From NCBI RefSeq assembly GCF_000246855.1, contig NC_016609.1:8568744-8632743 (forward strand): 64,000 nt of DNA, given 5' to 3'. Below, in pieces: positions 1 to 64,000 of this stretch. The DNA comes from Niastella koreensis GR20-10 (lineage in GTDB: Bacteria; Bacteroidota; Bacteroidia; Chitinophagales; Chitinophagaceae). A model generated the notes under the pieces. That model saw only the letters and a list, made by a program, of their open reading frames with translations. It was not told the DNA's origin and ran no database searches. Numbering within the stretch: position 1 is the first letter of the stretch; the number at the start of each line of letters is the position of its first letter. The position numbers were made by a program, and so were the translations under genes.

Positions 1-7
1 AGTATTT

Positions 8-658
8 TTACATCTGCACCTTGGTCCCGAATGCCAGATCGCCGGCGTCTCCTAATCCGGGAACAATGTAACCTTTGGCGGTCAGTTCTTCGTCAATGTC
101 GCCGCACCAGATCTTCACCTGGGGCTCACTGCGCCGCACATATTCAATTCCCACACTGCAGGCAATGGCGGCTACTACGTGTATCTCGCGCGGGTGTCCT
201 TCTTCGCGCAGGTATTGGATGGTTTTAACCAGGGAAGAACCGGTTGCCAGCATCGGGTCTGAAATGATCACCACCCGGTTTTCGAGTTCGGGACAGGAAA
301 TATAGTCCAGGCTGATCTCGAAGCTGCCATCCAGATTGTGTTTGCGGTAAGCCGAAATAAATGCGTTGTCGGCTTTGTCGAAGTAGTTCAGCAAACCCTG
401 GTGCAGCGGCAGTCCGGCCCGCAGAATAGTGGCCAGTACCGGCTGTTCTTTCATTACTTTGGAGGGGGCGATGCCCAGCGGCGTTTGTACTTCCTTTTCT
501 TCATATACCAGCGTGCGGCTGATCTCGTAAGCGGCTATTTCACCAATACGTTCCAGGTTACGGCGGAAACGCATGCGGTCCGACTGAATTTGAACATCCC
601 GGATCTCGCTGATCCAGTCGCAAATCAGGGAACATTTATCACTGAGGTTAATAACCAT
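8..658 (-). CDS. upp: Uracil phosphoribosyltransferase
   Basis: This cytosolic pyrimidine-salvage enzyme joins uracil to PRPP to give UMP. The 216-residue protein has the usual family length. The PRPP-binding loop DPMLATGSS lies at residues 134-142 and the uracil-binding C-terminal segment GLGDAGDLAFG at 201-211; both are UPRT hallmarks. The ATG at 658 is the first start in the frame. The gene is transcribed away from anmK, which starts about 100 bp to the right, so the two share a divergent promoter region. The stop lies 7 bp from the window edge, so any terminator is outside. The assignment is secure. Confidence 0.96.
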   Translation of the reverse strand: MVINLSDKCSLICDWISEIRDVQIQSDRMRFRRNLERIGEIAAYEISRTLVYEEKEVQTPLGIAPSKVMKEQPVLATILRAGLPLHQGLLNYFDKADNAFISAYRKHNLDGSFEISLDYISCPELENRVVIISDPMLATGSSLVKTIQYLREEGHPREIHVVAAIACSVGIEYVRRSEPQVKIWCGDIDEELTAKGYIVPGLGDAGDLAFGTKVQM

Positions 659-755
659 GAGAAGAGTTTTGGATTTAATATGGCGATATATGAAATTTGA
701 CGGGCAAATCTATTCCAAAATATTCTTTTTTAATACCAGAAATCTACCAAACGCT

Positions 756-1859
756 ATGATATATCGGGCAATCGGCTTAATGAGCGGCAGTTCTCTTGAC
801 GGACTGGATCTCGCTTTTATTGAATTTCACGAAAGTAAAGGGGTGTGGGAATATGAAATAAAAGCGGCGGATTGTTCCCCCTATTCCGAAGAGTGGGCGA
901 AAAAACTGAAGGGCGCCATTGAGCTTAACGCATTGGATTATCAGCTGTTGCATACCGAATACGGGCATTATATCGGGGAGCAGGTAAATGCGTTCATCGA
1001 GCGCAACAACCTGCAGTACCAGGTACAGTTGATTGCTTCTCACGGCCACACCACCTTTCATGTGCCTGCCAAAAAAATGACAGGCCAGCTGGGCGATGGC
1101 GCTGCCATAGCCGCGGTTACCGGTATTAACGTGGTAAGCGACCTGCGCGCCATGGATGTTGCCCTCGGCGGACAGGGCGCCCCTATTGTTCCCATAGGGG
1201 AGAAATTGCTCCTGGGTAATTATACCTTTTTCCTGAACCTTGGCGGAATTGCCAATATTTCCTACAATCATCCCGATAAATACCTCGCGTTTGATGTTTG
1301 CCCGGCCAACCGGGTTATGAACATGCTGGCGCAGGATGCAGGCAAACCATATGATGACGGTGGTGAGCTGGCCGCTGCAGGCACTATAAATATCAGCCTG
1401 CTGAAAATGTTGAACGACCTGGAATATTACCAGTTGCCCTATCCCAAATCGCTGGCCAATGATTTTGGCACCGATGTGGTATATCCATTGATAACAAGCA
1501 GCAACTCCACTACCGAAGATACCCTGGCCACCATGGTGGAACACATTGCCATCCAGATTGGCGAACAGGTAAAAGCCATGCTGGAAAAGCAACCAACAAC
1601 CAATACCGGAATGAAGCTGCTGGCCACTGGCGGCGGCGCCCACAATACTTTCCTGCTCCAACGCCTGCAGGCAACGTTACAACCCCTGGGGGTGGAAGTA
1701 GTAACCACCGATAAGAACCTGATCGATTATAAGGAAGCGCTCATCATGGCCCTCATAGGCGTATTACGCTGGCGCGAAGAAAACAACGTATTGTCTTCCG
1801 TTACCGGCGCCACCCGCAGCAGTATTGGGGGAGCGGTTTGGATAGGACAGGAAGCGTAA
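756..1859 (+). CDS. anmK: Anhydro-N-acetylmuramic acid kinase
   Basis: The enzyme phosphorylates and opens 1,6-anhydro-MurNAc released by cell-wall turnover, giving MurNAc-6-phosphate for peptidoglycan recycling in the cytosol. The N-terminal ATP-binding motif GLMSGSSLDGLD is at residues 7-18, and a second glycine-rich nucleotide motif ATGGGAHN is near residue 289. The frame stays open upstream to 657, but that start would overlap upp and adds 33 residues without homology, so I chose the ATG at 756 (367 residues), which puts the motif where the family has it. Downstream lies an AT-rich repeat, not a clear terminator. Confidence 0.93.
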   Translation: MIYRAIGLMSGSSLDGLDLAFIEFHESKGVWEYEIKAADCSPYSEEWAKKLKGAIELNALDYQLLHTEYGHYIGEQVNAFIERNNLQYQVQLIASHGHTTFHVPAKKMTGQLGDGAAIAAVTGINVVSDLRAMDVALGGQGAPIVPIGEKLLLGNYTFFLNLGGIANISYNHPDKYLAFDVCPANRVMNMLAQDAGKPYDDGGELAAAGTINISLLKMLNDLEYYQLPYPKSLANDFGTDVVYPLITSSNSTTEDTLATMVEHIAIQIGEQVKAMLEKQPTTNTGMKLLATGGGAHNTFLLQRLQATLQPLGVEVVTTDKNLIDYKEALIMALIGVLRWREENNVLSSVTGATRSSIGGAVWIGQEA

Positions 1860-1976
1860 GACCAATGTGATAATTTGATAATGTGCTAACGTGATAATGG
1901 AAAACAGCCCGCATTTCTGGAAATTAACAGCCGGTAATTAAAGGAATGCTTAAATTTATTTTCCAACTACCTCTTC
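1860..1976. repeat. Intergenic degenerate repeat (GATAAT family)
   Basis: Between anmK and the peptidase gene the DNA repeats short units of the form TGATAATTTGATAATGTG. The same units recur at 54863-54900, 55008-55050 and 57379-57465 around the nuo genes. The spacer has no coding potential. I see no clear promoter consensus here. Confidence 0.55.
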
Positions 1977-3695
1977 ATGAAAAAGCTACTGACTTTATCC
2001 TGCTCACTCCTGCTATTGACAGCTGTAAAGGCCCAAACCTCCTCCAGCGAAAAAAAGTACGCCAAAATATTGGAAAAAACCTTTAATGAACAACAGGCAT
2101 ACAACACCGTTTGGTTTGTAGAACAGCGCTGGCGCCTGGCCGGGAACAGTGGTTTTAATGAAAGCATTTACCAGGTAGAAAAAATCCTGCAACAGGCCGG
2201 CTTTACAAAGGAAACCAATGGTGAAGCAACAGGCATCCTTACCTACCGCATTGAAAAACGCCCCCTGAAACACGTGACCTGGGAGCCCGTTGATGCCAGT
2301 GTTTATATTGTTGGTGACAAAGAACCATTGTTGCAATTCAAAACAAACCGCAACATGATTGCCATGTATTCGGCATCTACACCTGCAGCAGGTGTAACCG
2401 CCGAACTGGTATACGTTGGCAAAGGCAGCGCCAAAGAGCTGGAAGGGAAAGACCTGAAAGGAAAAATTGTAATGGCCGAAACCGGTATTGGCGGCGTGTA
2501 TAATAATGCTATAAAGAGCGGCGCCATCGGGGCCATTGCTTATTCCATGCCCCGATACAACCAACCCGCAAAATATACCAACTCCATACAATTTCAGGGT
2601 ATCACCTATACAGATTCGGTGAATCAGAAATGGGGCTTGCTGTTATCCTATGCCGCAAAAGAAAAGCTGAAAGCGGCACTTGATAAAGGACCGGTATCGC
2701 TGAAAGTGATGGTGAACACAAAGATCTATACGTCGGAAGAATTGACGCTGGTAGCCAATGTGCGGGGCAAAACAAAACCCGATGAACGGTTTGTGTTCAG
2801 TGCGCATGTACAGGAGCCGGGCGCTAACGACAACGCATCCGGCGTAGGCACGCTGGCCGAAATGGCGCGCACCACGGCCGAACTGGTGCAAAAGAAAAAA
2901 CTAACCCCGCAGCGCACCATTACTTTTTTGTGGGGCGATGAAATTGTTTCCACCCACCGGTATATCCATGATGATTCGGTAAGAGCGAAAGGCATTAAAT
3001 GGGGCCTGAGCCTCGACATGGTAGGAGAGGACATTCAAAAAACCGGCGGCACCTTCCTCATTGAAAAAATGCCCGATCCTTCGGCTATCTGGACGCGTGG
3101 CAACGAGAAACACACCGAATGGGGTGGGGGTGAGTTAAAGGAAGAAAACCTGTTTCCGCATTACTTCAATGACCTGCTGTTAAACCGGTGTTTGAATGAG
3201 GCTGCTATAACCGGTTGGGTAGTACGTACCAATCCGTTTGAAGGCGGCAGTGACCATACCCCTTTTCTGAATGCAAAGATCCCCGGTTTACTGATGTGGC
3301 ATTTTACAGACGTGTTTTATCATACCGATGCCGACAGGCTTGATATGGTGTCGCCTGTTGAAATGAAACACGTTGCCAAAAGCGCCCTTACTACGGCCTA
3401 TCTGCTTACTACAGCCAACGATAAAACCGCTACGGCGCTTATCAACGACATTACCCGCAATGCACTGCAACGCTTACAAACCGAATTTGATCTAAGCAAA
3501 CAAGCCATCCAGGCCGGAGGCGATAAAACAAAAGAACAGCACATCCTGCAGGTATGGTGCGACTGGTATGTGAAGGCGTTGGGTACTGCCAGTGACATTT
3601 CTACAGGAGGGGGTGGTAAAACTGTTCAGCAATCTATTGAAAAGGGCCAACAGCAAATTAAGGAGCAGACAGGGGTTTATATTTCTCAGCTTTAG
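1977..3695 (+). CDS. Secreted M28-family metallopeptidase with PA-like insert
   Basis: This is probably an exported zinc aminopeptidase or carboxypeptidase of family M28. Residues 1-20 form a signal peptide ending in KAQ. A protease-associated-like region (roughly 110-230) precedes the catalytic domain. Visible metal-site elements are SAHVQ near residue 276, GANDNASG near 283, WGDE near 321, the Asp in SLDMVGED, and GGSDHTPF near 427. The canonical His-x-Asp is His-x-Gln here, and the usual Glu-Glu pair reads Asp-Glu, so the active site deviates from textbook M28 enzymes. The 572-residue length fits two-domain M28 proteins. It is monocistronic; repeat DNA follows the stop. Confidence 0.8.
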   Translation: MKKLLTLSCSLLLLTAVKAQTSSSEKKYAKILEKTFNEQQAYNTVWFVEQRWRLAGNSGFNESIYQVEKILQQAGFTKETNGEATGILTYRIEKRPLKHVTWEPVDASVYIVGDKEPLLQFKTNRNMIAMYSASTPAAGVTAELVYVGKGSAKELEGKDLKGKIVMAETGIGGVYNNAIKSGAIGAIAYSMPRYNQPAKYTNSIQFQGITYTDSVNQKWGLLLSYAAKEKLKAALDKGPVSLKVMVNTKIYTSEELTLVANVRGKTKPDERFVFSAHVQEPGANDNASGVGTLAEMARTTAELVQKKKLTPQRTITFLWGDEIVSTHRYIHDDSVRAKGIKWGLSLDMVGEDIQKTGGTFLIEKMPDPSAIWTRGNEKHTEWGGGELKEENLFPHYFNDLLLNRCLNEAAITGWVVRTNPFEGGSDHTPFLNAKIPGLLMWHFTDVFYHTDADRLDMVSPVEMKHVAKSALTTAYLLTTANDKTATALINDITRNALQRLQTEFDLSKQAIQAGGDKTKEQHILQVWCDWYVKALGTASDISTGGGGKTVQQSIEKGQQQIKEQTGVYISQL

Positions 3696-3857
3696 TTGAC
3701 CAGTTGATCAGTTAACCAGGAGGTTGATAGGGTTGATAGAGGGAAAAGTTGACAAGTTAACATGTTGACGAGTTAACAAGGTTAAGAAGTTGAATTTTAT
3801 CGTGAGGTTGCCAAACTCCCCCTTCCGCCAGTTGGCGGAGCCGGGGGGAGGCTCAAC
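3696..3857. repeat. Intergenic degenerate repeat (GTTGAC/GTTAAC family)
   Basis: After the peptidase stop, units such as GTTGACAAGTTAACATG are repeated imperfectly to about 3795. They are followed by a GC-rich palindrome around CCGCCAGTTGGCGG near 3826. The same units occur at 22970-23012, 30960-31075 and 36863-36942. Because GTTAAC is self-complementary and GTTGAC pairs with GTCAAC, transcripts could fold here. No gene is present. Confidence 0.55.
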
Positions 3858-3885
3858 AAAAAAGCACCGGTAAAACCGATGCCCT
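3858..3885 (-). terminator. Rho-independent terminator of the small secreted protein gene
   Basis: Read on the minus strand, GCATCGGT, a three-base loop and ACCGGTGC are followed by a run of six T. It lies about 45 bp after the stop of the minus-strand gene at 3929-4333. Confidence 0.75.
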
Positions 3886-3928
3886 TGTGAAATCTCTATC
3901 TAATAATTAAATGACTGGACTGCTTTAA

Positions 3929-4333
3929 TTACTTCAGTTTGTTAACTGTTGTTTCTTCAACGTAAGTATGACTTCTGTTGATGGTATATACATCAGTTAC
4001 ATTGTTCTTTTTTGATTTAACTGATACGTTCAGGGCAGTATCACCAAACTCTTCAGCTTTCAGCATGAACTTCTTGCTTACGTTAGCGCCTTTGAAGGTA
4101 TTAACATAAATCACGTTGCCGGCTTCATCACGGAAAGTCACGGTGATCTCATCATCCTGAGAATTGCTCAGGTCTAACTGGAACACAGGCTGGTTCTCCA
4201 GGTTTCCGATGAACTTCAGTTCTGATGTATGGTTGGTTTTATCTTTATCTCCGTCGTTTGCGAGGGTTACTGTAGAAAAACCTAAGGTTAAAGCGATTAA
4301 TGCTATACCCAAATTCCTCATTGCCTTTTTCAT
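3929..4333 (-). CDS. Small secreted protein of unknown function
   Basis: This is an unrecognised 134-residue protein. From the ATG at 4333 it begins MKKAMRNLGIALIALTLGF, a signal peptide probably cleaved after TLA. The mature part is rich in Asp, Asn and Lys and has a predicted beta-strand pattern typical of small periplasmic or surface proteins in this phylum. The frame opens 33 codons further upstream, but those residues would precede the signal peptide, so they were rejected. The gene stands alone with its own terminator. No catalytic motif is visible. Confidence 0.7.
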   Translation of the reverse strand: MKKAMRNLGIALIALTLGFSTVTLANDGDKDKTNHTSELKFIGNLENQPVFQLDLSNSQDDEITVTFRDEAGNVIYVNTFKGANVSKKFMLKAEEFGDTALNVSVKSKKNNVTDVYTINRSHTYVEETTVNKLK

Positions 4334-4663
4334 AATTGTAAAGTTTATATATGTTATTGATCTGTTACTACGTCGTGATATGGGAGTTACAATCGCGTAA
4401 TATGGAGTTTTACAATCGTGGTAGGCAGTCAATGCGTAGGCTAAGCGGTGGGAAGCAACGTATTTTTACTTGAGGAACACCGGTTGGTGTTGTTTGTTAC
4501 GTTTCGTAATGCAAACATACAACGGGTTAACTTCACCCTGAAATCAACATAAGGCTGTTTTTAGGATGGGTAAGGTCATAATGAAAATACAAAACCCGCT
4601 ATGGTAGCGGGTTTTGGTGCAAAAAGGTCATGATGCCCAAACGTTATTCACGTGATTTATGGC
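4334..4663. other. Gene-free stretch, 330 bp
   Basis: It holds the upstream region of the small secreted protein gene (4334 to about 4500, AT-rich) and the hairpin terminator at 4591-4615. I see nothing else; short open frames here lack codon bias. Confidence 0.5.
4591..4615 (-). terminator. Hairpin terminator after the T9SS-secreted protein
   Basis: Arms AAAACCCGCTA and TAGCGGGTTTT form a perfect 11-bp stem with a 3-base loop; the A and T tracts flank it on both sides. It lies 50 bp after the stop at 4664 of the minus-strand gene. Confidence 0.8.
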
Positions 4664-5809
4664 TTATTTCTTCTGGATTTTTATTTTCCTGTTTCGGGCA
4701 CTTATTACATACATACCCGGCTGTAAATGAGCCACATCAAGTTGTATCATATTATTTTTCGCGGGGGCCGACAAAAACAACAGTTTTCCACAAAGGTCTG
4801 TCAGCACTACCCGTTCACCGGCAATAACACCCGCTACCTGTACAACAGTTGAAGCGGGATTGGGATAACACTTTAAAAATAGGTTATCAATATATTCATA
4901 GGGCAATATGGTTGAATACCGTACCTCTCCCGAAGTGTAGGAGGCTTTTAACCGGTAATACGATTGACCGGATAATGGTTGCGCATCCAGAAAGGTGAAC
5001 AGCGATGTGTTACTATTCTGTTGTGGTACGCCTTGTAGCGGTAACCACTTCATACTATTTACTGATCGTTCAACAGTATACGTAACTGCTGCATCTGCCG
5101 TGTTCATCTTCCAGGAAAGGGCAGCCGAATTATTGGCGCCATTGGCCACCTGAAATTGTAAAGTCTGCTGCGATAATACAGCTACTAAATAAGAAACGGT
5201 TATACTGATATAATTGATCCTGGCGGCAGGGAACAGGGCTGCAGTGCCATGAATTTTTGCTGAGATGGAAAAGCCAAAGTTGCTATTGTTGACATCTGCC
5301 GGCGACCAGCTGCTGCCCCATAGGTCGCTATTACTTCCATACGATGCATTGCCATCTGTGAGGAGGGGCCATTCCACTCCTGTAGCCGCTTCGTTGGTAC
5401 CGGTGAGCACGCCATTTTTCATTAGGCGCACATCGATATCTTTTACGCTCGAAGTATGAAATATCAGGTCCACATTGGTAGCGCTTCTTACCACCGTTGC
5501 CTGGATGCCACAAATGGAAGCTGCTGCAGGAATATTAAACCCAAAACCTTTTACCTGCAGGTAATCTGTTGTTTCGTCTCCAAACAACTGAAGAAGGGAT
5601 CCGGCAATGCTACGGTTGCCATCACTGATAAATGCGTTCGACGGGTTGTTGAAAGAATAAATGCTTGCGCCTGTTGATACGCTCGCTGAAGACGTAGGGC
5701 TGGCAGCAGTGTCAACACACTGAGCCCTTAATAGAGAGGTATTGATAGATGCATAGCAAAATAAGAGCATGGCAATCTTGTTGCCGCGGATAGCGGGTAC
5801 TGGAATCAT
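4664..5809 (-). CDS. Secreted protein with type IX secretion C-terminal sorting domain
   Basis: This 381-residue exported protein has no recognised enzymatic domain. A signal-peptide-like hydrophobic stretch covers residues 13-29. The middle (about 40-210) is beta-rich. Residues 220-300 resemble a fibronectin-like fold. The last 70 residues carry the type A sorting signature: CYPNPAS at 314-320, then TDLCGK, and GMYVISARNRKIKIQKK at the very end. Such domains direct cargo through the T9SS and are removed at the surface. The start is either the ATG at 5809 or the one at 5770, which gives a shorter signal peptide. Confidence 0.8.
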   Translation of the reverse strand: MIPVPAIRGNKIAMLLFCYASINTSLLRAQCVDTAASPTSSASVSTGASIYSFNNPSNAFISDGNRSIAGSLLQLFGDETTDYLQVKGFGFNIPAAASICGIQATVVRSATNVDLIFHTSSVKDIDVRLMKNGVLTGTNEAATGVEWPLLTDGNASYGSNSDLWGSSWSPADVNNSNFGFSISAKIHGTAALFPAARINYISITVSYLVAVLSQQTLQFQVANGANNSAALSWKMNTADAAVTYTVERSVNSMKWLPLQGVPQQNSNTSLFTFLDAQPLSGQSYYRLKASYTSGEVRYSTILPYEYIDNLFLKCYPNPASTVVQVAGVIAGERVVLTDLCGKLLFLSAPAKNNMIQLDVAHLQPGMYVISARNRKIKIQKK

Positions 5810-5967
5810 GGTAAATGGATTAAATTAGTGTAGGTGTTATAACGCTAATATTATCCGCAGGAATCCGTACGGGTTAATGCAAGTATGCTAATTAAGTAAT
5901 ATGTATATTTGTTTATAAGTGTTACGCCTTATTCATGTATAAGTTACATTGTGTAGTTTGGGCTGGT

Positions 5968-6708
5968 TTAAATGCCTAAAACAGTCTTCAGCCTGGCATA
6001 GCCGTTTTTGCTAACCGGTACCTGGGCGCCGGTTTTTAACTGGGCCAGATAGCTTTCTTTTTCATACGGATCGATTCGGGTAACCAACTGCACATTAACC
6101 ATATAAGAGCGGTGGGTGCGTACAAACTGATCGGGGTTCAATACTTTTTCAAAGTGCCCCATGGTTTTATTTTTCAGAAAAGCGCCTTCTTTGGTATGGA
6201 TCTTTACATAATCATCCGCAGCTTCCAGGTAATGCACTTCATCAATAGGGATGATCTTTATTTTATTGCCGGTTTTAACCACAATGCGCTGGTTTTGTTG
6301 AGGGCCCTGCGCTGCGGTATCCAGCAGGTCGCGGGTATTGTTGGAAGCAACAGCAGTATCGCGTTTTGTTAAGCGCTCGATGGCTTTATCAAAACGTTCC
6401 TGGCTAAAAGGCTTTAACAAATAATCTACGGCGTGGCTTTCAAACGCCTTGATCGCATATTCATCAAAGGCAGTGGTGAAGATCACGGCCGGTGGTTGTT
6501 CAACCAGTTCCAGCATTTCAAACCCGTTGATCTTTGGCATTTGAATATCCAGGAAAATCACATCGGGTTGGTGTTGCATGATCGCCTTCATGCCTTCAAA
6601 GCCATCGTTACATTCCTGCATTACCGTAATGGAAGGGTGGTTTTGCAGGTATTCTTTTACTACCATCCGGGCCAGAGGCTCATCATCTACAATAATGGCT
6701 TTTTTCAT
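5968..6708 (-). CDS. LytTR-family response regulator
   Basis: This two-component transcription regulator has an N-terminal receiver domain with acidic residues D8 and D9, phospho-acceptor D54 in IFLDIQMP, T79 and K99. A C-terminal LytTR DNA-binding domain spans about residues 140-245. The 246-residue length is normal. It lies 41 bp after the sensor kinase stop on the same strand and is its evident partner. It is last in a minus-strand operon with the LiaF-like and DUF4288 genes, so the pathway probably answers envelope conditions; the stimulus is unknown. Confidence 0.93.
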   Translation of the reverse strand: MKKAIIVDDEPLARMVVKEYLQNHPSITVMQECNDGFEGMKAIMQHQPDVIFLDIQMPKINGFEMLELVEQPPAVIFTTAFDEYAIKAFESHAVDYLLKPFSQERFDKAIERLTKRDTAVASNNTRDLLDTAAQGPQQNQRIVVKTGNKIKIIPIDEVHYLEAADDYVKIHTKEGAFLKNKTMGHFEKVLNPDQFVRTHRSYMVNVQLVTRIDPYEKESYLAQLKTGAQVPVSKNGYARLKTVLGI

Positions 6709-6749
6709 CTATATGCTTTTTCTATTATTAATACTAAGTTCGTGAACGG

Positions 6750-7787
6750 TTAGGAAGGCTGCGGGATTTTTATAACAGTGGTAAACTGGTTATCGGTATG
6801 GCGGGTATTCAGCAGATCATTCCGCGCAAATAATAAATACAATCTTCGTTGAACCGAACTTAATCCAAAACCTGTTCCCTGTTTGGGCGATGAGGTTTCC
6901 GGATCAAACGGGTTTTGAATAGTGATCACCAGATAATTGTTTTCCACCGTGGCTGCAATGCTGATGGTTACGGTATCGGTAGTATCGTATAAGCCAAACT
7001 TGATGGCATTTTCAACCAGGGGTTGTAACAGCATACTGGGCAATTGCAGTTTGTCGCAGGTTTCACTGAGAACGGTAGTGTTTAACCGGTGACCGAAGCG
7101 CACTTTTTCAATATCGAGATACAGTTGTAAATGTTGTAATTCATCTTCCAGGCTTATCCACTGGTTATCTTCTTTTTTCAGGGTGCCACGTAAAAAATCT
7201 GACAACTGTTGTATCATTTTACGCGCCTGGGCCGGTTGAATGGTTATCAGGGCGCTGATTGAATTCAGGCTGTTGAATAAAAAATGGGGTTGTAACTGTT
7301 GACGCAGTTTATACAACTCCGCCTCACGGGTCATTTTCTCCGCATCGGTTTTCCGGTGCTCACTGTCTTTTTGTTCTTCCAGGGTATAGAACAATTCACT
7401 GATCAGGGCTACACATAAGGTGATGAGTAAGGCAATGTCAAACCGGATAGACATAAACCGGTCGAGGAATTGCAGGTACGCGGTTTCAGCCGGATAAATG
7501 TTTTGCATGGCGTATTTCACCATCGCACTCCACAACCAGGCCTTTACTGCACAAACGATGATGAGATAAATATACTTTCCCTTTTTTGGCCGGTAATACT
7601 TAAGGTTATTAATAACAAGAACGGTGATCGCTGCCAGCAACAAATTGCTCACCAGGCTGTCCATAGCAGCTATCTTTCCGGGCAGGCCCCAGTCCTGCAG
7701 GATCTTAACCTGCATCAGCGACCAGGCAAGCCAGGCTCCTACGAAAATGATCTTGTTCTTGAATGTACCAAGTGGTGATAGTGCCAA
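6750..7787 (-). CDS. LytS/YehU-type sensor histidine kinase
   Basis: This membrane sensor kinase has 345 residues. Hydrophobic segments lie at about 10-28, 43-60, 71-91 and 116-135, followed by a short coiled coil and the His_kinase domain. The phospho-acceptor is H168 in QLQPHFLFNSLNSI, the N-box is PLVENAIKFGL, and a G-box is GTGFGLSSV. The frame's first start is a TTG at 7787; the next ATG falls at the end of the first membrane segment, so TTG is preferred. It lies just upstream of its cognate LytTR regulator. No extracellular ligand domain is visible, so the membrane part probably senses. Confidence 0.9.
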   Translation of the reverse strand: MALSPLGTFKNKIIFVGAWLAWSLMQVKILQDWGLPGKIAAMDSLVSNLLLAAITVLVINNLKYYRPKKGKYIYLIIVCAVKAWLWSAMVKYAMQNIYPAETAYLQFLDRFMSIRFDIALLITLCVALISELFYTLEEQKDSEHRKTDAEKMTREAELYKLRQQLQPHFLFNSLNSISALITIQPAQARKMIQQLSDFLRGTLKKEDNQWISLEDELQHLQLYLDIEKVRFGHRLNTTVLSETCDKLQLPSMLLQPLVENAIKFGLYDTTDTVTISIAATVENNYLVITIQNPFDPETSSPKQGTGFGLSSVQRRLYLLFARNDLLNTRHTDNQFTTVIKIPQPS

Positions 7788-7853
7788 GGTGAAAACGTTT
7801 CAGGTTACAAGTTACAGGTTTCAGGTTTTTGTATTCGCGTTCAGCGTTCGGCG

Positions 7854-8213
7854 TTATAATAACTGTAAATACTTATGCGTACTGGCGGCTTTAATATGAG
7901 CGGCCTTTTTATTTACCAGCTCAATATACGAACCGGCATTATCGGTTTCCTGTATCCGTGAATATAATTCTGCCCCGTCAATAAGCGCAGATATTTTATA
8001 TAACTCACATACATTCACAAACTGCCAGGTTACCAGTTTTTGTTGTTGGTTCAGGAACATTTCCTGTTCCTGTTCACCGATTGCTTTCGCTTTATCAAAG
8101 GCTTCGTTTTCATCAGCGGCCTGTACCAGTCGCAACTGTTCGTCAAATTGTGCGGTGTGTTCACCATCGCCGCAAACAATCCGGTATACTATTTTTGCCA
8201 GGAACCAGTTCAT
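7854..8213 (-). CDS. DUF4288 domain protein
   Basis: This 119-residue soluble protein matches the DUF4288 type: an N-terminal WFLAKIVYRI strand, then a segment resembling QFDEQLRLVQAADENEAF, and Gln/Glu-rich helices. Its function is not known. It sits between the LiaF-like gene (37 bp upstream) and the kinase gene (66 bp downstream) on the same strand, so it probably belongs to the same envelope-response operon. The ATG at 8213 is clear. The short gap downstream (7800-7853) carries tandem CAGGTTTCAGG-like repeats. Confidence 0.75.
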   Translation of the reverse strand: MNWFLAKIVYRIVCGDGEHTAQFDEQLRLVQAADENEAFDKAKAIGEQEQEMFLNQQQKLVTWQFVNVCELYKISALIDGAELYSRIQETDNAGSYIELVNKKAAHIKAASTHKYLQLL

Positions 8214-8249
8214 ATCATAGATTTTTAATGGTTGGGAGAAATAAGATTA

Positions 8250-9209
8250 TCAGTAACTTTTTATTTCAAGACCACCGAAGAAAGTAGTACCGTTTAAAAT
8301 AAGCACTTTGTTCTCATCGTAATGGGCCTGTGGTGGTCGCTTGTCTTCGATGCCGCCAAAAATGGCGATCATTTCAGAGCGTATTTGCCAGTGGGGCGGA
8401 ATGATAAGTTTGGCGCCACTGAAGATCTGGGTCATCTCTATGGATATGGTTCCATTGAAATCGGCCTGCGATAAATTTATTTCTACCCCGCCGAAGATGG
8501 ACACCACATCGCCGCCCTTGAAGTTTTTTGAATACACCCGCTTTTTGATGTTGCCAAACACACACACAGCTTCTACCCAGTTATCGATGCCACCATTGGC
8601 GTTTGGGTTATTGGGCGTAACGATGTTTTCAGGGTTTGGGTTTTCTACAGTTGGGTCTGCCGGAATATCCTGTGGCTGTGGGGTATTTTGCCAACCCTGG
8701 TTATGGGCCCAGTTTTTCCATTCATTCCGGCGCCAGTCTTTTCGTTCTGCCCAGTTCCGCCATTCATCTTTACCCCAGCCCTCAGCGTCCTTCATTTCCT
8801 TGAACTTTTCCCAGCGATCGTGCCACATGCGGTGGCGGCGGGGAGCTACGATGATGATAAAACCCAAGACTATAATGAGTACCGGCCAAAGGAACATATA
8901 GATGCTCATGTTAGGCCAGATCTGTTGCAGCAGGAACACGGTACCTACGCCTGAAATAACTACCCAACCCGGATCTCGGAAGGCATTACCGGCGCCGGCC
9001 AGTAGGCCAAAGGCGATCACGATCATCGGCCAGGTAAACATCCAGGAAGGAAAGGGGAAACCAAAGGCCCTGGCCAGTAATAAGCCGCCTACGCACATCA
9101 ACAGCAGGCCGGCCAGTACGCTACCGCTTCTTTTCCGTTTTCTCAGCCCCGCCTTCCTGTTTTCCCTTCTAAAGGCTTTCCGCTGCTCCTTGAGTGATTT
9201 ATCGCGCAT
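8250..9209 (-). CDS. LiaF-like membrane protein (DUF5668 / cell-wall-active antibiotic response type)
   Basis: This 319-residue membrane protein begins MRDKSLKEQRKAFRRENRK, a basic cytosolic stretch. About four short hydrophobic segments follow between residues 30 and 135 (the LiaF-type membrane block), then a charged Trp-rich region, an Asn/Pro linker, and a C-terminal beta-helix-like domain (about 215-319) with repeated FGG and IFG motifs. LiaF proteins modulate LiaRS-type envelope-stress kinases; here the partner genes downstream encode a LytS-type kinase and a LytTR regulator, so the role is analogous by inference. I chose the ATG at 9209 because the extra 14 upstream residues look non-coding. 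Confidence 0.85.
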   Translation of the reverse strand: MRDKSLKEQRKAFRRENRKAGLRKRKRSGSVLAGLLLMCVGGLLLARAFGFPFPSWMFTWPMIVIAFGLLAGAGNAFRDPGWVVISGVGTVFLLQQIWPNMSIYMFLWPVLIIVLGFIIIVAPRRHRMWHDRWEKFKEMKDAEGWGKDEWRNWAERKDWRRNEWKNWAHNQGWQNTPQPQDIPADPTVENPNPENIVTPNNPNANGGIDNWVEAVCVFGNIKKRVYSKNFKGGDVVSIFGGVEINLSQADFNGTISIEMTQIFSGAKLIIPPHWQIRSEMIAIFGGIEDKRPPQAHYDENKVLILNGTTFFGGLEIKSY

Positions 9210-9538
9210 TTGATTATTAATTTTACACAAAGCTATCCCGCCCCGGCTCACCAGGCAAGCGCCGGCCGACAGGGAGAAGGCATACGTCGGTAAAACCGGT
9301 CAAATTACCGGTAAAAGCCCCGGGAAATTTAAAATGAGGAATTAGAAATGAGGAAGGTGCCGGAAATATTGAATGTTGAATATTGAATGTTCCAATGTTG
9401 AAGTAATGAAAACGGGTAAAAGCCGAAAGGTTAAAGGCAAAAGCGCCTTTGCCCTTTGCCTTTAACCTACTGCCCTGTCCGCCGAAGCTTTAGCGTAGGA
9501 GGGCCTACTGCCTTTCATGTCTGCCCTTTGCCTTCCAG
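9210..9538. repeat. Gene-free stretch of degenerate repeats, 329 bp
   Basis: It has the upstream region of the LiaF-like operon, then a block of A/G-rich units (AATGAGGAATTAGAAATGAGG, about 9331-9357), a block of TATTGAATGTTGAATATTG units (about 9365-9412), and a block of TTTGCCCTTTGCC/AAAGGC units (about 9416-9538). All three families recur in other gaps. I see no RNA gene or ORF. Confidence 0.6.
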
Positions 9539-10192
9539 CTAATTAAACTCATTAATACTCCTCGACAACTTACTCCTGATCCTGCTAAGCGTCTCCAGCG
9601 TCATGCCCAGGTAAGAAGCAATGAATTTAAGGGGAACCCGGTTCAGCAGTTCGCTTTTGGTGGCAATAAAATGTTTGTATTTGGAGGTGGCTTCCATCAG
9701 GCGGGCAATAAAGGCCCGTTCTTCTGCATCGCGATAATACCGCTCCAGAATTTTTCTGCCCACAATATTCGCTTCGGGGAAATTATCATACAGGTATTGC
9801 AAATCATCAAAGCTCAGGGTCGATAATTCGCAATCTTCCAGCGCCTGAATATTTTCGCGTGCAGGTTGCTGTAAGCCAAAGCTGGTAATACAGGTGGCCA
9901 GTTCCTGTTCGCCCGAGATCCAGGTAGTGATCTCTTTTTTCTCTTCTTTTATATAACTGCGAAGAATGCCTTTACGAATGAGGTAAACGTTTTTACAAAC
10001 GGTGCCGGCGGCAATCAGGACCTCACCTTTATTCAACTGGCTGGGAAAGGCTTTTTGATTGATAAAGGCCTGGGCCTCGTTACTCACCGGGTGTACGTTC
10101 TTTACAAATACTGTGAAGGGAGATTCGGGAATTACAGTTTTGGTTAACCATTGTTCCACTCCTTGCGTCGGGTTGACTGTTGTTATCGGCAT
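9539..10192 (-). CDS. Crp/Fnr-family transcriptional regulator
   Basis: This 217-residue protein has an N-terminal cyclic-nucleotide-binding-like beta barrel (about 25-140, with KGEVLIAAGTVCKNVYLIRKG) and a C-terminal helix-turn-helix region ending LKFIASYLGMTLETLSRIRSKL. The barrel lacks an obvious cAMP-binding phosphate cassette, as is common for Bacteroidota members, so the ligand is unknown. I chose the ATG at 10192; the frame extends 30 codons further without homology. It is divergent from the CarH-like gene, and the shared 237-bp region contains repeated ATTTAAAC-type motifs that could bind the neighbour's product. Confidence 0.88.
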   Translation of the reverse strand: MPITTVNPTQGVEQWLTKTVIPESPFTVFVKNVHPVSNEAQAFINQKAFPSQLNKGEVLIAAGTVCKNVYLIRKGILRSYIKEEKKEITTWISGEQELATCITSFGLQQPARENIQALEDCELSTLSFDDLQYLYDNFPEANIVGRKILERYYRDAEERAFIARLMEATSKYKHFIATKSELLNRVPLKFIASYLGMTLETLSRIRSKLSRSINEFN

Positions 10193-10301
10193 CACGTAAG
10201 GTTTTTGGTTCCAGAAATTGAGTACGATTAAAACCTTTATTGCTTCAAAGGAAAGGCGCAGGTAATAGTAAATGGTCGCCACTAAAGGTATAAAGAAAAT
10301 T

Positions 10302-10353
10302 TTGTTAAACGGGATTTTAAACGGTGAAGTTTGTGTAAGATTTATTTAAACAA
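10302..10353. promoter_or_regulatory. Extra CarH-operator-like half sites in the divergent region
   Basis: TTGTTAAAC at 10302-10310, ATTTTAAAC at 10314-10322 and a perfect ATTTAAACAA at 10344-10353 match or resemble the arms of the inverted repeat at 10398-10429. They lie nearer the Crp/Fnr gene, so the regulator may also act on it. This is inference from motif similarity only. Confidence 0.4.
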
Positions 10354-10397
10354 ACCGGCGGCAACGGCTCAGATAAAAATAATTTGGCAATTATTGC

Positions 10398-10429
10398 TTG
10401 TTTAAATAAATTGTAAAAAATTTAAACAA
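10398..10429. promoter_or_regulatory. Inverted-repeat operator before the CarH-like gene
   Basis: TTGTTTAAAT (10398-10407) and ATTTAAACAA (10420-10429) are perfect 10-bp inverted arms with a 12-bp centre. An almost identical element with the same 21-bp arm spacing lies before crtI. Placement just before both starts fits repression by the MerR-type regulator in the dark with autoregulation. Confidence 0.7.
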
Positions 10430-11326
10430 CTGGGACCTTTTACTATTTCGCAGTTACAACAATTTTCGGGCATAAAAGCACATACCATCCGTATTTGGGA
10501 ACAACGGTACAATGCGTTACAGCCGGCCCGCAGTGAGGGTAATACCCGGTATTACAGCAGTGACCAGTTAAGACGCCTGTTGAACATCGTAAGCCTGATG
10601 AACACAGATAATAAGGTTTCTGAATTGTGCGCCCTCCCGGATGAAAAGCTGAACCGCCTGGTGGAAAAGCAGGCTGTGCAGCTGCAGCAGCCGGTAGTGC
10701 CCGAATTCGAGTTCTATATTTTGCAAATGGTGGCCGCAGCCCTTGAATACAACGAGCTGCGTTTTGACAAGGTATTTTCCAATGCGGTGTTGCGCTTTGG
10801 GTGGAAGGAGGTGTATGTGAACATTGTTTATCCTTCTCTTAACAGGTTGAGCCTGATGTGGTCAACCAGTGTGCTAGCTCCCGCGCAGGAACATTTCATA
10901 ACCGGCTTGTACCGGCAAAAATTATTCGTGGCCATCGATGCCCAGCCCATTCCGGTGTCTGCTTCGGCAAAAGATACCTGGCTGTTATTTCTGCCCGAAG
11001 ATGAACGGCATGAACTGGGTTTGTTGCTGGCCAGCTACCTGTTAAGACAGGCTGGAAAAAAAGTGGTCTGTCTTGGTGCTGACGTACCATATGATTCTGT
11101 GGTGGCTGCCGTAAAGGCGGTAAAACCCGGCAATCTTTTATTCTTCCTGGTACATAAAGACGATCCGGAAAACGATCAGGAGCTGGTATCCCGTATCTGC
11201 CAGCAATTTAATACCCTACACATTTATATGGCCTGCGATGTAGCGCGCTTAACTGAGCTCAAAAAGCCAAGGAATTGTAACCTGGTGCATACAGTGCAGG
11301 ACCTGGTATCGGTTTTAGAAGTGTAA
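10430..11326 (+). CDS. CarH/LitR-type MerR regulator with B12-binding domain
   Basis: This is probably an adenosylcobalamin-dependent light-sensing repressor of carotenoid genes. Residues 4-70 form a MerR helix-turn-helix domain, with KAHTIRIWEQRYNALQPAR and then the NTRYYSSDQLRRLL segment. A four-helix cap carries the W-x9-EH motif (W144, E154, H155), and the cobalamin domain carries E-x-H-x-x-G (E192, H194, G197). These three features define CarH-type photoreceptors. No ATG precedes the DNA-binding domain: the frame is open from a stop at 10403, and CTG at 10430 gives the typical N-terminus MGPFTISQLQ. The next start, a TTG at 10580, would delete the DNA-binding domain. The start codon is therefore the uncertain point. 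The gene lies directly upstream of crtI. Confidence 0.85.
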   Translation: MGPFTISQLQQFSGIKAHTIRIWEQRYNALQPARSEGNTRYYSSDQLRRLLNIVSLMNTDNKVSELCALPDEKLNRLVEKQAVQLQQPVVPEFEFYILQMVAAALEYNELRFDKVFSNAVLRFGWKEVYVNIVYPSLNRLSLMWSTSVLAPAQEHFITGLYRQKLFVAIDAQPIPVSASAKDTWLLFLPEDERHELGLLLASYLLRQAGKKVVCLGADVPYDSVVAAVKAVKPGNLLFFLVHKDDPENDQELVSRICQQFNTLHIYMACDVARLTELKKPRNCNLVHTVQDLVSVLEV

Positions 11327-11356
11327 TGTTTAAATAAAATTGTAAATATATAAACA
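11327..11356. promoter_or_regulatory. Inverted-repeat operator before crtI
   Basis: TGTTTAAAT (11327-11335) and ATATAAACA (11348-11356) repeat the element before the regulator gene, with one mismatch in the second arm and the same 21-bp spacing. It begins right after the regulator's stop and ends 7 bp before the crtI ATG. Confidence 0.7.
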
Positions 11357-11363
11357 GGTTGGA

Positions 11364-12845
11364 ATGGCGAAACTGGGAGTCATAGGTGCCGGCTTTGCAG
11401 GGCTCAGTGCTGCCTGTTATTTGTCGGCAGCGGGGCACGAAGTGCATGTGTTTGAAAAAAATACCCAATTAGGTGGCAGGGCTGGTCAGCTGCATACACA
11501 GAATGGATTTGTGTTTGACAAAGGCCCAAGCTGGTATTGGATGCCGGAAGTATTTGAACGGTTCTTTAACGATTTTGGTTACCAGGTGAAAGACCTGTAC
11601 CAGTTAGATCTGCTGAACCCTTCGTTCGAAATGATATTTGGCAAAAGCGACTCACTGGTTGTTCCGGCAACCTATAAAGAATTGCTGGATTTGTTTGAGT
11701 GTATAGAACCCGGAAGTGCAATTCGTTTGGATGAATTTCTGCAGGAAGCAGGGGTAAAGTACCGGCTTGGCATGGAGCAGCTGGTATACAAACCCGCCCT
11801 TTCCATAACAGAATATTTGTCGGCGAAATTGCTCTATAACTGCCTGAAGGCAGACGTTTTCCTACCCTTTAGTAAACACGTGAGAAAATACTTTTCCAAT
11901 CCGCGGTTGATCGCTTTAATGGAATTTCCTGTTTTGTTCCTAGGAGCTAAACCATCCCAAACCCCGGCCTTGTACAGTCTTATGAATTTTGCGGGATTGA
12001 AACTGGGCACCTGGTATCCGCAGGGCGGATTCGGAAAAGTAATTGAAGCCATGCAGCGCATCGCTGAAAAGAACGGGGTTGTTTTTCATTGTAATGCCAA
12101 TGTAGAAAAGATAATTACGGCAAAACAGCATGCAGTAGGATTGCGGGTGAACGGAGAAGCAGTTGTCTGTGATGGCGTAATTGGCGCAGCAGATTATAAT
12201 CATATTGAGGAAACACTTTTGGCGCCCCATGAAAGAAATTATGATGATAAGTACTGGCGCCGGAGAGTAATGGCCCCTTCCTGTTTGATCTTTTATCTGG
12301 GAGTGAGTAAAAAAATAAAACGCCTGCAGCATCATTCCCTATTTTTCGATGCAAGCCTGAACGACCATGCCAACCAAATTTACCAGGACCCCAGCTGGCC
12401 AACCCGGCCCCTGTTCTATGTTTGTTGTCCTTCAAAAACAGATAACAGCGTAGCGCCCGCCGGCCATGAGAACCTCTTCCTGTTAATGCCCATTGCAGCA
12501 GGACTGGATGATACACCTGAAACCCGCGAGAAATATTATTCCATAATGATGTCAAGACTGGAAGGTTTTGCCGGTGAGTCAATTCAGCAACACCTGGTTT
12601 ACAAAGAGAGCTATTGTATAAACAATTTTGTCAGCGAATACAATGCCTTTAAAGGGAATGCCTATGGATTGGCCAATACATTATCGCAAACTGCGGTGCT
12701 AAAACCTTCCATAAAGAACAAACACCTTAAAAACCTTTTTTATTCCGGCCAGCTAACCGTGCCAGGCCCCGGCGTACCCCCTTGCCTGATCTCCGGAAAG
12801 ATAGCCGCAGAATTGCTCAATAATTATTTAACTAAAGGCGTATGA
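11364..12845 (+). CDS. crtI: Phytoene desaturase
   Basis: This FAD-dependent membrane-associated enzyme converts phytoene to lycopene through successive desaturations. The 493-residue protein has the N-terminal dinucleotide fold VIGAGFAGLSAACYL (residues 6-20), an acidic ribose-binding end at VFEKN, and the CrtI C-terminal signature GQLTVPGPGVPPCLISG. Length and motifs are typical. It is the first gene of the crt operon behind its own operator and overlaps crtB by 4 bp, which indicates translational coupling. Confidence 0.95.
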   Translation: MAKLGVIGAGFAGLSAACYLSAAGHEVHVFEKNTQLGGRAGQLHTQNGFVFDKGPSWYWMPEVFERFFNDFGYQVKDLYQLDLLNPSFEMIFGKSDSLVVPATYKELLDLFECIEPGSAIRLDEFLQEAGVKYRLGMEQLVYKPALSITEYLSAKLLYNCLKADVFLPFSKHVRKYFSNPRLIALMEFPVLFLGAKPSQTPALYSLMNFAGLKLGTWYPQGGFGKVIEAMQRIAEKNGVVFHCNANVEKIITAKQHAVGLRVNGEAVVCDGVIGAADYNHIEETLLAPHERNYDDKYWRRRVMAPSCLIFYLGVSKKIKRLQHHSLFFDASLNDHANQIYQDPSWPTRPLFYVCCPSKTDNSVAPAGHENLFLLMPIAAGLDDTPETREKYYSIMMSRLEGFAGESIQQHLVYKESYCINNFVSEYNAFKGNAYGLANTLSQTAVLKPSIKNKHLKNLFYSGQLTVPGPGVPPCLISGKIAAELLNNYLTKGV

Positions 12846-13678
12846 AGAATCTGTTCGACAGAGTATCCATTGAATGCAGTAAGATCACCACAAAAACATA
12901 CAGCACCAGTTTTACCCTGGGCATACTTTTCCTCGACCGGCATTTACGTAATCCCATCTATGCTATATATGGTTTCGTTCGGTTTGCCGACGAGATCGTA
13001 GACAGCTTTCATGGCTATAATAAAAAAGAATTGCTTGCGGCATTCCGCAACGATACCAATATCGCCATTCAGGACAGGATCTCGCTGAACCCGGTTTTAA
13101 ATGCATTTCAGGCAGTGGTAAATGAATATAAGATCGAGAGAAAATGGATCGATATTTTTCTAGACAGCATGGAAATGGACCTGTACTGCCAAACCCATGA
13201 TGAGGAGAGTTATAAGAAATACATCTTAGGCTCCGCAGAAGCCGTGGGGTTAATGTGCCTGCATGTATTTACCAATGGCGATGCTGTTTTATTTGAGCGG
13301 TTAAAGCCTTATGCCATGCGCCTGGGAGCGGCTTTTCAGAAAGTAAATTTCTTACGCGATGCAAAGGCCGACAATGTGATGCTGGGCCGTACTTATTTCC
13401 CCTCGGTTAACCTGGGCAATTTTTCCAGGGCAGAAAAAGAAACGATAGAAGGGGAGATCGAGGCTGATTTCTTTGAAGCATTGAAGGGAATAAAGATGCT
13501 GCCGGTTTCTGCCCGCAAAGGCGTTTACCTGGCCTATTATTACTATTGGGTGTTGTTTAAAAAAATTAAACGGTTACCGGCAGACAGGATCCTGGTGGAA
13601 CGCATTCGTATTCCCAATTTCCAGAAACTGGTGTTGATGGTGGAATCACATTTGAAGTATCAGTTAAACATTATTTAA
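12842..13678 (+). CDS. crtB: Phytoene synthase
   Basis: It condenses two geranylgeranyl diphosphates to phytoene, the first committed carotenoid step. The 278-residue protein has both aspartate-rich Mg-diphosphate motifs: DEIVD at residues 50-54 and DAKAD at 173-177, the latter followed by RTYFP. It starts inside the crtI stop codon region (ATGA-type overlap) and is followed 22 bp later by crtZ. No GGPP synthase gene is in the window, so substrate supply is encoded elsewhere. Confidence 0.95.
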   Translation: MKNLFDRVSIECSKITTKTYSTSFTLGILFLDRHLRNPIYAIYGFVRFADEIVDSFHGYNKKELLAAFRNDTNIAIQDRISLNPVLNAFQAVVNEYKIERKWIDIFLDSMEMDLYCQTHDEESYKKYILGSAEAVGLMCLHVFTNGDAVLFERLKPYAMRLGAAFQKVNFLRDAKADNVMLGRTYFPSVNLGNFSRAEKETIEGEIEADFFEALKGIKMLPVSARKGVYLAYYYYWVLFKKIKRLPADRILVERIRIPNFQKLVLMVESHLKYQLNII

Positions 13679-13700
13679 AGGGGATTATAAATTGAAGCGT

Positions 13701-14165
13701 ATGACGGTTATTTATCATCTGTTGATTGTGCTGGCGGCCTTTGTTGGGATGGAAGGCGTAGCCTGGTTCACCCACAAATATATTATGCACGGCTTGTTCT
13801 GGCGCCTGCATAAAGATCATCACCATAAGGAATCGCAGGGCTTTTTTGAACACAATGATTTTTTCTTTTTGATCTTCGCTCTGCCCGGTATTGCCGGTTT
13901 ATTTTGGGGAATGCAAAACAATTATAACTGGGCTTTCTGGACGGGGCTGGGTATTACCCTGTATGGCCTTGCTTATTTTTTAGTACACGATATTTTTATT
14001 CATCAGCGTTTCCGCCTGTTCAGGAATACCAACAATGCATATTTCAAAGCAATCAGGCGCGCGCATAAAGTGCATCACAAACATCTGAACAAAGAAGAGG
14101 GGGAATGTTTTGGAATGCTCTGGGTACCTTTTAAATATTTTACCATGACCTCACGGGGGAATTAA
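13701..14165 (+). CDS. crtZ: Beta-carotene hydroxylase
   Basis: This integral-membrane non-haem di-iron hydroxylase adds 3-hydroxyl groups to beta-ionone rings, giving zeaxanthin from beta-carotene. The 154-residue protein has the full set of histidine motifs: H25xxxxH30, H37xxH40H41, H96xxxxH101 and H122xxH125H126, set among four hydrophobic segments. A TTG three codons upstream (13692) is a possible start; the ATG at 13701 is preferred. The stop is one base before the lycopene cyclase start, so the genes are tightly coupled. Confidence 0.92.
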   Translation: MTVIYHLLIVLAAFVGMEGVAWFTHKYIMHGLFWRLHKDHHHKESQGFFEHNDFFFLIFALPGIAGLFWGMQNNYNWAFWTGLGITLYGLAYFLVHDIFIHQRFRLFRNTNNAYFKAIRRAHKVHHKHLNKEEGECFGMLWVPFKYFTMTSRGN

Positions 14166-14166
14166 T

Positions 14167-14871
14167 ATGCATGCTACTTACCTGCTCATAAACCTGCTTT
14201 CAGCTATAGTACCATTTCTGTTCTCCTTTTATCCGGCCATCCGGTTCGATAAACAGTTCAGGACATTTTTTATTGGCAACTTTTTAGCGGCTGTTTGTTT
14301 TATAGCCTGGGATGTTATATTTACTTCCCTGAACATCTGGGGATTCAATCACCGGTATACGCTGGGATTTAATTTGTTCAACCTGCCGGGTGAGGAAGTA
14401 TTGTTTTTTATCTGTATCCCATTCGCCTGCGTATTTACCTATCATTGTTTTAATACCTTCTATAACATCACCTGGCCTGTATGGCTGGTTAAAACAATTG
14501 TGGTAGCATTAGCTGTGGTATTGCTTACCATTGGCCTGGTTCAGCATAATAAAGCCTATACAGCAGTATCGTTTATAAGTACAGGAATTTTATTGCTGGC
14601 TTTACTCTTTGTTTTTAAAGTAAAATGGCTGCCGGGTTTTTTAACCATTTATCCTTTGCTGCTGGTGCCCTTTTTTATTGTCAATGGTATTTTAACAGGT
14701 ACCGGGTTACAACAACCTGTGGTGTGGTACAACAATGCCGAAAACACCGGCATCAGGGTGTTGACTATCCCGGTTGAAGATTTTATCTATGCAATGGAAT
14801 TGCTATTGTTAAATCTTTTCTTTTTCGAAAAGCTTAAAAGCATCTCCGTCAAACAATCCCAGGTCGCTTAG
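14167..14871 (+). CDS. Lycopene beta-cyclase, CrtYc/CrtYd fused membrane type
   Basis: This 234-residue protein is a tandem of two lycopene-cyclase-domain repeats, each with about three membrane helices. The first half has WDVIFT and LPGEEVLFF, the second has [20 protein letters not shown]; the Glu in these PxE(E/D) motifs is the conserved acidic residue of the family. It would cyclise lycopene to beta-carotene. Such fused heterodimer-type cyclases are common in Bacteroidota. It is last in the crt operon, and its final 63 bp overlap the 3' end of the convergent adenine deaminase gene. Confidence 0.88.
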
Positions 14872-16464
14872 CTTCAGATGCGGTATCACCAACAGTGCCA
14901 TAAACGACAGTGTCATAAACGGCGCTGAAAGGGTGGATCCCTGCGATTTAGCCATGGCATCGATGGCCGTATAGGAGCGCGCCACCTCATATCCGTCGGC
15001 AGCGCTCATCAATCCTGCTACAGGCAATGGCAATACCTGCGAGCCTTGCGGGCCCACGCAGCTTACGCCCCCTTGTTGAGCAATAACCAGGTTTACGGCC
15101 TCGCACAAACTTTCATCATCAACGCCAACTGCTACAATATTGTGGCTATCGTGCGCTACAGAAGACGCAATGGCCCCTTGTTTTAATCCGGTGTTTTTTA
15201 TAAATGCCAGTGCCACCACTGCATTGGAATAGCGGTTAACCACCGCTATTTTCAGGATGTCCCTGTCCGTATCACTCACCATTTGCCCGTCAATAATTTT
15301 GGGCGAAAGCATCCCTTTGTTGGTGATCAGTTGTCCATCCAATGCTTCAATAACCGGGATGTTTGTTTCACCCTTCCACGGTAGTTGAAAATCGGCAACG
15401 GTCTTTGCGCTGCAATTGAAATTATTGATGTGGGTGGATGTTTGTGAGGCAATGTTGGACGTGCCATGTTCAGCCACCAGCTCGCCATTGATAAAGGTTT
15501 GCAGCACATTAAACTGTTGCAGATCGCTGGCAACAATAAAATCAGCCGCATCGCCAACCCGCAGCAACCCAACCGGGAGGTTATAATGTAAAACAGGCGT
15601 TACACAGGCAGCCTGTAATACTTTGAACACGTCGATGCCCTTTGCTACTGCGCGGGCGCATAATTGATTGATGTGGCCTGCTACCAGGCTATCGGGATGT
15701 TTGTCGTCACTGCCAAACATAATGTCTTCGGGGTAATCATTCAGCAGATCGATCAGGGCTTCAAAATTGCGGGCGGCACTTCCTTCGCGGATGATGATGC
15801 GCATGCCATATTCCAGTTTATCCAGCGCCTCTTCGCGGGTAAAACATTCGTGATCGGTACTGATGATCACATTCCCCGGTTCACCTGCTTCAATATACTG
15901 GCGGGCCTGATCGCCGCGTAAACCCGGCGCATGCCCGTCGATGGGTTTGCCTGCCCGGCGGGCGGCCCAGATCTTATCCATCACCACCGGGTCGTTGTAC
16001 AACACCCCGGGGAAATTCATCATTTCACTCAAATAGTGAATTTCTTCTTTTTGTAAAAGGGTTGCCACTTCAGCGGTATCGAGCGTGGCGCCGGCCGTTT
16101 CAAAAGTAGTGGCCGGTACACAGCTGGGCGCGCCAAAGAAAAATTTAAATGGAACCGTTTTGCCATTCTCTATCATATATTCAACACCCTTCATCCCACA
16201 CACATTGGCAATTTCGTGCGGGTCGCTGACGGTGGCAACCGTACCATGCACCACGGCCAGCCGGGCAAACTGTCGCGGCACCAGCATGGAACTTTCAATA
16301 TGCACATGACTGTCAATAAAACCCGGCAGTATGTATTGCTGCGCGGCATCTTTGTCTTCAACCGGGGTGATGGCTGTTATTTTACCGTTAACTACGATTA
16401 TAGCAGCCGTGTATATTTTTTTCTCCTGGGTATTTACCAGTTTGCCCGTTATGGTGAATTGCAT
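14809..16464 (-). CDS. ade: Adenine deaminase
   Basis: This amidohydrolase-superfamily enzyme deaminates adenine to hypoxanthine in purine salvage. The 551-residue protein has the usual length. The metal-binding [15 protein letters not shown] motif lies near residues 47-61, DGHAPGL near 177, STDHECF near 202, and FGSDDKHPD near 249. The C-terminus [17 protein letters not shown] is typical, so the 63-bp convergent overlap with the lycopene cyclase gene is real rather than an overcalled end. The ATG at 16464 fits the family N-terminus. It is not part of the crt operon. Confidence 0.95.
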
Positions 16465-16571
16465 AGTCTCCGATTATTGGTGCAATATTAACTTAAAAAG
16501 ATGGCAGGTGTTTCGTAATATTATGGGAATTACTTCCACTAATCTAATTGAATCAAAAAAGTAAAAGCACC

Positions 16572-17294
16572 ATGAGATCCTTTAAAATTGTATTGTTGGC
16601 AGCCTGCATGCTCTCCGTAGTGTCGTTACAGGCGCAAACAGTTGATGAAATAATAAATAAATATTTTGAAGCACTTGGCGGAAAAGAAAAGGTAGCTTCT
16701 ATGAAATCCGTCCATACCGAATACGATGTGGAAGTGAGCGGCATTGCGGCCTCGGGCGCTTCCTGGATAGTAAACGGAAAGGCTTTCAGAAATGAAATGA
16801 GTTTTAACGGGCAGCAGATGATCCAGTGTTATACAGATACAAGCGGCTGGTCGGTTAACCCCTTCATGGGCGAAATGACGCCTACGGTCATGACCGCCGA
16901 TCAGGTAAAGGCAGGCGTGGGACAACTGGACCTGGCAGGCCCTTTGTATAATTATGCTGCCAAAGGAAATAAAGTGGAACTGTTAGGAAAGGAAACCCTG
17001 GAGGGTAAACCAGCTTTCAAGCTCAAAATAAAAACCCAGGCAGGCCCGGAGATCACCTCCTGGATAGACGCCACCACGTATTACCTGGTGAAAAACTACA
17101 TCAAGGCCACCGTAAATGGCTCGGACATTGAAACGACCATGCTCACATCAAATTTTAAAAAGACCGATAATGGTTTTGTAGTGCCTTATACTATGCAGGT
17201 TACTATCTCCGGGCTTACCGTAGACATGACCAATAAAAAGGTTGAGATCAACCAGGATGTTGATATGTCGATGTTTGCGATGCCCAAACAATAG
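16572..17294 (+). CDS. Secreted LolA/outer-membrane-lipoprotein-sorting-like protein
   Basis: This 240-residue exported protein has a signal peptide at residues 1-21 (cleaved near LQAQ). The N-terminal segment VDEIINKYFEALGGKEKVASMKS is typical of Bacteroidota proteins with a LolA/LolB-like lipoprotein-carrier fold, and a beta-rich body follows. The precise role is unknown; it may bind lipid or a lipoprotein. The ATG at 16572 starts at the signal peptide; a TTG 8 codons upstream was rejected. It stands alone, with a strong terminator 29 bp after the stop. Confidence 0.72.
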   Translation: MRSFKIVLLAACMLSVVSLQAQTVDEIINKYFEALGGKEKVASMKSVHTEYDVEVSGIAASGASWIVNGKAFRNEMSFNGQQMIQCYTDTSGWSVNPFMGEMTPTVMTADQVKAGVGQLDLAGPLYNYAAKGNKVELLGKETLEGKPAFKLKIKTQAGPEITSWIDATTYYLVKNYIKATVNGSDIETTMLTSNFKKTDNGFVVPYTMQVTISGLTVDMTNKKVEINQDVDMSMFAMPKQ

Positions 17295-17322
17295 CTTTAA
17301 CTTTTTATTGGCACCATATACT

Positions 17323-17351
17323 TTGCCCCGGCCCGCCGGGGCAATTTTATT
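17323..17351 (+). terminator. Rho-independent terminator
   Basis: TTGCCCCGGC and GCCGGGGCAA form a 10-bp GC-rich stem followed by TTTTATTG. It lies 29 bp after the LolA-like gene. Confidence 0.85.
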
Positions 17352-17361
17352 GTTACCAAGT

Positions 17362-17390
17362 TTGTTTGTAACGGTTGTTTCTTTAATTTG
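17362..17390 (+). promoter_or_regulatory. Near-consensus Bacteroidota promoter for the GH31 gene
   Basis: TTG at 17362-17364 and TTAATTTG at 17383-17390 are 18 bp apart, one base short of the TTG-N19-TAnnTTTG consensus and with one mismatch. The ATG is 19 bp downstream. Confidence 0.4.
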
Positions 17391-17408
17391 ATGCCTTAAT
17401 CAGGTATT

Positions 17409-19784
17409 ATGGAAATTAGTAAAGGAAGAATCAGCCTGGCCATATTGTTGATGGTTGCAGGAACGCTTCATGCCCAGCAGGTGATCGTAAACACGGTTGG
17501 GAAGGATCCCTTTGTTGGCAAAACCACTGAAGTGGTTTATAAAGCCAAGGAAGGCACCTGGACGTTTCAGGGCTTTAACAATGCCGTTATAAAAACAACG
17601 TACAAACCGGCCGGCTACAGTAAGAATGAACAGATCTCGGATGCCGTTACGGCCAAACCAGCGGCTGTTGGTACAAAGGTTACAGTTGCACAATCGCAAA
17701 CGGTGGAATGGGATAACCTCACCAGCGTGGTGGTGCAGCGCGAAAAGTTTTATTATAAAGCCGGGAAGGAAGTAAAGGTAAAATCTGCTTCCTATTTTGC
17801 GCAGGGCGATACCCGCGGGTTCCGTTTTCAATTGTTCAATGATGAACAGATCTTCGGCGGGGGCGAACGCGCTGTAGCCATGAACCGCCGCGGCCATCGC
17901 TTCAATCTGTATAACACCGTTTCAGCTGATTATGGGCTGGGCGCCGAGAACCTGAGCTTCTCCGTTCCCTTCTTCATTTCTTCTGCCGGTTATGCCCTGT
18001 TTTTTGATAACCCGTCAAAAGGTTATATCGATATCGGGTTAACCGATAAGAATACCCTGGAAGCCGGTTTCATCAGCGGAGAGCTCACTTACTATGTAGT
18101 GTTTGGAAAAAACCTCGATGAGATCATGGCCAATTATTCTTCCATCACCGGCCGCCAGCCATTGCCGCCCCGTTGGGTATTTGGCAATTTTGTTTCCCGT
18201 TCCGGCTACAAAAGCGAAGAGCAGGTACACCAGGCAGTTGGTAAAATAAAGCAGGATAATTTTCCCATGGATGGATTGCTGTTTGACGCCGCCTGGTATG
18301 GCGATAATGGGAAGGCTTCTATGGGGAACATCGATTGGGTGAACACGCAGAAATGGCCCAATCCCAAACAAATGCTTACCGATCTCAGAACAAAGGACAA
18401 TCTGAAATCAATACTTATTACCGAACCCTATATTTTACAGAATACAAAAACGTTTGTTGAGGGAACGCCAATCATGGTAACCAGCGCCGATGGGCTCGTA
18501 GATATTTTCCGCAAACCGGCGCAGGACTTTATCTGGAAATTCTACAAAAAGCAGGTAGCTAATGGGGTAAGTGGCTGGTGGCTCGATGGGGCAGAACCCG
18601 AAAAGCATCCGGCCAGTTGGACGCACAACATGAAAGATCTTGGCGTAAACCGCCCCATGGACGCAGAGGAGGTGCATAACGTATATGCGCATTACTTCAG
18701 TAAAATGTTCTTCGAGAAATATTCATCCGATGTAAGCGACCAGCGCCTGGTGTTGTTTAACCGGTCGGGGTTTGCAGGCAGCCAGCGGTATGGCGTTTTA
18801 CCAGGGTCGGGCGAGGTGGCGCGCAGCTGGGCCGGCCTCAAATCACAACCGCTTGTTTTATTGGGAATGAGCCTGAGTGGATTGCCTTACATCCATTCCG
18901 ATGCCGGCGGATTTGCCGCCGAAGGGGCCGATGCGGAGCTGTATACCCGCTGGTTACAATTTGCAGCCTTTACGCCTGTGTTCCAGCCGGGTGGCACCGT
19001 GCCGGGAGAACCGTATAAAAGTATTGCCCGTACTTATACAAAACTGCGTTACCAGTTACTGCCTTATAACTATTCATTAAGCTACGATCAGGCAGTGTGG
19101 GGCAGGCCGTTGATGCGTCCTTTGTATTATTACAGTTTTGCCGACAGCGTTGCCTTGAAAGCAGAAGATGAATATATGTGGGGCGATAATATACTGGTAG
19201 CGCCCATTACCAGCCAGGGTGCTACTGCACGCATGTTGTATTTACCTGCAGGTAAATGGTATAGCCTGGCTAACAATTCGGTTACTGACGGTGGCAAGTA
19301 CATCAATCAGCCGGCCGATATAAAACAACTGCCGGTATTTGTACGCGAAGGCAGTTTTGTTCCATTGTGGTTCTCAAAAGATACCATCAGATCAACTGAC
19401 GCCTTCAACTCAAAAGATATCACCATCCGGTATTATCCATCTTCTTACGCATCTACCTATGTTTGGTACGATGATGATGGCAGCAGTACCAGAACACTGG
19501 AACGGGCCGATTACGAACTGGTGACCTTTAAAGGAATTACGGAAGGGAAAAAAGTAACCATCGATATCACCACCAACAACCCCAATCAATACGGAAAGAA
19601 ATTCAAACGCACCTTCCGGTTTGAATTACCGGTTGCCCTCGCCAGCGAGGCAACGGTTAATGGTAAACCCGTAGATGCCGGTAGTTTTGGTAAACAGCCC
19701 GATCCGTTCCAGCAGCTTTCTAATGAGTTTCTAACGGTTGAGTTTAACGGAAAACCGGTGAAAGTGGAGATCACGTTGAAGTAA
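17409..19784 (+). CDS. Secreted glycoside hydrolase family 31 protein
   Basis: This exported retaining alpha-glycosidase of family GH31 (alpha-glucosidase or alpha-xylosidase; substrate not determinable) has 791 residues. A signal peptide ends near LHAQ, followed by an N-terminal beta domain, a (beta/alpha)8 barrel and a C-terminal DUF5110-like region. The catalytic nucleophile is D393 in GWWLDGAEPEKHP. Around the expected acid/base, FAGSQRYGVLPGSGE has Glu (E469) where relatives usually carry WSGD or WTGD, and the Trp is Gly. Activity may be altered. It stands alone, not beside SusC/SusD genes. Confidence 0.88.
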   Translation: MEISKGRISLAILLMVAGTLHAQQVIVNTVGKDPFVGKTTEVVYKAKEGTWTFQGFNNAVIKTTYKPAGYSKNEQISDAVTAKPAAVGTKVTVAQSQTVEWDNLTSVVVQREKFYYKAGKEVKVKSASYFAQGDTRGFRFQLFNDEQIFGGGERAVAMNRRGHRFNLYNTVSADYGLGAENLSFSVPFFISSAGYALFFDNPSKGYIDIGLTDKNTLEAGFISGELTYYVVFGKNLDEIMANYSSITGRQPLPPRWVFGNFVSRSGYKSEEQVHQAVGKIKQDNFPMDGLLFDAAWYGDNGKASMGNIDWVNTQKWPNPKQMLTDLRTKDNLKSILITEPYILQNTKTFVEGTPIMVTSADGLVDIFRKPAQDFIWKFYKKQVANGVSGWWLDGAEPEKHPASWTHNMKDLGVNRPMDAEEVHNVYAHYFSKMFFEKYSSDVSDQRLVLFNRSGFAGSQRYGVLPGSGEVARSWAGLKSQPLVLLGMSLSGLPYIHSDAGGFAAEGADAELYTRWLQFAAFTPVFQPGGTVPGEPYKSIARTYTKLRYQLLPYNYSLSYDQAVWGRPLMRPLYYYSFADSVALKAEDEYMWGDNILVAPITSQGATARMLYLPAGKWYSLANNSVTDGGKYINQPADIKQLPVFVREGSFVPLWFSKDTIRSTDAFNSKDITIRYYPSSYASTYVWYDDDGSSTRTLERADYELVTFKGITEGKKVTIDITTNNPNQYGKKFKRTFRFELPVALASEATVNGKPVDAGSFGKQPDPFQQLSNEFLTVEFNGKPVKVEITLK

Positions 19785-19914
19785 ATCGTGAGTGGTGACC
19801 ATTCACCTGCCCGGTCATGTGAATAATTTAATATAGCTAAACAAATTGATTGTCAGTAAAACTAGCGGATGAGTTAATTACGTAGCGTAGATATCCTATC
19901 CAAATAAAATCAGT

Positions 19915-19932
19915 TTGGCACGCGGCGTGCTT
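19915..19932 (+). promoter_or_regulatory. Sigma-54-like (-24/-12) promoter
   Basis: TTGGCACG at 19915-19922 and GTGCTT at 19927-19932 place GG (19917-19918) and GC (19929-19930) exactly 10 bp apart, as in the TGGCACR-N4-TTGCW consensus; only the first T of TTGC differs. Transcription would start near 19941, 17 bp before the tiny ORF. Confidence 0.65.
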
Positions 19933-19957
19933 TTGTATAGGCGTAAATCCATCCCTT

Positions 19958-20029
19958 ATGAAAAAGACAATTGTCTTTACACTGGTTATGCAGTTAATTA
20001 TTTACCTGCTGATCTTTTTAATAGCTTAG
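19958..20029 (+). CDS. Possible 23-residue hydrophobic peptide
   Basis: ATG at 19958 to TAG at 20027 encodes MKKTIVFTLVMQLIIYLLIF followed by LIA: two lysines, then one membrane-spanning helix. It sits between a sigma-54-like promoter and a strong terminator, so a transcript of about 140 nt would carry little else. It could be a small membrane protein, a type I toxin-like peptide, or an accidental frame in a small RNA. Nothing in the neighbouring genes indicates its role. Confidence 0.45.
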   Translation: MKKTIVFTLVMQLIIYLLIFLIA

Positions 20030-20046
20030 ATTACCGTCCTGATGTT

Positions 20047-20081
20047 AAAGCGGTTTGGTCGTAAGACCGGACCGCTTTTTT
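20047..20081 (+). terminator. Strong rho-independent terminator
   Basis: AAAGCGGT...GGTC and GACC...ACCGCTTT form an interrupted 12-bp stem with a GTAA loop and a run of six T. It closes the unit of the 23-residue peptide. Confidence 0.88.
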
Positions 20082-20165
20082 AATTCCCCTCCCGGGAAAG
20101 CCTGTCCCGCCCTGCGGGAGGAAGGGGTGGGTTGTCAATTGACTATTGCAAATTGTCTGTTGATT

Positions 20166-20846
20166 TTAATGCTTCTCATATAAGTCAGGACGGCGTTCCC
20201 TGGTGCGCTGGATGGATTGTTCGTAGCGCCAGTCTTCCACTTTTTTAGGATCGCCGCTTAACAGGATCTCAGGCACTTTCCAGCCCCTGAAATCTGCCGG
20301 GCGGGTATAAACAGGGGGGGCGAGTATATTGTCTTGGAACGAGTCTGTAAGGGCCGAGGTTTCATCATTCAGCACGCCGGGCAATAACCGGCCAATGGCG
20401 TCTACCACAATGGCGGCAGCCAGCTCGCCGCCGCTTAATACATAATCACCAATGGAGATCTCCTTTGTAACAAAATGTTCGCGGATGCGCTGATCGATGC
20501 CTTTGTAGTGGCCGCAGATGATGATGAGATTTTCTTTTAACGACAATTGATTGGCGATCGTTTGTTTGAACCGTTCGCCGTCGGGGGTCATAAAAATAAC
20601 TTCGTCGTAGGTACGGTCCTTCGACAGCGTTTCGATGGCGTTGGCCAGCGGTTCGCACATCATTACCATACCGGCGCCGCCACCATACTGGTAGTCATCC
20701 ACCTGTCCGTACTCATTAACGGCCCATTGGCGCAGGTGATGCACGTGCACCTCCAGCAAGCCCTTGTCTTTGGCTCTTTTCATGATAGAATGCGAAAAAG
20801 GGCTCTCGAGTAATTCGGGTACAACGGTAATAATGTCAATACGCAT
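20166..20846 (-). CDS. trmD: tRNA (guanine-37-N1)-methyltransferase
   Basis: It methylates G37 of tRNAs with a G36, preventing frameshifts. The 226-residue protein has the SPOUT trefoil-knot elements: [25 protein letters not shown] and [14 protein letters not shown]. The C-terminus after about residue 165 is the helical domain. In many bacteria trmD follows rpsP and rimM; here that pair is about 9.5 kb away, so the cluster is split. The downstream gap (20030-20165) holds the terminator of the tiny unit and repeats like TGTCAATTGACTATTGC. Confidence 0.96.
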
Positions 20847-20867
20847 AGCACAAAGATAATAAATACA

Positions 20868-20985
20868 AGCTGTAAGCTATAAGCAGTAAGCTGTAAGCAA
20901 ATACAGGGCTAAAAGCCGAAAGGATAAAGCCTAAAGCAAAACACAGAACAAAGAACGGAGAACTCTGAACTGAAAACTCTGAACT
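20868..20985. repeat. Intergenic degenerate repeat (AAGCTGTAAGC family)
   Basis: Units such as AAGCTGTAAGC, AAAGCCGAAAGG and GAACTCTGAACTG are repeated in tandem between trmD and the Hsp15-like gene. The same kinds of unit recur at 31090-31245 and 32555-32605. Confidence 0.55.
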
Positions 20986-20990
20986 GGGAA

Positions 20991-21395
20991 CTATTCTTCT
21001 TCATCCATAAACCCATCCAGCTCTCTTCTGTCTTTTTTGGTGGGCCGCCCGATCTTACTGAGGCGTTTACCGGTATGAAAGCTCGAAGCCTGGAATTGTA
21101 ACCGTTCCAGTTCTTCAGCCGGAGTAATATCGATGTAATATTTGATGGCTTCGCTGTGCGCAACCCGATTGTGTAATAAGCCTGCTACTTTAACCTTCCA
21201 GCGGCGTGCCTCCGTTTTTACTTCATATTCATCGCCCACATGTACCTGCCTGGACGCTTTTACCTGGTCGCCATTGAATTTCACTTTACCACTGTCACAT
21301 GCTGTGGCCGCCATGGAACGTGTTTTAAATAAACGAATGGACCACAGGTATTTATCTATTCTAAGTTTTTCAGTTTTTTCTGTATTGCTACTCAT
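20991..21395 (-). CDS. Hsp15-like S4-domain RNA-binding protein
   Basis: This 134-residue protein has an S4 RNA-binding domain at residues 9-70 (LRIDKYLWSIRLFKTRSMA, then SGKVKFNGDQVKASRQVHVGD). The C-terminal tail is charged, with KIGRPTKKDRRELDGF, as in the heat-shock protein Hsp15 family that binds stalled 50S subunits carrying nascent chains. The function is inferred from the family. The gene is monocistronic. The upstream gap (21396-21505) holds an imperfect hairpin built from GGCAGTAGGC and CTTACTGCC. Confidence 0.85.
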   Translation of the reverse strand: MSSNTEKTEKLRIDKYLWSIRLFKTRSMAATACDSGKVKFNGDQVKASRQVHVGDEYEVKTEARRWKVKVAGLLHNRVAHSEAIKYYIDITPAEELERLQFQASSFHTGKRLSKIGRPTKKDRRELDGFMDEEE

Positions 21396-21505
21396 AATTC
21401 CTCGTTTCTTCTACTTCAAAGATACAAAAAAGGCAGTAGGCCGCGACGGTTGTCCACTGCTTACTGCCTACTGAATCCCGATGGCTATCGGGAGCCCTCT
21501 GCCTT

Positions 21506-22873
21506 TTAAGAAGCAAAGTATTTATGAAAATAAGGGATCGTTTCAATGCCCTTATAAAAATTCACCAGGTCGAATTTTTCGTTGGGAGAGTGCAGGTTAT
21601 CACTGTCCAGCCCAAAACCCATGAACACGATCTTAACGCCCAGTTCTTTTTCCAGGATAGAGCAGATGGGAATACTGCCGCCGCCACGAACGGGAATTGG
21701 CTTTTTGCCAAATGTAGTTTCAATAGCCCGGGCCGCAGCCTGGTAGGCTTTTGAATCGATGGGCGTCATATATGGTTCCCCACCATGCAGGTTATACGCT
21801 TCCACCGTAACGCCAACCGGCGCTATTTTGCGGAAGTACTGCAATAACATTTCCGTTATTTTTTCAGATGACTGGTTGGGTACCAGGCGCGCTGAGATTT
21901 TTGCATAGGCTTTTGAAGGCAGTACGGTTTTGGCGCCTTCGCCGGTATAACCACCCCAGATGCCGTTTATTTCAAGCGTTGGGCGAATGCCGGTGCGCTC
22001 GTTGGTGGTATAACCCTTTTCGCCCCACAGTTCTTTCACGCCCAGGTCGCTTTTATATTCATTTTCATCATAGGGAGCTTCCGCCATCAGCTTTCTTTCT
22101 GCAGGCGTTGACTCTACTACGTCATTATAAAATCCGGGGATGGTGATGTGGTTATTTTCATCGTGACAACTGGCGATCATTTTAGCCAGCATGGTGATGG
22201 GGTTGCCTACGGCGCCGCCATAGACGCCACTGTGCAGGTCGCGGTTGGCACCGGTTACCTCTACCTGGATGTAAGACAGGCCACGCACGCCAATATCTAT
22301 GGAAGGATTTTCCATGCTGATCATGGAACTGTCGCTGATGAGGATCACATCGCATTTCAGCAGGTCTTTATGCGCGGCCACAAAATCAGCGAGGTTGGGA
22401 GAACCCACTTCTTCTTCACCCTCTATCAGGAACTTGATGTTATTTTGAAGCGAGTTGGTTTTAGACAATATTTCCAGGGCCTTCACGTGCATATAGAATT
22501 GCCCCTTATCATCGGCAGATCCCCGCGCATAAATGCGTCCGTCTTTGATCACCGGTTCAAACGGACCGCTGTGCCAAAGGTTTAACGGATCAGGAGGCTG
22601 CACATCATAGTGGCCATATACCAGTACGGTTGGTTTGGAGGGATCAACGATCTTTTCGGCATATACTACCGGGTGGCCGGCCGTTTCATACACTTTGGCC
22701 GAAGCAGCACCGGCTTCCAGCAACCGTTGTTGCACTTTTTCCGCACACTTTCTCATATCATCCTTATGGTCGCTGTTAGCGCTCACAGAAGGAATGCGTA
22801 ACAATTCCAGTAATTCATCCAGGAAGCGATCTTTGTTCTTCTCCTGGTAATCTTTCCAGGCTTGCATAATCAT
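21506..22873 (-). CDS. M20-family dipeptidase
   Basis: This 455-residue cytosolic zinc peptidase resembles the dipeptidase/carnosinase branch of M20. Metal-site motifs are VLVYGHYDVQPPDP near residue 85, GSADDKGQF near 118, EGEEEVGSPN near 150, and a late HSPNEKF. An internal dimerisation domain covers about 190-360. The first two ATG codons (22873, 22867) are two codons apart and cannot be told apart. No signal peptide is present, so it probably degrades dipeptides in the cytosol. Confidence 0.9.
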   Translation of the reverse strand: MIMQAWKDYQEKNKDRFLDELLELLRIPSVSANSDHKDDMRKCAEKVQQRLLEAGAASAKVYETAGHPVVYAEKIVDPSKPTVLVYGHYDVQPPDPLNLWHSGPFEPVIKDGRIYARGSADDKGQFYMHVKALEILSKTNSLQNNIKFLIEGEEEVGSPNLADFVAAHKDLLKCDVILISDSSMISMENPSIDIGVRGLSYIQVEVTGANRDLHSGVYGGAVGNPITMLAKMIASCHDENNHITIPGFYNDVVESTPAERKLMAEAPYDENEYKSDLGVKELWGEKGYTTNERTGIRPTLEINGIWGGYTGEGAKTVLPSKAYAKISARLVPNQSSEKITEMLLQYFRKIAPVGVTVEAYNLHGGEPYMTPIDSKAYQAAARAIETTFGKKPIPVRGGGSIPICSILEKELGVKIVFMGFGLDSDNLHSPNEKFDLVNFYKGIETIPYFHKYFAS

Positions 22874-22969
22874 GAGTTTATTTGAGTAATATGTTTCTTG
22901 AGAACCGGGAAGCGAATATATGGTTTTTTACGGGCTGGCGGGTAGTAAAGGATGAAAGGCAGAGGGCTC

Positions 22970-23012
22970 AACGCTATCAACTTCCCTGTTAACGTGTCAA
23001 CATGTCAACTAA
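22970..23012. repeat. GTTAAC/GTTGAC-family repeat
   Basis: ATCAACTTCC, GTTAACGTGTCAACATGTCAAC and similar units sit between the peptidase promoter side and the CDF transporter stop; same family as at 3696-3795. Confidence 0.5.
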
Positions 23013-23013
23013 C

Positions 23014-23997
23014 CTACAAACTATGCTTCTTATCCTTCACCACATTCTCCAGGCACCATTCAATCCTTTTCTCAAAAGGCCGTTTGCGAACAGTACAGTC
23101 GTCCTTGGTGCAAATACTGCACGAAAAATCCAGACAGGGATCAGTATGTACGAATAACTCAAACGCAGTACCGAATTCTCTTTTAATAAGACTGCCCAGT
23201 TCTTCTACTTCTTTATGCGCTTCCACCACATTCAGGTACCAGGGTACTGTAAGGTGGCAGTCGATATGAAACTGGCCGCCATATTTTATCACGCGCAGGT
23301 TGTGCAGATCGATCCAGTTGGTGCGGCGGTTGGCATTCAGCACGGCCAGCATTTTTTGCAGCAGTTCCTTATCGGCTTCATCCATAATCCCGGCAAGAGA
23401 ATGCCGCAGGATCTGGTAACCGGTAACGATTATGATAAAAGCAAAAATGATAGCGGTTACACTATCCAGCCAGTTGAGGTGGGTAAAGCGGATCAATACC
23501 AGCCCCAGGATGATTCCCAGGGTAGAGTAGGTGTCTGTTTGCAGGTGTTTGCCACTGGCGGTAAGTGCGAGGGAATTGTTTTTCTTACCAATACGAATGC
23601 TGATAAACCCTACTACAAAGTTCACCAGTGCGGTAATGGCTACCAGGATAATACCACGATCGAGCTGTTTTAATTCGGTGGGATATATAAAATGAAGCAC
23701 CGATTCGTATATGATCACCAAACCGGCAACAATGATCAGCGTGCCTTCCACGGCAGCCGATAAAAACTCGGCTTTACCATGACCGTAGGGGTGGTTCTCA
23801 TCGCGGGGTAATGCGGCCACGTATAAACTATACAATCCGATAAAACCGGCAACTACATTCACCGTGCTTTCCAGCGCATCGGTTAAGATGGCTACCGATT
23901 GGGTTACCCAAAAAGCCACAATCTTAACAATGAACAGCAGCACGGCTACTGTTACCACCCATTTCTGTATTCGAAGATTTTCCCTACCCGAGTTCAA
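23014..23997 (-). CDS. Cation diffusion facilitator family transporter
   Basis: This proton-coupled exporter of divalent metals, probably zinc or iron/cobalt, has six hydrophobic segments, metal-site motifs AILTDALESTVN and HPYGHGKAEFLSAAVEG, and a cytosolic domain after residue 205. A Cys-rich tail follows, with CSICTKDDC, an unusual addition that may bind metal. No ATG begins the frame: TTG at 23997 gives MNSGRENLRIQKW, the usual N-terminus, whereas the upstream TTG at 24066 would translate intergenic repeats. I therefore chose 23997 (327 residues). Confidence 0.88.
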   Translation of the reverse strand: MNSGRENLRIQKWVVTVAVLLFIVKIVAFWVTQSVAILTDALESTVNVVAGFIGLYSLYVAALPRDENHPYGHGKAEFLSAAVEGTLIIVAGLVIIYESVLHFIYPTELKQLDRGIILVAITALVNFVVGFISIRIGKKNNSLALTASGKHLQTDTYSTLGIILGLVLIRFTHLNWLDSVTAIIFAFIIIVTGYQILRHSLAGIMDEADKELLQKMLAVLNANRRTNWIDLHNLRVIKYGGQFHIDCHLTVPWYLNVVEAHKEVEELGSLIKREFGTAFELFVHTDPCLDFSCSICTKDDCTVRKRPFEKRIEWCLENVVKDKKHSL

Positions 23998-24014
23998 TTC
24001 CTGTAGTTTGCGCG

Positions 24015-24141
24015 AAGGTAGATTTTTCAATTGGCAATAGACTACAGTCAATTGGTAAAATCCCAAATTTAATGGCCTGCTAATTGCATACCGGCAATTA
24101 GCTATTTATTGTCTATTGCGTATTGTCAATTGACAATTGTA
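24015..24141. repeat. Intergenic repeat (CAATTGACAATAG family)
   Basis: Imperfect copies of CAATTGGCAATAG, GTCTATTGCG and GTCAATTGACAATTG fill the gap between the LptF/G-type gene and the CDF gene. The same family occurs at 20130-20168. CAATTG is palindromic, so folding is possible. Confidence 0.5.
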
Positions 24142-25635
24142 TTAACTAGCAGGCGCAGCTTCTTTTACCGCAGCATTTTTCTTCGTCATTAATTTGCGAA
24201 TGGCTCTGAAGGCGCGATAGTAAAACTCTTTATTAAACAATTGGGAATCGTGCAATGCTTTGTAAATAAGGAACAGTCCAATAGGCAATAATACGGCGGT
24301 GGCCAGCCACATCCCTGCGGCGGGTTGCAACACATCTTCCTTCACAAACTTTTTTCCAAAGTTGTTCAACAGGAAAAAGATCACAAAGAACACCACGGCA
24401 AATACCACCGGAGTTCCAATACCGCCCTTGCGCACAATAGAGCCCAGTGGTGCACCAATGAGGAACAATACCAGTACCGCTATGGACATAGTGATCTTTT
24501 CGTGGTAGGTCATCAATGTCAGGCGCAGTTCTTTTCGTTTGCCATCGTAATCCCAGGATGGCCCCTCGATGCTGTTTTTAGCATAACCGGCATAGGCATT
24601 GGTTTCGTCCAGCACCTTCTGTTTTACAGCAACAGGCGTAGCGTCGGTCTTGTGCACTTTTAAGCTATCGGGCAACAGGTCCAGGAAGGTTTTGGCGCCC
24701 TTTTTAATGGGCGGCGCTTTTATATCAACCCAGCCGGTATCGAAGTATTTGGAAAAACCCAGGTAACCCTGGAGTTCGCGGGTGTCGCGCTCCTGAAATT
24801 TCTTCAGGTTTTTATCAAGCGAGTCAACATTCTTGCTCAGCTGCCGCGTACTTAACATTTCATAGCGGTCTTTATAGGTGCTGTCGTTGGTGCGGGTTAA
24901 TGCCAGCGAACTAAGGTCCAGTACTTTTTTATATTCTTTAAAGCCAAGGCGGATAAAATCGGTTTGGTTGCCATAACGGTTACCACGTTCTTCATAGCGC
25001 CAGCCATTGTACAGGGTAAATTCCAGGAAGCGCTTGTCGGCCGAAATACGCATGATGCCTTTTTCCGCAGCCACGATATTGTCCTGGGGACCGGTGCTGG
25101 TTTCGTATATGATCACATTTTGTAAAATGGTATCATGTACTTTTTTCGATACTTTGATGGCGTAGTCGGGAATGGTGGTATAGAATACGCCTTCTTTCAG
25201 GTCGAAGGCCGGTTTTTTATTTACGAGGTCGTAGTGCAGGGTTTTCATGCGCAGGTTGGCTACCGGAATAACGTAGTTGTTGAACAGGAAAGCCATGCCC
25301 GAAAGCAGGGCGGCCACTACGGTTAAGGGTAACATGAAGCGCAACAGGCCAATACCGGCCGATTTGATGGCTACCAGTTCAAAGGTTTCGCCCAGGTTGC
25401 CAAAGGTCATGATGGAAGAAAGCAGGATGGCCAGTGGTAAGGCCAGGGGAACCAGCGTGGCGCTCAGGTACAGCACCAGGCGCAGCATGGTATAGGTGTC
25501 AATACCCTTGCCTACAAAGTCATCGATCCACAGCCAGAAGAATTGCAGGATCAGCACGAACAGGGTAAGGAAAAAGGTTGCGATAAAAGGTCCGATAAAT
25601 GATCGCAAAACCAATATGTCGAGTTTTTTTATCAC
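24142..25635 (-). CDS. LptF/LptG-family (YjgP/YjgQ) permease
   Basis: This inner-membrane subunit of the lipopolysaccharide exporter moves LPS out of the membrane towards the LptA bridge with LptB2. The 497-residue protein has membrane helices in the first 130 residues, a periplasmic beta-jellyroll-like middle (about 150-370), and three helices at the end (about 385-470). The start is GTG at 25635 with MIKKLDILVLRSFIGPF, the typical N-terminus. Its partner permease and lptB are not in the window. Whether this is LptF or LptG cannot be decided. Confidence 0.88.
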   Translation of the reverse strand: MIKKLDILVLRSFIGPFIATFFLTLFVLILQFFWLWIDDFVGKGIDTYTMLRLVLYLSATLVPLALPLAILLSSIMTFGNLGETFELVAIKSAGIGLLRFMLPLTVVAALLSGMAFLFNNYVIPVANLRMKTLHYDLVNKKPAFDLKEGVFYTTIPDYAIKVSKKVHDTILQNVIIYETSTGPQDNIVAAEKGIMRISADKRFLEFTLYNGWRYEERGNRYGNQTDFIRLGFKEYKKVLDLSSLALTRTNDSTYKDRYEMLSTRQLSKNVDSLDKNLKKFQERDTRELQGYLGFSKYFDTGWVDIKAPPIKKGAKTFLDLLPDSLKVHKTDATPVAVKQKVLDETNAYAGYAKNSIEGPSWDYDGKRKELRLTLMTYHEKITMSIAVLVLFLIGAPLGSIVRKGGIGTPVVFAVVFFVIFFLLNNFGKKFVKEDVLQPAAGMWLATAVLLPIGLFLIYKALHDSQLFNKEFYYRAFRAIRKLMTKKNAAVKEAAPAS

Positions 25636-25721
25636 GGGTATTAGTTCAATGTTTTTGGCTTCGTTGCCGCGACGGCTCGTTGCCTCGCTGCCTTGTTGCC
25701 TTTATGCCTTATTTTTATAAA

Positions 25722-26333
25722 ATGGACGTCGCAAAAATACAGCTTTCAACAGAGGAATTATCGCTGGTACAAAATGCTCACTGGCTTTTAACAAAGAATA
25801 CAATTATTGAAAAAGTGTACGCTTTGTTTGGGGAGGTGGCCCACCTTGTGCGCGACGACTTTAATGCAAACCCGGCTGATTTATTGCCTGAAGTGCTGAT
25901 TCCTTCGCCCAAGATCTCAAGAGGGGAGAATTACGGGGGATTACCCTGGGTAATGCTGGATTATCCGCGTTTATTCAACCGCCAGGACACATTTGCCATC
26001 CGTACCCTCTTCTGGTGGGGTAATTTTTTCAGTGTAACCCTGCACCTGAAGGGGCAATACAAACAGCAATTCCAGCAAAACCTGCTTAATAACTTACCGT
26101 TACTGGCAAGCAGGCAATTTTACTTATGTGTAAGTGGAGATGAATGGCGTCACGAATTTGAAGAAGACAATTACAAGCCGCTTACCCAAATGAATTCAAC
26201 TGCAGTAGAAGAAATTCTGCTGGCTAATGATTTTTGCAAGCTTTCCGCCAAAATTTCACTTCCTCAATGGAATCGGTCAAAAGAATTAATAATTGATCTA
26301 TACGAAACAATTGTTACCTCTATAGGTCATTAA
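25722..26333 (+). CDS. Conserved hypothetical protein
   Basis: This 203-residue cytosolic protein of unknown function has no signal peptide and no membrane segment. It contains a central NYGGLPWVMLDYPRLFNRQ block and aromatic-rich FFWWGNFF-like strands. The frame is open upstream to 25599, but that part overlaps the lptF/G start and consists of TTGCC repeat units, so the ATG at 25722 is chosen. It is divergent from the permease and its stop overlaps the convergent START-domain gene by 4 bp. Confidence 0.75.
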   Translation: MDVAKIQLSTEELSLVQNAHWLLTKNTIIEKVYALFGEVAHLVRDDFNANPADLLPEVLIPSPKISRGENYGGLPWVMLDYPRLFNRQDTFAIRTLFWWGNFFSVTLHLKGQYKQQFQQNLLNNLPLLASRQFYLCVSGDEWRHEFEEDNYKPLTQMNSTAVEEILLANDFCKLSAKISLPQWNRSKELIIDLYETIVTSIGH

Positions 26334-26710
26334 TTACCGAGCCGGTGAAACAGGTCTTTTACCTGGTAGCCCCACAACTGACTTTGGTCTTTTACCTCCC
26401 CCTTATCTGCAAAATCTTTGATCACAAGGATGGTCTGATTCGTTACTTCTGACTTCTCGATTCTAAATTCGAAATATTCTTCTTTGGGCGCGTGCAACCA
26501 GTGAAACCTGATAAATTTCTCTTCTTCACTTTCCATCACTTCTGCCTTATCGGTAGTTCCGTTCCAGGAAAAACTAAAAACATTATCCCGTTCGTCTACT
26601 TTATCGGCAAACCACTCCTGCAAACCGGCAGGCGTACTAAGGAACTCGTATAAAATGGAAGGAGAACATCTTACCGGATACTCTAACGTAAATATGTGTT
26701 TCTTACTCAT
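26330..26710 (-). CDS. START/AHSA1-like domain protein
   Basis: This 126-residue single-domain protein has a helix-grip fold: an N-terminal FTLEYPVRCSPSILYEFLST, the WF of LQEWFADKVDER, and a C-terminal amphipathic helix. Bacteroidota have many such START-like proteins, usually of unknown ligand. It converges on the upstream hypothetical gene with a 4-bp overlap at the stops. ATG at 26710 is clear. Confidence 0.8.
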   Translation of the reverse strand: MSKKHIFTLEYPVRCSPSILYEFLSTPAGLQEWFADKVDERDNVFSFSWNGTTDKAEVMESEEEKFIRFHWLHAPKEEYFEFRIEKSEVTNQTILVIKDFADKGEVKDQSQLWGYQVKDLFHRLGN

Positions 26711-27029
26711 CTAACCCTTGTATTGATCTTTTTTGCAAGTTGCAATGGTGCAATTATAGAAAAATAAAACAACCCTCAAAATTTTTTTTTGTATAAATGG
26801 GGTAAAAAGTGCCTAAAAATGAACAAATAAGCAAAAAAAATTCATATAACTGACTACCAGCAGGTTACGAATTATTTTGATAAAAATGAGCAGAATGGGT
26901 ATATTAGGTGGATAGTTTTTTAATAACAAAATGCTTGTTCATATAACAAATTCGACAGGTATTTCGTTTTTTTTAAACCATTGACCGTTATTAACCTAAA
27001 AAACCCTTTAAAATGTCCTACCTATGAGT
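26711..27029. other. AT-rich promoter region upstream of rpoD, 319 bp
   Basis: No gene is visible. The stretch is strongly AT-rich, with two direct copies of TTCATATAAC about 107 bp apart (near 26841 and 26938) and long A or T tracts. It presumably holds divergent promoters for the START-domain gene and rpoD, but I see no clean consensus box. Confidence 0.45.
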
Positions 27030-27899
27030 ATGCGGCAACTCAAGATCACGAAATCAATTACGAATCGTGAATCTCAGAGCCTTGAAAAGTACTTGCAGGA
27101 AATCGGAAAAGTTGAATTGATCAGTCCCGAAGAAGAAGTTAAGCTAGCGGGCTTGATCAAGCAAGGTAATCAAGCAGCCCTTGACAAACTAACGAAAGCC
27201 AACTTAAGGTTCGTTGTATCCGTAGCCAAGCAGTATCAAAACCAAGGTCTTTCACTACCAGACCTCATCAACGAGGGTAATTTGGGTCTCATTAAAGCAG
27301 CGCAGCGTTTTGATGAAACCCGTGGTTTCAAATTCATTTCTTACGCCGTATGGTGGATTCGCCAAAGCATTCTTCAGGCATTAGCTGAACAATCGCGTAT
27401 TGTAAGGCTTCCATTGAACAAAGTAGGGTTAACCAACAAAATTCAGAAAGCGTTCTCCCAGCTTGAACAGGAGTTCGAACGCGAACCCTCGCCCGAAGAG
27501 CTGGCCGAACTACTGGAGCTCGAAACCGAAGAAGTATCTGCCACCCTGGGCATTGCTGCCCGGCACGTAAGCATGGATACGCCACTGTCTGAAGGGGAAG
27601 ACAATACCCTGGTAGATGTGTTGGTAAATCCCAATGCTGAGTATGCAAATACCAACATCGAGCACACGGAGTCGCTTAAACAGGAAATTGAGCGCTCCAT
27701 GAAAATGCTAACCGAACGGCAAAAAGAGGTAATCTGCTATTTCTTTGGATTGGGTGTTGATCACCCCATGAGCCTGGAAGACATCGGGGAGAAATTTAAC
27801 CTCACCCGCGAACGGGTTCGCCAAATCAAAGACAAAGCAATTACCAAACTGCGCACCAATTCGCGTTCAAAGGCCCTGCGGGGATATTTGGGCGTTTAA
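27030..27899 (+). CDS. rpoD: Primary RNA polymerase sigma factor (SigA/RpoD, short form)
   Basis: This housekeeping sigma-70 factor has 289 residues and lacks region 1.1, as in Bacteroidota. Region 1.2/2 contains the block [30 protein letters not shown], and AVWWIRQSI. Region 3 and region 4 follow, with region 4.2 helix-turn-helix at [23 protein letters not shown] codons at 27024 and 27030 are both possible; the family N-terminus [15 protein letters not shown] favours 27030. A hairpin terminator lies about 70 bp after the stop. Confidence 0.96.
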
Positions 27900-27969
27900 C
27901 ATTAAAAACTTAGCCTGGCAAAAGAAACTTTACACAACAAAATTTACTTCCTGTAAATTTGCAGTCCAT

Positions 27970-28011
27970 AAAGTGAATATAACTTGAGGGTATATTCACT
28001 TTTTTGTTTTT
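27970..28011 (+). terminator. Rho-independent terminator between rpoD and ffh
   Basis: AAAGTGAATATA and TATATTCACTTT form a perfect 12-bp stem with a 9-base loop, then T-rich sequence. A TAAATTTG box at 27954-27961 lies just upstream but lacks a TTG 19 bp before it, so an rpoD terminator is preferred to an attenuated ffh leader. Confidence 0.78.
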
Positions 28012-28059
28012 AACCCTTTGGTTCCTCCAGGGGTCTAATTATGCGAAAAACAGGAAGTT

Positions 28060-29376
28060 ATGTTTGAAAATCTTACCGACCGGCTTGAATCGGCCCTAAA
28101 ACAGATAAAAGGTGAAGGCCGGATCACCGAACTGAATATTGCTGCTACCGTAAAAGACATTCGCCGCGCCCTGGTAGATGCGGACGTGAACTATAAAATT
28201 GCCAAGGATTTTACCGACCGGGTAAAGGACAAAGCCCTGGGTGAGAAGGTATTAACTGCTGTAAGCCCCGGCCAGCTGATGGTGAAGATCGTAAAAGACG
28301 AGCTGGTTGACCTCATGGGCGGCAGCGAAAGCGAGTTCAACGCCAAAGGCAACCCCGCCGTTATTCTTATCGCCGGTTTACAGGGTTCCGGTAAAACCAC
28401 TTTCAGTGCCAAACTGGCCAACTTTCTCAAAACAAGAGGCCGGCTTTCCCCCATGCTAGTGGCAGCGGATATTTACCGTCCGGCGGCCATTGACCAGTTA
28501 AAAGTGCTGGGCGAACAAATTCAGGTTGACGTTTACAGCGAACCCGAGAATAAGAATGCGGTGCAGATAGCCTCCAATGCCATCAAGGAAGCCCGCAGCA
28601 AAAATAAAAATGTGGTTATCATCGATACCGCCGGCCGCCTGGCCATCGATGAGGCGATGATGACCGAAGTGGCCAATGTAAAATCGGCTGTTAACCCCAA
28701 CGAGATCCTGTTTGTGGTTGACTCCATGACCGGTCAGGATGCCGTAAACACCGCAAAAGCGTTTAATGATCGCCTTGATTTTACCGGTGTGGTGCTCACC
28801 AAGCTCGATGGTGATACCCGCGGTGGCGCCGCCCTTTCCATCAAATACACGGTTCAAAAACCCATCAAGTTTGTAAGCAGCGGCGAAAAGCTCGATACGC
28901 TCGATGTGTTCTACCCCGAACGTATGGCCCAGCGTATTCTGGGTATGGGTGATATTACCACCCTGGTTGAAAAGGCGCAACAACAGTTCGACGAAGAACA
29001 GGCCCGCAAACTGGAGAAGAAGATCCGCAAGAACCAGTTCAACTTCGAAGACTTTAAACAACAGCTGGAGCAGATAAAAAAGATGGGTAATATCAAAGAC
29101 CTGTTGGGCATGATCCCCGGGGTTGGTAAAGCCATCAAGGACATCGACATCAGCGACGACGCCTTCAAGGGTATTGAAGCCATGATCAACTCTATGACCA
29201 AACAGGAAAGAGAAGACCCCGATCTGATAAATATGGGCCGCAAACAGCGTATTGCCAAAGGTTCAGGAAAAGGGCTTGACGAGGTAAATGCCTTTTTGAA
29301 ACAGTTTGAGCAAATGAAACAGATGATGAAAATGATGAATAAAATGCCGATGGGACGGATGGGAATGAAGCGGTAG
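28060..29376 (+). CDS. ffh: Signal recognition particle protein Ffh
   Basis: This GTPase binds signal sequences and 4.5S RNA and delivers ribosomes to FtsY at the membrane. The 438-residue protein has an N domain, a G domain with GLQGSGKTT (P loop, near residue 107), DTAGRL and TKLDGDTRGG, and a Met-rich M domain ending MMKMMNKMPMGRMGMKR. Length and motifs are typical. A hairpin follows the stop and rpsP has its own promoter. Confidence 0.97.
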   Translation: MFENLTDRLESALKQIKGEGRITELNIAATVKDIRRALVDADVNYKIAKDFTDRVKDKALGEKVLTAVSPGQLMVKIVKDELVDLMGGSESEFNAKGNPAVILIAGLQGSGKTTFSAKLANFLKTRGRLSPMLVAADIYRPAAIDQLKVLGEQIQVDVYSEPENKNAVQIASNAIKEARSKNKNVVIIDTAGRLAIDEAMMTEVANVKSAVNPNEILFVVDSMTGQDAVNTAKAFNDRLDFTGVVLTKLDGDTRGGAALSIKYTVQKPIKFVSSGEKLDTLDVFYPERMAQRILGMGDITTLVEKAQQQFDEEQARKLEKKIRKNQFNFEDFKQQLEQIKKMGNIKDLLGMIPGVGKAIKDIDISDDAFKGIEAMINSMTKQEREDPDLINMGRKQRIAKGSGKGLDEVNAFLKQFEQMKQMMKMMNKMPMGRMGMKR

Positions 29377-29390
29377 AAAAATATTTTTCA

Positions 29391-29455
29391 GCGTGAAATT
29401 GGGGATCTATCAGCTTGTTTACCAGGTAACTTATCAACAATTTCACGCGTATTTT
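29391..29455 (+). terminator. Long-loop hairpin after ffh
   Basis: GCGTGAAATTG (29391-29401) and CAATTTCACGC (29438-29448) are perfect inverted arms, with a smaller GTTTACC/GGTAAC hairpin inside the loop and TATTTTATT following. It is probably a terminator, though the loop is large. Confidence 0.55.
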
Positions 29456-29507
29456 ATTCAGAATGACGGCATGATAAAAGACAAAAATTTCTTCTGAATT
29501 ATTAAAT

Positions 29508-29537
29508 TTGGAAAAATCAGGTCGATTGCTATTTTTG
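29508..29537 (+). promoter_or_regulatory. Consensus Bacteroidota promoter for rpsP
   Basis: TTG at 29508-29510 and TATTTTTG at 29530-29537 are exactly 19 bp apart, matching the TTG-N19-TAnnTTTG consensus recognised by the primary sigma factor. The rpsP ATG is 56 bp downstream. Confidence 0.75.
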
Positions 29538-29593
29538 CAATCGTTATAATGGAAAGTAACCCTATTTGTTAAGCATTTAAATTTCTATTTAAG

Positions 29594-30025
29594 ATGCCAG
29601 TTAAAATCAGACTGCAACGCCATGGGTCTAAAAAAAGACCATTTTATTTCATCGTAGTGGCCGATGCACGCTCTCCGCGTGATGGAAAGTTTATCCAGAA
29701 GTTGGGTACTTACAACCCTCTTACAGTTCCTGCAACAATTCAGTTGGATCGCCAGAAAGCCTTAGATTGGCTGCATAAAGGCGCTCAACCTACTGATACT
29801 GTGCGCAGAATTCTGTCGTACAAGGGTGTACTGTACCTGAAACATTTGTTGCGTGGTGTTAAACTGGGCCTCTTTGACGAAGCTACCGCTATGGAGAAAT
29901 TCCAGAAGTGGCATGCTGAGCACGAGGTGCAGGTTAAAAAACGCCAGGAGACAAATGCCAGGGAAAGAAGGCCGCGCAGAGGCGGTGCTGGTGCTCCCCC
30001 GGTTAGACCGCGCAGAGGAGAATAA
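29594..30025 (+). CDS. rpsP: 30S ribosomal protein S16
   Basis: This small-subunit protein has 143 residues. The S16 core is at residues 1-85, beginning [20 protein letters not shown] and containing [13 protein letters not shown] basic C-terminal extension (about 110-143, [19 protein letters not shown]) is longer than in E. coli S16 (82 residues), as usual in this phylum. Two terminators follow; rimM, normally co-transcribed, is about 420 bp further on with its own promoter. Confidence 0.97.
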
Positions 30026-30057
30026 GCTACGCAGTATAGCTAACTGTCAACTTGTTA

Positions 30058-30094
30058 AATCCCGTTGAGGTTCATCCTTAACGGGATTTTTTTC
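30058..30094 (+). terminator. Rho-independent terminator of rpsP
   Basis: AATCCCGTT and AACGGGATT arms (9 bp) with a 13-base loop, then a seven-T run. Confidence 0.88.
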
Positions 30095-30125
30095 TTGGCC
30101 TCCTCCATTAGGGATGGAAGAAATT

Positions 30126-30163
30126 TGGGCTGTGATCTTTAAAGGGTCGCAGCCCATTTTTTT
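30126..30163 (+). terminator. Second terminator-like hairpin after rpsP
   Basis: TGGGCTG (30126-30132) pairs with CAGCCCA (30150-30156); with G-U pairs the stem reaches about 13 bp, followed by seven T. Two strong terminators in a row suggest a separate short transcript or a failsafe. Confidence 0.7.
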
Positions 30164-30197
30164 GCCCAACACAGCCTTGATTTTGGATCGACTAACG

Positions 30198-30296
30198 GGG
30201 ACCAAATAAGGTGCTCACAGGGACATAACAGGGATAAAATCCCTTTGAGGTCCCTGTTTGGTCCCTGTTATGTCCCTGTGAGGTCCCTGTTATGTC
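30198..30296. repeat. Inverted and tandem GGTCCCTGTT repeat
   Basis: CTCACAGGGACATAACAGGGA-type sequence at 30214-30234 is repeated as its exact reverse complement at 30262-30282 (21 bp). GGGACCAAA at 30198-30206 and TTTGGTCCC at 30257-30265 form an interleaved pair. The right side, about 30249-30296, is also a tandem array of four units of about 11 bp (GGTCCCTGTTT, GGTCCCTGTTAT, GTCCCTGTGA, GGTCCCTGTTAT). Confidence 0.75.
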
Positions 30297-30405
30297 AGGA
30301 AGAGATCAGGTACGGTTTCACAAAATACCGGCCATTGCTGCAGAGGCTATTATTTACCAATACTATTGCGCTAGAACCTGATGTACAAAAATCCCGGCCC
30401 TGGCA

Positions 30406-30436
30406 TTGCCGGTTGGCCGCTGAAAAGTTACCTTTG
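30406..30436 (+). promoter_or_regulatory. Promoter of rimM
   Basis: TTG at 30406-30408 and TACCTTTG at 30429-30436 (20-bp gap) fit the Bacteroidota consensus closely. The ATG at 30444 is only 8 bp after the box, so the transcript would have almost no leader. Confidence 0.6.
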
Positions 30437-30443
30437 CGGCCTT

Positions 30444-30959
30444 ATGACCAACTACAACAGCATTGGAAAAATAGTGGCCACATTCGGAGTGAAGGGAGAA
30501 GTAGTGTTGCAACATCAGCTAGGGAAAAAGACCTCGTTAAAAGGGCTGGAGTCAGTTTTTATTGAGGAGAAGAAAGATGAAATGCTGCCATATTTCCTGG
30601 AAGGCGCCCGCATAAAGAACGATGACGAATTATTTCTGAAGTTCGAGGGAATCAATACCAAAGAGGCGGCCCATAAACTGATGCAAAAACGGGTTTGGCT
30701 GCCACAGGAGGAGTTTGAGAAATATGTTTCCAAATCGGCTCCCATAATGCTGTTGGGTTATCATATCATTAATGAAGGAACCGATCTGGGCGAAATACTC
30801 GAGATCATTGAACAACCGCATCAGCTCCTTTGCAGGATCGATCTAAAGGGCAAGGAAGCCCTGATTCCCGTGCATGAGGACTTTCTGTTGAAAATAGATA
30901 AGAAGAAGAAACAGGTGCATGTAGAGCTGCCTGAGGGGCTGTTGGATATTTATAGTTAG
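30444..30959 (+). CDS. rimM: Ribosome maturation factor RimM
   Basis: It binds S19 and helps assemble the 30S head. The 171-residue protein has an N-terminal beta-barrel domain opening NYNSIGKIVATFGVKGEVVL and a C-terminal PRC-barrel domain (about 95-171) with LLGYHIINEGTDLGEI and ALIPVHEDFLLKID. The frame continues 21 codons upstream, but those cover the promoter, so the ATG at 30444 is the start. It is followed by a repeat region, not by trmD. Confidence 0.93.
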   Translation: MTNYNSIGKIVATFGVKGEVVLQHQLGKKTSLKGLESVFIEEKKDEMLPYFLEGARIKNDDELFLKFEGINTKEAAHKLMQKRVWLPQEEFEKYVSKSAPIMLLGYHIINEGTDLGEILEIIEQPHQLLCRIDLKGKEALIPVHEDFLLKIDKKKKQVHVELPEGLLDIYS

Positions 30960-31202
30960 TTGACGAGTTAACACGTTGACACGTTAACAAGTTAATTAGG
31001 TGAAAAGAGTGGTTAGGGTGAATAAAGTGGAAGGTTGATAGCGTTGACGGAGTTGACAGGGTTGATAAAGGGAATACAGAATACTGGAAAAAGCCTAAAA
31101 GTTAAAGGCTAAAGCCAAAACCCGGAAGTGTATTTGCTTTAAGCTTTTGGCTTTCTGCTTGCAGCTTGTGGCTTGCAGCGGTTTCCCCACAGTCACTGCC
31201 GT
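30960..31202. repeat. Two adjacent intergenic repeat blocks
   Basis: From about 30960 to 31075 there are GTTGACGAGTTAACACGTTGAC-type units; from about 31090 to 31202 there are AAGCTTTTGGCTTTCTGCTTGCAGCTTGTGGC-type units in tandem (given here in part). Both families recur elsewhere. The second block runs into the 3' end of the DinB-fold gene. Confidence 0.55.
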
Positions 31203-31808
31203 TCATTGTCTGCCTTCTGCCGTTTGCCGTTTGCCAATTCCACCACTGCCTATTGCCTTTAAAACATTCTCAATCTGCACAAAATGCCGCTGATGATGCG
31301 CAATGATGAACCCAAACACGTCGCCCATTTTTAGTTTAAGCAGGGGCGTAATAGATACCGGGATACGGATCCGATTGATGTTCACCTCTTTGGCTTTAAG
31401 AAGCAATTGCACCAATTCAATTTCCTGCTGTTCAAATTCCTGTAATACATTCATGGCATCAAGGGTGGGGGCCGGGTTGTGGTTCTTTAGCGTTTTCATT
31501 TTACCGGTAATGGTGCCATCAGCTTTGGGACGCATGCTGTTGGTAAAATAGCCACCCAGCCAGCCGGGGGCAAAATATTCAGTGGACGTACCGTTGTAGG
31601 TCTTTATTGCCTTTTGCAATTGGGGCAGGTAAAAACGGCCATAGGTGTTCAGGTGCTCTATCACCTGGGCTACGCTCCAGCGGCCAGGTTCAGGTTGTTG
31701 CACGAGTATGTTAGCCGGTAATTGTTTCAGCTGCGCCAACCGCCCCATGATCTGTTGGGTGTCGGTTTGCATGGTTTCAAGAAAGGTAATTGCCTGAACT
31801 TTTTTCAT
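31203..31808 (-). CDS. DinB-superfamily protein
   Basis: This 201-residue four-helix-bundle protein has a DinB fold: metal-site His in VAQVIEHLNTYGRFY and the late HHQRHFVQIENVL near residue 175. Bacillithiol-dependent or other metal-dependent hydrolase activity is known for a few relatives; the function here is unknown. The C-terminal 13 residues (GGIGKRQTAEGRQ) are encoded by the intergenic TTTGCCGTTTGCC repeat, so the natural end has been extended by repeat DNA. ATG at 31808 is clear. Confidence 0.82.
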   Translation of the reverse strand: MKKVQAITFLETMQTDTQQIMGRLAQLKQLPANILVQQPEPGRWSVAQVIEHLNTYGRFYLPQLQKAIKTYNGTSTEYFAPGWLGGYFTNSMRPKADGTITGKMKTLKNHNPAPTLDAMNVLQEFEQQEIELVQLLLKAKEVNINRIRIPVSITPLLKLKMGDVFGFIIAHHQRHFVQIENVLKAIGSGGIGKRQTAEGRQ

Positions 31809-31906
31809 ATCACAAAGCTACCGGCCCTTTTATTTAAAAATCTTGGCGCCCGCCAACATTTATTACGACCGCAACCTGGCCGCAAACCGTTTGCCGTTTG
31901 CCGATT

Positions 31907-32491
31907 TTATTCAATCCGAACAGTCGCCATAAGCTTACTAAAGGTAGTGGCATCCATTCCAATATAAGATGCCAGGTATTTATGGGGGATCAGTTGCAAT
32001 ACGTGCGGACTGCGTTTAAGCAGGGTCCTGAATTTTTCTTCAGCGTTGTAGGTGAGTAATTCCACATGGCGCTCCAGCAGGCCCATCAAAGCAAAGGAGG
32101 TAAAACGGTTAATCAGTTTTTCAATGTTGCGGTGTTTTTCCATCAACTGCTGCAACTGGGTATGGGTGGTGCGCAACAGGGTGCTGGCAGTTAATGTTTC
32201 CAGAAAATACCTGGAAGGCAACTGGGTAAGAAGGGAATCGGCAATTCCGGAAAAGCAGTACGGATAAGTGAATACCAGCGTGGCCTCCCGCTCGGCGTCG
32301 AGAAAAAAGGCGCGTTGAATGCCTTCCAGCACAAAATACAGATAGCGTTCGGTTTCACCGGCTGCAGTCAACGTAGCTTTTCTTTTATACTGATGTAGCT
32401 GCCAGATACCGGCGAAATCCTGCCATTCCTCGTCGCTAAGGGGCTGCATGGTGAAAAGATGCTTTTTTAATTGTTCCAGGCCTTTTTCCAA
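31907..32491 (-). CDS. Crp/Fnr-family regulator
   Basis: This 194-residue regulator has an N-terminal cyclic-nucleotide-binding-like barrel (about 20-120) and a C-terminal helix-turn-helix with LIPHKYLASYIGMDATTFSKL. Ligand residues are not conserved. The frame begins with TTG at 32491; an ATG at 32449 would remove the first helix, so TTG is preferred with moderate confidence. It is divergent from the DNA polymerase IV gene, and repeat units occupy part of the shared region. Confidence 0.85.
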   Translation of the reverse strand: MEKGLEQLKKHLFTMQPLSDEEWQDFAGIWQLHQYKRKATLTAAGETERYLYFVLEGIQRAFFLDAEREATLVFTYPYCFSGIADSLLTQLPSRYFLETLTASTLLRTTHTQLQQLMEKHRNIEKLINRFTSFALMGLLERHVELLTYNAEEKFRTLLKRSPHVLQLIPHKYLASYIGMDATTFSKLMATVRIE

Positions 32492-32499
32492 GGGAGGTA

Positions 32500-32644
32500 T
32501 TTTCTGTAAAATTAAAAATGAGGAATGAGAAATGAAGAATTAGAAAAGGAAAGAAAGGCAAATATTGAGCTTTCAGCTTTCTGCCTTCAGCTTTCAGCTG
32601 TTTTCGTAAATTCGCAATCGATCCATCGTTTACAATGATTCCCA
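32500..32644. repeat. Divergent region with A/G-rich and TTTCAGC repeats
   Basis: AATGAGGAATGAGAAATG-type units (32511-32550) and CTTTCAGCTTTCTGCC-type units (about 32565-32605) lie between the Crp/Fnr gene and dinB. Promoters must sit here, but no clean box is seen. Confidence 0.45.
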
Positions 32645-33787
32645 ATGAGTGTACAACGCATCATAGCACACTTCGATTTAGACGCATTCTTCGTTTCAGT
32701 TGAATGCCTTAACAATCCTTCGTTAAAAGGGGTGCCATTGATCGTTGGCGGGCGTGAGCGGGGTGTGGTAGCGGCCTGTAGTTATGAAGCCCGCAAATAT
32801 GGCATTCATTCCGCCATGCCTATGAAAACAGCCATGCGGTTATGTCCCCATGCTACGGTGGTAAAAGGCACCCGCGGTGAGTACAGCCGTTTTTCGCGCT
32901 GGGTTACCGACATCATCGCCGCCAAAGCACCGCTGTTTGAAAAAGCTTCTATCGACGAATTTTATCTTGACCTAACGGGGATGGATAAATACTTCAACCC
33001 GTATCAATGGACCATCGACCTGCGGCAGGAGATCATTGATAAAACCGGTTTGCCCATTTCATTTGGACTGGCGGCCAATAAAATGGTGGCCAAAATTGCT
33101 ACCGACGAAGCCAAACCAAATGGCTACCTGCACATTGCCTTTGGCCGCGAAAAAGATTTCCTGGCGCCCTTAAAAGTGAACAAAATACCGGGCGTGGGTG
33201 ACAACACTTTTCAGGCCCTGCGCGACCTGGGTATTGAAACCATCGAAAATCTGGCTGCATACCCCATTGAAATACTGGAGAACAGATTTGGCAAATACGG
33301 TGCCGATCTGTGGCATAAAGCGCATGGAATGCATCAGGGTGAAGTGGTTCCCTATCACGAAGCAAAATCCATTTCTACCGAAAGCACTTTTGAAGAAAAC
33401 ATCCTCGATCTTGAACGCCTGATGAACGAACTGGTACGGATGACAGAACGCGTGGCTTATGAGCTTCGTCAGGATAATAAAATGGCCGGCTGTATTGCGG
33501 TGAAAATACGCTATCCCGATTTTGAAACAACCTCCCGCCAAACCAGTATTGACTACACATTTTATGACGACGAATTCATTCCCAAGGCTAAAGACCTGTT
33601 TCACAAGCTGTACCGGAAAGGCCAGCCGGTGAGATTGTTGGGCGTACGGTTGAGTGAATTGGTTGATGAAGCAGTGCAGACAAATTTGTTCAGTGATGTT
33701 GAAAAAAAGACCGAGCTTTATAAGGCTATCGATGATGTAAAAAACCGGTTCGGCACAAAATCCCTGACCAAGGCCGCCGGGAAGTAA
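32645..33787 (+). CDS. dinB: DNA polymerase IV
   Basis: This Y-family translesion polymerase has 380 residues. Catalytic acidic residues lie in HFDLDAFFVSVE (near residue 10) and in ASIDEFYLDLTG (near 104). A helix-hairpin-helix segment KIPGVGDNTFQALRDLGI and a little-finger domain (about 245-350) follow. The C-terminus lacks an obvious beta-clamp peptide; the last residues are TKAAGK. The start ATG is preceded by AT-rich sequence. No SOS box was recognised, which is usual for Bacteroidota. Confidence 0.95.
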   Translation: MSVQRIIAHFDLDAFFVSVECLNNPSLKGVPLIVGGRERGVVAACSYEARKYGIHSAMPMKTAMRLCPHATVVKGTRGEYSRFSRWVTDIIAAKAPLFEKASIDEFYLDLTGMDKYFNPYQWTIDLRQEIIDKTGLPISFGLAANKMVAKIATDEAKPNGYLHIAFGREKDFLAPLKVNKIPGVGDNTFQALRDLGIETIENLAAYPIEILENRFGKYGADLWHKAHGMHQGEVVPYHEAKSISTESTFEENILDLERLMNELVRMTERVAYELRQDNKMAGCIAVKIRYPDFETTSRQTSIDYTFYDDEFIPKAKDLFHKLYRKGQPVRLLGVRLSELVDEAVQTNLFSDVEKKTELYKAIDDVKNRFGTKSLTKAAGK

Positions 33788-33977
33788 TAATTTATTAATA
33801 ATCCAATATTTTATCGCGGTTCCTGCCCACATGGTGGTATTTTTTACCGGGAAAACAAAAATTTAAATATAAGTCTACTTTATGAGTAGGATTTGTATCT
33901 TCGTCCTCTATAAAAATGTTAGCCATCGTGTTAACGATCATTAATATTCATTTTATCAACCTTAAATACTTTAGTAT

Positions 33978-34613
33978 ATGAGTTTAAGATTAGGCGACAT
34001 CGCTCCTAACTTCCAGGCTAAGACCACTGCCGGTGATATTGATTTTTATGAATTCCTTGGTAATGGCTGGGGTATCCTGTTTTCTCACCCTGCTGACTAT
34101 ACACCTGTTTGTACTACCGAATTAGGTAAAACTGCTTTATTGCAGGACGAATTTGCAAAACGCAATGTAAAAGTACTGGCAGTTAGTGTTGACGGGCTTG
34201 ATAAACACGTGGGTTGGGTAAAGGACATCAACGAAACACAAAATGTTACCGTTGGTTTCCCTATCATCGCTGATGAAGACAGAAACGTGGCTACTCTGTA
34301 CGATATGATCCACCCCAATGCTTCTGAAACATTTACAGTACGTTCACTGTTCGTGATAGGACCCGATAAAAAGGTAAAACTGATGATCACCTATCCTGCA
34401 TCTACTGGTAGAAACTTCTACGAAGTTTTACGTGTGGTTGATTCTCTGCAACTGACCGCCAATTACAGCGTAGCCACACCGGCTGACTGGAAAGAAGGTG
34501 AAGATGTAATTGTGGTTCCTGCAGTTTCTACTGATGATGCCATTAAGAAATTCCCTAAAGGTGTAAAGGTGGTAAAACCTTACCTGCGCTATACGCCTCA
34601 GCCGAACAAATAA
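33978..34613 (+). CDS. 1-Cys peroxiredoxin (Prx6 type)
   Basis: This peroxidase reduces hydrogen peroxide and organic hydroperoxides. The 211-residue protein has the peroxidatic cysteine C45 in HPADYTPVCTTELG and the arginine in the later SLFVIGPDKKV region. C45 is the only cysteine in the protein, so no resolving cysteine exists and an outside thiol must complete the cycle. The long C-terminal domain (about 165-211) is typical of Prx6. It is monocistronic with a shared convergent terminator. Confidence 0.93.
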   Translation: MSLRLGDIAPNFQAKTTAGDIDFYEFLGNGWGILFSHPADYTPVCTTELGKTALLQDEFAKRNVKVLAVSVDGLDKHVGWVKDINETQNVTVGFPIIADEDRNVATLYDMIHPNASETFTVRSLFVIGPDKKVKLMITYPASTGRNFYEVLRVVDSLQLTANYSVATPADWKEGEDVIVVPAVSTDDAIKKFPKGVKVVKPYLRYTPQPNK

Positions 34614-34644
34614 GATTGATAAAGACATATCGATATCTGTACGG

Positions 34645-34676
34645 TCCTCCCGGTCACATCGGGAGGATTGTTGTTT
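34645..34676. terminator. Convergent bidirectional terminator
   Basis: TCCTCCCG and CGGGAGGA arms with a 7-base loop, then TTGTTGTTTT; it separates the peroxiredoxin gene from the convergent zinc-protease-like gene and overlaps the latter's stop by one base. Confidence 0.75.
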
Positions 34677-35467
34677 TAAGCCTGTTCACCAGGCTTGTAT
34701 TTTTCTTTGAATATTCTGGCGGGATTAGCATACATAAAAGCAATGCTTTTTTTGAAATCTGATCTGATGTTAGGAGTAAGATGGTGTAACCATGCAGGAT
34801 CTTTTTCCTGTTTGAAATAAGCATACAATGCCAACGCGTAACCCCATTCGCGTTGTTTCAGGTAACCAAGGGTGCTATGGCCACGCACCGAAAAATTTTT
34901 GATCTCCCTGAATGCACAGTTGGCATTAAACACCCCAATGCCAAAGATAACCGTGGTTAAATCGGTCAATGATTCATCGTTAAATGCAACCTGCTTTTCG
35001 CCCAGGAGTTTTATATGGGCAAATTCATGGGCAATGGTGGCAACCAGTTTTTCAGGGTCATTTAAATTATACTTTTCAATAAACACATCGTATTTGCCGG
35101 CTGCATTCTTCCCAAAGTATAACCCGGCTGTTAAGGGTACCTCGCTGGTATCATCTGGTTGGGTAAATATGCTGATGCCGATATCGCTTTGTATTTCCTG
35201 CACGCTTTCATTATACAATTCAAGGTTGATGGTTTGCAGGTCAATATCCATTTGGCGGGCAACGATGTGGGCGGTTTGAATAAATGAATCGTGCGAGCCA
35301 TCATATGGAATAGGGAAATGTTCAGTGGTTGGAAAAAGCATGGGTTTTGTTAACTGATTGTTTTGTCCAAACTCCTGCACCAGCCAAACAAAGGCCTGCT
35401 CCATCCACAGACGGGTGCCGGTGTCGATGGGGCACTCAGGATTCTTTTTTGAGAAGAGGCCAAACAT
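34676..35467 (-). CDS. Hypothetical protein with HExxH motif
   Basis: This 263-residue cytosolic protein has no signal peptide. It contains H147-E148-F-A-H151 in VATIAHEFAHIKLLGE, the zinc-binding motif of gluzincin-type metallopeptidases, with possible further ligands later in the protein. The family is not recognised; a protease or an inactive metal-binding relative are both possible. I chose the ATG at 35467 because the 18 residues upstream are intergenic in character. It converges on the peroxiredoxin gene. Confidence 0.7.
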   Translation of the reverse strand: MFGLFSKKNPECPIDTGTRLWMEQAFVWLVQEFGQNNQLTKPMLFPTTEHFPIPYDGSHDSFIQTAHIVARQMDIDLQTINLELYNESVQEIQSDIGISIFTQPDDTSEVPLTAGLYFGKNAAGKYDVFIEKYNLNDPEKLVATIAHEFAHIKLLGEKQVAFNDESLTDLTTVIFGIGVFNANCAFREIKNFSVRGHSTLGYLKQREWGYALALYAYFKQEKDPAWLHHLTPNIRSDFKKSIAFMYANPARIFKEKYKPGEQA

Positions 35468-35590
35468 AGTACCAGAAAGGTTTATATGCTTAAAGTTACA
35501 TATATCGTTTTGCCTGTACAAATACGATAAACTGCCTAACCAGTAGCCCTAAGCTATTTAAATAGCTTATCTTTCATTAAAACTCATACC

Positions 35591-36862
35591 ATGAGAAAAC
35601 TACTGCTTGGGCTGTTTATCTGTAGCCCTGTACTGCTGCTTGCACAGCGCACCATTCTGCATTGTGGCAAGCTGATAGATGTAACCAAAGGTCAGGTACT
35701 CACTGAATATTCTATCATAGTAGATGGCAATACCATCACGGAGGTGCAGGCAGGTTATACCAAACCGGCGGGTACTGATAAAGTGATCGATCTTAAAAAC
35801 AAAACCGTTCTTCCCGGTCTCATCGATTGTCATGTGCATATGGAACATGAAACCAGCCCCACCAGGTACCAGGAGGTGTTTACATACAACCCCGCCGATT
35901 ATGCTTTTCAATCGGTGGTATTTGCTGAACGAACGCTGATGGCGGGTTTTACCGCGGTGCGCGACCTGGGCGGCACCGGCGTAAATATTTCACTTCGTAA
36001 TGCGATCAATAAAAAACTGATTAAAGGGCCCCGCATTTATACAGCAGGTAAAGCCATTGCCACAACGGGCGGGCATGCAGACCCTACCAATGGCTTCAGA
36101 GACGATCTGATGGGCGATCCGGGCCCGGAGGCCGGCGTGGTAAATGGCGCTGATGAATGCCGGAAGGCCGTAAGGCAGCGGTATAAAGAGGGGAGTGATG
36201 TAATAAAGATAACAGCGAGCGGCGGCGTTTTAAGCGTTGCCAAAAGCGGGGAAAACCCACAGTTTACTGAAGACGAGATAAAGGCCATTGTTGAAACTGC
36301 GCATGATTATGGGTATAAAGTGGCGGCACACTGCCATGGCGCCGAAGCCATGAAAAGAGCGGTAAGAGCAGGCGTGAACAGTATAGAACATGGCACGCTG
36401 ATGGATGATGAGGTAATGCAGTTGATGAAACAGCATGGTACTTATTTTGTGCCTACCATTACCGCCGGAAGATCGGTGGCCGACTCCGCCAGGAAACCTG
36501 GTTATTACCCGGCACTGGTTACACCCAAAGCTTTGGCCATAGGGCCTAAGATCCAAAGCACCTTTGCCAAAGCCTATAAGGCAGGCGTGAAGATCGCCTT
36601 TGGTACCGACGCCGGCGTGTATGCACATGGAAAGAACTGGATGGAATTTGTTTATATGACCGAAGTAGGGATGCCGCCGATGGAAGCCATTCAATCGGCC
36701 ACCGTTTCAGCCGCTGATCTGATTGGGGTAAGCGATAAAATAGGCAGTATTGAAAAAGGGAAGCTGGCTGATATTATTGCGGTAGACGGAGATCCGTTAA
36801 AAGACATTCAGTTGATGGGGAAGGTGTCTTTTGTTATGAAAGATGGAGTGGTATTCAAATAG
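35591..36862 (+). CDS. Secreted amidohydrolase (imidazolonepropionase/Xaa-Pro dipeptidase-like)
   Basis: This 423-residue amidohydrolase of the metal-dependent superfamily has a signal peptide at residues 1-18 (cleaved before QRTILH). Metal motifs are LPGLIDCHVHMEHE (HxH), the Lys in KITASGG, AAHCHGAEAM, NSIEHGTLMDDE and a late FGTDAGVYAHG. The branch usually acts on peptides or cyclic amides containing proline or imidazolone; the substrate is not decided. It is monocistronic. A repeat-built hairpin lies after the stop, facing the convergent pseudouridine synthase. Confidence 0.85.
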   Translation: MRKLLLGLFICSPVLLLAQRTILHCGKLIDVTKGQVLTEYSIIVDGNTITEVQAGYTKPAGTDKVIDLKNKTVLPGLIDCHVHMEHETSPTRYQEVFTYNPADYAFQSVVFAERTLMAGFTAVRDLGGTGVNISLRNAINKKLIKGPRIYTAGKAIATTGGHADPTNGFRDDLMGDPGPEAGVVNGADECRKAVRQRYKEGSDVIKITASGGVLSVAKSGENPQFTEDEIKAIVETAHDYGYKVAAHCHGAEAMKRAVRAGVNSIEHGTLMDDEVMQLMKQHGTYFVPTITAGRSVADSARKPGYYPALVTPKALAIGPKIQSTFAKAYKAGVKIAFGTDAGVYAHGKNWMEFVYMTEVGMPPMEAIQSATVSAADLIGVSDKIGSIEKGKLADIIAVDGDPLKDIQLMGKVSFVMKDGVVFK

Positions 36863-36942
36863 TTGACGGGTTGAAAAGTTGACGGGTTAACAAGGTCGTA
36901 ATAACTTGTTAACCCATCAACGTGTTAACTTTTCAACTCTTA
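36863..36942. terminator. Convergent hairpin made of inverted GTTGAC/GTTAAC repeats
   Basis: Units GTTGACGGG, GTTGAAAAG and GGGTTAACAAG on the left face CTTGTTAACCC, ATCAACG and CTTTTCAAC on the right, giving a long imperfect stem between two convergent stops. It probably stops transcription both ways. Confidence 0.6.
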
Positions 36943-37659
36943 TGCATTCTTTCTTAATTGTTGTAATAACGCCCGCATGTCCTTAGGCATTTCTGCTTCA
37001 AGATCATACACATTCCCTTCCATATCGGTGAAACGTAAACGTTGGGCGTGCAGACCGGTTCTGGCAAGAATGGGTCTTTCTTCTTCCTCGTTCTTGCTGA
37101 GTTTATAGTTGCGTTTAAACGAAGATATTTTTATTGGTAAGCCATCACCATATAATTCATCACAAACCAGGGGATGACCTACGTATTGCATGTGTACCCT
37201 TATCTGGTGGGTACGGCCGGTATGAATGCGGAATTGCAGCAGGGAGAATTTGCCAAAATCCTCCAGCACTTCATAATCGGTAATGGCTGGTTTACCCCGT
37301 TGGTGAATGATCATGATGCCTCTTCTCACCGTGTTCTCGGCAATAGGGGCCTCGATCGTTTTTTGTTTTTCGGCCAGGGTGCCAGCCACAATGCCCTGGT
37401 AATATTTCTCAACCGTTCTTTCTTCAAAAGCCTGTGACAGGTATTTATGCGTTTCGGCGTCCTTGGCAAATACAATGATGCCGCTGGTTTCGCGGTCGAG
37501 CCGGTGAACGGTGAATATTTCTCCGTATTTCTGTTGTAAGATATCCTTGAGGGAAATTTCTTTTCCTTCACGATCGGGAATGCTTAATAATCCCGGCGGT
37601 TTATTGATGACTATAAAATGATCGTTCTCTGCAATGATCTCCAATGATGCTTTAACCAC
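36940..37659 (-). CDS. RluA-family pseudouridine synthase
   Basis: It isomerises uridine to pseudouridine in rRNA or tRNA. The 239-residue protein lacks an S4 domain. The catalytic aspartate is D55 in FTVHRLDRETSGIIVFAKD; LLQFRIHTGRTHQIRVHM and PLVCDELYG are further family motifs. The start is GTG at 37659, which overlaps the end of the upstream RsuA-type gene by 8 bp, so the two synthases are translationally linked. The exact target position cannot be told. Confidence 0.9.
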   Translation of the reverse strand: MVKASLEIIAENDHFIVINKPPGLLSIPDREGKEISLKDILQQKYGEIFTVHRLDRETSGIIVFAKDAETHKYLSQAFEERTVEKYYQGIVAGTLAEKQKTIEAPIAENTVRRGIMIIHQRGKPAITDYEVLEDFGKFSLLQFRIHTGRTHQIRVHMQYVGHPLVCDELYGDGLPIKISSFKRNYKLSKNEEEERPILARTGLHAQRLRFTDMEGNVYDLEAEMPKDMRALLQQLRKNA

Positions 37660-38932
37660 GAGTAGCGTTTTTGTTTTTTGTATAAGAGGCGTTCAGGTAT
37701 TTCAACAGGCGTACTTCTTTTTCGGTCAGGAAACGCCATTTGCCTCTGTCTACATTTTTCTTGGTAAGGTTGGCATACATTACACGGTCGAGGTTGCGCA
37801 CATCGTAGCCCATGTGTTCAAAGATGCGGCGAACGATGCGGTTTTTTCCGCTGTGGATCTCGATCCCGATAACGCTTTTGTCTTTTGAATCGGCATATGC
37901 CATGGAGTCGGGTGAAATAATGCCATCTTCCAGTGTAACACCGCTCAGTATGGTTTCAAAGTCTTTTTTGGTGAGGGGCTTGTCGAGCTTTACTTCGTAG
38001 ATCTTTTTTATCTCGTAGCTGGGGTGCGATAATTTTTGCGCCAGCTCGCCATCATTGGTGAGTAACAGTACACCGGTGGTGTTTCTGTCTAACCGGCCTA
38101 TGGGGTATACCCGTTCTTCGGTAGCGTTGCGGAGGATGTCCATTACCGTTTTTCTGCCTTGCGGATCTTCGGTAGTAGTGATAAAATCTTTGGGTTTGTT
38201 AAGCAGTATGTAAACGAGGTTGCGGCGGATGAACAGCTTTTTGCCATTCACTTTAATATCGTCTTTATCGCTTACTTTATGACCAGGCTCTGTCACCTTT
38301 GCGCCGTTCACAATTACTTTGCCCGATTTTACCAGGTCGGCTGCATCGCGGCGGGAACAGATGCCGGAGTGAGCGATGAATTTATTGAGCGGCATAGAGG
38401 CCCCCTCCCGGCCTCCTCCGCCAGCTGGCGGAGCGAAGCTGGCAGCCTCGCTCTTATTTTCCTGCCCTTTGTTTTTTCCTGCTTGTGGCTTGGGGCTTGC
38501 GATTTTGCTTGCAGTTTGCGGCTTGGAGCTTGCAGCTTTAGGTTTGAATCCTAATGCTTCAGGCGTCCTTCCTGTAGCTTTTGGCTTAAAGCTTTCGCCT
38601 TTGTGCGTCCTGCCTTCGGCTGTTCTGCTTGTTTTCTTGTTGCCTGTATTGCTGTCGGCTTTTGGTTTAAAGCTTTCGGTTTTCGGCTTGAAACTTGAAA
38701 CCTGACCCTGTTGCCTTGTATCCTGAGTCTTGTTTTTAAAATCCTGTCTACCTCTTTCAGACTGAAAACCACCGGCTTGTCCCTGGGCTCTTGCTTCCCG
38801 GGCTTCCTGTTTCTTCTTTTCGAAGTATTCTTTGGTTTCCTGGCGGACCTTTTTCTTTTCCTGACGGATGCGTTCTTTCTTTTTGGCGCCGCTGTCGCCT
38901 TTACCCATAAATTTCTTAAAACCTTGTGCCAT
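37652..38932 (-). CDS. RluB/RsuA-family rRNA pseudouridine synthase with long disordered N-terminus
   Basis: This 426-residue protein has three parts. Residues 1-179 are disordered, rich in K, Q, A and S, with four FKPK motifs (about 81, 88, 115, 129). Residues 180-240 form an S4 domain (MPLNKFIAHSGICSRRDAA). The catalytic domain has D282 in PIGRLDRNTTGVLLLTN. The start ATG at 38932 follows family practice; the frame opens further upstream only over a terminator. The DNA of the disordered part contains the same short units as the intergenic repeats. It is followed by the RluA-type gene with an 8-bp overlap. Confidence 0.88.
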   Translation of the reverse strand: MAQGFKKFMGKGDSGAKKKERIRQEKKKVRQETKEYFEKKKQEAREARAQGQAGGFQSERGRQDFKNKTQDTRQQGQVSSFKPKTESFKPKADSNTGNKKTSRTAEGRTHKGESFKPKATGRTPEALGFKPKAASSKPQTASKIASPKPQAGKNKGQENKSEAASFAPPAGGGGREGASMPLNKFIAHSGICSRRDAADLVKSGKVIVNGAKVTEPGHKVSDKDDIKVNGKKLFIRRNLVYILLNKPKDFITTTEDPQGRKTVMDILRNATEERVYPIGRLDRNTTGVLLLTNDGELAQKLSHPSYEIKKIYEVKLDKPLTKKDFETILSGVTLEDGIISPDSMAYADSKDKSVIGIEIHSGKNRIVRRIFEHMGYDVRNLDRVMYANLTKKNVDRGKWRFLTEKEVRLLKYLNASYTKNKNATRG

Positions 38933-38988
38933 TGTGTAGTAGTTTGCTGTTTTCCAACAGTAGTGAGCGGCAAAGGTACAAAATAAAA

Positions 38989-39016
38989 AGCTCTCCCGGT
39001 TAATACCGGGAGAGCC
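38989..39016 (-). terminator. Rho-independent terminator of the Spy-like gene
   Basis: GCTCTCCCGGT and ACCGGGAGAGC arms form an 11-bp stem with a 3-4 base loop; on the minus strand TTTTTATTTT follows. It lies 20 bp after the Spy-like stop at 39036. Confidence 0.85.
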
Positions 39017-39035
39017 CTCATTAAGTCTGGAATTT

Positions 39036-39665
39036 TTATGATTGAACAGGTTTTCCATACCTGTGATTTTTCTTCAGTTCCTGGAATTTATTCCATTGGT
39101 CGGGGGTAAGGATCGATTTCATACTTGCCTCCTGTTGATCCTTTTGGACTCTGTATAATGCTTTCTTTTTATCGTCAGGGGTTGATTTATCATCATGAAT
39201 CGCCTTCATTTTCTGCATGCTTTCATCGAAACTCTTTTGAATAGCGGCTGATTGGTCATCAGTCAGGTTCAGCTCTTTCTTCATTCTATCCATACGTTTT
39301 TCCCTATCCTGGCCGAAGCGGTTATGATGTTCTTTATGCATTTTTTTCAGCGTGGCCTTTTGGTCATCTGTAAGTACTTTGTCCACTTTTTCATGATGGT
39401 CTTTGCGGATAGTGGCCATCTTACTCTTCCATTCGGTAACGGTTATCTTGTCCTCACTCTTTTTAAGATCGGTCATTTGTTGTTTGAAGTCATCATTGAT
39501 GGCTTTCATTTCGGTCTTTTGATTATCGGTGAGGTTCAGTTGCGCCAGGGCTTCGCCGTGGTGCCGGTGCATGGGTGGGCGATCGGGGCTTACTGATTGA
39601 TCCTGAGCACACGCTGTTGTAGCTACAAAAGCGGCCAACGCCATTCCTATAAATACCTTTTTCAT
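39036..39665 (-). CDS. Spy/CpxP-like periplasmic LTxxQ protein
   Basis: This 209-residue periplasmic protein begins with a signal peptide (MKKVFIGMALAAFVATTACA). Two or more LTDNQ/LTDDQ motifs with following amphipathic helices mark the CpxP/Spy chaperone-like fold; charged helices with H and M residues follow. In enterobacteria Spy prevents aggregation under envelope stress; a similar role is inferred here. It has its own terminator, so it is not part of the pseudouridine synthase operon. Confidence 0.85.
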   Translation of the reverse strand: MKKVFIGMALAAFVATTACAQDQSVSPDRPPMHRHHGEALAQLNLTDNQKTEMKAINDDFKQQMTDLKKSEDKITVTEWKSKMATIRKDHHEKVDKVLTDDQKATLKKMHKEHHNRFGQDREKRMDRMKKELNLTDDQSAAIQKSFDESMQKMKAIHDDKSTPDDKKKALYRVQKDQQEASMKSILTPDQWNKFQELKKNHRYGKPVQS

Positions 39666-40006
39666 ATTTTCTGATTTTACTGTTTAGATGCCGGTTGAGG
39701 GGTGAACCCTCTGGCAGGGTTTGTTAAATAATCGCTTTAAGGTAAATAGACGGCTGGCAGGCCTGCAGGTTTAACGGGGGTAAGAAAATCTTCGTAGATG
39801 GAGGGTTTTTGGGATGGGCGGTTTATTAAGTTAATGCGTTAACAGTTGAAGGTTTTCGGATTTAAAGTTTAGGTTAATAGGTTCTTAAGTTATTAGGTTC
39901 ATAAGTTAACCGGAGCGTCTGATACCCAAGAACTCAATAACGTAAGAACTTAATAACTGCTACAATATTAAATATCAGCTATTAAGTTCCCAGATATCAC
40001 AAGCCA
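39666..40006. repeat. Gene-free stretch with TTAAGTTATTAGGTTC repeats, 341 bp
   Basis: The left part is the upstream region of the Spy-like gene. From about 39826 to 39965 the DNA is made of units such as GTTCTTAAGTTATTAGGTTC, with inverted partners GAACTTAATAAC and GAACTCAATAAC; a transcript reading out of rlmN would fold there. No ORF is supported. Confidence 0.5.
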
Positions 40007-41059
40007 TTATAATTGATCCTTATTCGCTAACTGCCCACAGGCAGCATCAATGTCTTTACCACGGCTGCGGCGGAGGCGGGCGTTTACGCGGTTGCGTTCG
40101 AGATAGGCCATGAATTGATTGACCGTATCTTCTTCGGGCTTTTCAAAACGGGCGGCATCGATGGGGTTGTATTCAATAATATTCACGAGGTCTGCAGGCA
40201 CCTGGCGGTATATTTTAATTAGTTCATCGGCATCCTTTAAACTGTCGTTAAAATCCTTGAAGAGGATGTACTCAAAAGTGATCTCGCTCTCAGTTTTCTT
40301 GTAGAAGTAATTCAGTGCTTCGATCAATGCCTTGAGGTTATTGGTCTCGTTAATGGGCATGATCTCATTACGTTTTGCATCATTGGCTGCGTGCAGCGAA
40401 AGCGCGAGTTTGAACCGCACCTGGTCATCACCCAGCTGTTTGATCATTTTGGCCACCCCGGCGGTAGATACGGTGATACGGCGGGGGCTCATACCCAGTC
40501 CTTCGGGCGAGGTAATGCGCTCGATGGCATGCATTACATTCTTATAATTGAGCAGGGGTTCGCCCATGCCCATGAACACGATATTGCTGAGTTTTTTATT
40601 ATACACCCGTTCGCTTTGCTGGTTAATGAGCACTACTTCATCATAGATCTCATCAAACTCCAGGTTGCGTTTGCGGTCCATATAGCCGGTAGCGCAGAAC
40701 TTGCAACTGAGCGAACAACCTATCTGTGACGACACACAAGCCGTTTTACGCTCGTCTGTTGGGATCAGCACACCTTCAACCAGGTGACCGTCTGTGCTGC
40801 GGAAACGCGATTTAATAGTGCCATCGGCGGAGTATTGGGTGGCATCTACAGTTAAAGCGGGCAATGAGAAGTTTTCAGCCAGTTTAGCGCGCAACTCCTT
40901 GCTGAGGTTGGTCATGGCCTCAAAAGAATGCGCCTGTTTGAGCCACAGCCATTCATACACCTGTTTGGCGCGGAATTTCTTCTCGCCCAATGTTTCAAAA
41001 TATTGTTCCAGTTCACTGAGGCTCAGCTGCCTGATATTCTTATGCACCGTTTTTAACAT
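40007..41059 (-). CDS. rlmN: 23S rRNA/tRNA (adenine-C2)-methyltransferase
   Basis: This radical-SAM enzyme methylates C2 of A2503 in 23S rRNA and A37 of some tRNAs. The 350-residue protein has the cluster motif C115-x3-C119-x2-C122 in SSQIGCSLSCKFCATG, the later GMGEPLLNY and SLHAANDAKRNEIMPI, and a catalytic Cys near the C-terminus in AACGQL. I chose the ATG at 41059, whose upstream TATCTTTG box is only a few bases away; five extra upstream residues were rejected. Confidence 0.95.
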   Translation of the reverse strand: MLKTVHKNIRQLSLSELEQYFETLGEKKFRAKQVYEWLWLKQAHSFEAMTNLSKELRAKLAENFSLPALTVDATQYSADGTIKSRFRSTDGHLVEGVLIPTDERKTACVSSQIGCSLSCKFCATGYMDRKRNLEFDEIYDEVVLINQQSERVYNKKLSNIVFMGMGEPLLNYKNVMHAIERITSPEGLGMSPRRITVSTAGVAKMIKQLGDDQVRFKLALSLHAANDAKRNEIMPINETNNLKALIEALNYFYKKTESEITFEYILFKDFNDSLKDADELIKIYRQVPADLVNIIEYNPIDAARFEKPEEDTVNQFMAYLERNRVNARLRRSRGKDIDAACGQLANKDQL

Positions 41060-41063
41060 GCCG

Positions 41064-41071
41064 CAAAGATA
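41064..41071 (-). promoter_or_regulatory. Minus-7 box directly before rlmN
   Basis: On the minus strand TATCTTTG is followed by CGGC and the ATG at 41059, as at rimM. A 19-bp-upstream TTG is not clear. The spacer lies within an 11-bp perfect inverted repeat, CAACGACCGGG (41072-41082) and CCCGGTCGTTG (41100-41110). Confidence 0.5.
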
Positions 41072-41173
41072 CAACGACCGGGGCGGATTAGCTAACCAGC
41101 CCGGTCGTTGATAGGTAGTAATATGTATGTCAATGGGTTTTACACGCCAATACGGCTTGTTTTTAGCAAAACC

Positions 41174-42013
41174 TTAGTTTTTAGGCTCGGGAAACGTGGT
41201 GAGCGTGGTGGTGGGTTTTGCTGCGGGATGCTTTGAAAAATAGTCAAGGGTTACGGTAGTATCGGCCTTTAAAGACACGTGTTCATACTCATGCATCAGT
41301 TTGTTCAAAAGGATTGACAATTCTACCGGTTCTTTTTCAGACCCATACACAGTGCTTTTTATAAGCTTGCCACCGGCTTCAATGGCTACCGCACGGGTTT
41401 GTGCATCGGTATATCCTGCGCGATAAAATTCCTGCAGGGAATCGAGCGGCAGTTTATTGATCTGGTTAAGAATGGACTCATATTCGGCCGCGCTTAATTT
41501 ACCACGGGAGCCTCCTTTTGGATCGGCAAACCGGTCGCCATAAAAAGTGAAGTTGCGGGCTGAATCTATTTCAAAATACATAGACGGACAGGTACCAAAA
41601 CACGCGCCGCTGGCAAAGTAGATGGCAGATGGCTTTACGGTATTTTTCTTTTCGATCTTTTTAAGCGCGATCGTTTCTGCAGGAATACCATCGGTAGAGT
41701 CTGAGAACAATACCAGCGAGTCGTTGGTAAGCTTCAGAATGGTGTACTGATATTTTTGCTGGTATTTGTCCTGGGGGGCGCTTTGAATAAATAACGTATC
41801 ATTTTTGATCGTATACTTAAGGTTGTTACCCCAGGGCTGGCTGTTGGTGCAAACAGAATCTTCAAAGCTGATGAACCGGCTGCGGGCATGAAAGTCATTT
41901 TTAATAGCTCCCTGCCAGTCACCCTTAAGGGAAGTGGTTTCGGCGGTGATCTGTTTTTGCTGCTGGCATGCAAAGAAAAGACCGGCAACAAGTAAATACA
42001 TGGTTGGTTTCAT
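41174..42013 (-). CDS. DUF6438 lipoprotein
   Basis: This 279-residue protein starts MKPTMYLLVAGLFFACQQQ, a short lipoprotein-like signal (FFAC is a loose lipobox). The middle resembles a small lipocalin-like or beta-sheet region; the C-terminal half is a DUF6438 domain with FASGACFGTCPSMYFEID and GSRGKLSAAEYESIL. Function unknown. ATG at 42013 is chosen since the upstream extension would precede the signal. The neighbour at 42092-42994 is a paralogue, so the pair arose by tandem duplication. Confidence 0.75.
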   Translation of the reverse strand: MKPTMYLLVAGLFFACQQQKQITAETTSLKGDWQGAIKNDFHARSRFISFEDSVCTNSQPWGNNLKYTIKNDTLFIQSAPQDKYQQKYQYTILKLTNDSLVLFSDSTDGIPAETIALKKIEKKNTVKPSAIYFASGACFGTCPSMYFEIDSARNFTFYGDRFADPKGGSRGKLSAAEYESILNQINKLPLDSLQEFYRAGYTDAQTRAVAIEAGGKLIKSTVYGSEKEPVELSILLNKLMHEYEHVSLKADTTVTLDYFSKHPAAKPTTTLTTFPEPKN

Positions 42014-42091
42014 AACGGAACGATTTGATGTAGGATGCACTGTTTTAGGATTTTTCATAAATGGGGGCGAAAATATGGTTATTTAGTTTGC

Positions 42092-42994
42092 TTACCATGA
42101 AGGCCGGCCTCTGCTATCTAAAATAAGTTGCGTTGTAGGAAAGGCAGCCGGGTGTTGTGAAAAGTACGCTTCGGTGACGGTGCTATCGGGACGCAACGAT
42201 ATATTTTTGTATGCATCTACCAGTTTGAAAAGTAATAGGGTAAGTTCTGGCGGCGCACTATTACTACGTCTATACGATCTACTTGTTATCAGCTTTCCTT
42301 CCCATTCAATGGCCATGCCCAGTGTGGCGTCATCAACATCTCCCATATATTTTTCCTTCAACATACTTATGGGCAGTTTATTGATTAAGGTAAGAATGGC
42401 AGCGTAATCGGCCTCGCTTATTTTGCCATGAAAGCCGCCCAGGTAAGCAAACTTTAAGTTTACTTTACCAAAAAAGCTGAAATTGCGAGCCGAGTCTATT
42501 TTTATATACATTTCAGGGCAACTACCATAACAAATGCCACTGGCAAAGTAAATAGCAGTTGGCTTAATGGTGTTTTGTTGTGTGATCCTTGCCATCGCCA
42601 TTCTATTACTTTTATAATAACCATTGGGATAGGGAGATAACAATACCAGGGAATCGTTTGTGAATTTCACGATCGGAAATTGAATAGCTCTACTATATTC
42701 ACTCTGGGGGTCGCGATTAATAAAAAGTGTATCGCGGTTGACGGTATAGCTTTGATGATGGCTTAGGAACAGGTCGCCGATGCCTATTGAATCGTCAAAG
42801 CTCATCCATCGGTAGTGAAATTCGTTTTTATCGTATGGACTTATACTTACTTCCTTCCATCCGCCAATAATAGACGGAGTTGCAGGTGTAGTAGGAGTAG
42901 AAGGGGTAGAAGAAGCCGTGGCAACAGTAAGTTGTTTTGGTTGATGGCAGGCCAGGAAAAGAAAACCAATAATCAGATAAAGGGTTTGTTTCAT
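42092..42994 (-). CDS. DUF6438 lipoprotein, paralogue
   Basis: This 300-residue protein is built like its downstream neighbour: signal MKQTLYLIIGFLFLACHQP, then a Thr/Pro/Ser linker (about 24-42) that the neighbour lacks, a beta-rich region with FHYRWMSFDDSIG, and a DUF6438 domain with FASGICYGSCPEMYIKID. The two genes are 78 bp apart and on the same strand. Sequence divergence is considerable, so the duplication is old. ATG at 42994 chosen at the signal peptide. Confidence 0.75.
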   Translation of the reverse strand: MKQTLYLIIGFLFLACHQPKQLTVATASSTPSTPTTPATPSIIGGWKEVSISPYDKNEFHYRWMSFDDSIGIGDLFLSHHQSYTVNRDTLFINRDPQSEYSRAIQFPIVKFTNDSLVLLSPYPNGYYKSNRMAMARITQQNTIKPTAIYFASGICYGSCPEMYIKIDSARNFSFFGKVNLKFAYLGGFHGKISEADYAAILTLINKLPISMLKEKYMGDVDDATLGMAIEWEGKLITSRSYRRSNSAPPELTLLLFKLVDAYKNISLRPDSTVTEAYFSQHPAAFPTTQLILDSRGRPSW

Positions 42995-43151
42995 AGGGAA
43001 GGGTTGATATAAACTGCTCAGTTTTAAGGTTTTTAACAAAGAGAAACGAAAATATAGTTATTTACGGTTCCCATCTGTTTTAATGGATAATCTTTTGTTT
43101 ACCAATTGAATTCTTTACAATTACTTTGCGTTCGCTCAAACAAAAAACTAT

Positions 43152-44348
43152 ATGAAGAAAGTATATGTCATAGATGCGGTAAGAACACCTATTGGAAAAT
43201 ATGGTGGCGCATTAAGTACCATACGCCCCGACGATCTGCTGGCCCATGTAATTAAATCAGTATTGCAACGCAATGCCTCCATTGATGTGAATGCGATTGA
43301 GGATGTGATTGCCGGCGATGCCAACCAGGCCGGGGAAGATAACCGGAACGTGGCCCGCATGGCGGCCCTGCTGGCTGGTTTACCTGTTACCGTACCCGGT
43401 AATACCGTTAACCGGCTATGCGCCTCTGGCTTACAGGCCATCCAGGATGCCGCCCGCGCCATTATGTGTGGCGATGGCGACCTGCTGATTGCCGGCGGGG
43501 TAGAAAGTATGACCCGAGCCCCCTTTGTTCAGTTGAAATCATCTGGCGCCTGGAACCGTACACCCGAAGTGGTGGACTCTACCATCGGCTGGCGCTTTCC
43601 CAATAAAAAACTCACCGATAAATACTACCCGTACTCCATGGGCGAAACTGCCGAGAATGTGGCCAAACAATGGAAAATAGGCCGGCAGGCCCAGGACGAA
43701 TTTGCCCTGGCCAGCCAGGAGAAATATTTTGCCGCCCTGGAAAAAGGCAGGTGGAAAAATGAAATAAGCGGCGTGGAGATCTTTGGTGGAAAGGATGAAA
43801 AGATCTTCCTCGAAAAAGACGAACCACCACGTTCTACATCCATGGAAAAACTGTCTGGTCTTCGTGCTGCCTTTATAAAAGATGGAACCGTTACGGCTGG
43901 TAATTCATCGGGCATCAACGATGGTGCTGCCGCCATGCTGCTGGCCAGTGAAGAAGCGGTACAGAAATACAACCTGCAACCGTTGGCCCGAATTGTTTCG
44001 ATGGCTGTTGCTGGTGTTGACCCGGCCATTATGGGTATTGGTCCTGTACCTGCTACCCAAAAAGCATTAAAACGTGCTGGGCTTACGGTAAACGACCTCG
44101 ATCTGATAGAGCTGAATGAGGCGTTTGCAGCGCAATCACTTGCCTGTATGCACGACCTGCAACTGGACCCCGCCAAAGTAAACGTGAACGGTGGTTCTAT
44201 TGCCATTGGCCACCCACTGGGTTGCAGTGGCGTACGTATTTCCGCTACCCTGCTGCATGAAATGAAAAGACGGGGAAGCAAATATGGACTGGCTACCATG
44301 TGCGTTGGAGTAGGGCAGGGCGCTGCTGTTATTTATGAAGGTGTTTAG
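43152..44348 (+). CDS. Acetyl-CoA acyltransferase (thiolase)
   Basis: This thiolase-II-type enzyme cleaves 3-ketoacyl-CoA with CoA or joins two acetyl-CoA. The 398-residue protein has the nucleophile C90 in NRLCASGLQA, H in the late IGHPLGCSG motif, and a second cysteine in ATMCVGVGQG. It resembles both acetyl-CoA acetyltransferases and beta-ketoadipyl-CoA thiolases; the window has no other pathway gene, so the substrate is undecided. ATG at 43152 fits the family start MKKVYVIDAVRTPIGKYGG. Confidence 0.92.
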   Translation: MKKVYVIDAVRTPIGKYGGALSTIRPDDLLAHVIKSVLQRNASIDVNAIEDVIAGDANQAGEDNRNVARMAALLAGLPVTVPGNTVNRLCASGLQAIQDAARAIMCGDGDLLIAGGVESMTRAPFVQLKSSGAWNRTPEVVDSTIGWRFPNKKLTDKYYPYSMGETAENVAKQWKIGRQAQDEFALASQEKYFAALEKGRWKNEISGVEIFGGKDEKIFLEKDEPPRSTSMEKLSGLRAAFIKDGTVTAGNSSGINDGAAAMLLASEEAVQKYNLQPLARIVSMAVAGVDPAIMGIGPVPATQKALKRAGLTVNDLDLIELNEAFAAQSLACMHDLQLDPAKVNVNGGSIAIGHPLGCSGVRISATLLHEMKRRGSKYGLATMCVGVGQGAAVIYEGV

Positions 44349-44376
44349 TAAATAGAAATAATATTATAAATTCTTT

Positions 44377-44955
44377 ATGCAGGAAACGGTTCTCAGTACG
44401 CTTATCTATAAATACAACCCCTATGCGCGCTTCCTGGTGGTGTTGTATATAGTAAGCATGTTGGTCCTCTGCCTGTTTATCTGCGACATAATACCGCTGT
44501 ACATCATGTGGACGGCCTTATGCATTTGGGCTATTCCATTGGTGTACGCGGGTATTTCAAAAAAGACGGTGTTTAATTTCCGGTGTATCGATAGCCGCCT
44601 GTTAACGTTATCCCCCTCAGCTATTAAAGTAGGAAAGGAACGATATCCTGTAAAGGATACCAGCATAGAGTTGCATATAAATGCCTACGATGGGTTTGTT
44701 TACCGCATCAGGAAGGAAGGGTTGTTGACACCACAAACCACGCATGGTAACAATAATATGTTACTGTTTACTTACAAAGGAGTTACTTATGATAATGAGT
44801 TTCATTTAAGTAACTACGGCAGTTATACTACACTTTACAAGCTGGTAGGTCAATGGCAGGCTGCCGGAGTTCGGATTACTGTTAAAGAAAACTTTACGCG
44901 GGAATTTGTAACCAGGCAGTATGAAAAGATGAACCGCCCCAAAAGAAAGTATTGA
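44377..44955 (+). CDS. Hypothetical membrane protein
   Basis: This unrecognised 192-residue protein has two adjacent hydrophobic segments at about residues 19-38 and 42-59, then a soluble part with basic and aromatic residues and a basic C-terminus (QYEKMNRPKRKY). The shape resembles small PH-like membrane-anchored proteins, but this is not certain. It lies 28 bp after the thiolase and may be co-transcribed. Confidence 0.65.
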   Translation: MQETVLSTLIYKYNPYARFLVVLYIVSMLVLCLFICDIIPLYIMWTALCIWAIPLVYAGISKKTVFNFRCIDSRLLTLSPSAIKVGKERYPVKDTSIELHINAYDGFVYRIRKEGLLTPQTTHGNNNMLLFTYKGVTYDNEFHLSNYGSYTTLYKLVGQWQAAGVRITVKENFTREFVTRQYEKMNRPKRKY

Positions 44956-44998
44956 TCAGAAAGATAAGTATCATTAGTTTGCAGGTTCAATTGATACT

Positions 44999-45448
44999 AT
45001 GACCTTACAAACTGCTTTATTCCAACTGGAGAAACACCTGCAGGAAGTTCCGCAACATTTCAACCAGTTCTCACCCGAAGTTTTATTGAACAAACCCGCC
45101 CCGGGCAAATGGTCGAAACAGGAAATCCTGGGCCATTTAATTGATTCGGCCATCAATAACCTGAAGCGGTTTACCGATACGCAATATTTCCCCCAGCCTT
45201 ACACGGTAATAAGATATCAGCAGGACGACCTGGTTATTATTAACCGCTACCAGCAATTGCCATTGGAGTACCTGTTGCAATTGTGGAGCATACTGAATAA
45301 GCAAATAGTCAATATTATCAGCACCATTCCTGCTGAGAAGTTGCCCTATACCGTTATCATTCCGTCCGGGGACTCAAAGACCCTCGAATAGCTGGCGATC
45401 GATTATGTGGAGCACATGGAACATCACCTGAAGCAGATATTCGGGTAG
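44999..45448 (+). pseudogene. DinB-fold gene interrupted by an in-frame amber codon
   Basis: The open frame stops at TAG 45389-45391 after 130 residues. The same frame continues to TAG at 45446, encoding LAIDYVEHMEHHLKQIFG, the normal DinB-family C-terminus with HMEHHLKQ metal-site histidines. The codon position matches a Trp in relatives (TLEW), so TGG to TAG would explain it. The shorter product has the first His (HLID) but lacks the C-terminal His and is probably inactive, unless the stop is read through or a sequence error. Confidence 0.8.
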
Positions 45449-45452
45449 CCTG

Positions 45453-46652
45453 TTACACCAGTTTATACAACAACTTCTTCACCATCCGGTAATTGGTCAA
45501 CAGCGACAAGCCAATCAGGAATACGGCGGTTGATAATACACCCCAGTGCAGGAAGGACGACAGCTCGGGCCGGTCGAACATGGCAAAATGATGAAAGGCC
45601 CATTGCATGCCTTCGGTAAGCGCCAGGGCAGCCAGCACTACCAATACGTACACCGGAATAAATTGTTTGGAGACATTTTTACTGAGCCAGTTGGGGGAGT
45701 AACCCATCATCAACAGCAACTGCAGATTGTCTTTACTGCGGGCGATCATCAATTGCAGGTAGAAAGAAAATAACATCAGCGCGAGGATCACCACCAGCAA
45801 ACCAAAAATGCCCAGTCCGCTGAAGATGCCCTGCAGCACCTGCTTTACGCGGCCGAATTTTGTTTTATCCTTGTTTACCTTATAATTCTTTTGTTGCAGG
45901 TAATTTAAAAAATCAGGGTTGTTGGCGTCTTTGGTTTTTATATACAGGCGGGAGGCCTTTACATCGGTAGTATTTCCAAATTTGTTATTGGCCCACTCGA
46001 GGAAGTTTTTGGGAACAATAATCGAATTCACGCGATCGCTCAATGCTACAATAGAGCCGCGGAAAGTTTGCTTCTCTCCATTTTGTCCATAACAGGTAAT
46101 GAATACTACTACCTGCGAAGCGGTCTCCGCCGATAATTGCGGTAACCCATAACCGGGTGCAAACACGTTGTATATTTCCAGGAAGTCGGAAGAGAAGACA
46201 ATGGGGATGTAATCCTGTCCCTCCTTCCAGGTGAAGTTGGGGGGAACCGTGTCGATAAAGTTATTGTCCAGCGACTCCAGGAACATATCGGTGCTGAAGG
46301 GAATGATATCACCGGCGCTTAACTGTACGCGGAAGCGGTTGGCGGTGAGGGGCGATACCCCTTCTATAAAAGGTTTGTTGGCAATGTCTTTAATATCGTT
46401 GGCGTTGAACAGGTTCTTCTCCAACTGCCCCATGGTTTCATTGGTAATGGTTTTGGAGATGGAAATAAAGTCAGAACCTTCTTTACGCTGGCTGTCGCCA
46501 CCTAACAGCTGTTGTATGTTGATGTACATTTGAATAGAACACAACAACAACAATACACCAATGCCTAAACCAATATAGGAGAACCAGCGGGAGCCGGTGT
46601 TGGTGCCTGTTTGCAATAAGGAGCGAATGGGTTTAAATGATACTACTGCCAC
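45453..46652 (-). CDS. ABC transporter permease, FtsX-like
   Basis: This 399-residue inner-membrane protein has one helix near the N-terminus (about 28-46), a large extracytosolic domain (about 50-275) and three helices at the C-terminus (about 285-310, 335-355, 365-385). That is the MacB/FtsX architecture, used by lipoprotein releasers and mechanotransmitting transporters. GTG at 46652 is the start. It lies 9 bp after the ATPase gene on the same strand. The substrate is unknown; neighbours do not reveal it. Confidence 0.82.
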   Translation of the reverse strand: MAVVSFKPIRSLLQTGTNTGSRWFSYIGLGIGVLLLLCSIQMYINIQQLLGGDSQRKEGSDFISISKTITNETMGQLEKNLFNANDIKDIANKPFIEGVSPLTANRFRVQLSAGDIIPFSTDMFLESLDNNFIDTVPPNFTWKEGQDYIPIVFSSDFLEIYNVFAPGYGLPQLSAETASQVVVFITCYGQNGEKQTFRGSIVALSDRVNSIIVPKNFLEWANNKFGNTTDVKASRLYIKTKDANNPDFLNYLQQKNYKVNKDKTKFGRVKQVLQGIFSGLGIFGLLVVILALMLFSFYLQLMIARSKDNLQLLLMMGYSPNWLSKNVSKQFIPVYVLVVLAALALTEGMQWAFHHFAMFDRPELSSFLHWGVLSTAVFLIGLSLLTNYRMVKKLLYKLV

Positions 46653-46661
46653 GGGTAATGA

Positions 46662-47303
46662 TTACAAATGAAAAATTCGGGTGTACGGGAACCAGTCGAT
46701 GCGTTCCAGGTCGGCAAAGATGATAGCCGCATTGCGCAATTTGGCTTCTTCGAGCATCAATTGCATGGCGTTCTGCGAGTTCTTATCATCCAGGTGACTG
46801 AAAGGCTCATCGAGCAACAGGAAATCGAAGGGCTGCATCAGCGCGCGGATGATGGCCACGCGTTGCTGTTCACCATAGCTACAGATGCGGCTTTTGGAAG
46901 TCAGCTTGTTGCCAATGCCCAGCCGTTCCGCCATCTCCCTGATCTTTTCTGCGGGATGAAAAGGATTGAGTTGCCGTTTCAATTCAATATTCTCCTGTAC
47001 CGATTGCTCGGGAAACAGGCGCAGGTCCTGGAACACAATGCTCACATGGTCTTTGCGGTAACCGGCGAAATCTTCGGGCGTATAATTCCTGAGGTTGGCG
47101 GAGTTGTATACGATGTTGCCATTATACTCATTGCGCATGCCGTATAAAAAATGCATGAACGAGGTTTTACCACTGCCTGAAGGCGCCACGATCTTGATAT
47201 ACTCGCCTTTGGTAAAGGTGAGGTCCTGGCGCCAGATCCCGGACTGGGTGCGATGGTTTTCATCGAAATAAACAGGTAACACCTGTTGTAATTGGAGTTG
47301 CAT
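46662..47303 (-). CDS. ABC transporter ATP-binding protein
   Basis: This 213-residue ATPase pairs with the FtsX-like permease. Walker A is PSGSGKTS (41-48), the Q-loop FQDLRLFPEQ (91-100), and Walker B FLLLDEP (161-167). The signature motif reads CSYGEQQRVAI (141-151) instead of LSGGQxQR, a variation that still keeps the Ser, Gly and Gln positions. The D-loop SHLDD follows. ATG at 47303. A hairpin upstream belongs to the neighbouring lipoprotein gene. Confidence 0.85.
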   Translation of the reverse strand: MQLQLQQVLPVYFDENHRTQSGIWRQDLTFTKGEYIKIVAPSGSGKTSFMHFLYGMRNEYNGNIVYNSANLRNYTPEDFAGYRKDHVSIVFQDLRLFPEQSVQENIELKRQLNPFHPAEKIREMAERLGIGNKLTSKSRICSYGEQQRVAIIRALMQPFDFLLLDEPFSHLDDKNSQNAMQLMLEEAKLRNAAIIFADLERIDWFPYTRIFHL

Positions 47304-47330
47304 GCTGCGAAATAATTACTTAATCATGAA

Positions 47331-47371
47331 ACAAGCCTGCTCCTGGGTGTTGTTCCGGTGAGCAGGCTTGT
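47331..47371 (-). terminator. Hairpin terminator of the DUF4836 gene
   Basis: ACAAGCCTGCTC (47331-47342) and GAGCAGGCTTGT (47360-47371) are perfect 12-bp arms with a 17-base loop, 24 bp past the stop at 47395. Confidence 0.75.
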
Positions 47372-47394
47372 TCAATATTTAAATATAATGCTAT

Positions 47395-49074
47395 TTACTG
47401 ATGTAATACTGGTTCAAGCGCTGCAAGGCCTTCTGATGCAGGATCGGTATACCTAACGTGTGCATCAGTGTGATTGCGTCTGGGACCTGTTATTTTAGCC
47501 ATTGAATCCAGGTAGGTGTTGAGCAGTTTCAGGCTATTGGTGCTTTTATCAACCAGGTTTATCTCCATCTCACCTACAAAAGCATCGTCTTTTTGACCAT
47601 CGCTATACATGTACACGTCCTGCCACATGTTGGTTGACAGGTCCATGGTGGCTTTAGAAACGCTGTCGGTAGTGGAGGGAGCCATTGTTTTAATTATGCC
47701 CTGGAGATCGATGTAACCACCAAATGATTTACCGGCAAGGCGGCTAGTAAAGGCGAAGTTATTGTTGCCGCCGCTTAAAAATGCATTCACCTGCTCAGGA
47801 GAATTGCCGGCTGCAAACCAGTCATTGTTCAATTGGAAATGAACATTATTGGTGATGGGCTGCAATTCCTGTGATTTTTTCTGCAGAATGCTGAACAGTT
47901 TGTCGAAAGAAGGCTTTTCGTTAACCGAACTAGCAAAAAGAATATTTACCGGCAGGATATCCTGCTCAATGGCCGGAGACCCGTCTGGATTGATGCCGGG
48001 GGTAGTTTTCCCTTTGATCTTTAGATCGCTTACAGCCAGCAACACATCGCCCTTGGTAGCTTTTACAAACTCTGCCGTGCTGTAGCCTTCGCTGCCCAGG
48101 AAACCGTTCACCATACCATCTACACCCATCATTTTAAGCAGGTCTATAAAGCCCTGTGGCTGGTATTTGAATGCAAATACAGCTACTACATTTTTTGATG
48201 GAATGCGGTTGATCATATCGGCGCTTATTTTGCCGCCGCCATTCTTTTCCATCAGGGCTTTTAACTCCTTATTGACGAAAGCCTTTGTTTTAAAGGTGAT
48301 CTTTCCATTTGCGAAGTTCAGCGCGGCGCCATATGCATTTCCTTCAAACAGGCTGTTCATTTTAAGCAACGACATCATGCCACCCAGGCTGTTATAATAT
48401 TGTTCAGCGTTTACCCAGTAATGGATATCGCCCGGTTCCTTCATTACAGAAACAAAACGCTCATCGCTGACCAGGTTGTTTTTTGAAGGCAGATCGAACA
48501 ACTCCATAGCGAATTTTTGTAAGCTGTCTGTTGTAAAAGAGAACGGTTCGTAGCCGGAGGCGTTAGAGTTGAAACGGTTAGCAAGCGAACCCATGGGCAC
48601 GTCGGAAATGAAAACAAAACGGCTTTTTGTCCAGGCCACCAGGCTTTTGAGACCGGTGTTCAACACGCTTACATCACCTGACTTAACCACCTTACCGCCT
48701 TTGTTAGCGTTGGTAGCAAAGGTTTCAAAAGCAGCAGCATCCTTAATGCCACCTTCAACGGCCATATAGCCACCCTGGTTCTGTTTCTTTACAAATAGGC
48801 CCAGGTCGCTCTGTATATCAACGCCCGAAGTGGCGGGGTCCTGCAAGGTTTTCTTTACAAACGAATCGGTTTCAGTAGTGTAGGCTTCTTTGAACCATTC
48901 GTTTTGCTGAATTTCCTGCCAGCTTAATTTTGAGGTAAGCGACTTCACATTAACATGTAATGCAAAGGCGGCATCTCTGGGAATGGCTAAACCTGATTTA
49001 TCGCTGTGGCTACAGGATACGATACTGGTAAGGGTTACTGCAAGCAGTAAAAATGTTAGTAAGTGACGTTGCAT
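47395..49074 (-). CDS. DUF4836 lipoprotein
   Basis: This 559-residue protein has a lipoprotein signal (MQRHLLTFLLLAVTLTSIVS, then C21). After that it starts LAIPRDAAFALHVNVKSLTSKL, typical of the DUF4836 family, with long alternating alpha/beta segments. The family is Bacteroidota-specific, and its role is unknown. The ATG at 49074 begins the signal; the ten residues upstream were rejected. It is 26 bp after hisS on the same strand, so both may be co-transcribed, although the pathways differ. Confidence 0.8.
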   Translation of the reverse strand: MQRHLLTFLLLAVTLTSIVSCSHSDKSGLAIPRDAAFALHVNVKSLTSKLSWQEIQQNEWFKEAYTTETDSFVKKTLQDPATSGVDIQSDLGLFVKKQNQGGYMAVEGGIKDAAAFETFATNANKGGKVVKSGDVSVLNTGLKSLVAWTKSRFVFISDVPMGSLANRFNSNASGYEPFSFTTDSLQKFAMELFDLPSKNNLVSDERFVSVMKEPGDIHYWVNAEQYYNSLGGMMSLLKMNSLFEGNAYGAALNFANGKITFKTKAFVNKELKALMEKNGGGKISADMINRIPSKNVVAVFAFKYQPQGFIDLLKMMGVDGMVNGFLGSEGYSTAEFVKATKGDVLLAVSDLKIKGKTTPGINPDGSPAIEQDILPVNILFASSVNEKPSFDKLFSILQKKSQELQPITNNVHFQLNNDWFAAGNSPEQVNAFLSGGNNNFAFTSRLAGKSFGGYIDLQGIIKTMAPSTTDSVSKATMDLSTNMWQDVYMYSDGQKDDAFVGEMEINLVDKSTNSLKLLNTYLDSMAKITGPRRNHTDAHVRYTDPASEGLAALEPVLHQ

Positions 49075-49100
49075 ATCATCGTTTTGTTTTAAATAGGAGC

Positions 49101-50468
49101 TCAAATAAACAATTTATTGCTTAGGTCTGCAAGCGGTACGGTTTGCTGGACCCCGGTTTTTAAATTTTTGACAACACCTGTATTATTTTGTATTTCCGTA
49201 CTGCCAATAATTACAATAAATCCGATATTTTTCTTTTCTGCATATTTAAACTGCTTGTCCATTTTTGCCGATTCGTGGTACAATTCGCAGCGAACCCCCT
49301 GTTTACGAAGTAATTGCATAGTATTGAACGCTTTACTGCTTTCTTCGGCGCCCAAATTAAAGAACAGCACCTGGGTGCCGGTGTACACGTCTTCGGGGAA
49401 TAGGTTCAATTCTTCCATAACATCGTAAATTCGGTCAACCCCAAAGCTGATGCCTACGCCAGGGATATTGGGTACGCCAAACAGGCCGGTAAGGTCGTCG
49501 TAGCGACCGCCGCCGCCGATGCTGCCCATTTTAACGCTGGCTGGAGCCTTAGCCTCGAAAATAATGCCGGTATAGTAGTTCAGACCGCGGGCAAGGGTAA
49601 AATCGATAACCAGATTGGCTGTGGTTGAATTTGAGCAAACCGTCTTTAACTCTTGAATCCCTTCAACACCCGACGGATAATTGCCGACCAAGGGTATTAT
49701 TTGCATTATTTTTTCTTCATTGCTCCCTGAAATGTTTAAATATTTTTCAATGATCGTAACCTGTTCCTCATTCAACTCTCTTTGGAACAGTTCTTCTTTT
49801 ACTTTATCCAGTCCAATTTTGTCAAGTTTATCAATGGCGATGGTAATGTCGATCATTTTCTCAGCGCCTCCACAGGATTCGGCAAGTGCAGTCAGGATTT
49901 TGCGACTATTAATACGCAGTTCGTAGCCGGTTAAACCCAGTTGTGAGAAAACATCATGGTAAATATTGGTCAATTCAACTTCGTTCAGTAGTTGTTTGCT
50001 ACCTACCACATCAGCATCACATTGATAAAATTCCCGGTAACGACCTTTTTGTGGTCTGTCTGCCCGCCATACCGGTTGGATCTGGTAGCGTTTGAACGGA
50101 AAGGTAAGCTGCCCATGGTTCATGGCCACGTAGCGGGCAAACGGGATGGTGAGGTCATATTTTAAAGCCCGTTCCGTGATGCCTTTTATATTTTTTCCTT
50201 CCAGCACTTTTTCAAAATCTTCCCGTAGCTGTTGGTGTTTGGCGGTATTATCGAGGCCATTATTTAGAATTCTGAAGATCAGTTTATCGCCTTCTTCACC
50301 GTACTTACCCATAAGGGTTTCCATGTTTTCCATGGCCGGGGTTTCCAGCGGTTGAAAGCCGTACAATTCAAATACGCTGCGGATGGTATTAAAAATAAAT
50401 TGCCGTTTGCGAACTACCTCCGGTCCGAAGTCTCTTGTTCCCGCAGGTATTGATGGTTTGTTAGACAT
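49101..50468 (-). CDS. hisS: Histidyl-tRNA synthetase
   Basis: This class II synthetase charges tRNA-His. The 455-residue protein has motif 1 region PAGTRDFGPEVV, motif 2 FKRYQIQPVWRADRPQKGRYREFYQCD, HisA loop RGLNYYTGIIFEAK, motif 3 GIGGGGRYDDLTGLFG-like block and a C-terminal anticodon-binding domain (about 350-455). ATG at 50468 chosen; the 24 residues upstream are encoded by TTGAATATTGG-type repeats. Confidence 0.96.
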   Translation of the reverse strand: MSNKPSIPAGTRDFGPEVVRKRQFIFNTIRSVFELYGFQPLETPAMENMETLMGKYGEEGDKLIFRILNNGLDNTAKHQQLREDFEKVLEGKNIKGITERALKYDLTIPFARYVAMNHGQLTFPFKRYQIQPVWRADRPQKGRYREFYQCDADVVGSKQLLNEVELTNIYHDVFSQLGLTGYELRINSRKILTALAESCGGAEKMIDITIAIDKLDKIGLDKVKEELFQRELNEEQVTIIEKYLNISGSNEEKIMQIIPLVGNYPSGVEGIQELKTVCSNSTTANLVIDFTLARGLNYYTGIIFEAKAPASVKMGSIGGGGRYDDLTGLFGVPNIPGVGISFGVDRIYDVMEELNLFPEDVYTGTQVLFFNLGAEESSKAFNTMQLLRKQGVRCELYHESAKMDKQFKYAEKKNIGFIVIIGSTEIQNNTGVVKNLKTGVQQTVPLADLSNKLFI

Positions 50469-50499
50469 TTTATAGTTCTCTGAATTTTTGGTCTCGTAA

Positions 50500-50554
50500 T
50501 TGTTAAATGTTGAATATCCAATATTGGATGTTGAAATCAATACCCCTGTCTTTC
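50500..50554. repeat. Intergenic repeat (TTGAATATCCAATATTGG family)
   Basis: TGTTGAATATCC, AATATTGGATGTTG and CGACATTGGAG-like units between hisS and the phosphatase stop; the same family is at 9365-9412 and 62784-62877. Confidence 0.5.
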
Positions 50555-51040
50555 TTACTTCGACATTGGAGATTCATCATTCATTATTCGATATTTCTCT
50601 ATAATCTTATCACATGCCTGATCGATCATGGCGTACACTTCGTGATAGCCTGGTTCGGTTCCGTACCAGGGATCGGGCACATCCCTATTTTTACCGGGAT
50701 GCAGTTCGTTCATCAACAGTTCTACTTTGGCGGCATCGAAATCCTTGCGGGCAATGCGTTGCATTTCCGCCACCACATCTTCGGCCATGGCGTATATTTT
50801 ATCGAACTGTTTAAAATCGGCAGCGGTGAACCGGCGTGCGCGTTGATGGCTGATGTCGATACCATTTAATAAGGCCACTTTTTGCGAAAGGCGATGCGGT
50901 TGTTCTCCCACATGATAGCCATTGGTGCCGGCGCTGTCGATGGTCCATGTCAATCCTTCCTGTTGCGCTTTGTGTTGCAGGATGCCTTCAGCCAGGGGGC
51001 TTCTGCAAATGTTACCAAGGCAAACCATTAAAATTTTCAT
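50555..51040 (-). CDS. Low-molecular-weight protein tyrosine phosphatase
   Basis: This 161-residue phosphatase has the P-loop C7LGNICR13S at the N-terminus, with catalytic C7 and R13, and the general-acid aspartate in DVPDPWYG near residue 128. Such enzymes counter tyrosine kinases or act in polysaccharide regulation; no partner kinase is near. ATG at 51040. The C-terminus ends in YRIMNDESPMSK, partly encoded by repeat DNA. Confidence 0.9.
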   Translation of the reverse strand: MKILMVCLGNICRSPLAEGILQHKAQQEGLTWTIDSAGTNGYHVGEQPHRLSQKVALLNGIDISHQRARRFTAADFKQFDKIYAMAEDVVAEMQRIARKDFDAAKVELLMNELHPGKNRDVPDPWYGTEPGYHEVYAMIDQACDKIIEKYRIMNDESPMSK

Positions 51041-51236
51041 AGTCGGCAAAGATAACTCATAGTTTCTGGTTGTTGGCAGATCGCAGAGGCTGAATAAGTT
51101 GCAACAAAATTGCTGAGTTTGGGCCATTTTATGGAAATACCTTCATTTTGCATCTCATTTTTGAATAAAGTCATTAACCCTGGGATTTTCGTAACATGAT
51201 TATTTCTTATCTTGCCCGGACCCTAAATATGCACAA

Positions 51237-51470
51237 ATGGAAGAGGATTTTGACGACAAAAAGCAAAGGGATTATGTTAACAGGCGATCTATAATGGACC
51301 TTGGTATGGGGATCATTTACACCGGAATGGGTTTGTTGATGGTGTTTGCGGCAAAAGTGGGATTGGACGCTGTTTTCTCTGAACCATTTAACTACATTTT
51401 CGGTGGAATATGTTTGTTGTATGGTGGGTTCAGAATATACCGGGGCATAAGAAGAAACTATTACCGGTAA
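51237..51470 (+). CDS. Small two-helix membrane protein
   Basis: This 77-residue protein has an acidic N-terminus (MEEDFDDKKQRDYVNRRS), then two hydrophobic segments (about 22-43 and 50-64) and a basic end (RIYRGIRRNYYR). Function unknown. It lies 148 bp upstream of the PstS-like gene on the same strand and may be part of that cluster. Confidence 0.65.
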   Translation: MEEDFDDKKQRDYVNRRSIMDLGMGIIYTGMGLLMVFAAKVGLDAVFSEPFNYIFGGICLLYGGFRIYRGIRRNYYR

Positions 51471-51618
51471 GTAATTTTACTAACGCCTGCTGTAAACGAC
51501 AGGGGCATAGTGATCGCAATTGACAAACAATACTGGCTTGAACCGGATTAAATTTTCATTAAACAAGATGGGTTTAATGCTGTTTTGCCAGGCTTTGATA
51601 AACCAAGAAGATATAAAG

Positions 51619-52551
51619 ATGAAATGGACAGGGCACGCTCGACAGGTATTCCTGGGATTAGCAGGGTTCATTGGAATAAACATGATCTTAACTGCATGTC
51701 AATCCCCTAAAGGCCCCATAAAAGCCCAGGAAACCACCACCAGTGGTACCATCCACATCAGTGTGGATGAAAGTTTCAAGCCGGTGATCGACTCTCAGAT
51801 CGAAGTATTTGAATCGCAACATTCCGAAGCTCACATTATAGTGCATTACAAGCCGGAGGCGGAATGCCTGCGCGATCTGAATGTTGACAGTATTCGCATG
51901 GTTATTGTAACAAGAGGGTTGAGTGACGCTGAAGAGGCTACACTTTCCAATAAGTTACAATTTAAGCCCACTTATGGTACCATTGCTTATGACGCTATTG
52001 CGGTGATCATTAACAATGAGGCAAAGGATTCCCTGTTCACCATGCAGGACATTCGTTCCATTGCAAAAGGCACCAGCAATTACAAATATAAAATGTTGCT
52101 GGATGGAAAATCTGCCACCAGCACCGTTCGGTATGTTGTAGATTCGCTGTTAAAGGGTGGGGCGCTGAGCGACAATATTGTGGCTGCGGCAAACACCCAG
52201 GGTGTAATTGATTATGTTTCTAAAAATCAGGACGCTATCGGTTTACTGGGCGTAAGCTGGATCGGCAATAAAGACGATACCACCCAGCTGAGTTTCCTGA
52301 AAAAGGTTAAAATTGCAAAGATCGAGGCGAAGGATGGTTCCTATGTTCGTCCGGTTCAATATAATATAGCCTATGACATCTATCCGATGATTCGACCGCT
52401 GTATTATATTTTAAAGGAAAATTATGACGGACTTGGCAACGGATTTGCAAACTTTCTTATCTACGAAAAAGGGCAGAAGATATTTAATCGGGCATATTTA
52501 TTGCCTGCGAGAATGCATCTGGAGACCAGGAACGTACAGATAAGCAAATAA
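51619..52551 (+). CDS. PstS-like substrate-binding lipoprotein
   Basis: This 310-residue lipoprotein has a signal ending FIGINMILTAC and a bilobal periplasmic-binding fold: HISVDESFKPVIDSQIEVFE, MVIVTRGLSDAE, YDAIAVIINNEAKDS, and AIGLLGVSWIG. Family members bind phosphate-like anions, but no PstCAB genes are present, and the TPR gene follows 56 bp later. I chose the ATG at 51619; the frame starts further upstream with a TTG over non-coding sequence. Confidence 0.82.
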   Translation: MKWTGHARQVFLGLAGFIGINMILTACQSPKGPIKAQETTTSGTIHISVDESFKPVIDSQIEVFESQHSEAHIIVHYKPEAECLRDLNVDSIRMVIVTRGLSDAEEATLSNKLQFKPTYGTIAYDAIAVIINNEAKDSLFTMQDIRSIAKGTSNYKYKMLLDGKSATSTVRYVVDSLLKGGALSDNIVAAANTQGVIDYVSKNQDAIGLLGVSWIGNKDDTTQLSFLKKVKIAKIEAKDGSYVRPVQYNIAYDIYPMIRPLYYILKENYDGLGNGFANFLIYEKGQKIFNRAYLLPARMHLETRNVQISK

Positions 52552-52607
52552 ACTAAATCACGGATTCCTAATACATTATAAATCACTTAAAAAAATAGCG
52601 ACTTACA

Positions 52608-54302
52608 ATGAGCAAGCGATTCATCAGTTTTGTAACCATGGTTGTACTGGGTAGCAACGTGCTATTTGCCCAGAGTGTGGAGCAGGGGCGGAAGTTCTTA
52701 TATTACGAACGGTACAAAAGCGCCAGAGAGAATTTTGAGAAATTACTGGCTGCGAATCCGAATAACATCGACGCAACATACTGGCTGGGGCAAACCATGC
52801 TTGAGCAAAAAGATACAGTAGGTGCAAAAAACCTGTATCAAAAAGCACTGCAAACAAATGGCAATGCCCCCCTTATTCTGGTAGGCATGGGCGAAATGGA
52901 ACTGCGCGAAGGCAAAACCAACGATGCCCGCCAGCGTTTTGAAACCGCCATCTCTTTAACCAAAGGAAAAGATGTAGAGGTTTTTAACGCCATTGGCCGT
53001 GCGAATGTGGACGCTAAAGCTGGTGATGCCACTTACGCCATTGAAAAGCTGAACCAGGCAACACAGGTAAAAGGATTCAATAGTGCCGAGACTTATATCA
53101 TTTTGGGCGATGCTTACCGCAAACAAATTGATGGTGGAAATGCCATCCAGTCTTACAATAAGGCGCTTGCGCTCGATCCTAAAATGGCCGCTGCCAAGCA
53201 TAAGATCGGTAAAATATACCTGACGCAAAAGAATACCGAACTGTTCCTGCAGAACTTCGATGAAGCTTTAAAGCTCGATCCCGCTTATGCGCCTACTTAT
53301 TATGAATTATTCTACTATTGGTACTTTAAAGATGTAAACAAAGCTGCTCCTTACCTGGAAAGCTTTGCTGCCAATACCGATCAGGGACCTGATTTAGAGT
53401 ATACTAAAACCGACTTCCTGTTTGCCTCCGGCAAATTTGCTGAAGCCAGAGATAAAGCAAAAAGCCTGATTACCCAGTACGGCGCTAAAGTAGCTCCCCG
53501 TATGTACAAACAGGTAGCTTACGCCTGCGATACCCTGAAGGACCTTTCCTGCGCTAATCAATACATGGCCGACTACTTCGCCAAACAAAATCCCGATGAT
53601 GTGGTATCTGCCGACTACGAGGAGCTGGCCAACCTGAACCTGCAAACTCCAGGACAGGAAGCCCAGGCTTTTGTAAACCTGCAAAAAGCGGTTGATAAAG
53701 ACACAGTTGTAGATAATAAGGTGAAATACATCAATAAAGCAGCTGCCCTGGCTAAAAAACTGGGCGACCGTAAACAGGAAGCCAACTGGCTGGGTGTGGC
53801 GTATAATCTGAAAGCCAATCCAACCCAAACCGACCTGTATAACTGGGGCATGGCCCACTACCAGGCTGGTAATTATACAACAGCCGACAGCCTTTTCTGT
53901 AACGTTTACCAGGGTAAATATCCTGACCAGATCTATGGTTACCTGTGGTGCGCCCGGGCTATTCAGGCTGAGGACACTACCATGATGAACGATAAATTTG
54001 CGCCTGCCCAGGAAAAACTGGCTGAAATGGCCATGAAGCTCGATTCTACAAAGTATAAATCACAAGCTATTAATGCATGGGCTGCTTTGACCTCGTATTA
54101 CAACGACGTTAAAAAAGACCCTAAAACAGCTTTGAGCTATATTGACAAGATCCTGTCTGTTGACCCTGCTAACGCTTTTGCAAACCAGGTAAGAGGAATT
54201 TTGCAAAAAGCGGCTACCAAACCAGCCTCGCCAGCGCCTGCACCCAAAAAGTCAGGCAGCGGCAGCACAACCAGCAAATCTGGCACTGCTGCGAAGAAAT
54301 AG
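52608..54302 (+). CDS. Exported tetratricopeptide-repeat protein
   Basis: This 564-residue protein has a signal peptide (residues 1-21, cleaved near LFAQ) and about ten TPR-like helix pairs: QGRKFLYYERYKSARENFEK, TYWLGQTMLEQKDTVGAKNL, and so on. A low-complexity tail (about 540-564; SPAPAPKKSGSGS) ends it. It would act as a periplasmic scaffold. It is probably co-transcribed with the PstS-like lipoprotein, and its terminator is clear. Confidence 0.85.
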   Translation: MSKRFISFVTMVVLGSNVLFAQSVEQGRKFLYYERYKSARENFEKLLAANPNNIDATYWLGQTMLEQKDTVGAKNLYQKALQTNGNAPLILVGMGEMELREGKTNDARQRFETAISLTKGKDVEVFNAIGRANVDAKAGDATYAIEKLNQATQVKGFNSAETYIILGDAYRKQIDGGNAIQSYNKALALDPKMAAAKHKIGKIYLTQKNTELFLQNFDEALKLDPAYAPTYYELFYYWYFKDVNKAAPYLESFAANTDQGPDLEYTKTDFLFASGKFAEARDKAKSLITQYGAKVAPRMYKQVAYACDTLKDLSCANQYMADYFAKQNPDDVVSADYEELANLNLQTPGQEAQAFVNLQKAVDKDTVVDNKVKYINKAAALAKKLGDRKQEANWLGVAYNLKANPTQTDLYNWGMAHYQAGNYTTADSLFCNVYQGKYPDQIYGYLWCARAIQAEDTTMMNDKFAPAQEKLAEMAMKLDSTKYKSQAINAWAALTSYYNDVKKDPKTALSYIDKILSVDPANAFANQVRGILQKAATKPASPAPAPKKSGSGSTTSKSGTAAKK

Positions 54303-54345
54303 CGGTTAACAAACGGTAAACAAACCAATAATTACATCATATTTA

Positions 54346-54384
54346 GTCCCTTGTCAGTAAAAACTGACGGGGGATTTTTATTTT
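54346..54384 (+). terminator. Rho-independent terminator after the TPR gene
   Basis: GTCCC and GGGGG flank GTCAGT and ACTGAC arms with an AAAA-rich loop, followed by TTTTTATTTT. It ends the PstS/TPR unit before the nuo promoter. Confidence 0.78.
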
Positions 54385-54398
54385 AATCCATGATAAAG

Positions 54399-54428
54399 TT
54401 GAAAATATAAAACGCTGTCTTATTTTTG
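54399..54428 (+). promoter_or_regulatory. Consensus promoter of the nuo cluster
   Basis: TTG at 54399-54401 and TATTTTTG at 54421-54428 are exactly 19 bp apart. The nuoA ATG is 27 bp after the box. Confidence 0.75.
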
Positions 54429-54454
54429 CGCCTAAACCAAAACGGGTTAATCAT

Positions 54455-54862
54455 ATGTACCTGTTACAAGTCTCCAATACCGCCGTTGCCCACGATCCCG
54501 ACAGTTCCTTCTGGTATCTTCCTGTTGCTATTCAATTAATTTTCGCAATCATCTTTGTTGCTGGTATGATGGGGGTTACCCACTGGCTGGGGCCCAAACG
54601 TAATACTTCCGACAAGCTGGAAACTTTTGCCAGTGGTATTAAAAGTCATGGCGACGCCCGTCAGCCCATGGCCATTAAATACTTCCTGGTGGCGATCTTA
54701 TTTGTATTGTTCGATGTGGAAGTGATCTTTTTCTATCCCTATGCCGTAAACTTTAAAGCATTAGGCTGGAGTGGCTTTGGCGCTGTATTAATGTTCGTTG
54801 CATTTTTTCTCTGTGGCTTTATATACATTATCAAGAAAGGAGCGTTAAAGTGGGAAGACTAA
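54455..54862 (+). CDS. nuoA: NADH-quinone oxidoreductase subunit A
   Basis: This 135-residue membrane subunit of complex I has three hydrophobic segments: residues about 25-45, 71-92 and 100-125. Conserved YFLVAILFVLFDVEVIFFYP (around 73-92) contains the acidic residue in the second helix. A 188-bp repeat-containing gap separates it from nuoB. Confidence 0.93.
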   Translation: MYLLQVSNTAVAHDPDSSFWYLPVAIQLIFAIIFVAGMMGVTHWLGPKRNTSDKLETFASGIKSHGDARQPMAIKYFLVAILFVLFDVEVIFFYPYAVNFKALGWSGFGAVLMFVAFFLCGFIYIIKKGALKWED

Positions 54863-55050
54863 ACCAATTAGCTAATGTGATAATTTGCTAATGTGATAAT
54901 GCTTTTGCGCGGCCAGGGGTTCTTTTTGAAAGCAGACGCTAATGTTTTTTTAATCTGGAGCGCAGAAACTTACAAGGTTGTGAGTTGTTGTTTTAAAGGA
55001 AGCATTATAAATTATCAAATTAGCTAATTATCAAATTATCAAATTAGATT
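54863..55050. repeat. Repeat-filled gap between nuoA and nuoB
   Basis: TAATGTGATAATTTGC units at 54863-54900 and TTATCAAATTAGCTAATTATC units at 55008-55050 flank about 100 bp without recognisable signal. The latter end at the nuoB ATG. Confidence 0.5.
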
Positions 55051-55629
55051 ATGGCACGTCCTGTTCAATATAATATTTACGGTCAAACCGATGTGAAACT
55101 GGTTAAGGAAGGTCCCGAAGGATATATGGGCGAAGGTTTCTTTGGCACCAGCCTCGATAAAGTGGTTGGCCTGGCCCGTAAGAACTCTATCTGGCCTTTA
55201 CCTTTTGCTACCTCCTGTTGTGGAATTGAATTTATGGCTACTATGGGATCGCACTACGATCTGGCCCGCTTTGGTTCAGAGCGCGTAGGTTTTTCACCCC
55301 GCCAGTGCGACCTGTTGATGGTGATGGGCACCATTGCCAAAAAAATGGCGCCCGTTGTAAAACAGGTATATTTGCAGATGGCAGAACCCCGTTGGGTACT
55401 GGCCATGGGTGCCTGCGCCAGCAGTGGCGGCATCTTCGATACCTACAGCGTATTGCAGGGTATCGACCAGATCATTCCTGTAGATGTATACATTCCTGGT
55501 TGTCCTCCCCGGCCTGAAGCAGTTATTGATGGTATTATGAAAATTCAGGACCTGATAGGAAAAGAAAGCTTACGCAGACGGAATAGCGATAAGTATAAAC
55601 AATTAATGGAGAGCTACGGCATTCAATAA
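55051..55629 (+). CDS. nuoB: NADH-quinone oxidoreductase subunit B
   Basis: It carries cluster N2, the last [4Fe-4S] centre before quinone. The 192-residue protein has ligands C56-C57 in ATSCCGIEF, C122 in GACASSGG and C151 in PGCPPRP. The C-terminal basic tail is longer than in E. coli relatives. nuoC starts 6 bp after its stop. Confidence 0.97.
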   Translation: MARPVQYNIYGQTDVKLVKEGPEGYMGEGFFGTSLDKVVGLARKNSIWPLPFATSCCGIEFMATMGSHYDLARFGSERVGFSPRQCDLLMVMGTIAKKMAPVVKQVYLQMAEPRWVLAMGACASSGGIFDTYSVLQGIDQIIPVDVYIPGCPPRPEAVIDGIMKIQDLIGKESLRRRNSDKYKQLMESYGIQ

Positions 55630-55635
55630 ACAGAC

Positions 55636-56139
55636 ATGGCTTTAACGAACGAATATATCAAACAGCGGTTAACTGAAAAGTTTGGCGATCAGGTTCAAAA
55701 CTTTCAGGAGCCTTATGGAATGCTCACTTTTGAAGCGCCCAGGGAGTTAAATCTGAAAGTACTTCAATACTTATATGATGAGGATGCACTGGCTTTCCGG
55801 TTTATGACCGATTTGCAGGCAGTTCACTATCCCGATAATAAAGGACGTGAGCTGGCGGTAGTATATCACCTGCACAGCCTGACTGAAAATGTGCGCATCC
55901 GGTTTAAAGTGTTCACCGATATTCAGACGCCAGATGTTTTCAGCGCCACCGCGCTGTTTTCTGCGGCTAACTGGATGGAAAGAGAAACTTATGATTTTTA
56001 CGGAGTGAACTTTGTAGGCCATCCCAATCTGAAACGGATCCTGAACGTGGATGAAATGGATTATTTCCCCATGCGCAAGGAGTTTCCGCTGGAAGAACAA
56101 ACCCGCGTTGATAAGGACGATGATATGTTTGGACGTTAA
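55636..56139 (+). CDS. nuoC: NADH-quinone oxidoreductase subunit C
   Basis: This 30-kDa-type subunit of the hydrophilic arm is a separate gene of 167 residues; nuoC and nuoD are fused in some bacteria but not here. The WMERETYDFYGVNFVGHPNLKR block near residue 113 is the family signature, and the C-terminus is HPNLKRILNVDEM then FPLEEQ. It lies 15 bp before nuoD. Confidence 0.93.
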   Translation: MALTNEYIKQRLTEKFGDQVQNFQEPYGMLTFEAPRELNLKVLQYLYDEDALAFRFMTDLQAVHYPDNKGRELAVVYHLHSLTENVRIRFKVFTDIQTPDVFSATALFSAANWMERETYDFYGVNFVGHPNLKRILNVDEMDYFPMRKEFPLEEQTRVDKDDDMFGR

Positions 56140-56154
56140 TCACGAATTTAATTT

Positions 56155-57378
56155 ATGAGCGATCATCATATAAAATTACCCGAAGGCTCCATTGAGAAGC
56201 AGACCACAACCCTTAATCTGGGGCCTACTCACCCGGCTACGCATGGTGTATTCCAGAACATCCTTGAACTGGATGGCGAACGCATCATCTCTGCCGAACA
56301 AACCGTAGGTTATATTCACCGTGCGTTTGAAAAGATAGCGGAGCGCAGACCGTTGTATCAGATCACCCCGCTTACCGACAGGTTAAACTATTGCTCAGCA
56401 CCCATCAACAACATGGGCTGGCACCTGACCTGCGAAAAGCTGCTGGGTGTTAAAACACCCAAACGGGTCGATTACCTGCGCATCATCATCATGGAACTGG
56501 CGCGTATCTCCGATCACCTCATTTGTAACTCAATTGTAGGGGTTGATACCGGTGCTTATACGGGCTTTTTGTATGTGATGCAATACCGCGAACTTATTTA
56601 CGAAATATACGAGGAAGTATGCGGTTCCCGCCTTACCACCAACATTGGCCGTATTGGCGGTTTTGAAAGAAATTTCACCAACACTGCCTTTGAGAAGATC
56701 GAGAAATTCCTGCAGGAATATCCCAAAGTATTAAAGGAATTTGAGAACCTGTTCACGCGTAACCGCATCTTCATGGAACGCACCATTGGCTGTGGACCTA
56801 TCAGTGCCGAAAGAGCGCTGAACTATGGTTTTACCGGGCCAAACCTGCGCGCTGCAGGCGTTGATTACGATGTTCGGGTGCACACTCCATACAGCAGCTA
56901 CGAAGATTTTAATTTTGAAATACCTGTTGGTACTACCGGTGACTGTTACGATCGTTACCTGGTTCGTAACGGGGAAATGTGGCAATCCCTGAGCATCATC
57001 GAGCAGGCCATGCGTAAACTAAGAGAGTTCAAAGGAAAAGATGCCGAGATCTTCCACGCCGATGTACCGGAATATTATTTGCCCGAGAAGAAGGATGTAT
57101 ACACCAAGATGGAAGCGCTGATCTGGCACTTCAAGATCATCATGGGAGAGATCGATATACCTGCCGGTGAAGTATACCAGAGTGTAGAAGGCGGCAATGG
57201 CGAATTAGGCTATTACCTGATCACAGATGGTGGACGTACCCCTTACCGGTTACACTTCCGTCGTCCGTGCTTTATATATTACCAGGCATATGAAGAACTG
57301 ACAAAGGGTTCCATGCTGAGTGATGCGATCATTGTAATGAGTAGCCTGAACCTGATTGCAGGTGAAATGGATGCGTAA
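56155..57378 (+). CDS. nuoD: NADH-quinone oxidoreductase subunit D
   Basis: This 49-kDa-type subunit contributes to the quinone site. The 407-residue protein has LGPTHPATHGVFQNILELDGE near 22-42, VGYIHRAFEKIAE, and a C-terminal GEMDA end, all typical. The catalytic Tyr/His region at GPTHPATHG is intact. Confidence 0.96.
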   Translation: MSDHHIKLPEGSIEKQTTTLNLGPTHPATHGVFQNILELDGERIISAEQTVGYIHRAFEKIAERRPLYQITPLTDRLNYCSAPINNMGWHLTCEKLLGVKTPKRVDYLRIIIMELARISDHLICNSIVGVDTGAYTGFLYVMQYRELIYEIYEEVCGSRLTTNIGRIGGFERNFTNTAFEKIEKFLQEYPKVLKEFENLFTRNRIFMERTIGCGPISAERALNYGFTGPNLRAAGVDYDVRVHTPYSSYEDFNFEIPVGTTGDCYDRYLVRNGEMWQSLSIIEQAMRKLREFKGKDAEIFHADVPEYYLPEKKDVYTKMEALIWHFKIIMGEIDIPAGEVYQSVEGGNGELGYYLITDGGRTPYRLHFRRPCFIYYQAYEELTKGSMLSDAIIVMSSLNLIAGEMDA

Positions 57379-57480
57379 AAACAATGAGATAATTTGATAA
57401 TTAGCTAATGTGATAATGGAAAACAAAAGCCGGGTTGGTAATTAGCTAATGAATTAATAAACATAAATTTTGTAATAACA
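57379..57480. repeat. Repeat gap between nuoD and nuoE
   Basis: Units like GATAATTTGATAATTAGC and TAATTAGCTAATGAATTAAT occupy about 57385-57470; same family as the other nuo gaps. Confidence 0.5.
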
Positions 57481-57981
57481 GTGGCTCAATTTTCTGCGGA
57501 GAAATTAACTAAGGTAAACGAGATCATTGCACGCTATCCTGCCGGAAAGCAGAAAAGCGCCCTGATACCAATATTGCATATAGCACAGGAAGAATTTGGT
57601 GGCTGGTTGAGTTCAGAAACCATGGATTATGTGGCTTCCTTACTCAATCTTGAACCAATTGAGGTGTATGAAGTAGCTACGTTTTATTCCATGTACAACC
57701 TGAAACCGGTAGGTAAATACGTTTTTGAAGTATGCCAAACCGGTCCGTGTATGTTGAATGGCAGCGACGACATTATTGAATATATAAAGAACAAGCTGGG
57801 CATTAAAGTAGGAGAGACAACCGCTGATGGGTTGTTCACTTTGAAAACAGTTGAATGCCTGGGCGCCTGTGGCTATGCACCCATGATGCAATTGGGCAAA
57901 CATTACCGCGAGCACCTGACCAAAGAGAAGATCGACGCGATCATTACAGAGTGTGAGAGAAACGCTGTGACGAATAATTAA
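57481..57981 (+). CDS. nuoE: NADH-quinone oxidoreductase subunit E
   Basis: This 24-kDa-type subunit holds a [2Fe-2S] cluster (N1a) on C85, C90, C126 and C130, seen in VCQTGPCMLNG and VECLGACGYAP. The 166-residue length is normal. The start is GTG at 57481, with the frame closed upstream. Confidence 0.95.
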   Translation: MAQFSAEKLTKVNEIIARYPAGKQKSALIPILHIAQEEFGGWLSSETMDYVASLLNLEPIEVYEVATFYSMYNLKPVGKYVFEVCQTGPCMLNGSDDIIEYIKNKLGIKVGETTADGLFTLKTVECLGACGYAPMMQLGKHYREHLTKEKIDAIITECERNAVTNN

Positions 57982-58017
57982 AAAACCTGACAGCATAATT
58001 GCTGAAAGACATATAGA

Positions 58018-59382
58018 ATGGGAAGAAAACTATTATTAGAAAAAGCGCATGTTCCGGGTATCCGCAGTTACGATGTTTACCGTCGTGAAGGCGGATATCG
58101 CAGTGTTGAAAAAGCGCTCAAGACCATGAGTCCCGACCAGGTAACCGAAGAAGTAAAGAAGAGTGGTTTGCGCGGCCGCGGTGGCGCGGGTTTCCCTGCG
58201 GGTATGAAATGGAGCTTTCTGGCCAAGCCGGAAGGCGTTCCCCGTTACCTGGTTTGCAATGCCGACGAATCTGAGCCTGGTACTTTCAAAGACCGCTACC
58301 TGATGGAATTTATTCCGCATTTGCTGGTAGAAGGTTTGATCGTATCGTCGTATGCGTTAGGTTCAAACAAAACATTTATTTATATCCGCGGCGAATACGC
58401 GTGGATTGTTGATATACTGGAACAGGCTATTGCCGAAGCCAAAAACAATGGCTTCCTGGGTAAGAACATCCTGGGCACCGGCTTCGACCTGGAAATTTAT
58501 GTACAACGCGGGGCCGGCGCTTATATCTGCGGTGAAGAAACAGCTTTGCTGGAATCACTGGAAGGTAAAAGAGGCAACCCCCGCATCAAACCGCCCTTCC
58601 CGGCGGTTAAAGGTTTGTGGGACAGCCCAACGGTGGTGAACAACGTGGAAACAATTGCCGCGGTAGTTCCCATCATCAACATCACCGGTGAAGAATACGC
58701 CAAGATTGGTGTAGGTAAGTCAACCGGTACCAAGTTGATTTCCGCTTGCGGCAACATCAACAAACCAGGTGTGTATGAAATAGACATGACCATTTCGGTG
58801 GAAGAGTTTATATACAGTGATGAATACTGTGGTGGTATTGCCCATGGCAAAAAGCTAAAGGCCTGTATCCCCGGTGGTTCATCCGTTCCCATTCTCCCTG
58901 CCAATATGCTGTTGAAAACAGCCAAAGGCGAAAACCGCATGATGAACTATGAAAGTTTATCAGACGGTGGTTTTGCTACCGGTACCATGATGGGTTCGGG
59001 TGGTTTTATTGTGCTGGATGAAGACCAGTGCGTGGTTCGTCACACCCTGACGCTGGCGCGTTTTTACCGCCACGAAAGCTGCGGACAATGTTCGCCCTGC
59101 CGCGAAGGAACCGGTTGGATGGAAAAGATCCTGAAGAATATCGAGTACGGAAAAGGCAAGAAGAGCGACATCGATCTGTTGTGGGATATTCAACGCAAAA
59201 TAGAAGGTAATACTATTTGTCCGTTAGGTGATGCTGCGGCCTGGCCGGTAGCTGCTGCCATCCGTCACTTCAGAGATGAGTTTGAATGGCACGTTCAATA
59301 CCCGAACGCGGCACAGAACAGGAATTATGGCCTGGCGCATTATGCCGATCCGTTGCCGATAGCAAGTGCTCCGAAAGCGTAA
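58018..59382 (+). CDS. nuoF: NADH-quinone oxidoreductase subunit F
   Basis: This 51-kDa-type subunit binds NADH and FMN and holds [4Fe-4S] cluster N3. The 454-residue protein has the glycine-rich loop GLRGRGGAGFPAGMKW (FMN/NADH site), GAGAYICGEETALLESLEG, and cluster ligands C355, C358, C361 and C401 (in SCGQCSPCREG and NTICPLGD). Confidence 0.97.
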   Translation: MGRKLLLEKAHVPGIRSYDVYRREGGYRSVEKALKTMSPDQVTEEVKKSGLRGRGGAGFPAGMKWSFLAKPEGVPRYLVCNADESEPGTFKDRYLMEFIPHLLVEGLIVSSYALGSNKTFIYIRGEYAWIVDILEQAIAEAKNNGFLGKNILGTGFDLEIYVQRGAGAYICGEETALLESLEGKRGNPRIKPPFPAVKGLWDSPTVVNNVETIAAVVPIINITGEEYAKIGVGKSTGTKLISACGNINKPGVYEIDMTISVEEFIYSDEYCGGIAHGKKLKACIPGGSSVPILPANMLLKTAKGENRMMNYESLSDGGFATGTMMGSGGFIVLDEDQCVVRHTLTLARFYRHESCGQCSPCREGTGWMEKILKNIEYGKGKKSDIDLLWDIQRKIEGNTICPLGDAAAWPVAAAIRHFRDEFEWHVQYPNAAQNRNYGLAHYADPLPIASAPKA

Positions 59383-59431
59383 GACCGGGGAAACAATTTA
59401 AAAATTAAAATCCCCTTTGGGGGTTGATAAT

Positions 59432-60520
59432 ATGGCTGAAGAAAAAAAGTTATTTAAGGTAACCATCGATAACATCACCGTTGAGGTGGAACCGGGAACC
59501 AGTATCCTGAATGCGGCCCGCATGATCGGTGGGGAAGTAGCGCCGCCGGCTATGTGTTACTATAGCAAACTGAAAGGTAGTGGCGGTAAATGCCGTACCT
59601 GTCTGGTAGAAGTATCAGCGGGTTCAACAGCTGATCCGCGCCCGATGCCAAAGCTGGTTGCCAGCTGCCGTACCAATGTAATGGATGGCATGGTGGTAAA
59701 GAACATTACCAGCGAACGCGTGCAGGATGCCAGAAAAGGGGTGGTGGAGATGTTATTGATCAATCACCCGCTCGATTGTCCTATCTGCGACCAGGCTGGT
59801 GAGTGCCATTTGCAGGACCTGAGCTATGAGCATGGTGCTGAAGCAACCCGTTACGAATTTCCACGCCGTACTTTCGCAAAACATGACCTGGGGCCTTATA
59901 TTCAACTGCACATGACGCGTTGCATCCTGTGCTATCGTTGTGTATTTACCGCCGACCAGCTTACCAATAAACGCGTGCATGGTGTATTGGACCGTGGCGA
60001 CCATGCTGAAATTGCCACATTCATTGAGAAATCGCTCGACAACGACTTTATCGGCAACGTAATTGACGTTTGTCCGGTAGGCGCTTTAACCGATAAAACC
60101 TTCCGTTTCAAAAACCGCGTATGGTTCCTGAAACCGGAAGATGCACACCGCGATTGCCCCAAGTGTTCCGGTAAAGTAACCCTGTGGTACCGTGGTGATG
60201 AAGTGTTCCGTGTAACCGGCCGTAAAGACCAGTGGGGCGAACTGCACGACTGGATCTGTAACGAATGCCGTTTTGAGAAAAAGAAAACAAGTGATTGGGT
60301 AATTGACGGACCAGCCAAGATCAGCCATCACTCGGTGATCAGCGCCAACCATTATGTGGGTACCGTTAAACCACACGAAGCCTTACCCGAAGTAATGGGT
60401 GGCCGTAATCCGCGCCTGTTGATGGACATTCACGAGGTGAGTGAAGTGAATAAACCGAATATCGATCTGTCGAAGATCCAGGGCCCGGCGCACTCGAACG
60501 ACTTTAAGAAGAAGGATTAG
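59432..60520 (+). CDS. nuoG: NADH-quinone oxidoreductase subunit G, truncated type
   Basis: This 362-residue subunit contains the N-terminal iron-sulphur domains only: a [2Fe-2S] set in CYYSKLKGSGGKCRTCLVEV, a [4Fe-4S] histidine-cysteine set in HPLDCPICDQAGECHLQDL, CILCYRC and VCPVGAL, and a zinc-like DCPKC plus ICNEC. The molybdopterin-like C-terminal half seen in E. coli NuoG is absent, as is usual in Bacteroidota. ATG at 59432 is chosen over TTG at 59417. Confidence 0.92.
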   Translation: MAEEKKLFKVTIDNITVEVEPGTSILNAARMIGGEVAPPAMCYYSKLKGSGGKCRTCLVEVSAGSTADPRPMPKLVASCRTNVMDGMVVKNITSERVQDARKGVVEMLLINHPLDCPICDQAGECHLQDLSYEHGAEATRYEFPRRTFAKHDLGPYIQLHMTRCILCYRCVFTADQLTNKRVHGVLDRGDHAEIATFIEKSLDNDFIGNVIDVCPVGALTDKTFRFKNRVWFLKPEDAHRDCPKCSGKVTLWYRGDEVFRVTGRKDQWGELHDWICNECRFEKKKTSDWVIDGPAKISHHSVISANHYVGTVKPHEALPEVMGGRNPRLLMDIHEVSEVNKPNIDLSKIQGPAHSNDFKKKD

Positions 60521-60549
60521 AACAAAAGTTGACTACATAAATCAATAAA

Positions 60550-61617
60550 ATGCATTCTGCTTTATTAGCTATTGACTTGTTTTTAGTGATTGAGAAACTG
60601 GTACTCATCGTAGGCATTGTTTCTATTTCATTGGTAATAGCCATGTATGAAACATATGCCGAACGTAAAGTGGCTGCTTTTATCCAGGACCGCAGAGGCC
60701 CTAACCGTGCCGGCCCGTTTGGTATTTTACAACCGCTGGCCGACGGGTTAAAGCTGTTCATGAAAGAGGAGATCATTCCTAACACGTCAAACCGCTTTCT
60801 GTTCATTTTGGGTCCCTGCCTGGCAATGATGGCTGCTATGATGACGTCGGCTGTAATTCCCTGGGGCGGCACGCTGAATGTATTGGGCCGCCAGGTAACC
60901 CTGCAGATCGCAGATATCAATATTGGCATTTTATACGTGTTTGGTGTAGTGAGCATGGGTGTATATGGTATAATGATCGGAGGCTGGGCTTCCAACAACA
61001 AGTTCTCGCTGATGGCTGCCTTGCGCGGCGCCTCACAGGTAATCAGCTATGAACTGCCTATGGGCCTGTCGCTCATCGCATTGCTGATGCTGACCGGTTC
61101 TTTAAAAATGAGTGAGATCGTTGGCCAGCAGATGGACAGCGTTTGGAATATTTGTTATCAACCGCTGGGCTTCTTTATATTCCTGGTATGTGCGTTTGCA
61201 GAATGTAACCGTACACCTTTCGATTTACCTGAAGCGGAGAATGAATTGAACTTTGGTTACCACCAGGAGTACTCTTCGATGAAACTGGGTTTTTACCTGT
61301 TTGCTGAATACATCAACATGTTCATCAGCAGCGTGGTAATGGCAACCCTGTTCTTTGGTGGTTATGATGTTCCTTTCTTCAACGATGCCGCCCATGCCGA
61401 CTGGGGCAACTGGCTCGTGGCTTTACAGGGCGCTGTATTATTGGCAAAAGTGTGCTTCTTCATATTCCTGTTCATGTGGGTACGCTGGACCATCCCGCGC
61501 TTCCGTTATGACCAGTTGATGAACCTGGGCTGGAAAGGATTGATTCCTTTAGCCCTGGTCAATATGATTGCCACCGCAGCTTTCATCCTGTGGAAAAGCA
61601 ACGGCTATAAGTTTTAA
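60550..61617 (+). CDS. nuoH: NADH-quinone oxidoreductase subunit H
   Basis: This membrane subunit links the quinone chamber to the proton-pumping arm. The 355-residue protein has eight hydrophobic segments and the conserved AAFIQDRRGPNRAGPFG and CAFAECNRTPFDLPEAENEL loops. It follows nuoG by 29 bp. Confidence 0.96.
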   Translation: MHSALLAIDLFLVIEKLVLIVGIVSISLVIAMYETYAERKVAAFIQDRRGPNRAGPFGILQPLADGLKLFMKEEIIPNTSNRFLFILGPCLAMMAAMMTSAVIPWGGTLNVLGRQVTLQIADINIGILYVFGVVSMGVYGIMIGGWASNNKFSLMAALRGASQVISYELPMGLSLIALLMLTGSLKMSEIVGQQMDSVWNICYQPLGFFIFLVCAFAECNRTPFDLPEAENELNFGYHQEYSSMKLGFYLFAEYINMFISSVVMATLFFGGYDVPFFNDAAHADWGNWLVALQGAVLLAKVCFFIFLFMWVRWTIPRFRYDQLMNLGWKGLIPLALVNMIATAAFILWKSNGYKF

Positions 61618-61631
61618 TGAGCCGGATTTAA

Positions 61632-61663
61632 TTGGCGCATTGAAAGGAGAAAAAGTACATTTG
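61632..61663 (+). promoter_or_regulatory. Internal promoter before nuoI
   Basis: TTG at 61632-61634 and TACATTTG at 61656-61663 (21-bp gap) fit the phylum's promoter type. The nuoI ATG is 50 bp downstream, so nuoI-L may also be transcribed separately. Confidence 0.5.
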
Positions 61664-61712
61664 CGGTTTTAGTAGTGAGAACGCAGTTGAAGATTTAAGT
61701 TAACTAATTATA

Positions 61713-62255
61713 ATGCAAGCATTAACAAACAGAGCCAAAGCAGTTGATCGTAAGCCGATGTCACTCGTGGAAAAACTCTATGTAGTGAACATTGCCAAGG
61801 GCATGATGATTACTTTAGGCCACTTCTTTAAAAAGAAAGCAACCATCAGTTATCCTGAGGAGAAACGTCCGTTTAGCCCGGTATTTCGTGGATTGCACAT
61901 CCTGAACCGCGATGAAGAAGGTCGCGAGCGTTGTACTGCCTGTGGTTTGTGTGCATTGGCCTGTCCGGCTGAAGCCATTACCATGGAAGCGGCAGAACGT
62001 TTACCAGGAGAAGAGAACCTGTATCGCGAAGAAAAGTATGCCGCCAAATACGAGATCAATATGCTGCGGTGTATTTTCTGCGGGTTGTGTGAAGAGGCCT
62101 GTCCGAAAGACGCTGTGTATTTAAGCGAAACCTTTGCGCCTTCCAACTATCAGCGTAAAGGGTTTATATATGGAAAACAGGATCTTTTGATCCCCAGTCC
62201 AAAAGAAAATCCCGGCGAATACCAGAAAGCGATCGGTAACCGGAAAGGAAACTAA
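61713..62255 (+). CDS. nuoI: NADH-quinone oxidoreductase subunit I
   Basis: This ferredoxin-like subunit has two [4Fe-4S] motifs: C74xxC77xxC80xxxC84P and C120xxC123xxC126xxxC130P (clusters N6a/N6b). The 180-residue protein is normal. nuoJ follows after 28 bp. Confidence 0.95.
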   Translation: MQALTNRAKAVDRKPMSLVEKLYVVNIAKGMMITLGHFFKKKATISYPEEKRPFSPVFRGLHILNRDEEGRERCTACGLCALACPAEAITMEAAERLPGEENLYREEKYAAKYEINMLRCIFCGLCEEACPKDAVYLSETFAPSNYQRKGFIYGKQDLLIPSPKENPGEYQKAIGNRKGN

Positions 62256-62283
62256 GAACAGCAAATAACAGAACCAAGCTGCA

Positions 62284-62781
62284 ATGGATATATCACAAAT
62301 ATTATTTTATGCTTTAAGCGCGATGGCGCTCGGTAGCGCCATCATGGTCGTGATAAGCCGGAACCCGGTACACAGTGTATTGTGGCTTATCGTTACCTTC
62401 TTTGCCATTTCAGGACACTATATACTGATGAATGCCCAGTTTTTGGGTATTGTAAACCTGATCGTATATGCAGGCGCCATTATGGTACTGTTCCTGTTCG
62501 TGATCATGTTAATGAACCTGAATGCCGAAACCGAGCCGCAAAAGAACAAATGGCTGAAGCTGGCCGGGGTGGTAGCAGGCGGTTGTTTGCTGCTGGTAAT
62601 GGTTGCTGCCTTAAAACAGGCTGAAGTAAAAGGTCAGGTTACGATGCTGGGAACGGGTGATATCGGGTTGATCAAAAATCTGGGTCAGGCCCTGTTCACC
62701 GATTATGTTGTACCTTTTGAGATCAGCAGCGTGCTGTTTTTGAGTGCGATGGTGGGAGCTGTGGTTATTGGAAAAAAATAA
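62284..62781 (+). CDS. nuoJ: NADH-quinone oxidoreductase subunit J
   Basis: This 165-residue membrane subunit has five hydrophobic segments, including the conserved NLIVYAGAIMVLFLFVIMLM block (about 59-78) that contains a pi-bulge helix in known structures. The C-terminus ends FLSAMVGAVVIGKK. Confidence 0.92.
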   Translation: MDISQILFYALSAMALGSAIMVVISRNPVHSVLWLIVTFFAISGHYILMNAQFLGIVNLIVYAGAIMVLFLFVIMLMNLNAETEPQKNKWLKLAGVVAGGCLLLVMVAALKQAEVKGQVTMLGTGDIGLIKNLGQALFTDYVVPFEISSVLFLSAMVGAVVIGKK

Positions 62782-62783
62782 AA

Positions 62784-62877
62784 ACCGAAGAATATTGAAT
62801 ATTGAATAATAAATGATGAAGTGAATTCAACTTCGACGTTCGACATTCAATATTTGACATTCGATATTAATAGAGAT
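62784..62877. repeat. Repeat gap between nuoJ and nuoK
   Basis: Units ATATTGAATATTGAATAAT and CGACATTCAATATTTGACATTC repeat here; same family as 9365-9412 and 50500-50554. Confidence 0.5.
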
Positions 62878-62879
62878 CT

Positions 62880-63209
62880 ATGTTAATCGAAAGATATATC
62901 TACCTGGCTATTGCCCTTTTCTGTATCGGCATTGTAGGGGTGCTTGCCCGCCGGAATGCCATCATCATTTTCATGTGCATTGAGCTGATGTTGAATGCCG
63001 TGAACCTGTTGCTGGTTGCGTTTTCAAAAATGCATTATGCGGCTGGCGTGGCCAAAAACGCTACGGCCGGTATAGATGGTCAGTTGTTCGTATTCTTTAT
63101 CATGGTAGTGGCGGCGGCTGAAGTAAGCGTGGGCCTGGCCATTATTGTAATGATGTATCGCAATACGCATTCGGTAGATGTTAATTTTTTAAACAGGTTA
63201 AAACACTAA
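62880..63209 (+). CDS. nuoK: NADH-quinone oxidoreductase subunit K
   Basis: This 109-residue antiporter-like small membrane subunit has three helices and the conserved Glu residues in [17 protein letters not shown] and [17 protein letters not shown]. It starts at ATG 62880. Confidence 0.94.
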
Positions 63210-63325
63210 TAAGGCTAAACGCTGAACGCCGAAGGCTTTGTCCGAATGTTGAACAGTTTGAGATTATTCGGAGAGCGCCCATTGCGGGAAGGTGCGTTAA
63301 GCCTTGAGCCTTAAGCTTAAATTGT
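63210..63325. repeat. Repeat gap between nuoK and nuoL
   Basis: AACGCTGAACGCCGAAGGC and GCCTTGAGCCTTAAGCTT-like units fill the gap; no ORF or promoter is clear. Confidence 0.45.
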
Positions 63326-64000
63326 ATGAACGTGTTACACTTAGTTTGGTTGGTTCCCTTTTTTCCACTGGTTGGTTTTCTGATCAATGGTTTGCTCAGA
63401 AAACAACTTTCCAAATCGTTGATCAGTATTATTGGCAGCGGTATGGTATTGGCCTCGTTTGTTGTAAGTGTGCTGCTTTTTACCGAGGTAAAAAACGGGA
63501 ACACCTATGTAGCCAACCTGTTTGATTTTATCAGCTACGGTACTTTATCAATTCCCTTCGCTTTTCAAATAGACCAGCTGTCGTCGCTCTTTTTGCTGAT
63601 CATTACCGGTGTAGGTTTTCTGATACATGTGTATTCAGCTGCCTATATGCATGAAGAAAGAGAGGAGCACTATGGCCGGTATTTTGCTTACCTCAACCTG
63701 TTCGTGTTCTCCATGTTGTTGCTCGTACTGGGCGCCAACTATGTGATCATGTTCATTGGCTGGGAAGGTGTTGGTTTATGCTCTTACTTACTCATCGGTT
63801 ACTGGTTCAAGAACGTTGAATATGGTAACGCGGCCAAAAAGGCCTTTATCATGAACCGCATTGGTGACCTGGGTTTTCTGATCGCCATCTTCTGGCTCCT
63901 TGCCAAACTGGGCACCGTTACATATACTACAGCCGACGGCGGCGGAGTGTTTGATCTTTATCAAAAATTAACAAAGACTGATATTATCGGTATCACCATG
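63326..64000 (+). CDS. nuoL: NADH-quinone oxidoreductase subunit L, 5' part
   Basis: This antiporter-like subunit of complex I runs off the window end; 225 codons are present. Starting at ATG 63326 (MNVLHLVWLVPFFPLVGFLI), helices and the conserved FQIDQLSSLFLLIITGVGFLIH, IGWEGVGLCSYLLIGYWF and MNRIGDLGF blocks mark the NuoL N-terminal half. The missing part would hold the rest of the helices. Confidence 0.93.
   Translation, partial: MNVLHLVWLVPFFPLVGFLINGLLRKQLSKSLISIIGSGMVLASFVVSVLLFTEVKNGNTYVANLFDFISYGTLSIPFAFQIDQLSSLFLLIITGVGFLIHVYSAAYMHEEREEHYGRYFAYLNLFVFSMLLLVLGANYVIMFIGWEGVGLCSYLLIGYWFKNVEYGNAAKKAFIMNRIGDLGFLIAIFWLLAKLGTVTYTTADGGGVFDLYQKLTKTDIIGITM

Follow-up and report, generated by a model that had tools for sequence, protein, structure and literature searches.

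Genes and inverted repeats at the locus

Within the window, by which we mean the whole 64-kb (64,000-nucleotide) stretch of Niastella koreensis GR20-10 DNA analysed here, a gene for a 298-residue CarH-like regulator of the MerR type (10430..11326, + strand) is followed on the same strand by crtI (11364..12845), whose phytoene desaturase product scores above the NCBIfam cut-off for CrtID, the bifunctional phytoene desaturase/3,4-desaturase. Pfam and NCBIfam matches identify the next genes, all on the + strand, as being of the squalene/phytoene synthase type (12842-13678), the fatty-acid hydroxylase type (13692-14165) and the lycopene cyclase type (14167-14871); judged from their spacing, these genes (12842..14871) are likely the rest of a co-transcribed crtI run. 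The regulator reading is opened by a CTG at 10430. The first in-frame ATG, GTG or TTG is found at 10580, inside the helix-turn-helix (HTH), so that either the start codon is non-standard or the HTH is lost. Unusual carH start codons lying directly at the operator recur within the genus, with CTG in the window, apparently TTG in locus L027 and GTG in L028. A CRP/FNR-type gene (9539-10282, − strand) is divergent to carH in the window and also in these two loci, and a Thermus LitR is reportedly paired with a CRP/FNR regulator; a lone half-site near the divergent gene (10341-10357) was discarded because it is not kept in L027 and L028.

The regulator contains a MerR-type DNA-binding domain (PF13411, 49.3 bits; PF00376, 30.4 bits; both above the cut-offs) with K16-A17-H18 as its HTH triplet, and residues 2-237, spanning the DNA-binding and B12 domains, match the solved Thermus CarH (3whp, E 5e-16; 5c8d, E 6e-16). 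The cap and cobalamin motifs that the earlier note had read in the protein are present, W-x9-EH at residues 144-155 (W144, E154, H155) and ExHxxG at 192-197 (H194); all 120 homologues listed have W-x9-EH, and 119 of them have the lower-ligand His motif. At the level of the Pfam B12 domains, the window regulator alone among 36 members lacks a PF02607 match at 0.01, and its PF02310 score of 16.6 bits lies below the cut-off of 32.1, a family that 16 of the 36 members match. Against the NCBIfam CarH equivalog it reaches 80.3 bits with a cut-off of 400; since that cut-off covers close relatives of characterised proteins, we refer to the protein as CarH-like. The predicted structure (mean pLDDT 89.3) consists of a winged helix, a helical bundle and a five-stranded C-terminal alpha/beta domain. 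The genome carries five CarH-like genes and also matches the cob(I)alamin adenosyltransferase family, and a scan of viral contigs with the regulator found no relative.

Candidate operator A (10398..10429, no strand assigned) precedes the regulator gene and, as the earlier note had claimed, has perfect 10-bp arms, TTGTTTAAAT (10398-10407) and ATTTAAACAA (10420-10429), around a 12-bp centre. TGTTTA-N18-TAAACA occupies 10399-10428 of this element, which ends at the putative CTG start. The same TGTTTA-N18-TAAACA forms candidate operator B (11327..11356, no strand assigned), which starts 1 bp past the stop codon of the carH-like gene and leaves 7 bp to the crtI ATG at 11364. For B, described beforehand as the same arrangement, the 21-bp arm offset and the 7 bp to the ATG were borne out, while the arms, TGTTTAAAT (11327-11335) and ATATAAACA (11348-11356), pair with one mismatch in nine. 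A TnnACA half-site is present in both arms of A and of B, and apart from these two the 64-kb window has no perfect TGTnnA-N18/19-TnnACA dyad.

TGTTTA-N18-TAAACA did not occur in 40 dinucleotide shuffles of the window, and in 20000 such shuffles of the two intergenic stretches A arose four times, B never and both together never. The assertion that matched spacing at both promoters is rare by chance holds in this sense, but inverted repeats as such are common: with overlapping ones included, the window has 29 perfect 10-bp repeats with gaps of 0-30 where shuffles average 2.4, and TGTTTA/TAAACA as a bare pair of hexamers at gaps of 15-22 is barely enriched in the genome (18 occurrences against 13 for the reversed control). 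What carries the case is thus the occurrence of matched elements at two promoters, together with their spacing and conservation. A putative carH-like promoter was recognised by pattern match at 10383..10413 (+ strand), with TTTG at 10383-10386, a 20-bp spacer and TAAATTG at 10407-10413. The latter, which lies as a −7-like part inside operator A, is close to TAnnTTTG, the Bacteroidota promoter box consensus in the available part of the source (PMC5682007); upstream of crtI in the window, no promoter match of the TTTG-N20-TAAATTG type was found with the same pattern.

Conservation of the dyads at carotenoid loci

A CarH-like match (E 1e-20) was detected in 122 of 195 genomes of the same family. 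Footprinting covered 24 loci, namely the own carH-crtI and carH-ECF loci and 22 of 29 new ones, comprising 16 carH-crtI and eight carH-ECF loci; L041, L043-L046, L049 and L050, with no crtI or ECF gene directly downstream, were left out. At the carH-crtI loci, a best site of gap 18 with seven or all eight of the fixed bases stands before carH in 13/16 cases and before crtI in 10/16; crtI of L032, L033, L035 and L036 had no good site of its own, which we count against the operator reading. Upstream of the ECF gene, the best site at the eight carH-ECF loci has gap 19 seven times and gap 18 once; the carH genes of these loci have imperfect sites only.

The crtI comparison drew on the best 80 of 593 scan matches, at named Bacteroidota loci, 78 of which were counted after L057 and L073 had been dropped for having less than 300 bp upstream. 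The arms are conserved at homologous loci, so that the refuting outcome named in the earlier note did not arise, and their presence follows the regulator gene. Where a carH-like gene lies on the same strand within 2.6 kb upstream of crtI, a perfect gap-18 or gap-19 dyad is present at 37 of 39 loci, L115 and L124 having imperfect ones. None of the 35 crtI loci with neither carH nor ECF has a perfect dyad upstream, three of these loci (L129, L131, L134) offering less than 1500 bp of upstream DNA. The dyad is perfect at 3/3 loci with an ECF gene only, as viewed over 2.6 kb so that carH may sit elsewhere, and at the single locus with carH elsewhere. Dyad and carH linkage are associated with a Fisher p of 8.5e-19, uncorrected for kinship. 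A crtI tree built for 74 of these loci shows 12 changes in carH linkage and 13 in the dyad. Its supported branches give five independent pairs, of which 4.7 on average agree and none opposes, with a p floor of 0.0625.

Enrichment is confined to gaps 18 and 19: perfect dyads at carH loci number 48 at gap 18, six at gap 19 and seven in total over the other 21 gaps (8-30), and the new loci, not de-duplicated, gave 46, 8 and 10, respectively. Three related loci (G005:C27:17348, L065 and L077) have an extra gap-18 dyad within the carH coding region. Double operators were also observed, at L075, L090, L091, L102, L105, L106, L110, L111, L114 and L121 among other loci: the 44 adjacent pairs in the fetched loci have start-to-start distances of 35-73 bp, with modes at 55-57 and 61-64, a span over which we do not claim constant helical phasing.

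Genome-wide distribution of sites

Throughout the family, TTGTTTAA-N16/17-TTAAACAA yielded 82 sites (table sum) in 65 of 195 genomes, against 6 for the reversed control. At least 49 of the 75 strict sites listed have a listed carH match no more than 1 kb away, in DNA that makes up about 0.05% of the total; 26 are not near any listed carH match, which counts against the operator reading. Fifteen of these 26 were examined: five stand before ECF orthologs (L143, L145, L154, L156, L166), two before crtI (L149, L150) and six without an obviously related gene. The remaining two of the fifteen lie 53 bp before a 6-pyruvoyl-tetrahydropterin-synthase-like gene (L146:299-330) and 33 bp before an SRPBCC-like gene (L147:1501-1532), both genes being named from sequence reading; the dyads at pterin-type and SRPBCC-like genes hint at a wider light regulon.

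In the own genome, a third dyad, with gap 19, at L021:6936-6966 (G000:C1:8314935-8314965) stops 8 bp short of an ECF sigma gene that adjoins a second CarH-like gene and is followed by idi. Other TGTTTA-N15..22-TAAACA matches in this genome were examined at six places, and of these several were rejected: L024 and L026 have a gap of 16, L014 and L016 appear to fall in coding DNA, and for a TGTTTA/TAAACA site 8 bp before a DoxX-like gene (G000:C1:5782643) two same-genus genomes gave 29-40% identical matches only. Two similar folE-type CarH clusters (L022:3500-5149 and 12391-14098), the second folE being degenerate (53 C-terminal residues by tblastn), have the HTH triplets RAP/KAP and keep TGTACA before the divergent genes in both; no gap-18/19 dyad was found near them. 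In another own paralog (L023:6344-7267, − strand), AH replaces EH in W-x9-EH, and this protein is possibly a non-B12 member.

Recognition helix and arm bases

The relation between protein and site was followed in 80 distinct CarH-like HTHs, with residues 16-18 as the triplet and a perfect dyad sought from −200 to +1500; left out were the TGTTTA-fetched L137-L166, the repeats L167, L169-L178 and L187, and other pattern loci. A perfect dyad was found in this range for 67 HTHs and was absent for 13. All 61 HTHs with the triplet [KRQ][APSQ]H are associated with TGTTTA, one of them also with TGTCTA, while SVH, NVH, SAH and QTH go with TGTCTA (4/4) and KVV and TKF with TGTATA (2/2). This helix-arm rule, in which the triplet and the base in both arms vary in step and whose classes were drawn post hoc, fits all 67 regulators with a dyad. 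On a tree of the 67, triplet class and arm change five times each and 5 of 5 independent pairs agree, an agreement that holds with the helix columns removed, although five pairs cannot reach p 0.05.

The rule was written down before new loci were fetched, and these supplied 44 new HTHs as a hold-out. All 23 with a dyad fit it: 22/22 canonical triplets have TGTTTA (two having an additional dyad with a different arm), and NAH, the sole non-canonical triplet, has TGTCTA; for the other 21 HTHs a perfect dyad was absent from the range, which, like the 13 cases above, counts against the operator reading. Two of the new loci showed features that were noticed later and are uncounted: L217 (KPN) has TGTATA-N18-TATACA outside the range, and L219 (NAH) has an imperfect TGTCAA/TAGACA pair together with a TGTCCA-N20-TGGACA pair. 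We favour a code, deduced from these sequences, in which K, R or Q at position 16 together with H18 would read T at arm position 4, S or N at position 16 would read C, and loss of H18 would lead to the reading of A.

Position over putative promoters and proposed mechanism

Individual arms show some variation: 70 of the 87 unique sites form perfect dyads and the other 17 carry a single mismatch. Of the 87, 59 end within 16 bp of a start codon. Among 69 gap-18 sites, 13 have a predicted TAnnTTTG box at −6 relative to the left arm, 11 at +8 and 6 at +4, these being the preferred offsets, and wherever a box can be seen the dyads cover the −7-like box and the start region. This overlap, together with the ends near the start codon, places the dyad where a repressor would sit. 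No conserved central unit was found in 69 and 18 aligned sites.

The dyads are very probably a DNA switch bound by the CarH-like sensor. That A and B are operators of a CarH protein, offered earlier as inference, is supported by the linkage to carH, the match to the CarH half-site and the co-change of helix and arm; the fixed spacing and the position over the promoter start also underlie this putative assignment. We consider it probable, with some room for doubt, that the adjacent CarH-like protein is the one that acts at A and B, repressing in the dark with adenosylcobalamin and releasing in the light. In a CarH oligomer, two of the MerR-type DNA-binding domains would read the two inverted TnnACA half-sites, most likely in darkness and with adenosylcobalamin as ligand, and the bound protein would cover the −7 box and start region and so repress carH and the crtI run; light would break the cobalt-carbon bond, upon which CarH would leave and carotenoids could be made. 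The adenosylcobalamin chromophore, the light release, the oligomer change and the choice of repression over activation are carried over from characterised CarH proteins.

The same dyads could serve this CarH-like protein in response to another signal or partner, with no B12 light sensing. The second half of the B12 domain is divergent in Pfam terms, and the B12-independent CarA and the LOV-partnered class II LitR are described, in the parts of the literature available, as family members that do not sense B12. This we regard as unlikely, given the near-universal W-x9-EH and His motifs among the homologues listed, the complete five-stranded C-terminal alpha/beta domain in the model and the adenosyltransferase family in the same genome. 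Activation, as is common for MerR proteins, would have a precedent in Streptomyces, where activated LitR is said in the accessible text to promote litS transcription in the light, and here too a CarH-like gene adjoins an ECF sigma gene. The classical MerR activator site, however, is a palindrome in the spacer between two promoter boxes, and the dyads overlap predicted TAnnTTTG boxes at fixed offsets and mostly end at the start codon; we therefore hold an activator to be very improbable.

A reading by the CRP/FNR protein or an ECF sigma factor, with CarH a mere neighbour, would accord with the divergent CRP/FNR gene in the window, L027 and L028 and with the dyads at the ECF-only crtI loci. That CRP gene, however, was found in no other of 33 loci searched, carH-crtI loci without an ECF match also bear the dyad, the ECF-only loci were viewed over a limited distance, and the arm bases track the CarH recognition helix, so that we give this reading less credence still. 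The abundance of inverted repeats in the window would suit RNA hairpins, terminators or chance AT-rich repeats, but the conservation with carH linkage, the fixed gap and arms that track a protein helix make these origins close to negligible.

With A and B taken as putative CarH operators, a broader proposal, to which we give even chances, is that Bacteroidota have a CarH branch with a spaced palindrome, two opposed DNA-binding domains and a simple code, in which the 18/19 gap would separate parallel circuits in Chitinophagaceae, gap 18 marking the carH and crtI sites and gap 19 the sigma-gene site. The insulation by gap is not favoured as the code is, because across the phylum 16 sigma-gene sites have gap 18 and 13 have gap 19. 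If the operator assignment is right, B12-type light control of carotenoids would gain a defined, searchable operator in Bacteroidota, a directly testable two-residue recognition code and further genes under the same control, namely ECF sigma genes and perhaps pterin genes.

Comparison with known systems

The comparisons that follow use the parts of the cited sources available to us. The CarH proteins of Thermus thermophilus and Bacillus megaterium resemble the Niastella system in their MerR and B12 domains, W-x9-EH and His motifs, TnnACA half-site, carotenoid genes and, as predicted for the Niastella sites, overlap with promoter elements. Their operators consist of three or four tandem 11-bp direct repeats, nnnnTnnACAn (PMC9304148, PMC8156234), whereas the Niastella operators would have two inverted half-sites separated by 18 or 19 bp. 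The CarA/CarH operators of Myxobacteria share the TnnACA units and vary in design; there, tandem direct and pseudo-repeats lie around the −35 box, unlike the one spaced palindrome over the −7 and start region in Niastella. An inverted arrangement is thus nothing alien to the wider family: the first description of the CarA site gave it as two inverted repeats (PMC9304148), and palindromic sites are general among MerR proteins (PMC8156234).

The Pseudomonas class II LitR proteins (PplR1, PmlR2) are LitR/CarH family repressors with hexamers that fit TGTnnA/TnnACA, one site lying between transcription start and start codon; they differ in that the hexamers are self-palindromic and 12 bp apart (TGTACA-N12-TGTACA; PMC9758184) and in that class II is regarded as lacking B12 binding. 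For a CarH-like gene paired with an ECF gene, the closest parallel is Streptomyces LitR-LitS (PMC12705666), in which a B12 LitR adjoins an ECF sigma gene for carotenoid expression, although that LitR is described as promoting litS in the light. Light-induced carotenoids are described in a Chryseobacterium, the regulator not being known there (PMC7064467), and among the literature titles and abstract beginnings covered, with subscription papers mostly outside that scope, no CarH/LitR operator of such a kind in Bacteroidota was found. Set beside these systems, the new part of the putative Niastella operator is that CarH half-sites form a palindrome spaced by 18/19 bp, the centre of which has no conserved unit.
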